IMG/VR virus record: IMGVR_UViG_3300034375_008145
Span: 1-31,525 of that record
Reading direction: 5' to 3' (one strand)
Source: a virus
DNA length: 31,525 nucleotides
In this document: piece after piece, positions 1 to 31,525 of the stretch
How positions within the stretch are numbered: position 1 is the stretch's first letter
Layout of the letters: each line of letters begins with the position of its first letter
Notes under the pieces: generated by a model
Seen by the model: only the letters and a program-made list of their open reading frames with translations
What the model was told of the DNA's origin: nothing
Databases searched by the model: none
Translations under genes and position numbers: made by a program

Positions 1-864
1 ACCGATGATCCCGATTGAAGATGTCCAGAGACCCATAACAGGAACAAACAGCATGAAAAAATGCAACCAACGCTTATTGCTAAACGCAATACCGAAAATT
101 TGTGACCAAAAACGATTAGCCGTAACCATGGAATAAGTTTCTTCTTCCTGAGTCGGTTCAAATGCTTTGAAAGTGTTTGCTTGTTCACCATCTTCAAATA
201 GAGTGTTTTCTACAGTAGCACCATGAATAGCACAGAGCAGTGCTCCTCCCAATATACCAGCAACACCCATCATATGGAAGGGATTGAGCGTCCAGTTGTG
301 GAAACCTTGGAGGAACAAGAGGAACCTGAAGATGGCCGCAACCCCGAACGAGGGGGCAAAGAACCAACTAGATTGCCCGAGAGGGTACATAAGGAAAACG
401 CTGACAAAGACAGCAATCGGGCCAGAGAAAGCAATCGCATTGTATGGTCTAATCCCTACGAGTCTGGCAATCTCAAATTGCCTGAGCATAAAACCTATGA
501 GAGCGAAGGCACCGTGGAGCGCCACAAAAGCCCAGAGTCCCCCAAGTTGGAACCAGCGGACGAGATCTCCCTGAGCTTCTGGACCCCATAGAAGAAGTAG
601 GGAATGTCCGAGAGCGTCAGCAGGAGTTGATACAGCAGCAGTAAGGAAATTACATCCCTCAAGATACGAAGAAGCAATCCCGTGAGTGTACCAGCTTGTG
701 ACGAACGTTGTGCCAGTGAGCCAACCGCCCAGTGCCAGGTAAGCAGTAGGGAACAGAAGAAGACCTGACCAACCAACAAAAACGAACCTATCACGCTTAA
801 GCCAGTCATCGAGTACATCAAACCACCCCCTTGTTTGTTGTTGTGTTAGTGTGCTTGCGACCAT
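1..864 (-). CDS. psbD: Photosystem II reaction centre protein D2 (3' end outside window)
   Basis: D2 binds the photosystem II cofactors together with D1 in the thylakoid membrane; phage copies keep photosynthesis running during infection. I translated 288 codons from the ATG at 864 to the window edge; the usual D2 is about 352 residues, so roughly the last 64 are missing. The N-terminus, Gln129, redox-active Tyr160 (LMYPLG), His189 and chlorophyll ligand His197 (NPFHMMG) fall at canonical positions. An AAGGAAAA ribosome-binding site precedes the ATG. The gene lies downstream of psbA on the same strand but beyond the psbA terminator, so it needs readthrough or its own promoter. Identification is certain; only the C-terminus is unseen. 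Confidence 0.97.
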
Positions 865-958
865 TAGTTTTTTCCTTTTCTTTTTTTAACCAGAATAGTT
901 GAGGGTAAGTATCCATGATAATCTCCCTCAGTTTGTAAGGTGTATTGTCGTCTATCAT
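818..958 (-). CDS. Doubtful 46-aa ORF between psbA terminator and psbD
   Basis: This short frame begins [13 protein letters not shown], has a Lys-rich middle and overlaps the first 47 nt of psbD in another frame. It starts about 10 nt after the psbA terminator and I see no Shine-Dalgarno sequence. The first 30 residues have a protein-like composition; the tail that overlaps psbD does not. It may be a small phage gene, the remnant of a gene once between psbA and psbD, or chance. I do not recognise it. Confidence 0.25.
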
Positions 959-969
959 AGTAGATGAAA

Positions 970-989
970 AAGGGACCCGAAGGTCCCTT
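970..989 (-). terminator. Intrinsic terminator after psbA
   Basis: An 8-bp perfect stem (AAGGGACC/GGTCCCTT) closed by a TTCG tetraloop is followed on the minus strand by five T residues. It lies 42 nt past the psbA stop codon and separates psbA from psbD. Confidence 0.9.
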
Positions 990-1031
990 AGTTGTTTTCC
1001 TAATAAATGACTCTTATTAAGATTACGAGTA

Positions 1032-2111
1032 TCAACCAACAGCAGGTGCGGTGAGTGCAACAGGAGTTGACTCAGCAGCAGCGAGGTCAAGAGGGAAGTT
1101 GTGAGCATTACGCTCATGCATTACCTCCATGCCGAGGTTGGCACGGTTGAGGACATCAGCCCAGGTGTTCAGGACTTTGCCCTGACTATCCATGATGGAC
1201 TGGTTGAAGTTGAAACCGTTGAGGTTGAATGCCATGGTGCTAACACCAAGAGCAGTGAACCAGATTCCTACAACAGGCCAAGCAGCGAGGAAGAAGTGAA
1301 GTGAACGGGAGTTGTTGAAGGATGCATATTGGAAGATTAGACGACCAAAGTATCCATGAGCAGCAACAATGTTGTAAGTCTCTTCTTCTTGACCGAACTT
1401 GTAACCATAGTTCTGGGACTCGTTCTCAGTGGTTTCACGAACTAGTGAAGATGTAACTAGTGAACCGTGCATTGCACTGAATAGTGAACCACCGAAGACA
1501 CCAGCCACACCAAGCATATGGAAGGGGTGCATCAGGATGTTATGTTCTGCCTGGAAAACAAGCATGAAGTTAAAAGTACCACTAATGCCGAGAGGCATAC
1601 CGTCAGAGAAAGATCCCTGACCAAAGGGGTAGACGAGGAAGACTGCAGATGCAGCTGCAACAGGTGCAGAATATGCAACACAGATCCAAGGTCTCATGCC
1701 CAGGCGGTAGGAAAGTTCCCATTCACGACCCATGTAGCAGAAGATGCCGATCAGGAAGTGGAAGACAACCAGCTGGTAAGGACCGCCGTTGTACAGCCAC
1801 TCATCGAGAGAAGCAGCTTCCCAGATGGGATAGAAGTGCAGGCCAATTGCATTAGAGGAAGGAACAACAGCACCAGAGATGATGTTGTTGCCATAGAGAA
1901 GGGAACCTGCAACGGGTTCGCGAATTCCATCGATGTCAACTGGTGGGGCAGCGATGAATGCGATAATGAAACAAAGTGTAGCAGCTAGTAGGGTTGGAAT
2001 CATAAGAGTTCCGAACCAGCCAACATAAAGACGATTGTTGGTGGAAGTTACCCAGTCAGTGAACTGTTCCCAAGTATTCGATTGTTTTTGTGAAAGAGTT
2101 GAAGCGGACAT
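1032..2111 (-). CDS. psbA: Photosystem II reaction centre protein D1, Glu130 (high-light) type
   Basis: D1 carries the electron-transfer cofactors and Mn-cluster ligands of photosystem II and turns over fastest under light stress; the phage copy replaces host D1 during infection. The 359-residue product is full length and uninterrupted. Tyr161, Asp170, Glu189, His190 and His198 are at canonical positions, as are C-terminal Asp342 and Ala344, the processing site, followed by a 15-residue extension. Residue 130 is Glu ([11 protein letters not shown]), the D1:2 form linked to faster photoprotection. The ATG at 2111 has no clear Shine-Dalgarno. The gene has a consensus promoter at 2283-2311, a long leader and a terminator at 970-989, so it can be transcribed alone. 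Confidence 0.98.
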
Positions 2112-2275
2112 TTGAAAAAGGGTTAAGTAAAAGTTCGGGGGAACGAACCAGTTATTAGTATTTCCGTGCCACCCTCCGGCTCGGATATTAGAGACGTGAT
2201 TTAGACTCCCTAGAGGTCTCGGTTTACGGAGAGTTTACAATAGATTAAAAAACGTTACGTTTCTTAACCCATTGA
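2112..2275 (-). promoter_or_regulatory. Long structured 5' leader of psbA
   Basis: The predicted transcript start near 2275 leaves about 165 nt of untranslated leader. It contains a stem of GTTCG/CGAAC at 2133-2148, only about 20 nt before the start codon, and a CCGTGCC/GGCTCGG stem with one internal mismatch at 2164-2184. There is no ORF of note and no Shine-Dalgarno at the start codon. Translational or RNA-stability control is an inference. Confidence 0.45.
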
Positions 2276-2282
2276 CTTATTT

Positions 2283-2311
2283 AGTATAACAGAATCCAGA
2301 GGACCTGTCAA
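2283..2311 (-). promoter_or_regulatory. Sigma70-type promoter of psbA
   Basis: On the minus strand TTGACA (2306-2311) is separated by exactly 17 nt from TATACT (2283-2288). This matches the host vegetative sigma consensus and the same arrangement upstream of other operons in this window (7127-7155, 8629-8657, 23514-23542). The sequence continues as AAATA after the -10. Confidence 0.85.
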
Positions 2312-2324
2312 GGGGTCTAATGGG

Positions 2325-2332
2325 GATAAATA
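2325..2332 (+). promoter_or_regulatory. T4-type late promoter for plus-strand gene block
   Basis: GATAAATA fits the NATAAATA late-promoter element read by gp55-type sigma in T4-like cyanophages. Transcription would start near 2338-2341, 15-18 nt before the ATG at 2356. This supports that start over the ATG at 2320, which would be upstream of the transcript. Confidence 0.65.
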
Positions 2333-2355
2333 GCCCAGCGTCTCAAAACGAGCGA

Positions 2356-2841
2356 ATGAAAAAAGCACTTGTGCTTCTTAGTATGTTAGCGATGGCGGCT
2401 CCTGCACATGCCGATATTACTCATAAAATTTCTTCCTCAGTTCAACTAACAGTTGATGCATCTGCCTCACAGGCAACTCGTCTTGGTTCTACTTATTCGG
2501 TAAGTGGTAGCAATCTTACTGTCACAACACCAGGTGGACTTGGAACACTTAGTTCAGGAAGTGCCGTTGACTATACAGCAACATCTTATACAGCACCCAG
2601 CACAGGGACATACTCTTTTAGCGAATCATTCATTGAAGGAGATGCAATCCCAACAGGAACGACCGTTTCTAGCGGTGTGGTTGGAACCTTACCCGCATTT
2701 GGAAGCGTCACCACAACTGCTGGTGGCGTGGCTGGTGCTCTCGCTGGTACTATCGATAGTACTCACACTATTGGACTAACTGCTGGTGGCTCTGGTACTT
2801 CTGCTACTGGCCAATTTGTATCTGAAATTACTGTTAAATAA
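2356..2841 (+). CDS. Exported Ser/Thr/Gly-rich protein, late gene
   Basis: I do not recognise this 161-residue protein. It has a clear Sec signal peptide (MKKALVLLSMLAMAAPAHA, cleavage near residue 19) and a mature part of Ser, Thr, Gly and Ala in short beta-prone repeats with no Cys, as in secreted fibres or beta-rich surface proteins. I chose the ATG at 2356 because an upstream in-frame ATG (2320) precedes the late promoter and would hide the signal peptide. It is the first of three plus-strand exported proteins under late control. A virion or envelope-associated role is inference. Confidence 0.75.
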   Translation: MKKALVLLSMLAMAAPAHADITHKISSSVQLTVDASASQATRLGSTYSVSGSNLTVTTPGGLGTLSSGSAVDYTATSYTAPSTGTYSFSESFIEGDAIPTGTTVSSGVVGTLPAFGSVTTTAGGVAGALAGTIDSTHTIGLTAGGSGTSATGQFVSEITVK

Positions 2842-2851
2842 CGTATGGTAA

Positions 2852-3289
2852 ATGGTAATGAAACAAATTACAGTTGTGGGTGCCGTTGCTCTAATTGTAT
2901 CGGCACCCCTTTCTGCGACTGCTGTTCCCGTTGTACCAAATTTCACTCAGGGTTCAATGACGAGCCACACAGAGACGACGCAGAAGATAACAGAGACAAT
3001 CAACTCGATGGACTATAACACAGGGTATCAATACTCTATAACTGGTAGTGGTATCTCTGCATCTGGATCATTATCTCCTTCAACATCATCTTCTTCATCA
3101 AATATCAATGGGGTGACTTCAACATGGACTGGATTAAACACACGACCAAACTTTGTTCAGACGACACCAGGGGCTGCATTTCAGTATACAGAAACTTATA
3201 TGGGTCCTGGTTTAAGCAATCAAACAATAATTCAAAGAACGACGGAAATAAAAAGCGTAACAGACACAACAAGTATATTCTCGCAATAA
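2852..3289 (+). CDS. Exported Ser/Thr-rich protein, late gene
   Basis: I do not recognise this protein. The 145-residue product has an N-terminal signal sequence (ITVVGAVALIVSAPLSATA, cleavage near residue 24) followed by a Thr/Ser-rich region with a polyserine stretch near residue 80. It follows the previous gene after 10 nt; starts at 2852 or 2858 are both possible. Composition resembles the upstream neighbour, suggesting secreted or virion-surface proteins acting together. The last 166 nt overlap the next reading frame, whose start is problematic. Confidence 0.7.
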   Translation: MVMKQITVVGAVALIVSAPLSATAVPVVPNFTQGSMTSHTETTQKITETINSMDYNTGYQYSITGSGISASGSLSPSTSSSSSNINGVTSTWTGLNTRPNFVQTTPGAAFQYTETYMGPGLSNQTIIQRTTEIKSVTDTTSIFSQ

Positions 3290-4011
3290 TTACACTGTTC
3301 TTTGCAACACCTTCCCATGCTGAAACCGTTGGTGGTGTCTCTGCTACTGCTGCTCCTGTTGCTAATTCCTCAGGCAGTGTTACAAACCAGGCTATACAAG
3401 TTCTTCAGGGACCATACATTACAAACACCTATGGTGGTGGTATTCAATGCCAAGGGCCCACTCTTAACATTACCCCATTCATAACTGGATCTGCATCTGC
3501 TCAAAAACCATACGATCCATACTATATGGATCCTGTTTATGATATGAGAGATATGGATGAAGATGGTGCTCCAGACAATCCTGGAGATATTCTTTATCGT
3601 ATTCCAGTAAGAACTGGCCAAAAGGATAATTATAATCTTTCTCTTGGAGTTTCTGCTACTTGGTCAATACCACAAGATAAAAAACTACAAGACCAATGTA
3701 AAGAAGCAGCTGCTGCTAACATCGATCTGATGAAACAAACAACTGCTAATAAGAGATTAGATTTTGAAATTGCTAGACTAAAGAATTGTGGTGAGCTTAT
3801 GAAGCAAGGTATCTACTTCCACCCCAAGTCACCGTATTATAAAGTGTGTGCGGATGTGGTTGTAACAAATCCTGGTGGTGTTATTCCTCCACACAGACAT
3901 ACTATCCCTTCGGTTTCAAAGTCTGCCGCAACACCCGAATCGCGTGTGAGCGTTCGCGCTGAAGATCTCGGCGGTCCCTTACGGACAGGACCTCAGGTGT
4001 CTTCCCCCTGA
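3124..4011 (+). CDS. Exported protein with charged Asp-rich centre; start uncertain
   Basis: Unrecognised protein of up to 295 residues. A signal-peptide-like segment (KYILAIITLFFATPSHA) sits at residues 51-67, behind a 50-residue extension that overlaps the previous gene and looks like shadow translation. No ATG, GTG or TTG lies close to the signal segment, so the true start is unclear: the ATG at 3124, a rare start, or a -1 frameshift from the upstream gene. The mature part has an Asp-rich patch (DMRDMDEDGAPDNPGD), helical segments and several Cys, ending near Pro/His-rich sequence. The last 110 nt overlap a convergent gene. Confidence 0.65.
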   Translation: MDWIKHTTKLCSDDTRGCISVYRNLYGSWFKQSNNNSKNDGNKKRNRHNKYILAIITLFFATPSHAETVGGVSATAAPVANSSGSVTNQAIQVLQGPYITNTYGGGIQCQGPTLNITPFITGSASAQKPYDPYYMDPVYDMRDMDEDGAPDNPGDILYRIPVRTGQKDNYNLSLGVSATWSIPQDKKLQDQCKEAAAANIDLMKQTTANKRLDFEIARLKNCGELMKQGIYFHPKSPYYKVCADVVVTNPGGVIPPHRHTIPSVSKSAATPESRVSVRAEDLGGPLRTGPQVSSP

Positions 4012-4672
4012 TAGCAGCAATCTTTTTCATAACTTTCTTGACCGTTGGTTTGACAACCTTGAGTAGGATGTCTGCCAGCGGTTTTGCCATAAGTGCTGAT
4101 GCTGTTGCCACTACAGCAATACCACCAGTGGTCATGACAGCACCAGGACTAGGAAGACCAGCAACAATCTGCTCTGGTAGAGGCACTGGTTCTGTAATCT
4201 GAATACACTGATTGCCAACTAACTGGTAGTCAGTTACCTTCTTTCTGAACCCCTCAATGTATGTTCCTACAGGTTCCTTGGCCTGCTGTGCTGGTGTGGG
4301 GCAGTCCACCTTAGCAGTAGCAGGTGGTGCTGCCTGAGGTAGTTCTACTTGTCCTGGTGGTTCTGGTTTTTCTTTTCGTCTCGTATCTACCCCAGAAGGT
4401 CTTGTAGGAACTATCTGTTCAGGTTCAAAATTAATAGGATTATAACTGGGAATGCCAGAGTCACAATACGTAACCAAACCTCTCTCGTCATCACTTCCAA
4501 GAGTTTTGGATTTGTTGTTTGCTTCATGAGCCTCAACACACCCAGGGATGTCCACGATAGGTACACCTATATTTACCGTAACTGGTGGTGCATATGGTAA
4601 TGAGTATGAAGGATCATTAAAAGACCACTGAGGAATATCCAGTTCCCTAATTTTAATCTCTGGTATTTCCAT
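3902..4672 (-). CDS. Conserved cyanophage protein with Pro-rich region and one TM segment
   Basis: Function unknown. The 256-residue product has a hydrophilic N-terminal half with Cys-containing segments (DIPGCVEAHE), a Pro/Glu-rich linker around residues 95-130, a hydrophobic segment near residues 178-200 (GGIAVVATASALMAKP) and a strongly basic C-terminus. The layout suggests a membrane-anchored protein with a long exposed N-terminal region. I recall similar proteins in many T4-like cyanophages near psbA but know no tested role. It overlaps the convergent plus-strand gene tail to tail by 110 nt. Confidence 0.75.
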   Translation of the reverse strand: MEIPEIKIRELDIPQWSFNDPSYSLPYAPPVTVNIGVPIVDIPGCVEAHEANNKSKTLGSDDERGLVTYCDSGIPSYNPINFEPEQIVPTRPSGVDTRRKEKPEPPGQVELPQAAPPATAKVDCPTPAQQAKEPVGTYIEGFRKKVTDYQLVGNQCIQITEPVPLPEQIVAGLPSPGAVMTTGGIAVVATASALMAKPLADILLKVVKPTVKKVMKKIAAIRGKTPEVLSVRDRRDLQRERSHAIRVLRQTLKPKG

Positions 4673-4715
4673 TAATCATGAAAAAAGTTTAGAATAGCCG
4701 TCCAAGCAGAATGAA

Positions 4716-4748
4716 AAGCAACGAAGAGAAAAAATTGCTCCGTTGCTT
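4716..4748 (-). terminator. Possible weak terminator
   Basis: An 8-bp inverted repeat (AAGCAACG/CGTTGCTT) with a 17-nt A/T-rich loop lies in the 174-nt gap between the genes ending at 4847 and starting at 4672. On the minus strand it is followed by TTTTC. The long loop makes it a weak candidate. I see no supported gene in the rest of the gap. Confidence 0.35.
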
Positions 4749-4846
4749 CTTTTCTGATTTGTTTTTTATATGTGCGAGAAGTGTATGCAGTCCGAGTCAT
4801 GACTATCAATTAATATTTTCATTATTTAACACTTCTCATGTAATTT

Positions 4847-5119
4847 TCAGAAAGGAATCGCACCGCCAGTTACATTTGGCAAAGGTGATTGTGTTGATTC
4901 TGAAACAACACCACCAGTCATTGATGGCATCTCGGGGATGGCTGAATTCACCATACCAGGAAGTGCTTCTGTAATTGTCTTGGTAATTTCCTCGGTAACT
5001 TTGGTGCGAGCATTCTCAATCATTACATCTTTGTTCATGTAAAGATAAGTTCCACCACCAATAACTCCAAGTGATACAAGACCAGATAGTAGAGCAATAG
5101 TATTAATCAACTTTTGCAT
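4847..5119 (-). CDS. Small membrane-anchored protein
   Basis: This 90-residue protein has one N-terminal transmembrane segment (residues 5-27, IALLSGLVSLGVIGGGTYLY), then an acidic helical stretch and a Pro/Gly/Ser-rich tail. One N-terminal anchor with a soluble C-terminal domain fits an inner-membrane protein facing the periplasm. It starts inside the end of the two-TM gene upstream (17-nt overlap), so the pair is translationally coupled. Spanin-like or holin-accessory function is a guess from context; there is no diagnostic motif. Confidence 0.7.
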   Translation of the reverse strand: MQKLINTIALLSGLVSLGVIGGGTYLYMNKDVMIENARTKVTEEITKTITEALPGMVNSAIPEMPSMTGGVVSESTQSPLPNVTGGAIPF

Positions 5120-5390
5120 CTTTCTTCTCCTCTTTTACAGTAGGTTCTTCTTTCTTTTTAGCAGGAACAACCCCAAATGTGGCTAGAGTCCCAGTAAAAA
5201 CGCTGGCAATAAAAGTTGGATCGATATTCTTTTGAGGGACACCAGGAATAGTGACATAATTTAAAGTCAAAATTGCTGCAGACCAGCCCAAAATAAGAAC
5301 GCGGACAAAGGTAGAAACACCTTCATCCGCCCAATCAAACTTGTTATCCTTTTTGGTATCCTCTTTTTTCTTCAGATTTGATTCTGTCAT
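5103..5390 (-). CDS. Two-TM holin-like protein
   Basis: The 95-residue product has a highly charged N-terminus (Lys/Asp/Glu-rich, residues 5-22), two hydrophobic segments (about 27-48 and 60-79) and a Lys/Glu-rich cytoplasmic-type tail, the arrangement of class II holins. I recall related proteins in T4-like cyanophages without a proven function. A late-promoter-like AATAAATA lies 23-30 nt upstream and the next gene is coupled by overlap. Next to an exported metalloprotease-like protein, lysis or envelope modification is reasonable but unproven. Confidence 0.6.
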   Translation of the reverse strand: MTESNLKKKEDTKKDNKFDWADEGVSTFVRVLILGWSAAILTLNYVTIPGVPQKNIDPTFIASVFTGTLATFGVVPAKKKEEPTVKEEKKDAKVD

Positions 5391-5412
5391 TTAAAAAGAG
5401 GTGAGGCCATGA

Positions 5413-5420
5413 TATTTATT
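5413..5420 (-). promoter_or_regulatory. Candidate late promoter before holin-like gene
   Basis: On the minus strand AATAAATA fits NATAAATA and overlaps the stop codon of the upstream gene (5416-5418). The predicted start is about 15 nt before the ATG at 5390. Confidence 0.45.
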
Positions 5421-6105
5421 TAATATAACCATTCTCCTCAAGCCATTCTCTAGTCATCGGTGTTGGTTCATAGAAATCCCACATCCTACCTGTGGCACAA
5501 GCTTCTAATGCATGTGCTGTCATGCCCTCTGTGTGCCCTGCCCACATCGCTTCACGTTCCCATGGAAGTGATGATGTTGGATACGTGTCTTTTGCAATTT
5601 CAGCCCAGTATGAAGGAACATCTTCTTCGGGCATAATAATAGCAATCAAACTATTATTAATGCTGCCTGCCATACAATCTTGAGCAGCGTGCCATCCTTC
5701 ATGTCTCATAACGGCCATCAGTGTAGATGGTCTGTGCATGAATGCTTTATTCAGATAGAAGTTATTAGAAACCGTATGGTAAACACCACGGTGGCCTGGT
5801 GGAAAATATTTAGAATCCGCAAGATATACTTTAATACCAACTTGATTGGATAGAATCAACATGTAGTTGAATTCTTCAGCAATAGTAGTAAACTTTTCTG
5901 GATCTTCATATTCAGAAGAAATATCCAATAAAGAAAATACTTCTTTTACACCATCAGTACATTCCTGGAGAATCATACAACCCATGGCATCCATGGTGTA
6001 ATAACCCCTGGTTGGTTCAGCTAGTACTGGATTAATCCCTAATAGGCAAGTACCAATTAGGGTTGAGCTCAAGGCATTTTTCCAATTTGTAAACAGATTC
6101 TTCAT
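5416..6105 (-). CDS. Exported HExxH putative metallopeptidase
   Basis: The 229-residue product has a signal peptide (residues 1-29, cleavage after PVLA) and a zincin-type motif HEGWH at 135-139 (MRHEGWHAAQDC). A downstream Glu in PWEREA (about 183-185) could be the third zinc ligand. Four Cys (43, 49, 144, 203) could form disulphides in the periplasm. This indicates a secreted zinc protease or other zinc hydrolase acting on the host envelope; the substrate is unknown. Its start overlaps the upstream gene by 74 nt, but the signal peptide at the first Met supports it. Family assignment rests on the motif alone. Confidence 0.65.
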   Translation of the reverse strand: MKNLFTNWKNALSSTLIGTCLLGINPVLAEPTRGYYTMDAMGCMILQECTDGVKEVFSLLDISSEYEDPEKFTTIAEEFNYMLILSNQVGIKVYLADSKYFPPGHRGVYHTVSNNFYLNKAFMHRPSTLMAVMRHEGWHAAQDCMAGSINNSLIAIIMPEEDVPSYWAEIAKDTYPTSSLPWEREAMWAGHTEGMTAHALEACATGRMWDFYEPTPMTREWLEENGYIK

Positions 6106-6301
6106 GAACTTCTCTTAAATATTTTTCGAAGTGTGATTCGATATTGTCTACGTTGGTGTTGCCTTGACTTACCCAGTCATGACAGAACTCGTAAACTGCT
6201 CGACAGTGATCATTTAAATGATGACTTAAGGCACGAAATACTGCAGCCCTAAGTTGCATTCTTTCTGGAGCATATCGCCAATCCTTTGGAAATTCAGACA
6301 T
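6032..6301 (-). CDS. Conserved small cyanophage protein
   Basis: Unrecognised 89-residue soluble protein, predicted mostly helical, rich in Glu, His, Trp and Tyr, without signal or membrane segment. Its 3' end overlaps the metallopeptidase gene by 74 nt in another frame, so the two are probably cotranscribed from the promoter at 6331-6358. Confidence 0.7.
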   Translation of the reverse strand: MSEFPKDWRYAPERMQLRAAVFRALSHHLNDHCRAVYEFCHDWVSQGNTNVDNIESHFEKYLREVHEESVYKLEKCLELNPNWYLPIRD

Positions 6302-6330
6302 GGAAATAATAAAAAAGGACTATACTATGT

Positions 6331-6358
6331 ATGATACTAAATCAGTAGTTATTGTCAA
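6331..6358 (-). promoter_or_regulatory. Putative sigma70 promoter
   Basis: TTGACA (6353-6358) and TATCAT (6331-6336) on the minus strand are 16 nt apart, just upstream of the gene starting at 6301 and overlapping the end of the 61-aa gene. The -10 is less ideal than elsewhere. Confidence 0.55.
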
Positions 6359-6527
6359 CATATGATTTACATACTTTTAGATTGTTTCTACAATATTGTC
6401 GAACATATCCATGAACATCAATTTCCATCCTTTGATGTGCATGATTATGCACTGCTCCTATTAAAATGAAGATTCCTACAATCAAAAGATTAAATTGAGT
6501 GACTGGATGAAAAATAATTTTAAGCAT
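6342..6527 (-). CDS. Small single-TM protein
   Basis: The 61-residue product has one transmembrane segment (about residues 11-27, FNLLIVGIFILIGAV), a His-rich stretch right after it (HNHAHQ) and a basic C-terminus with two Cys. No family is recognised. Its ATG lies one base beyond the T-tract of the terminator at 6534-6551 and has no Shine-Dalgarno, so expression seems to depend on terminator readthrough. Confidence 0.55.
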   Translation of the reverse strand: MLKIIFHPVTQFNLLIVGIFILIGAVHNHAHQRMEIDVHGYVRQYCRNNLKVCKSYVDNNY

Positions 6528-6533
6528 TAAAAA

Positions 6534-6551
6534 GGGGGACCGAAGTCCCCC
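6534..6551 (-). terminator. Intrinsic terminator after porin-like gene
   Basis: GGGGGAC/GTCCCCC, a 7-bp stem with a TTCG tetraloop, is followed on the minus strand by TTTTT. It sits 25 nt after the stop of the gene at 6576. Confidence 0.92.
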
Positions 6552-6575
6552 TCATTATAGCACAGATTCAGTGAA

Positions 6576-6947
6576 TCAGAAGCTGTACTTGACGCCAAGC
6601 TTACCGCCGACGTTTAGATCATCGAACTCTTGCTGAGTGGTGATAGCAGAGAGTTCACCATAGATACCAAGTTGCTCAGTTACGGCAACACTAGCACCAA
6701 CCTTACCAGAGAACTCGGTCTCAGACTCAGCACCATCAGGAGAAACGATGGTTGGGCCACCCTGAATATACCAGGCAGCAGACTCGCCTACGGGACCTTC
6801 GTAACCTACGTGCAGATCAGTTGCAGCGCCAGTGTAGTCTTCGCCAACCCAACCAGCGTTGGTCTCAACGTTGACATAGGGACCTGCAAAAGCAGCACCA
6901 GCGGACATGGAGAGAGCAGCAGTTGCTGCGAATACAGATTTGATCAT
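6576..6947 (-). CDS. Small outer-membrane beta-barrel (porin-like) protein
   Basis: The 123-residue protein has a signal peptide (cleavage after SAGAAFA, residue 21). It then shows alternating hydrophobic/polar strands and ends in a C-terminal Phe after aromatic-rich strands (GVKYSF), the usual signature for outer-membrane insertion. It is too short for a classical porin, so it may form a small barrel. An unusually strong setup (two promoters, structured leader, GAGGT ribosome-binding site, strong terminator) suggests high expression as an independent unit. Changing the host envelope during infection is an inference. Confidence 0.7.
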   Translation of the reverse strand: MIKSVFAATAALSMSAGAAFAGPYVNVETNAGWVGEDYTGAATDLHVGYEGPVGESAAWYIQGGPTIVSPDGAESETEFSGKVGASVAVTEQLGIYGELSAITTQQEFDDLNVGGKLGVKYSF

Positions 6948-6969
6948 TTGAAATACCTCGTTTTTTGCT

Positions 6970-7015
6970 TGCGGAATGATTACCCGCAGATGATGGATCG
7001 GTTCGACTCCCGATC
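6970..7015 (-). promoter_or_regulatory. Two-hairpin 5' leader of porin-like gene
   Basis: Stems TGCGG/CCGCA (6970-6988, 9-nt loop) and GATCGG/CCGATC (6996-7015, 8-nt loop) lie between the proximal promoter and the gene. The second would be almost at the mRNA 5' end, a placement that protects mRNAs from decay. Read on the plus strand they resemble tRNA anticodon and T arms. Confidence 0.5.
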
Positions 7016-7024
7016 GCTTTGTGA

Positions 7025-7053
7025 ATTATAACACCCCTCGGGGGTGATGTCAA
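7025..7053 (-). promoter_or_regulatory. Perfect consensus sigma70 promoter with palindromic spacer
   Basis: TTGACA (7048-7053), a 17-nt spacer and TATAAT (7025-7030) on the minus strand match the consensus at all 12 positions. The spacer contains the inverted repeat CACCCC-TCG-GGGGTG, a candidate operator. It drives the porin-like gene. Confidence 0.88.
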
Positions 7054-7126
7054 CAGATTTGATCCGAGTAGTTGAGGGATCTCCCATCTGTTGTAATTCG
7101 TAACATTGGGTTACGACTCATTATTT

Positions 7127-7155
7127 AGTATAGTTTAACTTGAACATTTTGTCAA
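7127..7155 (-). promoter_or_regulatory. Second, upstream sigma70 promoter
   Basis: TTGACA (7150-7155), 17 nt, TATACT (7127-7132), followed by AAATAA as in the psbA promoter. The -35 begins 3 nt after the hli stop codon, and this promoter is in tandem with the one at 7025-7053. Confidence 0.82.
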
Positions 7156-7157
7156 GT

Positions 7158-7277
7158 TCACCACACTCCAGGAATAATTTGGCCAGTGGTGGCATAGGTT
7201 CCGACAGCGATGACGAAACCAAGCATGGCGAGACGAGAATTTAGAATCTCAGCCTCAGGGGTCCATCCGAATTTCAT
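7158..7277 (-). CDS. hli: Minimal high-light-inducible protein, 39 aa
   Basis: Hli proteins are one-helix thylakoid proteins that bind chlorophyll and carotenoid and protect photosystems. The 39-residue product (MKFGWTPEAEILNSRLAMLG...) contains the chlorophyll-binding core AExxNxRxAMxGF followed by one transmembrane helix and ends GVW. It is shorter than the hli at 8392-8601, almost only the functional helix. A GGAGGAAAA site precedes the ATG, which overlaps the stop of the 49-aa gene (ATGA). It is the last gene of the redox operon. Confidence 0.9.
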   Translation of the reverse strand: MKFGWTPEAEILNSRLAMLGFVIAVGTYATTGQIIPGVW

Positions 7278-7423
7278 TGTTTTTCCTCCAGTGTTTTGTT
7301 GTAAATTACTACTTTACCATTTTCGTGAGTGAAGACTAATTCATCATCATGCCCCCAACAAAGTTCTTCGTAGAGAGCATTTAATTTTTCCATGTCTTCA
7401 TAAAGTTGGTTTGGATTAGGCAT
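7274..7423 (-). CDS. Small conserved 49-aa protein
   Basis: The frame starts MPNPNQLYEDMEKLNALYEE, is acidic and helical at the N-terminus with an aromatic middle, and has no signal or membrane segment. It overlaps the thioredoxin-like gene by 8 nt and the 39-aa hli by 4 nt, the tight packing of real phage genes. I recall similar short proteins beside hli genes in other cyanophages; function unknown. Confidence 0.65.
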   Translation of the reverse strand: MPNPNQLYEDMEKLNALYEELCWGHDDELVFTHENGKVVIYNKTLEEKQ

Positions 7424-7706
7424 ACTTTTCGACTAAACTTTTAATGTTCTGAGTAATTCCCATACCACCAACTTTTTCTTCTAGTTTGATACCATCAGCA
7501 TCGGTGACGATAAGAACAGGAGTGGCTGTCACTCCATATTTTTTTGCCAGATCAAGATTTTCCTGTGGAATAGGAACATCACTAAAGTCTTCTAAGTCAA
7601 TCTTTTCGATCATACTTGTATCAACCTTAATGGAACTGAAGTATTTGTCCACTAAGGCACATGGACCACAGGATTTTTTAGAAAAAAGATAAAACTTATT
7701 TGACAT
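7416..7706 (-). CDS. Thioredoxin-like protein
   Basis: The 96-residue protein has the thioredoxin fold signature: N-terminal beta strand, active-site CGPC at about residues 13-16, and a cis-proline segment TATPVLIV near residues 60-67. It would reduce disulphides; likely partners are the phage ribonucleotide reductase, whose NrdA ends in CESCKI, or light-regulated host enzymes. It lacks the usual WC before GPC (SCGPC), as in short glutaredoxin/thioredoxin hybrids of T4-like phages. Position in an operon with ferredoxin and hli supports a redox role. Confidence 0.85.
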   Translation of the reverse strand: MSNKFYLFSKKSCGPCALVDKYFSSIKVDTSMIEKIDLEDFSDVPIPQENLDLAKKYGVTATPVLIVTDADGIKLEEKVGGMGITQNIKSLVEKYA

Positions 7707-8016
7707 GATGGCCTTTGAGTTCGGGATTTGGTTGCGACTTAGTTAAATCGCGGCGAGATTGGTTTTTGATGATAATGAATGCATCTTTGTTAATTTTACG
7801 AGTACCAATTGGTGATTGCCACTTCTTATTATACTCTTCACCAACATCAATACCAGAGATCGAAGTTCCTCCAATCTCTACAACAATTTCATCATCACTA
7901 TTCCAGTTTAAAGCTTCAATTAAATCTTGGATACGATCCATGATTCCATTATCTTCCCAGGCAAAAAACTCATCTTTGTTTTTTGTCCAATCACTTTTAG
8001 GAATATCATTAATCAT
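7696..8016 (-). CDS. Conserved cyanophage protein in redox operon
   Basis: Function unknown. The 106-residue product is soluble, acidic and Trp-containing in its first half and Lys/Arg-rich toward the C-terminus. It overlaps petF by 4 nt and the thioredoxin-like gene by 11 nt, so it belongs to the same translationally coupled operon. No motif or Cys pair suggests redox chemistry. Confidence 0.72.
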
Positions 8017-8306
8017 AAGTTTTCTTCTTGCTCAGTGAGAATCACACAGTCGCTGGTGGGATATGCCACACAGGTCAGGACCCAACCCTCTTCAACTTGA
8101 TCATCATCAAGGAAAGATTGCTCCTCATTGTCTACGGTGCCAGAGATAAGTTTCCCTGCACAAGCACTACAAGCGCCTGCTTTGCATGAAGAAGGAAGAT
8201 CAACACCAGCCTCCTCAGCTGCCTCAAGAATGTACTGATCATCAGGACACTCGATTTTAGTTTCGGTGCCATCGGGAGATTGGAGAGTAATACTGTAGAT
8301 AGTCAT
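8013..8306 (-). CDS. petF: Plant-type [2Fe-2S] ferredoxin
   Basis: Ferredoxin carries electrons from photosystem I to reductases; phage copies can feed bilin reductases or ribonucleotide synthesis. The 97-residue product has the cluster motif [12 protein letters not shown] (three Cys) and a fourth Cys about 30 residues later (VLTCVAYP). I chose the ATG at 8306; a TTG 15 nt upstream is less likely. The ATG overlaps by one base the stop of a 28-aa membrane peptide (TGATG), implying coupled translation. Confidence 0.95.
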
Positions 8307-8392
8307 CAGTAAGTTTCGCAAAGTTTTTCAACAGAAATTGCCAGTAGAACAAAGAATGAAATACTGGTAATGGTGAAGATGGACTCGGCCAT
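8306..8392 (-). CDS. 28-aa single-TM peptide between hli and petF
   Basis: A 28-codon frame ([20 protein letters not shown] then VEKLCETY) begins on the last base of the hli stop (TAATG) and ends on the first base of petF (TGATG). It is one hydrophobic helix with a short polar N-terminus and an acidic, Cys-containing tail, like the tiny one-helix subunits of photosystem II or cytochrome b6f (PsbM, PetN class), though I cannot match it to any of them. The perfect stop-start junctions on both sides strongly suggest it is translated. Confidence 0.65.
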
Positions 8393-8601
8393 TATACAAT
8401 ACCAAAGAACAAATTTCCAGTCAGAGCATAAGAAATAGAACCAGCAATAATCCCAAGCATAGCCCAGCGACCATTTGCCTTCTCTGCTTTCTCGGCATAT
8501 GGTTCAATACCATAGCGATCAAGATCTTCTTTAGTCATATACATGGAAGGTTCTTTGGCAAACATATTGATTTGCCCGAACTCGTTTTTTGTTACAGTCA
8601 T
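8392..8601 (-). CDS. hli: High-light-inducible protein, 69 aa
   Basis: The C-terminal half holds the chlorophyll-binding helix EKANGRWAMLGIIAGSISYA followed by a short hydrophobic end, typical of phage Hli proteins that protect photosystems from excess light. The N-terminal half is a polar extension. I chose the ATG at 8601 (MTVTKNEFGQ), 28 nt after the promoter -10; the upstream frame extension crosses the promoter and is not credible. First gene of the redox operon, coupled to the 28-aa peptide by TAATG. Confidence 0.92.
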   Translation of the reverse strand: MTVTKNEFGQINMFAKEPSMYMTKEDLDRYGIEPYAEKAEKANGRWAMLGIIAGSISYALTGNLFFGIV

Positions 8602-8628
8602 AATGATTTGTAAAGAACTGTTACAAAG

Positions 8629-8657
8629 AGTATATAGCAAATCTAAAGTTTTGTCAA
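8629..8657 (-). promoter_or_regulatory. Sigma70 promoter of the redox/hli operon
   Basis: TTGACA (8652-8657), 17 nt, TATACT (8629-8634). The -35 overlaps the stop codon of the upstream glycosyltransferase gene, so this early-type promoter separates the glycan and redox operons. Confidence 0.85.
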
Positions 8658-9442
8658 GAATTTTGTTCTGGTGGAAGTGTGCCATAGAACGGATCATATT
8701 CAAAGAATGGGTTCCAGTCTTCTATTTGGGACGATGAAGTTTTCCAAAAATCCCAGAGTCCATTATAACTCCCTTTATGGAATACATCAATATGAATGTC
8801 ATGGATATCTGACCCAAGATCAATCTTGTATAGAAACAAAGGAATAGCAAATGTATTTCCAGAGTTATAAATCAAATCATCAGCTACTGCTCTTGGTTTA
8901 ACACCTTGATCCAATTTAAACTTGTCATCTCTACAATGAAGTTTTACGAGTTTCTGAGCATGGTGTCTGGTAATTAAATAGCAGGCAGTCGAAAAATCAT
9001 TTACAAACCTCTTATGGAGTCGCACAGTGACTTGCTGTGGATTGATGATTGCTAATTGAATAACATCAAAGTCATATGGGAGTTTTGATTCAAATTGTTT
9101 CCATGTGAATCCCCAATGTCTAACACACTCAAGATCACAATCATCTTCCATCATGATTAGATAATCATCATCACTGGTCTCAAGCCATTGCTTTAAGGCC
9201 TTAAGATGGGAAGTTGTGCATCCAATTTCACCAGAACTCATATTCTCTGGGTAACGACCTGTGAGAATGCTACTTAGATCATCATCACGACCATCGCAAG
9301 CTGAAATTCTGGTATAGTTTTCAATACCCCAATATTCAAACTGACCCTCCATATACCTACGACGATCTTCCTTATCATCAAGGTTGATATAATAAATCTG
9401 AGGAATTCCCTTCAGTTTAAAAGTTGATTTATTCTTATCCAT
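8654..9442 (-). CDS. Glycosyltransferase family 25 (LPS galactosyltransferase-like)
   Basis: GT25 enzymes transfer galactose or glucose from UDP-sugars to LPS cores or other acceptors. The 262-residue product shows the family landmarks: YYINLD with DRR (residues 17-29), GEIGCTTSHL (71-80) and the metal-binding acidic motif MMEDDCDL (97-104). No membrane segment is seen, consistent with a cytoplasmic enzyme. It is the last gene of the glycan operon, 1 nt after the GT11 gene upstream. Whether it modifies virion proteins or host LPS cannot be told from sequence. Confidence 0.85.
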   Translation of the reverse strand: MDKNKSTFKLKGIPQIYYINLDDKEDRRRYMEGQFEYWGIENYTRISACDGRDDDLSSILTGRYPENMSSGEIGCTTSHLKALKQWLETSDDDYLIMMEDDCDLECVRHWGFTWKQFESKLPYDFDVIQLAIINPQQVTVRLHKRFVNDFSTACYLITRHHAQKLVKLHCRDDKFKLDQGVKPRAVADDLIYNSGNTFAIPLFLYKIDLGSDIHDIHIDVFHKGSYNGLWDFWKTSSSQIEDWNPFFEYDPFYGTLPPEQNS

Positions 9443-9443
9443 A

Positions 9444-10244
9444 TCAATTAGAATCCAATTGCTTCCAGTTTTGAGGGATCAAATCTGTTAGAGATTTATC
9501 TTTATTGTTTGGACCAAACCATTTCATTGGTGCAATAACATCATCGGATCCAGATAGCCATGCACCCCACCATGAGAATGATGAGTTGGCAATGATATGT
9601 GTCTTACACATTGACATTAGGCAAAGATCAAGACGATTGTCATTGGTTTCAGAGATACAGAACCTATCATCCTCAAACAATTTTTGTTCTACACACCATT
9701 GTGGATCATCAGAGAAGACAAGAACCTGACGATCTGGTTCAAATTCATTCAGGGCCTTTTCGTAATAATCCATACCCAAATTATAATGATTGCCACTGTT
9801 CTGAAGATAATCGGTTCTTCTTACATGAAGTGAGATTGGATTATCCCATTGAAAGATTTCTTGGCAGGGAGTACGAATCTCTTCTCGGAAAGTAAAGTCT
9901 TCTCTAATACTTGCTTCAATATGTTTGAAATATTTTTCGGACTGATAGAATCCCCATAAAGAAACATCATTGGGACATTGATTGAAAAGAAGTTCATCAA
10001 ATTCAAATCCCCTTTCTTTTGCAAAGGGAGCATGGCCCATATCCAACATTCCAATATTGGACTTTGGTAGGTGTGGTAGTTCAAAGACTTCAAAGAGTTG
10101 ATGTTCATACCACTCATTTTCAAAATTAGATTTTGGAATACCAAAATCATATCCTCTTCTAGCAGCAATGCCTCTCAATGAGGCATATTGGAACATCTGA
10201 TTTCCAAGTCTACCGAGTTGTCCTAGATGATTAAACGCTAGCAT
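9444..10244 (-). CDS. GT11 fucosyltransferase-like enzyme (first of two)
   Basis: The 266-residue product has the GT11 signatures: GRLGNQMFQY at residues 11-20, HVRRTDY at 140-146 (classic HxRRxDY binding GDP-sugar) and ANSSFSWWGAWL at 219-230. GT11 enzymes transfer L-fucose from GDP-L-fucose in alpha-1,2 linkage. A GDP-L-fucose synthase is not in the window, but a GDP-mannose 3,5-epimerase is, so GDP-L-galactose is a possible donor. It overlaps the upstream galactosyltransferase-like gene by 14 nt and is paralogous to the gene at 11037-11879. Confidence 0.87.
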   Translation of the reverse strand: MLAFNHLGQLGRLGNQMFQYASLRGIAARRGYDFGIPKSNFENEWYEHQLFEVFELPHLPKSNIGMLDMGHAPFAKERGFEFDELLFNQCPNDVSLWGFYQSEKYFKHIEASIREDFTFREEIRTPCQEIFQWDNPISLHVRRTDYLQNSGNHYNLGMDYYEKALNEFEPDRQVLVFSDDPQWCVEQKLFEDDRFCISETNDNRLDLCLMSMCKTHIIANSSFSWWGAWLSGSDDVIAPMKWFGPNNKDKSLTDLIPQNWKQLDSN

Positions 10245-11037
10245 TTCGATTCTTCAGGTATGGTACATTTTGATAATATGAAACTAGTTGTTCCTTTGGA
10301 GTATTTCTAAGTCTCTGCCAGAGTTGGTGATTCTCCATAAACTTTGGATTATTATAATGAGAATTATGAGTTCTGCCATGTTCAAAATGCCAGATAGGGC
10401 CATCAATTCTACCAACTCTATATCCTAAAGCATTGAATCTATAATAGAATTCACAGTCCTCAGCACCCCAGGAAATAAATTCTTCATTCCATAGACCACC
10501 TTTGATGACAGATTCTCTATTATAAAATTGAGTCCATCCAATCGTCGAAGATTCTGTCCTACACTGATCTGAAATGACATCTAAATTGTGGCCAGAGTTA
10601 ATAAATTTCTCAAACACTTCCATGGGATAGTTGACTTGATATTGCCATACCCCACATCCATAAGGATACACAACATCAATCTGATCATTTACTATCGCTT
10701 CATATGCAGATAAATGTGATGAAATTGGATATACAACATCAACATCATGACTACAGACAACTTTAGTATCCGTCATAAGAATGAGATCATTTAAGATTCT
10801 AGTCTTATGAAATAGATTATCAGAACTCTCCTCAAAGACATGAGTCAGATTGTCAGTTGGAACAATCTTTTTAATTTCAGGAAGTGCTCTAAACTTAAAG
10901 GTTGAACGAGTATCAACTTCCTTTACAATTACTTTTGCTTTTGGAAAAGTTCTAAGAAGATAACTTACAGAAGTAATAATATTTTTTAGCCTGTCCTCCG
11001 ATTCAATTCGACAGGGCATGATATATGTTAAGTCCAT
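10231..11037 (-). CDS. Galactosyltransferase-like GT-A glycosyltransferase
   Basis: Residues 1-110 form a nucleotide-binding GT-A half ending in the metal site HDVDVVYP (97-104). Residues 185-200 carry WGAEDCEFYYRF, matching the WGxEDxE motif of the C-terminal beta-1,4-galactosyltransferase domain (Glyco_transf_7C); an HFEHGRTHNS segment follows. Full length 268 residues. UDP-sugar to glycan acceptor is expected, donor uncertain. Its ATG shares one base with the stop of the preceding GT11 gene (TAATG). Confidence 0.8.
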   Translation of the reverse strand: MDLTYIMPCRIESEDRLKNIITSVSYLLRTFPKAKVIVKEVDTRSTFKFRALPEIKKIVPTDNLTHVFEESSDNLFHKTRILNDLILMTDTKVVCSHDVDVVYPISSHLSAYEAIVNDQIDVVYPYGCGVWQYQVNYPMEVFEKFINSGHNLDVISDQCRTESSTIGWTQFYNRESVIKGGLWNEEFISWGAEDCEFYYRFNALGYRVGRIDGPIWHFEHGRTHNSHYNNPKFMENHQLWQRLRNTPKEQLVSYYQNVPYLKNRNASV

Positions 11038-11879
11038 TAAACCTCCATTTCAATCCACGATTCGGGAAGAAGATCACTCATATCGTAATCATTGTATCTA
11101 GGTCCAAACCAAGGCTTGGGAGCAATGACTTTACCTCTACCATTTTGCAACCATGCACCCCACCAACTCATGGAACTATTTGCAATGATAGCACCAGAGC
11201 AAAGACTCATCATACAAAGATCATAATAAGGAACCCATGATTGAACTCTACCATCGTTAGTATCTGATGTATGTTCATACAACATATTACCTTCAGACAT
11301 CAAAAATCGATCATCGGTAAAGTTTGATCTACACCATTCAAGATCATCAGAGAATACAAAAACAGAAACATCATCTGGAAATTCTTTTAGGGCCTTCTCA
11401 TAATATGAGATAGGACAGACAGGATGGTTTTCTGGTTGTCTGACATAATCACCACGACGAACATGAAGAAAAATAGGATTCTCATACTGAGAAATAATTT
11501 CTTCACATGGTTTTAGAATATCTTCTTTGAATGTAAAATCTTTACGGATAATTTCTTCAGCATTTTTAAAATACTTTTCCGTCTGGAAGTAATCATGTAG
11601 ATTTACATTATCTGGGCAACCATTAAAAAAGTTTTCATTGAAATGAAAACACCCAGTGGCTACATTTTGCACACCTTGTTTATATCCAAGGTTTTGTTTG
11701 GTGACGGTGCTCATTTCAAAACAGTCAAAAAGACCATAATTTGAGTCACCATAACTATCGGGTGGTGGAATTACCCAAGAATATCCATTCTGTTTTGCAA
11801 TACCACGAAGGCCTGCATATTGGAACATCTGGTTGCCTAAACGACCATTAGATCCCAATCTATTATAACTAATTGTCAT
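11037..11879 (-). CDS. GT11 fucosyltransferase-like enzyme (second of two)
   Basis: The 280-residue paralog of the gene at 9444-10244 has the same motifs: GRLGNQMFQY (12-21), HVRRGDY (139-145) and ANSSMSWWGAWL near residues 233-244. Two GT11 enzymes flanking a galactosyltransferase-like gene suggest gene duplication with divergence toward different acceptors. It starts in a TGATG-type junction with the cupin gene upstream. Confidence 0.87.
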   Translation of the reverse strand: MTISYNRLGSNGRLGNQMFQYAGLRGIAKQNGYSWVIPPPDSYGDSNYGLFDCFEMSTVTKQNLGYKQGVQNVATGCFHFNENFFNGCPDNVNLHDYFQTEKYFKNAEEIIRKDFTFKEDILKPCEEIISQYENPIFLHVRRGDYVRQPENHPVCPISYYEKALKEFPDDVSVFVFSDDLEWCRSNFTDDRFLMSEGNMLYEHTSDTNDGRVQSWVPYYDLCMMSLCSGAIIANSSMSWWGAWLQNGRGKVIAPKPWFGPRYNDYDMSDLLPESWIEMEV

Positions 11880-12250
11880 CAGTCTCCTGGTTCAATACGA
11901 ATACTATCTTCATCAAAATGCTCGGTAGAAAACTCAAACATTTCAGTATCTTCCATGGCATACATTCTATGCCTCATTCCAGTTGGAACATGAAACTTAT
12001 CACCTTTTTGTAGGATGGTGACATTGGCTAGATCAATACTATCTTTCCAACCATAGTATACCATAAGTTTTCCACTATGTACATAAAAAACTTCGTCCTT
12101 TACATTGTGATAGTGCCAGGAGCACTGTTTTCCTCTGGCAAACCAAAGGATTTTTCCACAATATAAAGAACTATTTGCCAACCATTTTTCATAGCCCCAT
12201 CCCTTTGATACAAATTTAATGGGGTCTTCAGGAGAAGAAGTCATTTGCAT
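11879..12250 (-). CDS. Cupin protein, phosphomannose-isomerase-like
   Basis: A single cupin barrel of 123 residues. The metal-site motif is HYHNVKDEVFYVHSG (His46, His48, Glu53) and the second motif PTGMRHRM supplies His94. The WGYE...W entry strand and this spacing match the small cupins linked to type II mannose-6-phosphate isomerase, so it may isomerise or epimerise a sugar phosphate feeding the GDP-mannose pool. It overlaps the HAD-like gene by 23 nt. Exact reaction unknown. Confidence 0.75.
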   Translation of the reverse strand: MQMTSSPEDPIKFVSKGWGYEKWLANSSLYCGKILWFARGKQCSWHYHNVKDEVFYVHSGKLMVYYGWKDSIDLANVTILQKGDKFHVPTGMRHRMYAMEDTEMFEFSTEHFDEDSIRIEPGD

Positions 12251-12551
12251 TCATTCCTTTATCGTCAATGTAATGATCGCCAGATGGCTTACCTAGATGA
12301 AGTTCATGATACTTGCACCCCCAAGATTTTAATTGGGAGTCCGTAAAGTTGTAGAATTCTTTCTCTGCCAATTCGCGAGAGTTGTCAAATCTACCCATAC
12401 CTCTAGCAGTCAAATAGACAATATAATGCCCTTCATCATATAGTTTATTTATTACCTTGATTCTATCGAATCTAGGAATAGCATGACTATATCGGCCTTC
12501 ACCAGCACCAGGAAAACAGATTGTACCATCAATGTCAATGACATAACGCAT
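12228..12551 (-). CDS. HAD-like sugar phosphatase
   Basis: The 107-residue product starts MRYVIDIDGTIC, the HAD motif I DxDGT with nucleophile and acid Asp. LTARGMGRF gives the motif II Thr region and HYIDDKGMNA the motif IV acidic pair, the pattern of small capsule/LPS-linked HAD phosphatases. A dephosphorylation step in nucleotide-sugar synthesis (such as heptose bisphosphate) would fit the heptose genes in the operon, but this is inference. I chose the ATG at 12551, which overlaps the upstream stop (TGATG); an upstream GTG is less likely. Confidence 0.75.
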   Translation of the reverse strand: MRYVIDIDGTICFPGAGEGRYSHAIPRFDRIKVINKLYDEGHYIVYLTARGMGRFDNSRELAEKEFYNFTDSQLKSWGCKYHELHLGKPSGDHYIDDKGMNANDFFS

Positions 12552-13459
12552 CACTTGAAACACCTCCGATATGCCTCATAGAAGTCAACAGTTTCCTGAG
12601 GAACATACTGCTTCCATAGATTCAGATTGTATAAAAGATCTTGAGTATAACGATAACCGATAATCTCTTTCTCTAAGTTAGTCACAAGATCCTGTACATT
12701 ACGATCTTGATAGACAGATGCTTTGTTATATACAACACTCTGAGGGAACTTAAGTTGTGCGATATAACCACCCCAAATATCATCCATACGACCAACATGA
12801 GGAAGAACAGTATAGTATGGAATCACTTCACGGGCCAAGAAAGTATTCTGACTGTTAAATGGTGAGATACAGTTAGAACCATATGGTTTCTCAACATTGA
12901 ACTTGACACATGGTTTCATTGACAGACGTGCCATTGCATCAATGTCAGGATCACCATCCCATAGATCAGCCTGAATTAGAACCTTGCGTTCATCTTTTCC
13001 AACATATCTTGTATCGCGACGATGTGGAACCTGTTGAATTGGAAATCCACGGTGCCATAGTTCTGGATAGTTTGTAACAGATAGTGGATCGAATACTTCG
13101 GTTGGAGATTCATATAGATCCATCTCAATGGTCTTACCAACTAGAAGATCCTTTCCCCAATCTTCACAGGGGATATTATCATCATCTACGGTTGCAATAA
13201 CATCGGCACCCTGTTCATATGCATAAACAAAACCAATATTCCTACGTTGAATGCTATTCCAACCAATAGTGTCCGATAGCTCTTTCCAACCGTGCTCCTG
13301 CATGTCTGGAGACAGGTACACACAGTTTAATTCTTTGTATAGGTGATGTGGGGTCTTTTTATCTCCAACGACCACCAGGGTCCACCCAGGCATCGCAGAG
13401 AAGTTCATGGTTGCCCGTGTGGGCTTATTGATTGTGGTTGTTACGATAAACTTTTTCAT
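12551..13459 (-). CDS. STELLO/DUF288-like glycosyltransferase
   Basis: The 302-residue product carries the set seen in DUF288/STELLO proteins: VVGDKKTP at residues 30-37, RRNIGF at 72-77 and TVDDDN at 90-95 (DxD metal site), followed by a long C-terminal domain with many aromatic residues. In plants STELLO proteins act around cellulose synthase; phage and bacterial versions are uncharacterised but look like GT-A enzymes. It is 4-nt coupled to the next gene upstream. Confidence 0.72.
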   Translation of the reverse strand: MKKFIVTTTINKPTRATMNFSAMPGWTLVVVGDKKTPHHLYKELNCVYLSPDMQEHGWKELSDTIGWNSIQRRNIGFVYAYEQGADVIATVDDDNIPCEDWGKDLLVGKTIEMDLYESPTEVFDPLSVTNYPELWHRGFPIQQVPHRRDTRYVGKDERKVLIQADLWDGDPDIDAMARLSMKPCVKFNVEKPYGSNCISPFNSQNTFLAREVIPYYTVLPHVGRMDDIWGGYIAQLKFPQSVVYNKASVYQDRNVQDLVTNLEKEIIGYRYTQDLLYNLNLWKQYVPQETVDFYEAYRRCFK

Positions 13460-14334
13460 TTCAGAAACTTCTCAACAAAATGCTTAGTTGTGTAATTATT
13501 CACCGCCTTATTATAAGCGTTTTCTCTCATCTGGTCAAATTCATCATAGTTATTGACCACATGATTTAATATTTTCTTAAGATCTTCTTCGTCCTCAAAA
13601 TACAGAAAATCTTTTTCTGGTTCAAAGAATTTTTCAATCGGATTCCAAGGATCCTTCTGACATAGAATCACACAACGTGCGAATGCTGCTTCAAACATTC
13701 TTGATTTAATCTGAGGGGCCCATCCTTTATCCAGTTGACTAAATGCTGCGTTCAGATCACCATAGGGAAAATTATAATATCGTTCTGCAGTTTGTGGATT
13801 AATATTACACAGACCATGAACAACAGCGACTTTGGTTGCCGCATACATCATCATCTTATCAGCATAAGAACATCTGGGAACATTTCCCATGCTGTAATGT
13901 CCAAACCTAAAATTATATCTTGTGAATACATTCTTGATATAACTTTCCCAAGGAACAGCCTTAGGCATACTACCAAAGTAAGAAACATCAATTATCTTTT
14001 CTGATGCTGGAGGAATCCAATCTTCACTGAATGGGAAGAATACAAACTCTCTATTATCAAAAAGTTCTGCAGTATATGGACAGATTGTAAGAATCTTATC
14101 TGCCACTTCATGGAGTTTTACTTTATCTCCTGGTGCAACACAAAAATTTGGTTCTTCTAGAGTGAGAACCACTTTCTCCTTATCATCATAGCGACCCGAA
14201 TAAAGATCTTTATAAAAGTCGGCCATGAAGAGATAACAATCTCTTGCCACACCTTCATACTTTTCAAAGTTCAGATAATAAAGAGGATCTTCTGTGAGTC
14301 CATTTTCAGGTCTTAAAAAATTTAATACTTTCAT
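13456..14334 (-). CDS. GT-B glycosyltransferase (Glyco_trans_1_2-like)
   Basis: The 292-residue protein looks like a GT-B enzyme. The C-terminal half has SRMFEAAFARCVILCQKDPW followed by an acidic patch and a long helix ending in the tail typical of this family (YTTKHFVEKFL). The N-terminal half, with an FRFGHYSMGNVP segment, lacks recognisable motifs. It would transfer a sugar from a nucleotide donor, identity unknown. It overlaps both neighbours by 4 nt. Confidence 0.65.
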   Translation of the reverse strand: MKVLNFLRPENGLTEDPLYYLNFEKYEGVARDCYLFMADFYKDLYSGRYDDKEKVVLTLEEPNFCVAPGDKVKLHEVADKILTICPYTAELFDNREFVFFPFSEDWIPPASEKIIDVSYFGSMPKAVPWESYIKNVFTRYNFRFGHYSMGNVPRCSYADKMMMYAATKVAVVHGLCNINPQTAERYYNFPYGDLNAAFSQLDKGWAPQIKSRMFEAAFARCVILCQKDPWNPIEKFFEPEKDFLYFEDEEDLKKILNHVVNNYDEFDQMRENAYNKAVNNYTTKHFVEKFLK

Positions 14335-15161
14335 AGTATTTCACCAATATCATTTTTATTTAACTGATATGTACCAGAGTGTTGTACAGATTTGGATGCC
14401 ATCAAAATTGCCTTTTTGATTGATGCTTGAACAGTTTCACCAGATGTATGAAGGACTGCAAAAGTTGCAAGAAAAACATCTCCAGCACCAGTAACATCAT
14501 AGACATCAACTTTAGGTGCAGGAAAATATGAGTTTCCCCACTTTGCACCTGCTTTCCCTAGAGTCACAATAACCTCAGAATTTTCTGACCAGGCTAATGC
14601 TCCCTCTTCTTCAAATTCATTGATCTTTAGAAATGCATTTTCATAGCAAGTAAGATCATTTTTTTTAGAATCAACAAATATCTTTCCCGTATAATTGGAG
14701 CAAATTAGATTTGCCACATCCCAAGGAATTAATCCCTTTTCATAATCAGAAAAGATGATTGCATCATAATAATTCAAACCATTTGGGATTCTTCCACACT
14801 TTTTGTAGAAGTCCGACTCTGTTAGTGGTTGACTTACTAATTTTCCAGAATCAACTCTCAAGAGTTGTTGTCCAGATCTATCATCAATATATCTTTTCTT
14901 AAGCAACTCTTCTGGATTATTTGAAATGAAATCAACTTTACATCCAAAGGCTTCAATGTTTGCTTTAACATTTGTTGCCATTCCAGGAAACACTTTGGTA
15001 CAATTCCAGTCAAAAACAGGAACGGGTGCCTCAGGACTCAGCCTGCGACACTCGCCATAGTGATATTCATCTTGACATGATTCACCGATCAATAATACTC
15101 TCAACGATTTTGGTTGTAGAGTAGTCACCAATTCGGTCGAAGAATCTAACTTCTTTTGCAT
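14331..15161 (-). CDS. rfaE1: HldE N-domain-like heptose-phosphate kinase (PfkB family)
   Basis: PfkB-family kinase of up to 276 residues. RRLSPEAPVPVF (39-50), the hallmark of D-glycero-D-manno-heptose-7-phosphate 1-kinases, and the ATP/anion-hole motif DVTGAGDVF (about 217-225) are both present. This is the first half of the bifunctional HldE that makes ADP-heptose for LPS; here it is separate from the nucleotidyltransferase just upstream. The ATG at 15161 overlaps that gene by 80 nt; a TTG or GTG start nearer 15104-15130 would shorten the overlap and cannot be excluded. Confidence 0.83.
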   Translation of the reverse strand: MQKKLDSSTELVTTLQPKSLRVLLIGESCQDEYHYGECRRLSPEAPVPVFDWNCTKVFPGMATNVKANIEAFGCKVDFISNNPEELLKKRYIDDRSGQQLLRVDSGKLVSQPLTESDFYKKCGRIPNGLNYYDAIIFSDYEKGLIPWDVANLICSNYTGKIFVDSKKNDLTCYENAFLKINEFEEEGALAWSENSEVIVTLGKAGAKWGNSYFPAPKVDVYDVTGAGDVFLATFAVLHTSGETVQASIKKAILMASKSVQHSGTYQLNKNDIGEIL

Positions 15162-15492
15162 AATCAGAACCTACTACTTCCTTACCTTTCCAATCAGATC
15201 CAACCATCATTATATCAGGTTTTATCCGTTTTACAATATCTTGTAATTCTTCTTTGCTATCAAAAACGATAACTTCATCTATGTATCGAATTGATTCGAG
15301 GATAATTTTACGATTCAAGACTGGGTTTATTGGTCTGGAAATACCCTTCATTTCTTTGATTTTTCTGTCAGAGTCAATAGCAACAATTAACTTATCACCA
15401 AGACTTCTTGCAGTTTGAAACATTTTGATGTGTCCTGGATGAAGCAGATCAAAACATCCATTCACAAAGATAACTTTTGGTTTTAGTTTCAT
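15082..15492 (-). CDS. rfaE2: HldE C-domain-like nucleotidyltransferase
   Basis: Cytidylyltransferase-fold enzyme of 136 residues with NGCFDLLHPGH (11-21, HxGH catalytic) and a C-terminal GDYSTTKIVESI matching the STT nucleotide-binding motif. With the adjacent kinase it forms a split HldE that would make ADP-D-glycero-heptose. TagD-type enzymes (CDP-glycerol synthesis) share this fold, and segment IRYIDEVI resembles them, but the kinase partner favours heptose. Confidence 0.83.
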   Translation of the reverse strand: MKLKPKVIFVNGCFDLLHPGHIKMFQTARSLGDKLIVAIDSDRKIKEMKGISRPINPVLNRKIILESIRYIDEVIVFDSKEELQDIVKRIKPDIMMVGSDWKGKEVVGSDYAKEVRFFDRIGDYSTTKIVESIIDR

Positions 15493-15983
15493 TTCTCAGC
15501 CATTACCATGAATGCATTGTTCAAGTCTACACCAGATACGAAAATATTTTTATATCCACGATCAAACATATAAGCCTGAATAATTTCAGGAGTGAATACA
15601 TGCTTATGCTTATAATTATTCCAAGGTCTCCAATATCTTTGACTGAAGTCTGGAAGATATAAGAACAGAGTTCCACCAGTCTTTAGTCTTTCATACCAAT
15701 AGTCCATGGTGGCAACCCAATCGGGAACATGTTCCAAACAATGGCTAGAAAAAATATAATCTGGACGAACACCTTCAGGAAGATGATTAGCATCCCATGG
15801 ATCATCAAAGTCAATGTCGATAGGTTGGGCATTTGGGAAAGCCCATTCTTTTTTCATACAACCAATATCATATCCCAGTCCTTTACAAACATGTAGTGCA
15901 AATGGAATAGCAAATTGAGATGCATTTCCTTCAGTTTGAAACTTAGGATACCATTTTTTTTGAAATTCAATAGTTTCGATCAT
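15489..15983 (-). CDS. SAM-dependent methyltransferase
   Basis: The 164-residue product fits a compact class I methyltransferase. GYDIGC near residue 37 replaces the usual GxGxG loop, acidic IDIDFDD follows, and SSHCLEHVPDW near residues 79-89 matches the type 11 methyltransferase signature (SxxxLEHV). The acceptor is unknown; sugar or glycan methylation is likely from context. It overlaps both neighbours by 4 nt. Confidence 0.75.
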   Translation of the reverse strand: MIETIEFQKKWYPKFQTEGNASQFAIPFALHVCKGLGYDIGCMKKEWAFPNAQPIDIDFDDPWDANHLPEGVRPDYIFSSHCLEHVPDWVATMDYWYERLKTGGTLFLYLPDFSQRYWRPWNNYKHKHVFTPEIIQAYMFDRGYKNIFVSGVDLNNAFMVMAEK

Positions 15984-16741
15984 TGATATCTCCAGGGTAA
16001 ATTAAATAGATAACGAACTTGTGACCAATCTCCCCATCTGTGCCAGAGGAACAAAGGTTTCTTTGACATAGTATCAAAGAGTTGAGGCGATTCAAGAAGA
16101 TAATTGATTGCTGTTTCAATCATGAATACAGCTGATGCTCTTTCAAAAACCATGCACCAGTCAAAGAGAGAATATCCAGGAATGATTTGATTCTCAACCA
16201 CTTTATATCCACCATAACTCTGAGAGTCTGCAGGAATATGTGGAAAGAATTCTAACTTTGGACGTGTACACCACAGACGATTCACGTATACAAACTCATC
16301 ATCATCCTTTAATCCAAGGACATTATAGTATAGTTCTTTTTCTTTTTCAATATTTCTATTGAAATCAATATACTCTCTCCAGTCTTTCCAATCAAGGCCT
16401 AGATTATCATACTTACCTTTCATGATTGGGTGATAATCACCAAATCCTTGAAAGAAGAATAAATCGTCCTCCATTTTGGTTGGTGCCCCATGAATATATC
16501 GTTCCTTATATGGAAACTGACAGGACTCTGGGATTGGTTGTGTACTTCCATTTACTGGATTCTCATCATCACCCCAGGAAACAAACTCAAAATGCGGAAT
16601 ATAATCCTTTAACCATTTGAATTCATGAATGACAGGCCAATATACTTTATATCCAAGTTCATTTTGAATATAATGTGCCCCTTTTTGTAGGAAAAGAATA
16701 TCCCCAAGACCACATGGTTGATAAATTAATCCTGTTTTCAT
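15980..16741 (-). CDS. GT9-like (heptosyltransferase-fold) protein A
   Basis: The 253-residue product begins with a Gly-rich loop CGLGDILFLQKGAHY, where GT9 heptosyltransferases carry the GD motif of the N-terminal Rossmann domain. The C-terminal segment YSLFDWCMVFERASAVFMIE and the following helix (INYLLES) match the donor-binding region of that fold. It is a tandem paralog of the next gene upstream. Next to split HldE genes, transfer of heptose from ADP-heptose is the natural hypothesis; no experiment is known to me. Confidence 0.6.
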   Translation of the reverse strand: MKTGLIYQPCGLGDILFLQKGAHYIQNELGYKVYWPVIHEFKWLKDYIPHFEFVSWGDDENPVNGSTQPIPESCQFPYKERYIHGAPTKMEDDLFFFQGFGDYHPIMKGKYDNLGLDWKDWREYIDFNRNIEKEKELYYNVLGLKDDDEFVYVNRLWCTRPKLEFFPHIPADSQSYGGYKVVENQIIPGYSLFDWCMVFERASAVFMIETAINYLLESPQLFDTMSKKPLFLWHRWGDWSQVRYLFNLPWRYQ

Positions 16742-17460
16742 TCTAACTCCTGAGGAACTTTTTCACGCCACAACCATCTCTCATAATCTACCCATTGCCA
16801 AGGTGCATTGAATAGTTTTCCAACACATTCCTCTGTATTTTTGTAATGTCTTGGGTGACAGATAAGTGTATCTGCTTTGATATTAAGAGTGTCTACAATA
16901 TAATTTAGGCAGGTATCTACAATGTGAATTTGCTCTGCATTTTCAAGAATCCAACACCAATCAAATACGCTTGGAGTTAGATCTGTATCCATCCAAATGA
17001 CTTTCCCATCATAATCTTCTGGAATACTTAACTCAACACCTTCATGTGGTTTACGAAAACTGTACCACTTGTTTGCAAAAATAAATGGTTCACCATCTTT
17101 GATACCCAACCTTTCTTTTAGTTGATTCTCTCTTTCATGATCACGTTTATATGTAAAATAATCTCTCCAATCATACCAACCAACACCAGAAGAAGCATAC
17201 TTTGATGTCATGATGTCAGCAGAACCATTTGGTTTTGGTTGATTGGAACAATCATATAACATGACATTTTCTGTGGGAAGATCGATGTTAGGCCCACATA
17301 CAACTTCATTGGTGATTAATTGATTGACTCCAGAATTCCACATTTCATGTGTGACTGGATGATATACATTGTAACTTTTAGAAAGATCTTTACAAAGTTT
17401 CTGAATAAAAAAGATGTCCCCCAGCCCACCTTGCTGGAGAACAATTACATTTGCTTTCAT
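16738..17460 (-). CDS. GT9-like (heptosyltransferase-fold) protein B
   Basis: A 240-residue paralog of the gene at 15980-16741 with the same architecture: GGLGDIFFIQKL loop at residues 11-22, a middle DWRDYF segment, and VFDWCWILENAEQIHIVD plus LNYIVDTL near the C-terminus. The two share about 4 nt at the junction. Duplicated heptosyltransferase-like genes could add successive heptoses, as WaaC/WaaF do in LPS. Assignment is by motif pattern, with modest confidence. Confidence 0.6.
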   Translation of the reverse strand: MKANVIVLQQGGLGDIFFIQKLCKDLSKSYNVYHPVTHEMWNSGVNQLITNEVVCGPNIDLPTENVMLYDCSNQPKPNGSADIMTSKYASSGVGWYDWRDYFTYKRDHERENQLKERLGIKDGEPFIFANKWYSFRKPHEGVELSIPEDYDGKVIWMDTDLTPSVFDWCWILENAEQIHIVDTCLNYIVDTLNIKADTLICHPRHYKNTEECVGKLFNAPWQWVDYERWLWREKVPQELE

Positions 17461-18086
17461 AGTTGAGCAATTTCTACAATTTGTTCTTCCGTAGTACCAA
17501 TTGGGAATGCTAGGAGATATCCTTGATCAGCAAGATGTTCAATGAGAACATGAGTATCACCAATAATCTCTTCTACAAAATCATACCCATCGGCACCATA
17601 CAGTTTCCTTTGGGCCCAGTTACCTGCTGTGAATTCGCGATCAACATAGATTCTTAGGTCATCCATAAAGATCACATCTTTAGATAGATCTCTGTTTTCC
17701 TTCATGATACGGAGTTCTTTCTCCATAGGAAGACGCTTATCAATGTCTGGTTCTTCACCATATCCTGCAGGGCCATAATCAGCACCAGGAAAATGTGCAT
17801 CTAACCAAAAGAGGGTGGGAGAATCATCCAGGTCACTCAGAACCTCTGCAAAACGATCCTCTGTATATCCCTTATACAGATGAACGTAATCGAGTCCATC
17901 ATATTTTTTTTCTAGATTCTCGTAGAGTTCATCATCTAGCTCTACACCATATGAATTATCTACCATTTCGGTGAGTAGAATTTTATCCATACTAGAACCG
18001 TCACCAGTTCCACTCTCAACAAAGTTTTTGATATTAAATGCCTCAAGCATTTGTTTTAGTTTGACTGGATGATTAATTTGTCCCAT
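17457..18086 (-). CDS. Class I methyltransferase-like protein (TylF/FkbM-type)
   Basis: The 209-residue product has FVESGTGDGSS (motif I, SAM-binding) near residue 24, an acidic GVELDDELY strand (motif II) and a catalytic-type LFWLDAHFPGADY region near residues 95-107, then VIFMDDLRIY. It resembles macrocin O-methyltransferase (TylF)/FkbM enzymes that methylate sugar hydroxyls. I chose the ATG at 18086, two nt after the upstream stop, over a TTG at 18095. Confidence 0.72.
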   Translation of the reverse strand: MGQINHPVKLKQMLEAFNIKNFVESGTGDGSSMDKILLTEMVDNSYGVELDDELYENLEKKYDGLDYVHLYKGYTEDRFAEVLSDLDDSPTLFWLDAHFPGADYGPAGYGEEPDIDKRLPMEKELRIMKENRDLSKDVIFMDDLRIYVDREFTAGNWAQRKLYGADGYDFVEEIIGDTHVLIEHLADQGYLLAFPIGTTEEQIVEIAQL

Positions 18087-18088
18087 GA

Positions 18089-18892
18089 TTAGCAAAAATA
18101 AGTAAGGTAGATAAAGTCTTCTAGGACTTCCATTTTTTTAGCAATCTCTAGATTATCTTTGATTGCTTCCATTTTACTGTGATAGAGTTCGTCTGAAATA
18201 TAGAACTCATCAGTAAGATCAATTATACCATCTTTATTGAAATATTTTCCAATATCAGGAGCTCCAAGATAAACTGGAATAGTTCCTGTGGCAAAACAAT
18301 CTAGAAGTTTTTCAGTGAAATAGGTTTCATATTGTCCATTCTCAATCGCAACTGAGAACATGTAGTCACATAGTCCTTCTTCTTTGTGAAGGATTTCGTT
18401 GAATCCCCGACCATAAAGATCAACCTGATCTTTTAGCCTTTCAACCCATTCAAGACGAGTTGCATGTCCTTTGCACATTCTTTTATTAGATGCGATCATA
18501 GAAATCATTTTTGATTTCTCATAAATCTTGGGTTCTTTAATCCAGAAACCCTGTGCGGGACACCACTTGAACTTTGGATCAATTGCAAGCAACTCTTGAT
18601 TGTGAGTAAAGATTGCATCAAATGTATCCAGATATTGTTTTGGATTGATCTTTACTGCATCCACAATTTGTGGTGTAATATATCGTGACTCTAGGAGCCA
18701 AGCGTACTTTGGTCCTGGTTTTGGATCTATCCATGCCCAAGGGAGAGTGCTATCAATATAAAATGTAGCCTCTCCACCATCCTTTACCCATTCAACATAT
18801 TTCGATTCTTTACCATGAACGGAATATCCTTTATTACCATTTGTTAAATGGGTAAAAGTATCTCCTACAAGATTAAACTTTACGCGCTGCAT
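18089..18892 (-). CDS. GT10 alpha-1,3-fucosyltransferase-like enzyme
   Basis: The 267-residue product carries the GT10 signature: FSVAIENGQYETYFTEKLLD followed by CFATGTIPVYLGAPDIGKYF. This region binds GDP-fucose. It also has a WAWIDPKPGPK stretch and a basic patch (NKRMCKGHATR). The ATG at 18892 (MQRVKFNLVG) gives a 20-nt overlap with the epimerase gene and is preferred over an extension to 18934 inside that gene. Placed next to a GDP-mannose 3,5-epimerase, GDP-L-galactose is a possible donor. Confidence 0.85.
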   Translation of the reverse strand: MQRVKFNLVGDTFTHLTNGNKGYSVHGKESKYVEWVKDGGEATFYIDSTLPWAWIDPKPGPKYAWLLESRYITPQIVDAVKINPKQYLDTFDAIFTHNQELLAIDPKFKWCPAQGFWIKEPKIYEKSKMISMIASNKRMCKGHATRLEWVERLKDQVDLYGRGFNEILHKEEGLCDYMFSVAIENGQYETYFTEKLLDCFATGTIPVYLGAPDIGKYFNKDGIIDLTDEFYISDELYHSKMEAIKDNLEIAKKMEVLEDFIYLTYFC

Positions 18893-19970
18893 TAATTTGC
18901 TCCTCAATCCACTCATATGTCTTACGGATGCCATCTTCTAGAGTCTGAGAGTAATCCCAATCAAGTTTTTCACGAATCAGATCGTTATTGGAATTACGAC
19001 CACGTACACCCTGAGGAGCATCGAGTTTGTAAATCTTCTGAACGACCTTACCAGAAACCTTGGCCGCAGTCTCAACCAGTTGATTGATAGTCACCATTTC
19101 TTCTGAGCCAATGTTCACTGGTCCCATAAAGTCTGAGTCCATCAATCTTCGAGTTGCTTCAATGCATTCGTCAATGTACAAGAAGGAACGAGTCTGTAGA
19201 CCATCTCCCCACACTTCGATAGCTCCACCTGTCTCTGGTAGGTAAGCAACCTTACGGCTGATTGCAGCTGGCGCTTTCTCTCTTCCACCGTCCCAGGTCC
19301 CTTCAGGGCCAAAGATATTGTGATAGCGAGCAATCCGAACAGGAATGCCGTGGTTGCGATTGTAGGCAAGATAGAGACGCTCACTGAAAAGTTTCTCCCA
19401 TCCATACTCAGAGTCGGGGTTTGCTGGATATGCTGAATCTTCACGGCAATCGGGATTATCGGGGTCTAGTTGATTGTGTTCTGGATACATGCAAGCAGAA
19501 CCAGAATAGAAGATCTTGGTAGGTTGATCTAGAGCAGGACGAACACACTCATGATTTGCAGGTTCCCCATCGAAAGTTTCATTGAGCTTACGAACTTCCT
19601 CAAGAACATTCAAATTGATGCTACATGAGTTGTGCATGATGTCTGCATCGTTCTCTCCAGTGAAAACAAAACCTGCACCGCCCATATCAGCAGCAAACTG
19701 ATAGATCTCATCAAAAGGACGAATAGCACGATAAGGTACTGAATTATAGAAATTCCCCAACTCACCTTTGAACTGGATTACACGACGCACAAAATTTGCA
19801 TCACGAAGATCACCCTGCACAAACTCATCAGCAGATGAATCAGAGAACTCAGGATATTTAAGATCTACACCACGAACCCAATATCCTTCGGACTTGAGTC
19901 GTTTGACCATGTGACTACCAATAAATCCACCTGCACCAAGAACCAGTGCAGTTTTTGTATTCTCAAACAT
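18873..19970 (-). CDS. GDP-mannose 3,5-epimerase (plant GME-like)
   Basis: An NAD(P)-binding extended SDR of 365 residues with GAGGFIG at residues 12-18. The match to plant GDP-mannose 3,5-epimerase is striking: FAADMGGAGF (92-101), SGSACMYPE (156-164, with the acid/base Cys), YGWEK (189-193, Tyr/Lys), GGREKAPAA (228-236, Lys), WGDGLQTRSFLYIDEC (254-269) and GVRGRNSNND (321-330). The enzyme makes GDP-L-galactose (and GDP-L-gulose) from GDP-mannose. It is the promoter-proximal gene of the glycan operon. Confidence 0.93.
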   Translation of the reverse strand: MFENTKTALVLGAGGFIGSHMVKRLKSEGYWVRGVDLKYPEFSDSSADEFVQGDLRDANFVRRVIQFKGELGNFYNSVPYRAIRPFDEIYQFAADMGGAGFVFTGENDADIMHNSCSINLNVLEEVRKLNETFDGEPANHECVRPALDQPTKIFYSGSACMYPEHNQLDPDNPDCREDSAYPANPDSEYGWEKLFSERLYLAYNRNHGIPVRIARYHNIFGPEGTWDGGREKAPAAISRKVAYLPETGGAIEVWGDGLQTRSFLYIDECIEATRRLMDSDFMGPVNIGSEEMVTINQLVETAAKVSGKVVQKIYKLDAPQGVRGRNSNNDLIREKLDWDYSQTLEDGIRKTYEWIEEQINAARKV

Positions 19971-19996
19971 TTCTTTCTTTATATTCCTTCCTATGT

Positions 19997-20025
19997 ATAA
20001 TACTAAAAAAGACCCTTGTTGTCAA
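19997..20025 (-). promoter_or_regulatory. Promoter of the glycan operon, nested in terminator
   Basis: On the minus strand TTGACA (20020-20025), 17 nt, TATTAT (19997-20002). The -35 lies at the loop edge of the terminator hairpin at 20005-20035, so a single stretch ends one transcript and starts the next. It drives the epimerase gene and likely the whole operon to 8654. Confidence 0.78.
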
Positions 20026-20035
20026 GGGTCTTTTT
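20005..20035. terminator. Bidirectional terminator
   Basis: GACCCTTG/CAAGGGTC, an 8-bp stem with a TTGT loop, is flanked by A6 and T5 so it has a U-tract on both strands. On the minus strand it ends the operon finishing at 20084. Confidence 0.9.
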
Positions 20036-20083
20036 GGGTTCAGGCTCGCCAGTTGGCATATTTAATGACCCTTACCAACGGGG

Positions 20084-20851
20084 TCAGTTTTTCCAAAGAA
20101 AACTAAAAGGACATTTAGATTCTTTTTCTTGTTGGCCAAACATAAAGTCCTTAGACATAATTGGACTCAATCTCTTTAAGTTAATATTTCTATGAATTTT
20201 TAATTTGACATCTTTTGGTGGTTCTTTTTTTATCAATCGAAACTTGTCATCCATATTATTTGAGTAAAAACAAATTTCATATATTGGATCACCTCTTTTG
20301 ATGATTACAGATTTGCTAGTGTCATAAACATCATATGCAAATGAAATTGTTCTTGGCCAAGAAGAAAGGTTGAACCAACCATTAACTATGGTTATGTTAT
20401 TTTTTGCCGATGCATTTGGATATGCTCTTTGTTCAATCCAAATGTTTTTTTCTTTAGTCCAAAAAAGAAAATGAGGTGCTGTCAATTGCATCACTAACTT
20501 TTCTGGATCTGTTAGATACCATTTAGGACTTTCAAACGTTGGTCCAGTCAATACATTATAAGTATCTCCACTTATGTGAGGACTATTGACAAAGATTTCT
20601 CCAGTTTCTTCAAATTTGCTAAAGTCAAAATCAAATCTGATATCAATAGGACTGCGAACTATAAAAGTTCTTTTTGCTTTGTGTGACCAAGCGGGACATT
20701 CGTAATAGGATACTCTTTTATCGGCACTAAAAATTGCAGATTCAATAGGAAAAGAAAATCTATCATCAGCCAAAACAGATTTTTCTGGTTCAAGCAGTTC
20801 ATCATCTGTACCAAATCCAGACTCTGTTGGATAATAATAGATTGTTTTCAT
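20084..20851 (-). CDS. Conserved protein of unknown function
   Basis: The 255-residue soluble protein is rich in aromatic residues, with repeated Phe/Tyr/Trp-containing beta-like segments (ECPAWSHKAKRTFIV, SFAYDVYDTSK) and a Cys-containing C-terminus. I see no signal peptide or catalytic motif. It lies 2 nt after a 2OG/Fe(II) oxygenase gene and is the last gene before the terminator, so it may act with that oxygenase, perhaps as its substrate or partner. Function is not assigned. Confidence 0.7.
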   Translation of the reverse strand: MKTIYYYPTESGFGTDDELLEPEKSVLADDRFSFPIESAIFSADKRVSYYECPAWSHKAKRTFIVRSPIDIRFDFDFSKFEETGEIFVNSPHISGDTYNVLTGPTFESPKWYLTDPEKLVMQLTAPHFLFWTKEKNIWIEQRAYPNASAKNNITIVNGWFNLSSWPRTISFAYDVYDTSKSVIIKRGDPIYEICFYSNNMDDKFRLIKKEPPKDVKLKIHRNINLKRLSPIMSKDFMFGQQEKESKCPFSFLWKN

Positions 20852-20853
20852 GA

Positions 20854-21417
20854 TCAGAAATTAAACAGTGTAGAGATATTGAAAGAAATTGTACATCTTT
20901 CTTTCTTTGAAGGAATTACATAGTGAAGTAGATTTGCTGGAAAAATTATTACTGTTCCCTCTTTCATTTCTTTGGTATCAATTTCCTTGTGCAAATAAAA
21001 CATTTGCGATAGGTCAGTAAACATGGTATTGTTCACTTCGTTAATATCCAATAGATATGCGGCAGAAAATGTTGTAGAAGTATTTTGATGAGTATGTGCT
21101 TCTTGATATCCACCCTCTGGATAATAATTCCACCAAATATCTTCAAGATGGCTTTCGTAAGGTGGTATTGCTAATTCAACCTCCGAAAACATTTCATCCA
21201 AAGGTTTCCATACAATAGAATCTAGAATCCAATCTTCTCTTATAAAATCATTTGAATATTTAATGGAAGTATAAACATAACTCTTCCAATGTATTGTGTA
21301 GTCTTCTTTATTTTCATTATAAAGATCTTTGATTTGCGGAAGAAGATAATCTTTAATTTCTTTGTGGTTTGGAACCTCAGTCCAAAAAATAAAAGGAGCG
21401 TTAAATTTTTTATGCAT
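20854..21417 (-). CDS. 2-oxoglutarate/Fe(II) oxygenase (2OG-FeII_Oxy_5-like)
   Basis: Such enzymes hydroxylate proteins, nucleic acids or small molecules. The 187-residue product shows the double-stranded beta-helix landmarks: GGYQEAHTHQNTSTTFSAAY with His108/His110 as candidate iron ligands, distal His165 in IIFPANLLHYVIPS, and Arg174 in KKERCTISFNI as the 2OG-binding Arg. This spacing fits PF13759 members common in cyanophages; their substrates are unknown. Confidence 0.8.
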   Translation of the reverse strand: MHKKFNAPFIFWTEVPNHKEIKDYLLPQIKDLYNENKEDYTIHWKSYVYTSIKYSNDFIREDWILDSIVWKPLDEMFSEVELAIPPYESHLEDIWWNYYPEGGYQEAHTHQNTSTTFSAAYLLDINEVNNTMFTDLSQMFYLHKEIDTKEMKEGTVIIFPANLLHYVIPSKKERCTISFNISTLFNF

Positions 21418-21455
21418 AATTGTATTATTGGGTCAATGACTCCACCAGGGCTAGT

Positions 21456-21689
21456 TTATCGACATACCGAGTCTTTTTGATAACAAGGTACACCTTCTGG
21501 ATCAAGCCATTTAGTGTATTCAAAATCTTCCATTGCAGTCATGAGTTGCATTTGATTATCACAGAGATACATATCACTATAACGTTTAGTCCAACTATCT
21601 GCTTTTTGAATGCGGTAGTCAGGGAACCCATTTTCTAGGGTTCCACATTCAACATAACGATAAGGAAAATGTTCTAGAAGAACCTTCAT
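21456..21689 (-). CDS. Small hypothetical protein
   Basis: Unrecognised 77-residue protein with a mixed charged/aromatic composition and four Cys (15, 43, 69, 76), no signal or membrane segment. It overlaps the next gene upstream by 4 nt and is followed after 38 nt by the oxygenase gene; the gap shows no clear feature. Confidence 0.6.
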   Translation of the reverse strand: MKVLLEHFPYRYVECGTLENGFPDYRIQKADSWTKRYSDMYLCDNQMQLMTAMEDFEYTKWLDPEGVPCYQKDSVCR

Positions 21690-21901
21690 GCAACCTCCAC
21701 AGATTCAAGATCAGCATAAATTTGTTCCATCAGAATTTCATAATCATCAAGTGGATCACCAGAAAAAACAATTCCTTCATTTTCATAGAAGCGACGAACT
21801 TTTTTGAAAAGTTTTGGATTTTTTACGTCCAAGAGAAAATCACCGTTAGAAGCACCACGAAGAATTTGAATGTCTTTCTTGAACTTAGAAGTCAGTGTCA
21901 T
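21686..21901 (-). CDS. Small conserved protein
   Basis: The 71-residue protein is Lys/Asp-rich with a basic N-terminus and an acidic helical C-terminus (DDYEILMEQIYADLE). It is the first gene after the promoter at 21924-21953 and so among the earliest expressed in this segment. No function is recognised. Confidence 0.65.
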   Translation of the reverse strand: MTLTSKFKKDIQILRGASNGDFLLDVKNPKLFKKVRRFYENEGIVFSGDPLDDYEILMEQIYADLESVEVA

Positions 21902-21923
21902 GTGTCTGATTGATTACCTAGTC

Positions 21924-21953
21924 ATTATAAGGGGTTCAATGGGGGTTTGTCAA
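21924..21953 (-). promoter_or_regulatory. Sigma70 promoter
   Basis: TTGACA (21948-21953), 18 nt, TATAAT (21924-21929) on the minus strand. The -35 overlaps the stop codon of the gene at 21950-22231, as with other promoters in this window. Confidence 0.8.
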
Positions 21954-22231
21954 TCCTTTTCGTACTCGTCAGTCATTTTTTTATGGAGACTTTCAAAGTC
22001 ACTGGTCAGATCTTCAAGGCGTTTGGCCCATGTATCTCCACCATCTGAACCACGTCGTGGATTGATGCACTGGTGACTTCCCAGTTTATTACACACAAGA
22101 CCAGCAAGGTCTAACTCATTGCCCTTTTTACCAGTGCCAGACCAGTAGTGTTGGCCATTAATCCAAATAGCACCACACTTAGGGCATTCCGCTCTGCTCA
22201 TAGACAGATCGGACATTTCTTTTTTATCCAT
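21950..22231 (-). CDS. Zinc-ribbon-like small protein
   Basis: The 93-residue product has CPKCG at residues 16-20 and later Cys/His positions (VCNKLGSHQC) that could complete a zinc site, then a charged helical C-terminus. Metal binding is plausible; nucleic-acid binding is only a guess. I recall similar sequences in T4-like cyanophages without known role. Confidence 0.65.
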   Translation of the reverse strand: MDKKEMSDLSMSRAECPKCGAIWINGQHYWSGTGKKGNELDLAGLVCNKLGSHQCINPRRGSDGGDTWAKRLEDLTSDFESLHKKMTDEYEKD

Positions 22232-22243
22232 TTTCGTTTGAAG

Positions 22244-22435
22244 TTAGTTTTCCCAGTCACGAGGTGGAAGGTTAAGTTGCTTCTCTAATTTCTTTTTGAA
22301 AAACCACATCTTAACTTTAATTACTAGATACCTCAATTGAAGATCTAGATAAAAGATAAGTTTTGATGTTTCCTCAGTACCAGCAATCGCAACTAGGACC
22401 ACCAACGTAAGAACAAGTAGGTAAAAAATGTTCAT
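22244..22435 (-). CDS. Small membrane protein
   Basis: The 63-residue product has an N-terminal transmembrane segment (residues 3-20, IFYLLVLTLVVLVAIAG) followed by an amphipathic basic stretch and a Pro-containing tail. It lacks recognised motifs and starts 4 nt after the gene at 22440. Confidence 0.6.
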   Translation of the reverse strand: MNIFYLLVLTLVVLVAIAGTEETSKLIFYLDLQLRYLVIKVKMWFFKKKLEKQLNLPPRDWEN

Positions 22436-22439
22436 AAGG

Positions 22440-22640
22440 CTATTTAACCTCTTCCATTTTTACAAACTTTTCCCTCAAGTCATAATAAAGTTTAAAGTTT
22501 TCTGTGGTGACATAATAACCAGTGATAGCAGAGCTATTACAGGTGTATCCATAACCCCTTACTTTTTCACATTGACCATCGATATTAAAGCATTTGCTGG
22601 TGTGAAGATAGTCGTGATAGCGTTGGTCCAGGTTGATCAT
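22440..22640 (-). CDS. Small hypothetical protein
   Basis: Unrecognised 66-residue soluble protein, Tyr-rich with three Cys, no signal or membrane segment. It overlaps the zinc-binding-like gene upstream by 4 nt, suggesting coupled translation. Confidence 0.6.
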   Translation of the reverse strand: MINLDQRYHDYLHTSKCFNIDGQCEKVRGYGYTCNSSAITGYYVTTENFKLYYDLREKFVKMEEVK

Positions 22641-22885
22641 CGGATTTCAAAATCGAGTTTGCGAACTTTGCGTTTCCGCCTGTTCTCTTGGTATTCTAGG
22701 TCCTGATTGCTGAGTGTGCCACCCTTCTTTAGATTGTTGTTAGAGTTTAATAAAACAACATCACTTAGATCCAAGGCCGAAACCTTGTCCTCCAAGACTG
22801 TCATCATGTTCGGGCACCCGCAACACTGACTCTTGCTTGTCGATATCAATTCTTTGCTGCAAATTTTGCATCTGACAGATAACAT
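22637..22885 (-). CDS. Cys-rich small protein, zinc-site candidate
   Basis: The 82-residue product has CKICSKEL at residues 6-13 and CCGCPNM at about 21-27, two Cys pairs in a zinc-knuckle spacing, then a helical middle and a basic tail (RRKRKVRK). I recall the STSKSQCCGCPNMM segment as conserved in cyanophages. It overlaps the upstream gene at 22761-22985 by 125 nt in another frame, so both are translated from shared DNA if both are real. Confidence 0.72.
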   Translation of the reverse strand: MLSVRCKICSKELISTSKSQCCGCPNMMTVLEDKVSALDLSDVVLLNSNNNLKKGGTLSNQDLEYQENRRKRKVRKLDFEIR

Positions 22886-22985
22886 AATCCAACTTCCTTT
22901 TTATATCATCCAATTCCTCATGAACATCTTGATGATGGAATCGTAATGGTTTCTGTATTAATTTTTTGAGAGTCTTCTTTTTCAT
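22761..22985 (-). CDS. Coiled-coil small protein overlapping two genes
   Basis: The 74-residue product has a strongly basic N-terminus (MKKKTLKKLIQK), a heptad-like coiled coil around residues 20-52 (DVHEELDDIKRKLDYVICQM) and a Gly-rich end. It overlaps its neighbours by 68 and 125 nt. Function unknown; the coiled coil suggests oligomerisation. Confidence 0.6.
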   Translation of the reverse strand: MKKKTLKKLIQKPLRFHHQDVHEELDDIKRKLDYVICQMQNLQQRIDIDKQESVLRVPEHDDSLGGQGFGLGSK

Positions 22986-23151
22986 TCCAGTGTCTGACTA
23001 CTCCTGAAATAATAAAACAATTTGTGATTAAGTAAGAAGCAAATATAATCGTGCGGACAATTGCAACAACATCAGCTTCGTAATCGTTTTTACCAGTTTT
23101 TTCTCCTAGTGCCTTTGCCCAAAGCCTCCAAATAGATTTTCTTTTCTTCAT
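22918..23151 (-). CDS. Conserved membrane-associated protein
   Basis: The 77-residue product begins MKKRKSIWRLWAKALGEK and has a hydrophobic segment near residues 33-53 (TIIFASYLITNCFIISGVV) followed by RHWNEKEDSQ. I recall the N-terminal part and the RHW end as widely conserved in T4-like cyanophages, with unknown function. It overlaps the next gene by 68 nt and lies 19 nt after the tRNA cluster. Confidence 0.72.
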   Translation of the reverse strand: MKKRKSIWRLWAKALGEKTGKNDYEADVVAIVRTIIFASYLITNCFIISGVVRHWNEKEDSQKINTETITIPSSRCS

Positions 23152-23170
23152 TTATATATGAACTTTTTTA

Positions 23171-23244
23171 AGCCAACTAACGGACTTGAACCGTTGACCT
23201 GAGCTTTACAAAAACCCTGCTCTATCCAGCTGAGCTAAGTTGGC
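23171..23244 (-). tRNA. tRNA-Thr (TGT)
   Basis: Acceptor GCCAACT/AGTTGGC pairs fully. The D arm is GCTC/GAGC. The anticodon stem GGGTT/AGCTC includes wobble pairs and its loop TTTGTAA gives anticodon TGT (ACA codons). T arm AACGG-TTCAAGT-CCGTT. No encoded CCA. Confidence 0.93.
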
Positions 23245-23247
23245 ATA

Positions 23248-23320
23248 CTCCTCCACCAAGACTCGAACTTGGAACCCCAGAGTTAACAGCTCCGTGCTCT
23301 GCCAATTGAGCTATAGAGGA
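23248..23320 (-). tRNA. tRNA-Asn (GTT)
   Basis: Acceptor TCCTCTA/TGGAGGA, D arm GCTC/GAGC, anticodon stem CGGAG/CTCTG with loop CTGTTAA giving anticodon GTT (AAC/AAT codons), T arm CCAAG-TTCGAGT-CTTGG. It lies 3 nt from tRNA-Thr. Confidence 0.94.
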
Positions 23321-23339
23321 ATAAAATCCCCGAAGGGAA

Positions 23340-23411
23340 AGCGGAGTATCGGAATCGAACCGACGACATCTAACTTGGAAGGATAGCGTTCTACCGCTGA
23401 ACTAACTCCGC
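23340..23411 (-). tRNA. tRNA-Gly (TCC)
   Basis: Acceptor GCGGAGT/ACTCCGC, D arm GTTC/GAAC, anticodon loop CTTCCAA giving TCC (GGA codons), T loop TTCGATT. The anticodon stem CTATC/GTTAG has one T-T mismatch. The 19-nt gap to tRNA-Asn contains a small TCCC-TTCG-GGGA hairpin. Confidence 0.93.
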
Positions 23412-23415
23412 GAGG

Positions 23416-23490
23416 CAGGCAAGGAGGGACTCGAACCCCCGACCAACGCATTAGAAGTGCGTGGCTCTAATCCAACTGAGCTACTTGCCC
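23416..23490 (-). tRNA. tRNA-Arg (TCT)
   Basis: Acceptor GGGCAAG/CTTGCCT (G-T at the end), D arm GCTC/GAGC, anticodon stem ACGCA/TGCGT with loop CTTCTAA giving TCT (AGA codons), T arm GGGGG-TTCGAGT-CCCTC. Its first 10 bases contain the stop codon of the protein gene at 23481-23675. Confidence 0.94.
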
Positions 23491-23675
23491 TTGCGTTTTT
23501 CTTCGAAGTATATAGTATAATACTTCTTCTTCATTTTGTCAATGATTTCCATGTCTTCTTCGAAACCCATGTACTTGAGAAGTTGGTATGACCCCTCAAG
23601 TTCACTTATCAATCTTAACAGATTAGTTGGTTCTCTGTCAAGGCCTCCAAAATCATATTTACTTAAATCACCCAT
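23481..23675 (-). CDS. Small conserved protein ending inside tRNA-Arg
   Basis: The 64-residue product is a charged, helical, soluble protein with a Lys-rich C-terminus. Its TAG stop lies within the first 10 nt of tRNA-Arg, and its 3' half contains the tRNA promoter (23514-23542). I do not recognise the family; the start MGDLSKYDF follows the oxygenase gene with an 8-nt overlap. Confidence 0.65.
   Translation of the reverse strand: MGDLSKYDFGGLDREPTNLLRLISELEGSYQLLKYMGFEEDMEIIDKMKKKYYTIYFEEKRKGK
23514..23542 (-). promoter_or_regulatory. Promoter of the tRNA cluster, inside a gene
   Basis: TTGACA (23537-23542), 17 nt, TATACT (23514-23519) on the minus strand. It lies inside the end of the 64-aa gene; the transcript would start close to the 5' end of tRNA-Arg. 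Confidence 0.82.
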
Positions 23676-24207
23676 CGATTGGAATTAATGAGAACATACC
23701 ATTTAGATCCTCTTTCTTATTTGGATCATTCAAATGAATATCAAATCCTAAAGTGATTCTTGGCGTATCAAAATCTTCATCAACAACAACTTCATGTTCC
23801 CTATATCCAGGGCCTATGTAAATGTTACCGACTTGATTATCAATTTCATAATCAGTAAAAACTGTCCTTGATTTCTTTGGATCTATACTTATATATCCAT
23901 GATAGTCCCACTCATGATTGTGCCATTGTAAAACTTGTTCTGGATAATGATAATTGATCCAACACTGCATCCATTTTGATTGATCACTTGGAATATATTC
24001 ATTGATTAAATTTTTAAGTTCAATGAATAACTTATGTGATAATTGTGATGGTGCAGTTAAAGTGAAAAAATTATACTTATAATAGGACCATGTAGAATCT
24101 TCACCATTCATTACTTCCTGATGAAGATTATGAGCTTGATCTATCAATTTTATAAATTCATTTTGATTATGAATTATCAATTCAGATTTATGTATCCTAT
24201 AATCCAT
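23668..24207 (-). CDS. 2OG/Fe(II) oxygenase-like protein
   Basis: The 179-residue protein has WHNHEWDYHGY near residues 95-105 (HxH iron-site candidates His96/His98), a distal His138 in YREHEVVV and Arg150 in TPRITLGFDI, matching the H...H...R order of the 2OG oxygenase barrel. Acceptor unknown. I chose the ATG at 24207, 4 nt after the upstream gene's stop, over a TTG at 24219. It shares this fold with the gene at 24212 and the one at 20854. Confidence 0.7.
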   Translation of the reverse strand: MDYRIHKSELIIHNQNEFIKLIDQAHNLHQEVMNGEDSTWSYYKYNFFTLTAPSQLSHKLFIELKNLINEYIPSDQSKWMQCWINYHYPEQVLQWHNHEWDYHGYISIDPKKSRTVFTDYEIDNQVGNIYIGPGYREHEVVVDEDFDTPRITLGFDIHLNDPNKKEDLNGMFSLIPIDG

Positions 24208-24211
24208 AAAA

Positions 24212-24988
24212 TTATTCAAAGGGAATATCGTATTTTATTTCAACAACAAATTTATCGATATCTGTTTGATCTGAAATATGAATAAATGGATTATGTCTAT
24301 AAGTGGCATTAGAATCACATCTAATGATTGTATTTGGAATTGGCAATACAGATTCTATTTCATTTTCACCAGTAAGAAATTGAACTTCACCTCTTCTTTC
24401 AATATCATAATCTAAATTAGTGAAGTAAAGAAATGTTGTTCCTTCTTTTTGATCACTATGAAATGATTCAAAATCCCAATTTTGAAGACATCTTACCACT
24501 GTTTTATATGGAATGGCATCTTTATATGATGGAAAATGTTTTCCAATATTTTTGACCATCAAATTATATAAAGTTTTTTCGCGAGGAAGAAAATCATCTG
24601 GATTTGGAATATGTACTTCAATCTCTACATTATCATCCTCATTTTCATATAGATAGGTTTGTTCCATTTCCAGATCAATAGATCCATCTTCTGCAGGATA
24701 TAGAGCTTCTATTAAAGACTCTCTAGATGCAGAGGATCCCTCAAAAATAAAGAGGTCAATCAACATTTCAGTGCTGATTTCTATTTCCTCACCATTCAAG
24801 TATTTTTTTAAGGCTTCTGGAAAAAATCTAGTTGGGCCAATTTTAAAAATTGTAGATGTTGGCACAACTTTATTGGGATCGATATCATCACAATCATTGT
24901 CTAGAGGAATCTCTGGATCATAAACTTTTTGATTGATTTCTTTTTGCGCCTCAGCATCAAGAAAATCTTTTTTTATTTCGTATACCAT
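24212..24988 (-). CDS. Prolyl-hydroxylase-like 2OG/Fe(II) oxygenase
   Basis: The 258-residue product shows FHSDQ near residues 176-180 (HxD facial-triad residues His177/Asp179) and YRHNPF near residues 230-235 with the distal His232, inside beta strands (TTFLYFTNLDYD, EVQFLTGENE, TIIRCDSNA), fitting the prolyl 4-hydroxylase type. The N-terminal half is highly acidic and may carry a separate domain. Protein hydroxylation of a phage or host target is possible but unproven. Confidence 0.7.
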   Translation of the reverse strand: MVYEIKKDFLDAEAQKEINQKVYDPEIPLDNDCDDIDPNKVVPTSTIFKIGPTRFFPEALKKYLNGEEIEISTEMLIDLFIFEGSSASRESLIEALYPAEDGSIDLEMEQTYLYENEDDNVEIEVHIPNPDDFLPREKTLYNLMVKNIGKHFPSYKDAIPYKTVVRCLQNWDFESFHSDQKEGTTFLYFTNLDYDIERRGEVQFLTGENEIESVLPIPNTIIRCDSNATYRHNPFIHISDQTDIDKFVVEIKYDIPFE

Positions 24989-24993
24989 TTTTG

Positions 24994-25599
24994 TTATGCA
25001 AAAGTTAATTTTTTAACATAATCATATGCATATAGTTCACGATGACCTTTGATTCCCCACCCTAACCAATAATAAGCAGGAACCATATACTGAGAAACTG
25101 TACGGCCTGGACCTTCAAACTCTGGAAGGTAACGTTGGAAGACATTCTCGTTGATCATATATGCAGTCTGACCCTCAAGTGTAGAAGGATCATATCCATA
25201 CTTGGCAGAAAACTTACCAAGTCCATCATAGCGTCCAATAGAGGTCCACTGAATAAGACCATAACCACCAGAATGACACTGGTTATAATTTACCCGAGCA
25301 CCACCTTCACAAATGTTGGGATGGAAATTGCTTTCAGATTTAATGTTACCAAGAATCGTTGCAAGAGCATTACGATCAGTGATTCTTGTTTTCTTTTGAA
25401 GTTCTCCAAGAACGTATTTTTCGTTCTCATTACAGGTTGGACAAGTCCATACCTTTTCTACAACTTCAAGTTTAACTGCCTTCTCCTCGTTGACAGTCAC
25501 ATCAACCTCTGGAGGATTATTGATCTTATCGATTGAAGGATATGCACAAGCGGCAGGAATTGAAATTAAAAGTGAAAGAGGTAGTAGTTTTTTGATCAT
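24994..25599 (-). CDS. Exported lysozyme-like lipoprotein (tail lysozyme / Phage_lysozyme2-like)
   Basis: From MIKKLLPLSL the 201-residue product has a lipoprotein-type signal (SIPAAC, Cys18 the likely lipid site). Its core is KSESNFHPN near residues 88-96 with Glu89 as probable catalytic residue, followed by GGYGLIQWTS and a GRYDGL segment, the pattern of peptidoglycan-cleaving Phage_lysozyme2 proteins. I chose the ATG at 25599, 5 nt after the SegE-like gene; the upstream extension lacks sense. It could degrade host murein at lysis or in superinfection exclusion; export is supported, the role is inferred. Confidence 0.82.
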   Translation of the reverse strand: MIKKLLPLSLLISIPAACAYPSIDKINNPPEVDVTVNEEKAVKLEVVEKVWTCPTCNENEKYVLGELQKKTRITDRNALATILGNIKSESNFHPNICEGGARVNYNQCHSGGYGLIQWTSIGRYDGLGKFSAKYGYDPSTLEGQTAYMINENVFQRYLPEFEGPGRTVSQYMVPAYYWLGWGIKGHRELYAYDYVKKLTFA

Positions 25600-25603
25600 T
25601 AAA

Positions 25604-26083
25604 TTAATTGAATTCGGCATCCACCTCTGTGGGTGGCTCAAAGTAGTCTTTTCGGTAGTACCTTCCGAGGATGTTGCTATTATAGTAGGCAGGGGTGCCA
25701 TCCGTCAAGGCCTCGGTCAGTACATTATTTAGAAAGAGTTGACGTGTCTCTTCATAGTTTACACGCCCTGGGGTTTTATGGAGTGAAAGTATTTCTCTTC
25801 TAAAATTATCCCGTCCATATCTTTTAATATCGTCTTTAAGCTCTGGACAAGAACCATAGTAGTTTCTCCAGTTACTTTCAGACGTAACTCTTCTCCGCTT
25901 TTTAGTCTGATCAGAAACTCTAGGCTTTCGTTTTTGCCAGAAATACTTTCTTCCGATGTAAGAACGGTTGGTGGTGCTACAGGTAATCTTGTAAACAAAG
26001 CCATAGTTGTCCCCAATAAGGCTCCCGTCAAAATCGGTGCCCATATATTGCCAGGGATTTGAATATTCTTTATTTTTTGCCAC
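25604..26083 (-). CDS. SegE/GIY-YIG-like putative endonuclease
   Basis: The 159-residue product begins at a GTG and shows YGFVYKI...SYIGRKYF, a variant of the GIY-YIG core (FVYK...YIG). WRNYYGSC, LKDDIKRYGRDNF and REIL follow, the order seen in T4 SegE and related phage nucleases. These are homing or self-spreading DNA endonucleases. It is intron-free and sits in an operon, so it may have acquired a phage function. The long ORF on the same strand at 25759-26091 is a shadow frame. Confidence 0.75.
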   Translation of the reverse strand: MAKNKEYSNPWQYMGTDFDGSLIGDNYGFVYKITCSTTNRSYIGRKYFWQKRKPRVSDQTKKRRRVTSESNWRNYYGSCPELKDDIKRYGRDNFRREILSLHKTPGRVNYEETRQLFLNNVLTEALTDGTPAYYNSNILGRYYRKDYFEPPTEVDAEFN

Positions 26084-26112
26084 ATAATCATGACGAAACT
26101 AAAAATATTTAG

Positions 26113-26286
26113 TTAGTCTGGATAACCATCATCGTCATCAAAGACTTCATCATAGTCTCCCATGACAGCTGAATTAAATCTGTCAGGAGTTGTATATGAT
26201 TCTGGATCCGAATAAACTTCGGATTCTAACTCCTCTACAATTTCTTTGAGGGCCATTACTAATACTTTAAGTTTAGCTCTGTTCAT
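26113..26286 (-). CDS. 57-aa acidic protein
   Basis: The product starts MNRAKLKVLVMALKEIVEEL and ends in a highly acidic tail (DYDEVFDDDDGYPD). It has an AGAGGTAAAG site before the ATG and is the first gene after the promoter at 26310-26338. Acidic small proteins directly behind an early promoter often bind host proteins, but I do not recognise this one. Confidence 0.65.
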   Translation of the reverse strand: MNRAKLKVLVMALKEIVEELESEVYSDPESYTTPDRFNSAVMGDYDEVFDDDDGYPD

Positions 26287-26309
26287 TTCTCTTTACCTCT
26301 AACAAGGCA

Positions 26310-26338
26310 ATTGTACATAAAAAAAGGGGACCTGTCAA
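26310..26338 (-). promoter_or_regulatory. Promoter with -35 inside terminator loop
   Basis: TTGACA (26333-26338), 17 nt, TACAAT (26310-26315) on the minus strand. The -35 hexamer is exactly the 6-nt loop of the terminator hairpin at 26326-26345 and the U-tract forms the spacer. Confidence 0.75.
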
Positions 26339-26345
26339 GGCCCCC
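26326..26345 (-). terminator. Terminator of the late RGG-protein operon
   Basis: GGGGACC/GGCCCCC, a 7-bp stem with one G-U pair and loop TGTCAA (TTGACA on the transcribed strand), is followed by T7 on the minus strand, 17 nt after the gene ending at 26363. Confidence 0.88.
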
Positions 26346-26362
26346 TTCGGATTGATTAAAAA

Positions 26363-26794
26363 TTAGACTCCACCGTGTCTTGCTGGATCAAACTGACTTA
26401 AACCATAAGTGGCAGTATCAAGTGAACTAAATCCACCGCCGCCACGACCTCCACGACCACTACTACGACCACCACGTCCACCTTTACTCGTATTTCTCAG
26501 GAGCTGCTGACGATACCGCATATCTGCACGGGTGCCACTATCCATTCTACCCTGAGATCCAGGTTTGGTACTGCCGCCTGGGTCAGGTTGCATACCAGGG
26601 TTTGCTGCCTTGACTCTGCTACCGTGAGTGTATTCAGCACCACTCATGGTTCCAGTGCCAGAAACCATACTACCTCCAGGAGAACGTGAGTTCGCATATT
26701 GTGTGGAAGTTTGACCATGCCTACCAGCATAACGCTGTCGCCCTTGCTCATAAATGTCGTATGCTTGTTCCGAAAACTGTCTAAATGTTTTCAT
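26363..26794 (-). CDS. RGG-rich protein with capsid-targeting-like N-terminus (A)
   Basis: The 143-residue product begins MKTFRQFSEQAYDIYEQ, close to the T4 capsid-targeting sequence of internal head proteins (MKTYQEFIAEA). FSE|QA would suit the gp21-type protease, which cuts after a short hydrophobic-x-Glu. The middle is Gly/Ser/Arg/Tyr-rich and low complexity; a GAR/RGG block (GGRGGRSSGRGGRGGGGF) precedes the shared C-terminus FSSLDTATYG...FDPARHGGV. It is a tandem paralog of the next gene, in a late operon. A packaged, injected or DNA-neutralising internal protein is a hypothesis. Confidence 0.72.
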   Translation of the reverse strand: MKTFRQFSEQAYDIYEQGRQRYAGRHGQTSTQYANSRSPGGSMVSGTGTMSGAEYTHGSRVKAANPGMQPDPGGSTKPGSQGRMDSGTRADMRYRQQLLRNTSKGGRGGRSSGRGGRGGGGFSSLDTATYGLSQFDPARHGGV

Positions 26795-26799
26795 TGTAA

Positions 26800-27141
26800 T
26801 TAAACCCCACCAAGTCTTGCTGGATCAAACGAGCCAATACCATAAGGTCCTGGCGTTGCGGTGTCAAGTGAACTAAATCCACCCCCACCACGACCACTAC
26901 GGCCACCTCTACTTTGATTTCTCAGTGCCTTACGACTCAATTTCTTAATCTGTTTAGGGGTAAGAACTTCCCCTTCACCACTTGGGCCAGCATCGGGAAC
27001 CCAGTTACTAGGAGGAGTATAGTTGCTTCCAAAAGACTTAATGTTGGCCTTCACACGCTGAGTATGTTGTTTGTTACTAGTACGACGTGAATCTTCTTCG
27101 ATATCGTATGCTTGTTCGGAAAACTGTCTAAACGTTTTCAT
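26800..27141 (-). CDS. RGG-rich protein with capsid-targeting-like N-terminus (B)
   Basis: The 113-residue product starts MKTFRQFSEQAYDIEEDSRR, identical over its first 14 residues to the protein at 26363-26794. It also shares a C-terminal block (GGRSGRGGGGFSSLDTATPG...FDPARLGGV) with a divergent middle containing basic and Pro/Asn-rich stretches. I chose the ATG at 27141; the frame upstream runs through the 533-aa gene and is a shadow. Its 5' end lies 5 nt after the stop of the large gene. Confidence 0.72.
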   Translation of the reverse strand: MKTFRQFSEQAYDIEEDSRRTSNKQHTQRVKANIKSFGSNYTPPSNWVPDAGPSGEGEVLTPKQIKKLSRKALRNQSRGGRSGRGGGGFSSLDTATPGPYGIGSFDPARLGGV

Positions 27142-27146
27142 TGTAA

Positions 27147-28736
27147 TCAGACTCCTTTTAGACCACCATATTTGTACTGTGGGTTTCCTTGCTGATAACG
27201 CTTCCAAGCTTCATTGTTTAGTTTCTTGTCAAGATCAGTAACTGTGTAAACTTTCTTCGCCTCCATAGCGAGAAGTTCAATATTCTCATCATCCATCTCG
27301 GAGATGATGTAGTTTGCTTCGTCAATGGACTGAGCTTCACCGTTCCAAATAAGGAACTCAACCATTGCAGACTCCAAATAGACCTGCTCAAGGATGCTGT
27401 TGATGAATTGATCACTCATACCCTCAATCATGCTTAGAGCGCCGTCTAGGGTATCTGCATACCCCTCAGTGAAGAGGTGGTTGACCACTAGGTCTAGTTC
27501 GTTAGACTCCTTCTTTGTCTTCGGTGCAAGGTAATCTTGGATTTCTTTATATCCAGACTGTCCTGGTTTAACTTTCTTAGCAAGTTCTGGGAAATTCTTT
27601 GCCCATTTTTGCATTTTAGTTAATCCAGAAGAATCAGATTGCTTCGTAGGAGTTGATGTAGATCCACCACCAGAGCCAACCACAGGTATTCTAACTGGTC
27701 CAGTTGATCCACCACCGCTACGAGGAGCAGGAGCAGTTGATCCACCACCGCTACGAGGAGCAGTTGATCCACCACCGCCACCGCCGCTGGAAGGAGCAGG
27801 AGCTCTTTCATCACCAGCTCTTGGTCTGATAGGAGCACCACCTGGTGATGCTGGGCCTTTTGGAGCAGGAGCTCTTTCATCACCAGCTCTTGGTCTGATA
27901 GGAGCTCCGCCTCCTGTTGAGGGTTCTTTTTTCGGCGTTGGAGAAGGTGTTCCAGGTTGGCCATACTTAGGATTGTTATACTGACCTTCTTGGGGTGGAA
28001 TGTTTGCCAGTCCAGTTCCAGTCCTACTTGGCCGTGTAGGAGAAGGTGTTGGTCTACCAGAACCTTGTCCAGGGCCTTGTCTACCAGAACCTCCTTTTTT
28101 ATCACTGCCGCTACTAGTAGCAGTTGATCCACCACCGCCACTACGATTCTGAAGATCTCGAACTGCCTGTCTACCTACAATACCCCCTGCGACGGAAGTT
28201 ACTGGCCCTGCGACAGCACCCAAAGTACTTCCAACAGCACCACCAACAGCGCGGGGTACTTCTCTTTTTGTAGTTGCTACGACGTTTGATACTATTTCCT
28301 TACCTTTTTGTACTCCACGATTAAGAGTTCTTCTACCTTTGTCAATCAAACCCTTCAAAAATTCCTGTAGGTCCTCTTCATTGAGTCTGCTGGCAAGCCT
28401 GTTGACAATCTCTGGAGACTCATTCTTCATTCTGGTTGCCATGGCACCAGGAATATATCTCAGATGAGTTTCATATAGACCTGTGGACTCATTGACGTTC
28501 TTAAGAACTTCTTCGGAATCAAGAGCCTGTTCAAAGACATCAAGAATTTTTCCGATTGAAGATCTCTCGAAAAATTCTTTAACGTCAGACTCAACATAAC
28601 CATTCTCAATCATGTGTACACCAACACAGTTGATAATGCTTTCTGCAATCTGCTTTAATTCTTCAGTTTGCTGTCTATTGGCGTAGACATTACCATAAGA
28701 CTCAACAAGTCCTTTTAATTGATTAGAGGGCTGCAT
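27147..28736 (-). CDS. Large Gly/Pro/Ser-rich virion-type protein
   Basis: About 529 residues from the ATG at 28736 (MQPSNQLKGL). A helical N-terminal domain (1-160) carries many acidic residues. The long central low-complexity part holds two copies of a GGAPIRPRAGDERAPAP unit and repeated SGGGSTAP motifs. The C-terminal domain (DLVVNHLFTEGYADTLDGALSMIE) resembles segments found in structural proteins of cyanophages. A late promoter precedes it. A TTG at 28748 has a better-spaced AGGAAAA site, so the first codon is open. Virion or internal-head function is inferred. Confidence 0.75.
   Translation of the reverse strand: MQPSNQLKGLVESYGNVYANRQQTEELKQIAESIINCVGVHMIENGYVESDVKEFFERSSIGKILDVFEQALDSEEVLKNVNESTGLYETHLRYIPGAMATRMKNESPEIVNRLASRLNEEDLQEFLKGLIDKGRRTLNRGVQKGKEIVSNVVATTKREVPRAVGGAVGSTLGAVAGPVTSVAGGIVGRQAVRDLQNRSGGGGSTATSSGSDKKGGSGRQGPGQGSGRPTPSPTRPSRTGTGLANIPPQEGQYNNPKYGQPGTPSPTPKKEPSTGGGAPIRPRAGDERAPAPKGPASPGGAPIRPRAGDERAPAPSSGGGGGGSTAPRSGGGSTAPAPRSGGGSTGPVRIPVVGSGGGSTSTPTKQSDSSGLTKMQKWAKNFPELAKKVKPGQSGYKEIQDYLAPKTKKESNELDLVVNHLFTEGYADTLDGALSMIEGMSDQFINSILEQVYLESAMVEFLIWNGEAQSIDEANYIISEMDDENIELLAMEAKKVYTVTDLDKKLNNEAWKRYQQGNPQYKYGGLKGV
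27793..27905. repeat. 44-bp direct repeat, 69-bp period
   Basis: The same 44 nt occur at 27793-27836 and 27862-27905, 69 bp (23 codons) apart, encoding the two GGAPIRPRAGDERAPAP copies of the large late protein. Shorter Ser/Gly-coding repeats lie just before, at 27705-27780. Confidence 0.85.
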
Positions 28737-28762
28737 TTTTTTAAACAACTTTTTCCTGTTTT

Positions 28763-28770
28763 TATTTATA
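28763..28770 (-). promoter_or_regulatory. T4-type late promoter
   Basis: TATAAATA on the minus strand, the perfect T4 late element, ends 27 nt before the ATG at 28736. It directly follows the T-tract of the terminator at 28776-28799. It drives the 533-aa and the two RGG-rich genes. Confidence 0.8.
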
Positions 28771-28775
28771 AAAAA

Positions 28776-28799
28776 AAGAGGGGCACTATCACCCCTCTT
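28776..28799 (-). terminator. Terminator after nrdB block
   Basis: AAGAGGGG/CCCCTCTT, an 8-bp stem with an 8-nt loop, is followed by a T-tract (28777-28770) that runs directly into a late promoter. It ends the nrdA-nrdB-34-aa transcript and overlaps the stop codon of the 34-aa gene. Confidence 0.9.
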
Positions 28800-28893
28800 T
28801 CTTAGATATAATGGGAGTCAATGGATCAATGCGATCCATCTCCTTCCATATTTGTTCAAAGTTTGAATCCCGAGAAGGTGTCTTTTTTGACAT
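28789..28893 (-). CDS. 34-aa gene overlapping the end of nrdB
   Basis: The frame (MSKKTPSRDSNFEQIWKEMD followed by RIDPLTPIISKKEG) starts inside nrdB (38-nt overlap) and ends within the terminator hairpin. Its charged, protein-like composition and placement in the last open space before the terminator support it, but length and overlap make it tentative. Function unknown. Confidence 0.5.
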   Translation of the reverse strand: MSKKTPSRDSNFEQIWKEMDRIDPLTPIISKKEG

Positions 28894-30046
28894 CTTGCTT
28901 AATTCCACCGACGACATAACTTTCTACCTCAGTTTCTTGTGGGGCAACTTGTAGTCCTTTAGAAGAAATCCAGTGTTCAGTCCAGGGAAGAGGATTGTTT
29001 TTAGCCGATACATCAAAGATTGGTTTGATACCAATAGCTTTCATGCGGCGATTCGCAATCCATTCCACATATTTTTGTAATAGTTTATCATTTAAACCAA
29101 TCATAGATCCATCCTTGAACAGATATTCTGCCCAAAGTTTTTCCTGATTGACTGCATTTTCAAAAGTTTTAATAACCCAAGATTCTTCTTCCCTTGCAAT
29201 ACGCTTCATTTCAGGGTCGTCACCCTCAGCCCACTTTTTAAGAATGTTCTGGGTGATTACCAAGTGCTGATTTTCGTCCCTGGCGATAAGGCTAATGATT
29301 TTAGCCGATCCTTCCATAAGCTTAAGTTCGCCAAATGCGAATGAGCACGCGAAGGAGACATAGAATCTAATTCCTTCCAGGATGTTGACGTTAGCGACTG
29401 CTCGGTAAAGTTTTCTTTTGAGTTCATAGAGTGTGTTTGCGGCTGCAGGTACTCCATCTAAGACATGTTGCCATTCATTTCCTGAAGCATATGTTGCTGC
29501 AGAAGAAATAAAATCATCATATGATTCGGTCACTGACGCTGCTCGCTCAAGAATTCTAGGTTCTTTTACGATAGTGTCAAATACGTCTGATGGATTCGCG
29601 TATACATTTTTAATAATGTATGTATAACTACGGGAATGGATCATCTCCATAAATTCCCATACTTTCATACAAGCTTCCAGTTCAGGAAGAGAACAATATG
29701 GAGCAAATGCCATACCAGGACCCCTTCCTTGAACAGAGTCTAGCATAACCTGATACTTTAGATTAGAAGTAAAGATATGTTTCTGCTCAGGGCGAAGAGT
29801 CTGATAGTCAGCCCTATCCTTTTGCAAAGAAACTTCTTCGGGACGCCAGAAATATCCAAGTTGCTGAGTTGTTAGTTTATCAAAAATTGGATACTTGTAA
29901 GAGTCATACCTCTGGACACCCAGAGGTTTCCCAAAAAACATTGGTTGTTTAGTTGTATCGACAGACTCAGAGTTGAAAACTGTAAAGGATTCAACCCGAG
30001 ATACTTCTGTATTTTCAGAGTTTGTCTTAAATCTTACAAGACTCAC
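28856..30046 (-). CDS. nrdB: Ribonucleotide reductase class Ia beta subunit
   Basis: NrdB holds the diiron-tyrosyl radical that starts reduction of ribonucleotides to deoxyribonucleotides for phage DNA. The 396-residue product has iron ligands Asp103, Glu134 and His137 with the radical Tyr141 (IHSRSYTY), a later DENQH pair, and a C-terminal tail (VGGIKQDVKKDTFSGFKL) that binds NrdA. The start is a GTG at 30046 with a strong AGGAGG site, inside the end of nrdA (20-nt overlap), so the subunits are translationally coupled. Confidence 0.97.
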   Translation of the reverse strand: MSLVRFKTNSENTEVSRVESFTVFNSESVDTTKQPMFFGKPLGVQRYDSYKYPIFDKLTTQQLGYFWRPEEVSLQKDRADYQTLRPEQKHIFTSNLKYQVMLDSVQGRGPGMAFAPYCSLPELEACMKVWEFMEMIHSRSYTYIIKNVYANPSDVFDTIVKEPRILERAASVTESYDDFISSAATYASGNEWQHVLDGVPAAANTLYELKRKLYRAVANVNILEGIRFYVSFACSFAFGELKLMEGSAKIISLIARDENQHLVITQNILKKWAEGDDPEMKRIAREEESWVIKTFENAVNQEKLWAEYLFKDGSMIGLNDKLLQKYVEWIANRRMKAIGIKPIFDVSAKNNPLPWTEHWISSKGLQVAPQETEVESYVVGGIKQDVKKDTFSGFKL

Positions 30047-31525
30047 AATCGTCCTCCTCTGCTGCTTCTAGTTGAGTTAGTAGTTCTTTTAAATCCGATG
30101 AATCATTCACTTCATCAGATTTTAGGTCATTAGTATTCTGATAATAACTCGTCTTCCAACCATACTTGTAAGTGGTAAGAAGATCTTGAGCCATGACAGA
30201 AACAGGAACCTCATTATCTGGGTAATGCTCTGGATTGTAACTCCAGTTTCCACTGATCGCCTGATCAAAGAATTTTTGCATCACAGCAACTATTTTAACA
30301 TATCCATCGTTATTTGGCATGTCCCATAGAAGAGTATAATGACTCTTAAGTGAATTATATTGTGGAACAATTTGCTTAAGAGGCCCTTTCTTGGACTTTT
30401 TAATGGACAGGTATCCGCGAGGTGGTTCAATTCCGTTGGTTGCGTTTGACACAACGGAACTGCTCTCCGAAGGCATTTGTGCGGACAGTGTGCTGTGTCG
30501 GAGACCATATTCCACGATAGATGCTCTAAGAGTCTCCCAATCATGCTGATATCCTACTGAAGTAATTTGGTCAACATCACTCTTGTATGTATCAATGGGA
30601 AGAATTCCATCTGCATATTTGGTACGTGAGAAATATTCACATGCACCCTTCTCTTTTGCAATCTGATTTGATGCTTTTAGAAGATAATATTGAAAGGATT
30701 CTGAGAGTGTATGAACGGCGTCCCATGCCTCCTGTGAGTCATATTTAAACCCAAGTTTAGCAAGATAGTGTGCAAGACCAATAAAACCGACTCCAAGGGA
30801 TCTACGTGCCTTTGTGGCTACTTCAGCAGCAATGATTGGATACTTCTGATAATCAATCAATTCTTCCAGGCCACGAACAGAAAGATCACAAATCTCTTCA
30901 AGTTCTTCATCTGATTTGATCTTACCAACGTTAACTGCAGAGAGAATACAGAGTGCAATCTCACCCTCACCATCGATATGCTGAAGAGGATCTGTAGGTA
31001 GAGTAATTTCTTGACACAGGTTACTCATATTCACCTTGTCCTTGAAGGAAGAATGACTGTTGCAATGGTCAATATTCATAATGTAAATACGACCAGTCTC
31101 TGCACGCTCCTTCAGTAGATCTAGAATTAGTTCCTGTGCCCCGACAGTCTTTCTTGGAACAGCATCATTGAGTTCATGCATCCGATATAGAGTGTCAAAG
31201 TCATCAGTACCAAAAGCATCATACAAACCTGGTACGTCATGCGGTGAGAAGAGGCTAATCTCCCCATCTGCAATGAAACGTTCGTAGAAAAGTTTTGAAA
31301 TTTGGATTGAGTAGTCGAGTTTTCTGACACGATTATCTTCCGTACCTTTGTTGTTCTTTAAGACTAGAATGTCTTCGATTTCTTGGTGCCAGATTGGGAA
31401 GTGTACTGTCGCTGATCCACCTCGGATGCCATTCTGTGTACAACATCTGACAGTTGACTCAAACTTTTTGAGGAACGGTACAACACCCGTGTGCTGAACT
31501 TCTCCACCTCTGATCTTACTGTTGA
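30027..31525 (-). CDS. nrdA: Ribonucleotide reductase class Ia alpha subunit (5' part outside window)
   Basis: The reading frame runs from the window edge (31525) to the stop at 30027, 498 residues. T4-like NrdA is about 750-770, so roughly 260 N-terminal residues are missing. I read CTQNGIRGGSATVHFPIWH near the window edge, SNLCQEI with the thiyl-radical Cys (439-type) and IALCILSAVNVG with the matching 462-type Cys, then the C-terminal redox pair CESCKI that is re-reduced by thioredoxin. Frame continuity to the edge is clean. It lies upstream of nrdB. Confidence 0.96.
   Translation of the reverse strand, partial: NSKIRGGEVQHTGVVPFLKKFESTVRCCTQNGIRGGSATVHFPIWHQEIEDILVLKNNKGTEDNRVRKLDYSIQISKLFYERFIADGEISLFSPHDVPGLYDAFGTDDFDTLYRMHELNDAVPRKTVGAQELILDLLKERAETGRIYIMNIDHCNSHSSFKDKVNMSNLCQEITLPTDPLQHIDGEGEIALCILSAVNVGKIKSDEELEEICDLSVRGLEELIDYQKYPIIAAEVATKARRSLGVGFIGLAHYLAKLGFKYDSQEAWDAVHTLSESFQYYLLKASNQIAKEKGACEYFSRTKYADGILPIDTYKSDVDQITSVGYQHDWETLRASIVEYGLRHSTLSAQMPSESSSVVSNATNGIEPPRGYLSIKKSKKGPLKQIVPQYNSLKSHYTLLWDMPNNDGYVKIVAVMQKFFDQAISGNWSYNPEHYPDNEVPVSVMAQDLLTTYKYGWKTSYYQNTNDLKSDEVNDSSDLKELLTQLEAAEEDDCESCKI

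Follow-up and report, generated by a model that had tools for sequence, protein, structure and literature searches.

Two tandem cassette-like proteins of a T4-like cyanophage as candidate protease-processed internal head proteins

Two short, basic proteins with matching N-termini are encoded in tandem on a virus record, and the question that they raise is whether such proteins are directed into the phage head, processed there and carried with the DNA. The window analyzed here, meaning the whole 31.5 kb stretch of the record, belongs to a T4-like, Kyanoviridae-type cyanophage, and Synechococcus phage S-T4 is the nearest deposited relative over the region of the two genes. Both open reading frames, here P1 (143 aa) and P2 (113 aa), were confirmed on the minus strand. 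Gp21 and the capsid genes are absent from this 31.5 kb fragment. We read P1 and P2 as probable capsid-targeted, gp21-processed internal head proteins that are built as exchangeable cassettes and made late, with a probability of about 0.72. The basis of this reading is sequence: the operon, the duplicated tag and tail, the conservation of the cargo modules, the position of a putative protease site and the "virion protein" label on a module-bearing homolog.

Operon and late promoter motif

The genes and signals of the operon are as follows.

26363–26794, minus strand: P1 precursor, 143 aa; predicted mature protein residues 17–143, pI 11.5; PHROG_1418 match, E = 7e-16
26800–27141, minus strand: P2 precursor, 113 aa; predicted mature protein residues 17–113, pI 11.0; full-length match to S-CAM9 gp093 (70%)
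27147–28736, minus strand: P3, 529 aa, multi-module protein, first gene of the operon; homologs in the same place in S-T4 and other viral contigs
28763–28770, minus strand: T4-type late promoter motif TATAAATA for P3-P2-P1; exact motif, 26 nt before the P3 ATG (28736)
26323–26348, minus strand: terminator-like hairpin and T run after P1, from sequence

The genes stand in the order P3-P2-P1 in tight succession up to the terminator, with P2 and P1 as the last genes. The preceding nrdB unit closes with a hairpin and a T run, and the promoter motif follows immediately. As TATAAATA occurs once in the window and 1.7 copies are expected by chance, the count proves nothing, and it is the position that matters. 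In S-CAM9, the same motif is found 23–37 nt before a baseplate gene, a small gene between the portal and the head protease, the head-locus polyprotein gp096, gp092 and the MKTF-tagged gp084. An earlier note on this DNA had placed P1 and P2 behind a late promoter; the motif does head their operon, but it precedes P3 rather than P1 and P2 directly. The promoter motif is the single indication that P1 and P2 are expressed late, and its place before the operon, together with its occurrence before structural and head-locus genes of S-CAM9, supports late expression. Another candidate late motif, CTAAATA, was dropped, with 5 matches in comparison to 5.7 expected.

P3 is composed of a leader (MQPSNQLKGLVE-SYGNVY), a helix-pair segment, a YTVT segment and a GGLKGV end, and segments of the types at its C-terminus are also present in S-SCSM1 ORF89, a protein labelled as a virion protein. 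P1 and P2 are missing at this place in S-T4 and in contigs L197–L199, where the next small gene comes straight after the P3 homolog, and they are therefore accessory.

Some features around the operon were observed separately. A 42-residue open reading frame (MSSVELSKMSKKTPSRDSNF...DRIDPLTPI; 28789–28917, minus strand) overlaps the 3' end of nrdB and is kept in contigs L197–L201, and is therefore probably a real small gene. At 25604–26083 (minus strand), the PHROG_447 "NAD synthetase" of many cyanophages also matches GIY-YIG homing endonuclease families, and the synthetase name looks wrong. The PHROG_512 protein that adjoins the operon (24997–25701, minus strand) gives weak endolysin and tail matches.

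Leader, cargo module and tail

Each protein can be divided into a leader, a cargo module, a linker and a tail, all on the minus strand.

26747–26794, minus strand: P1 leader MKTFRQFSEQAYDIYE, predicted cut between I-Y-E and Q; 38/42 nt (first 42) as in the P2 leader
26498–26731, minus strand: P1 cargo module M1 (YAGRHGQ...MSGAEYTHGSRVKAANPG...YRQQLL); 43 invariant columns in a 45-sequence alignment
26432–26482, minus strand: P1 Arg-Gly-rich linker GGRGGRSSGRGGRGGGG, from sequence
26366–26431, minus strand: P1 C-terminal tail FSSLDTATYGLSQFDPARHGGV; weak likeness to the N-arm of the mature cyanophage major capsid protein
27094–27141, minus strand: P2 leader MKTFRQFSEQAYDIEE, predicted cut after Glu16, between I-E-E and D; F4 and F7 present; Glu16 in 7/7
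26923–27093, minus strand: P2 cargo module M2 (DSRRTSNKQHTQRVKANIKSFGSNYTPP...); DSRRTSNKQHTQRV invariant; found inside polyproteins of L090, L092–L094 and S-BM3
26878–26910, minus strand: P2 Arg-Gly-rich linker RGGRSGRGGGG, from sequence
26803–26877, minus strand: P2 C-terminal tail FSSLDTATPGPYGIGSFDPARLGGV; tail common to P1, S-CAM9 gp093, L010–L012 and L189

The shared start MKTFRQFSEQAYDI and the common blocks FSSLDTAT and FDPAR.GGV, which had been noticed before, were borne out in both translated open reading frames, whose C-termini read ...FSSLDTAT...FDPAR(H/L)GGV. The Arg-Gly-rich stretch had been assigned to the middles of the proteins and is actually found between middle and tail (P1 aa 105–121, P2 aa 78–88). 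The tags of P1 and P2 are identical at 38 of 42 nt and the tails also align closely in DNA, while the middles are unrelated, with a local score of 24.0 compared to a shuffle mean of 25.7. The likeness of the two genes is therefore not due to chance, and the unrelated cargo regions rule out that they are plain duplicates. As judged by sequence comparison, P1 and P2 are cassettes in which the same leader, Gly/Arg linker and tail surround a differing cargo module. The earlier note had missed this arrangement, as well as the recurrence of the cargo inside long multi-module proteins.

The predicted mature forms are small and basic (127 and 97 residues; 13.1 and 10.2 kDa). A Pfam search gave no match for either P1 or P2, a PDB sequence search gave none for P1, and no PDB relative points to a function. 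The AlphaFold models have mean pLDDT values of 58 and 62, a confidence so low that the fold says nothing on function.

M1 corresponds to PHROG_1418, whose profile matched residues 15–98 of P1 and gave no match to P2. M1 has matches in 194 sequenced cyanophage records and in 160 stretches of viral contigs, and M2 is rarer, with occurrences in S-CAM9 gp093, S-BM3 gp186 and contigs L090–L094. The modules are mostly segments of longer proteins in a locus that also contains NMNAT, gp186 and a string of structural genes; contig L087 has two M1 copies within one protein, and L093 has M1 and M2 in tandem. The cargo of P1 is the conserved module of PHROG_1418 proteins such as S-SM2 gp186, S-RIM2 SWUG_00156 and S-SCSM1 ORF89, but in those proteins it is an internal segment, whereas P1 is short and stands alone with its own leader and tail. 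P2 and S-CAM9 gp093 have the same leader type, M2, linker and tail and match over their full length. Whereas P2 lies behind nrdB, gp093 is part of the main head locus, close to gp096 and NMNAT; it also has Asp10 in its leader and no M1 partner adjoining it. At the syntenic place of the window, contig L189 encodes a 953-residue protein with the same linker and tail end as P1.

Targeting residues and putative prohead-protease site

The consensus of T4 gp21 is hydrophobic-x-Glu, and the relatives S-SCSM1 and S-CAM9 have an annotated gp21-family prohead protease. Cleavage after Glu is common to T4 gp21 and related proteases (PMC9026906, PMC5694885), and in the tag of T4 IPIII residues 4 and 7 serve targeting and residues 8 and 10 processing (PMC9026906). 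The targeting residues F4 and F7 are present in P1, P2 and S-CAM9 gp093. At the processing positions, the hydrophobic residue 8 and Glu10 of T4 are absent from P1 and P2, which have S8 and Q10. The T4-like capsid-targeting N-terminus proposed in the earlier note is therefore retained for its targeting residues and finds no match in its processing residues.

Open reading frames with the tag pattern number 5 in S-CAM9 (4 of them annotated plus-strand genes) with 0.16 expected, and 2 in S-SCSM1 with 0.09 expected. Among NMNAT proteins of the fetched loci, 31 of 33 distinct N-termini carry the T4-like aromatic-x-x-F-hydrophobic-x-E pattern. This enrichment bears on the alternative that P1 and P2 are not head proteins at all, but late cytoplasmic RGG nucleic-acid-binding proteins with a chance or lineage-specific tag. 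The RGG and GRGG repeats near the C-terminus and a pI of about 10–11 would agree with such proteins; however, there are only three RGG triplets in P1 and two in P2, and the tag enrichment, the related tag on a virion-detected NMNAT and the location of the modules beside head-locus genes make this alternative very improbable.

The case for processing of P1 and P2 as internal head proteins comes from a site that is kept in front of the modules. Hydrophobic-x-Glu is found at one fixed position before M1 in 55 of 56 distinct contexts when Tyr is allowed (54/56 with a strict hydrophobic set) and in 30 of 31 when contexts with similar flanks are removed, the background frequency of the motif being 3.2% per position. 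The sole exception is P1 of the window itself, in which I-Y-E stands upstream of the module at a distance four residues greater than elsewhere, so P1 could be uncut. Directly before M2 the motif is present in all seven contexts, with Glu16 invariant, and it precedes a third segment, GVRD.DPEKGT, in 9/9; the rule is weaker for two further segments, DPVGKED and DDTYLET. Head-locus proteins have no general excess of the motif (about 2 per 100 aa, as in the portal), and it is therefore only the fixed position before modules that is informative. That position makes it probable, as had been suggested before, that P1 and P2 are processed by a gp21-type prohead protease.

The cut itself had been predicted after Glu9 (FSE). 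A hydrophobic14-x-Glu16 site is common to P1 (I-Y-E), P2 (I-E-E), S-CAM9 gp093 (I-Q-E) and a gene of contig L201, and this site, together with S8 and Q10 in P1 and P2, places the predicted cut after Glu16 instead. The sequences thus make cleavage after Glu16 more likely than after Glu9, with residues 8 and 10 being S and Q and FSE9 not being kept in gp093. We also considered that the same leader brings P1 and P2 into the head and that they then remain uncut or are cut at Glu9 only. F-S-E does fit hydrophobic-x-Glu, cleavage of the T4 IPIII tag follows residue 10, and sites close to this position are also found in other polyprotein leaders (SLSE in S-SCSM1 ORF89, LDKLSE in L189). In addition, gp093 has Asp10, a residue that in T4 IPIII blocks cutting and not targeting (PMC9026906). 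This alternative is nevertheless unlikely, as gp093 is without F-S-E, P1, P2, gp093 and the L201 gene all keep hydrophobic14-x-Glu16, and the site before M2 is Glu16 in each of its seven contexts.

The same leader, EALQIMTQMALDE, stands before M2 in L090 and before M1 in L025, and the site is fixed, so that exchange of the modules seems to take place at the putative protease site. Modules in long head-locus proteins are likewise set off by hydrophobic-x-Glu, so the protease probably frees them too. The location of cargo segments just after a probable head-protease site in many related viruses makes it probable that P1 and P2 are packed in the head, and they may enter the host. As a separate observation, the L189 polyprotein (199–3057) contains five repeats of [SN][SYF].PEG.x-hydrophobic-x-E, which are probably repeated protease sites; similar motifs are present in S-CAM9 gp096.

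Virion evidence and proposed role

In the S-SCSM1 record, ORF89 (which contains M1), ORF90, the NMNAT ORF91, ORF92, ORF93 and ORF97 are labelled as virion proteins. Mass spectrometry of S-SCSM1 virions yielded 45 proteins, with ORF91 named (PMC9602691), and about 48 genes of the record carry the label, which makes it a near but inexact proxy for detection. ORF89 is not named in the main text of that paper (PMC9602691). An NMNAT/cytidylyltransferase was detected in S-SM1 virions (PMC3037559), an NMNAT-type protein and its neighbor gene 139 in S-SZBM1 virions (PMC9146016), and an NMNAT-type protein and the neighboring ORFs 155 and 156 in S-CREM2 virions (PMC10665884). The cyanophage virion NMNAT/cytidylyltransferase (T4-GC190, PHROG_764) resembles P1 and P2 in its T4-like targeting leader, resides in the same locus as the modules and has been detected in virions by mass spectrometry; unlike P1 and P2, it is an enzyme with a canonical site near residue 10 and without an RGG linker or tail. 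Separately, the 710 aa Sf-CH5 "cytidyltransferase" (L008 3694–5826) lacks the FGRFNPP nucleotidyltransferase motif; by sequence it is probably a mislabelled P3-type multi-module head protein.

The virion label also bears on whether P1 and P2 could be parts of the scaffold core, like T4 gp67 and gp68, which give the prohead its shape before being fragmented and expelled. Gp21-type sites directly before modules would suit such a fate, and the core proteins of T4 are cleaved to small fragments, most of which are lost from the head (PMC9026906). With module-bearing S-SCSM1 ORF89 labelled as a virion protein, and the mature P1 and P2 being basic, unlike the Glu-rich scaffold gp22 (20% Glu), we consider this explanation decidedly unlikely.

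Internal proteins that stay in the head are the closer comparison. Like T4 IPI, IPII and IPIII, P1 and P2 are small, basic and apparently late, with the leader M-K-T-aromatic4-x-x-F7 and a hydrophobic-x-Glu site, and their predicted 16-residue propeptide is within the 10–19 residue range of the T4 internal proteins. They differ from these in that residues 8 and 10 are not processing residues and the cut is probably at 16, in that they share a C-terminal tail and have cargo that is also found in multi-module proteins, and in that the mature proteins are without detectable relation to a known family.

The tail FSSLDTAT...FDPAR is similar to a part of the cyanophage major capsid proteins, the arm just behind their cleavage site (GGFSSASTATGPVAGFDPVL in L112). 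With a matrix made from 67 capsid arms, the P1 tail ranked 5th of 4041 open reading frames, behind two capsid and two small head proteins, and shuffled sequences scored as high in 38 of 20000 cases for the P1 tail and 7191 of 20000 for the P2 tail. The tails of P2 and S-CAM9 do not stand out with this matrix, and a gapped HMM of the capsid arm gave no significant tail match, so a relationship of tail and capsid arm is only suggestive. A clear capsid arm is present in the head-locus proteins of PHROG_696, S-SCSM1 ORF97 and S-CAM9 gp090 (E 9e-8 and 4e-6). These have the G[FY]...[FY]DP peptide in common with P1 and P2, but their arm is near the N-terminus, whereas the tail of P1 and P2 is C-terminal and weakly arm-like. 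Close copies of the capsid N-arm were also observed in small PHROG_696 head proteins of other contigs (L096 43121–43306; L103 35836–36069; L038 3865–4722), and several PHROG_696 arm copies sit behind a hydrophobic-x-Glu site. In T4, the N-fist of gp23 touches four neighboring subunits and arises in expansion, as N-terminal regions shift to the outer capsid surface (PMC9958956). On this precedent, docking of an arm-like peptide on the shell is conceivable.

For P1 and P2 as internal head proteins, the following course can be proposed. The precursors would be synthesized late, F4 and F7 of the 16-residue leader would steer them into the prohead core, and a gp21-family protease would cleave after Glu16 (I-x-E). 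The very basic mature proteins would then stay in the head with the DNA and possibly be ejected into the host together with the genome, in the manner of the T4 internal proteins and Alt. Packaging and cleavage in the phage of the window are what we infer, while ejection and action in the host are speculative. By this analogy, P1 and P2 would most likely act as DNA-associated internal proteins that accompany the genome into the host. More doubtful is a general cut-and-release cargo system of T4-like cyanophages, in which conserved peptides, either joined in polyproteins or set in single-gene cassettes, would be swapped from phage to phage precisely at prohead-protease sites and freed in the head; in the cassettes, the tail would dock on the inner shell as a mimic of the capsid arm and the Arg-Gly linker would hold DNA.

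Capsid-tagged packaged proteins, a T4 theme, and the cyanophage virion NMNAT are already known. In searches of an open literature library, we found no description of cyanophage module strings bounded by prohead-protease sites or of tag-cargo-tail cassettes. If the modules are head cargo released by the protease, the residue at which each piece starts becomes predictable, and virion mass-spectrometry files that already exist can be used to check it. This reading suggests how T4-like phages of the ocean may add and swap the proteins that are delivered with their DNA.
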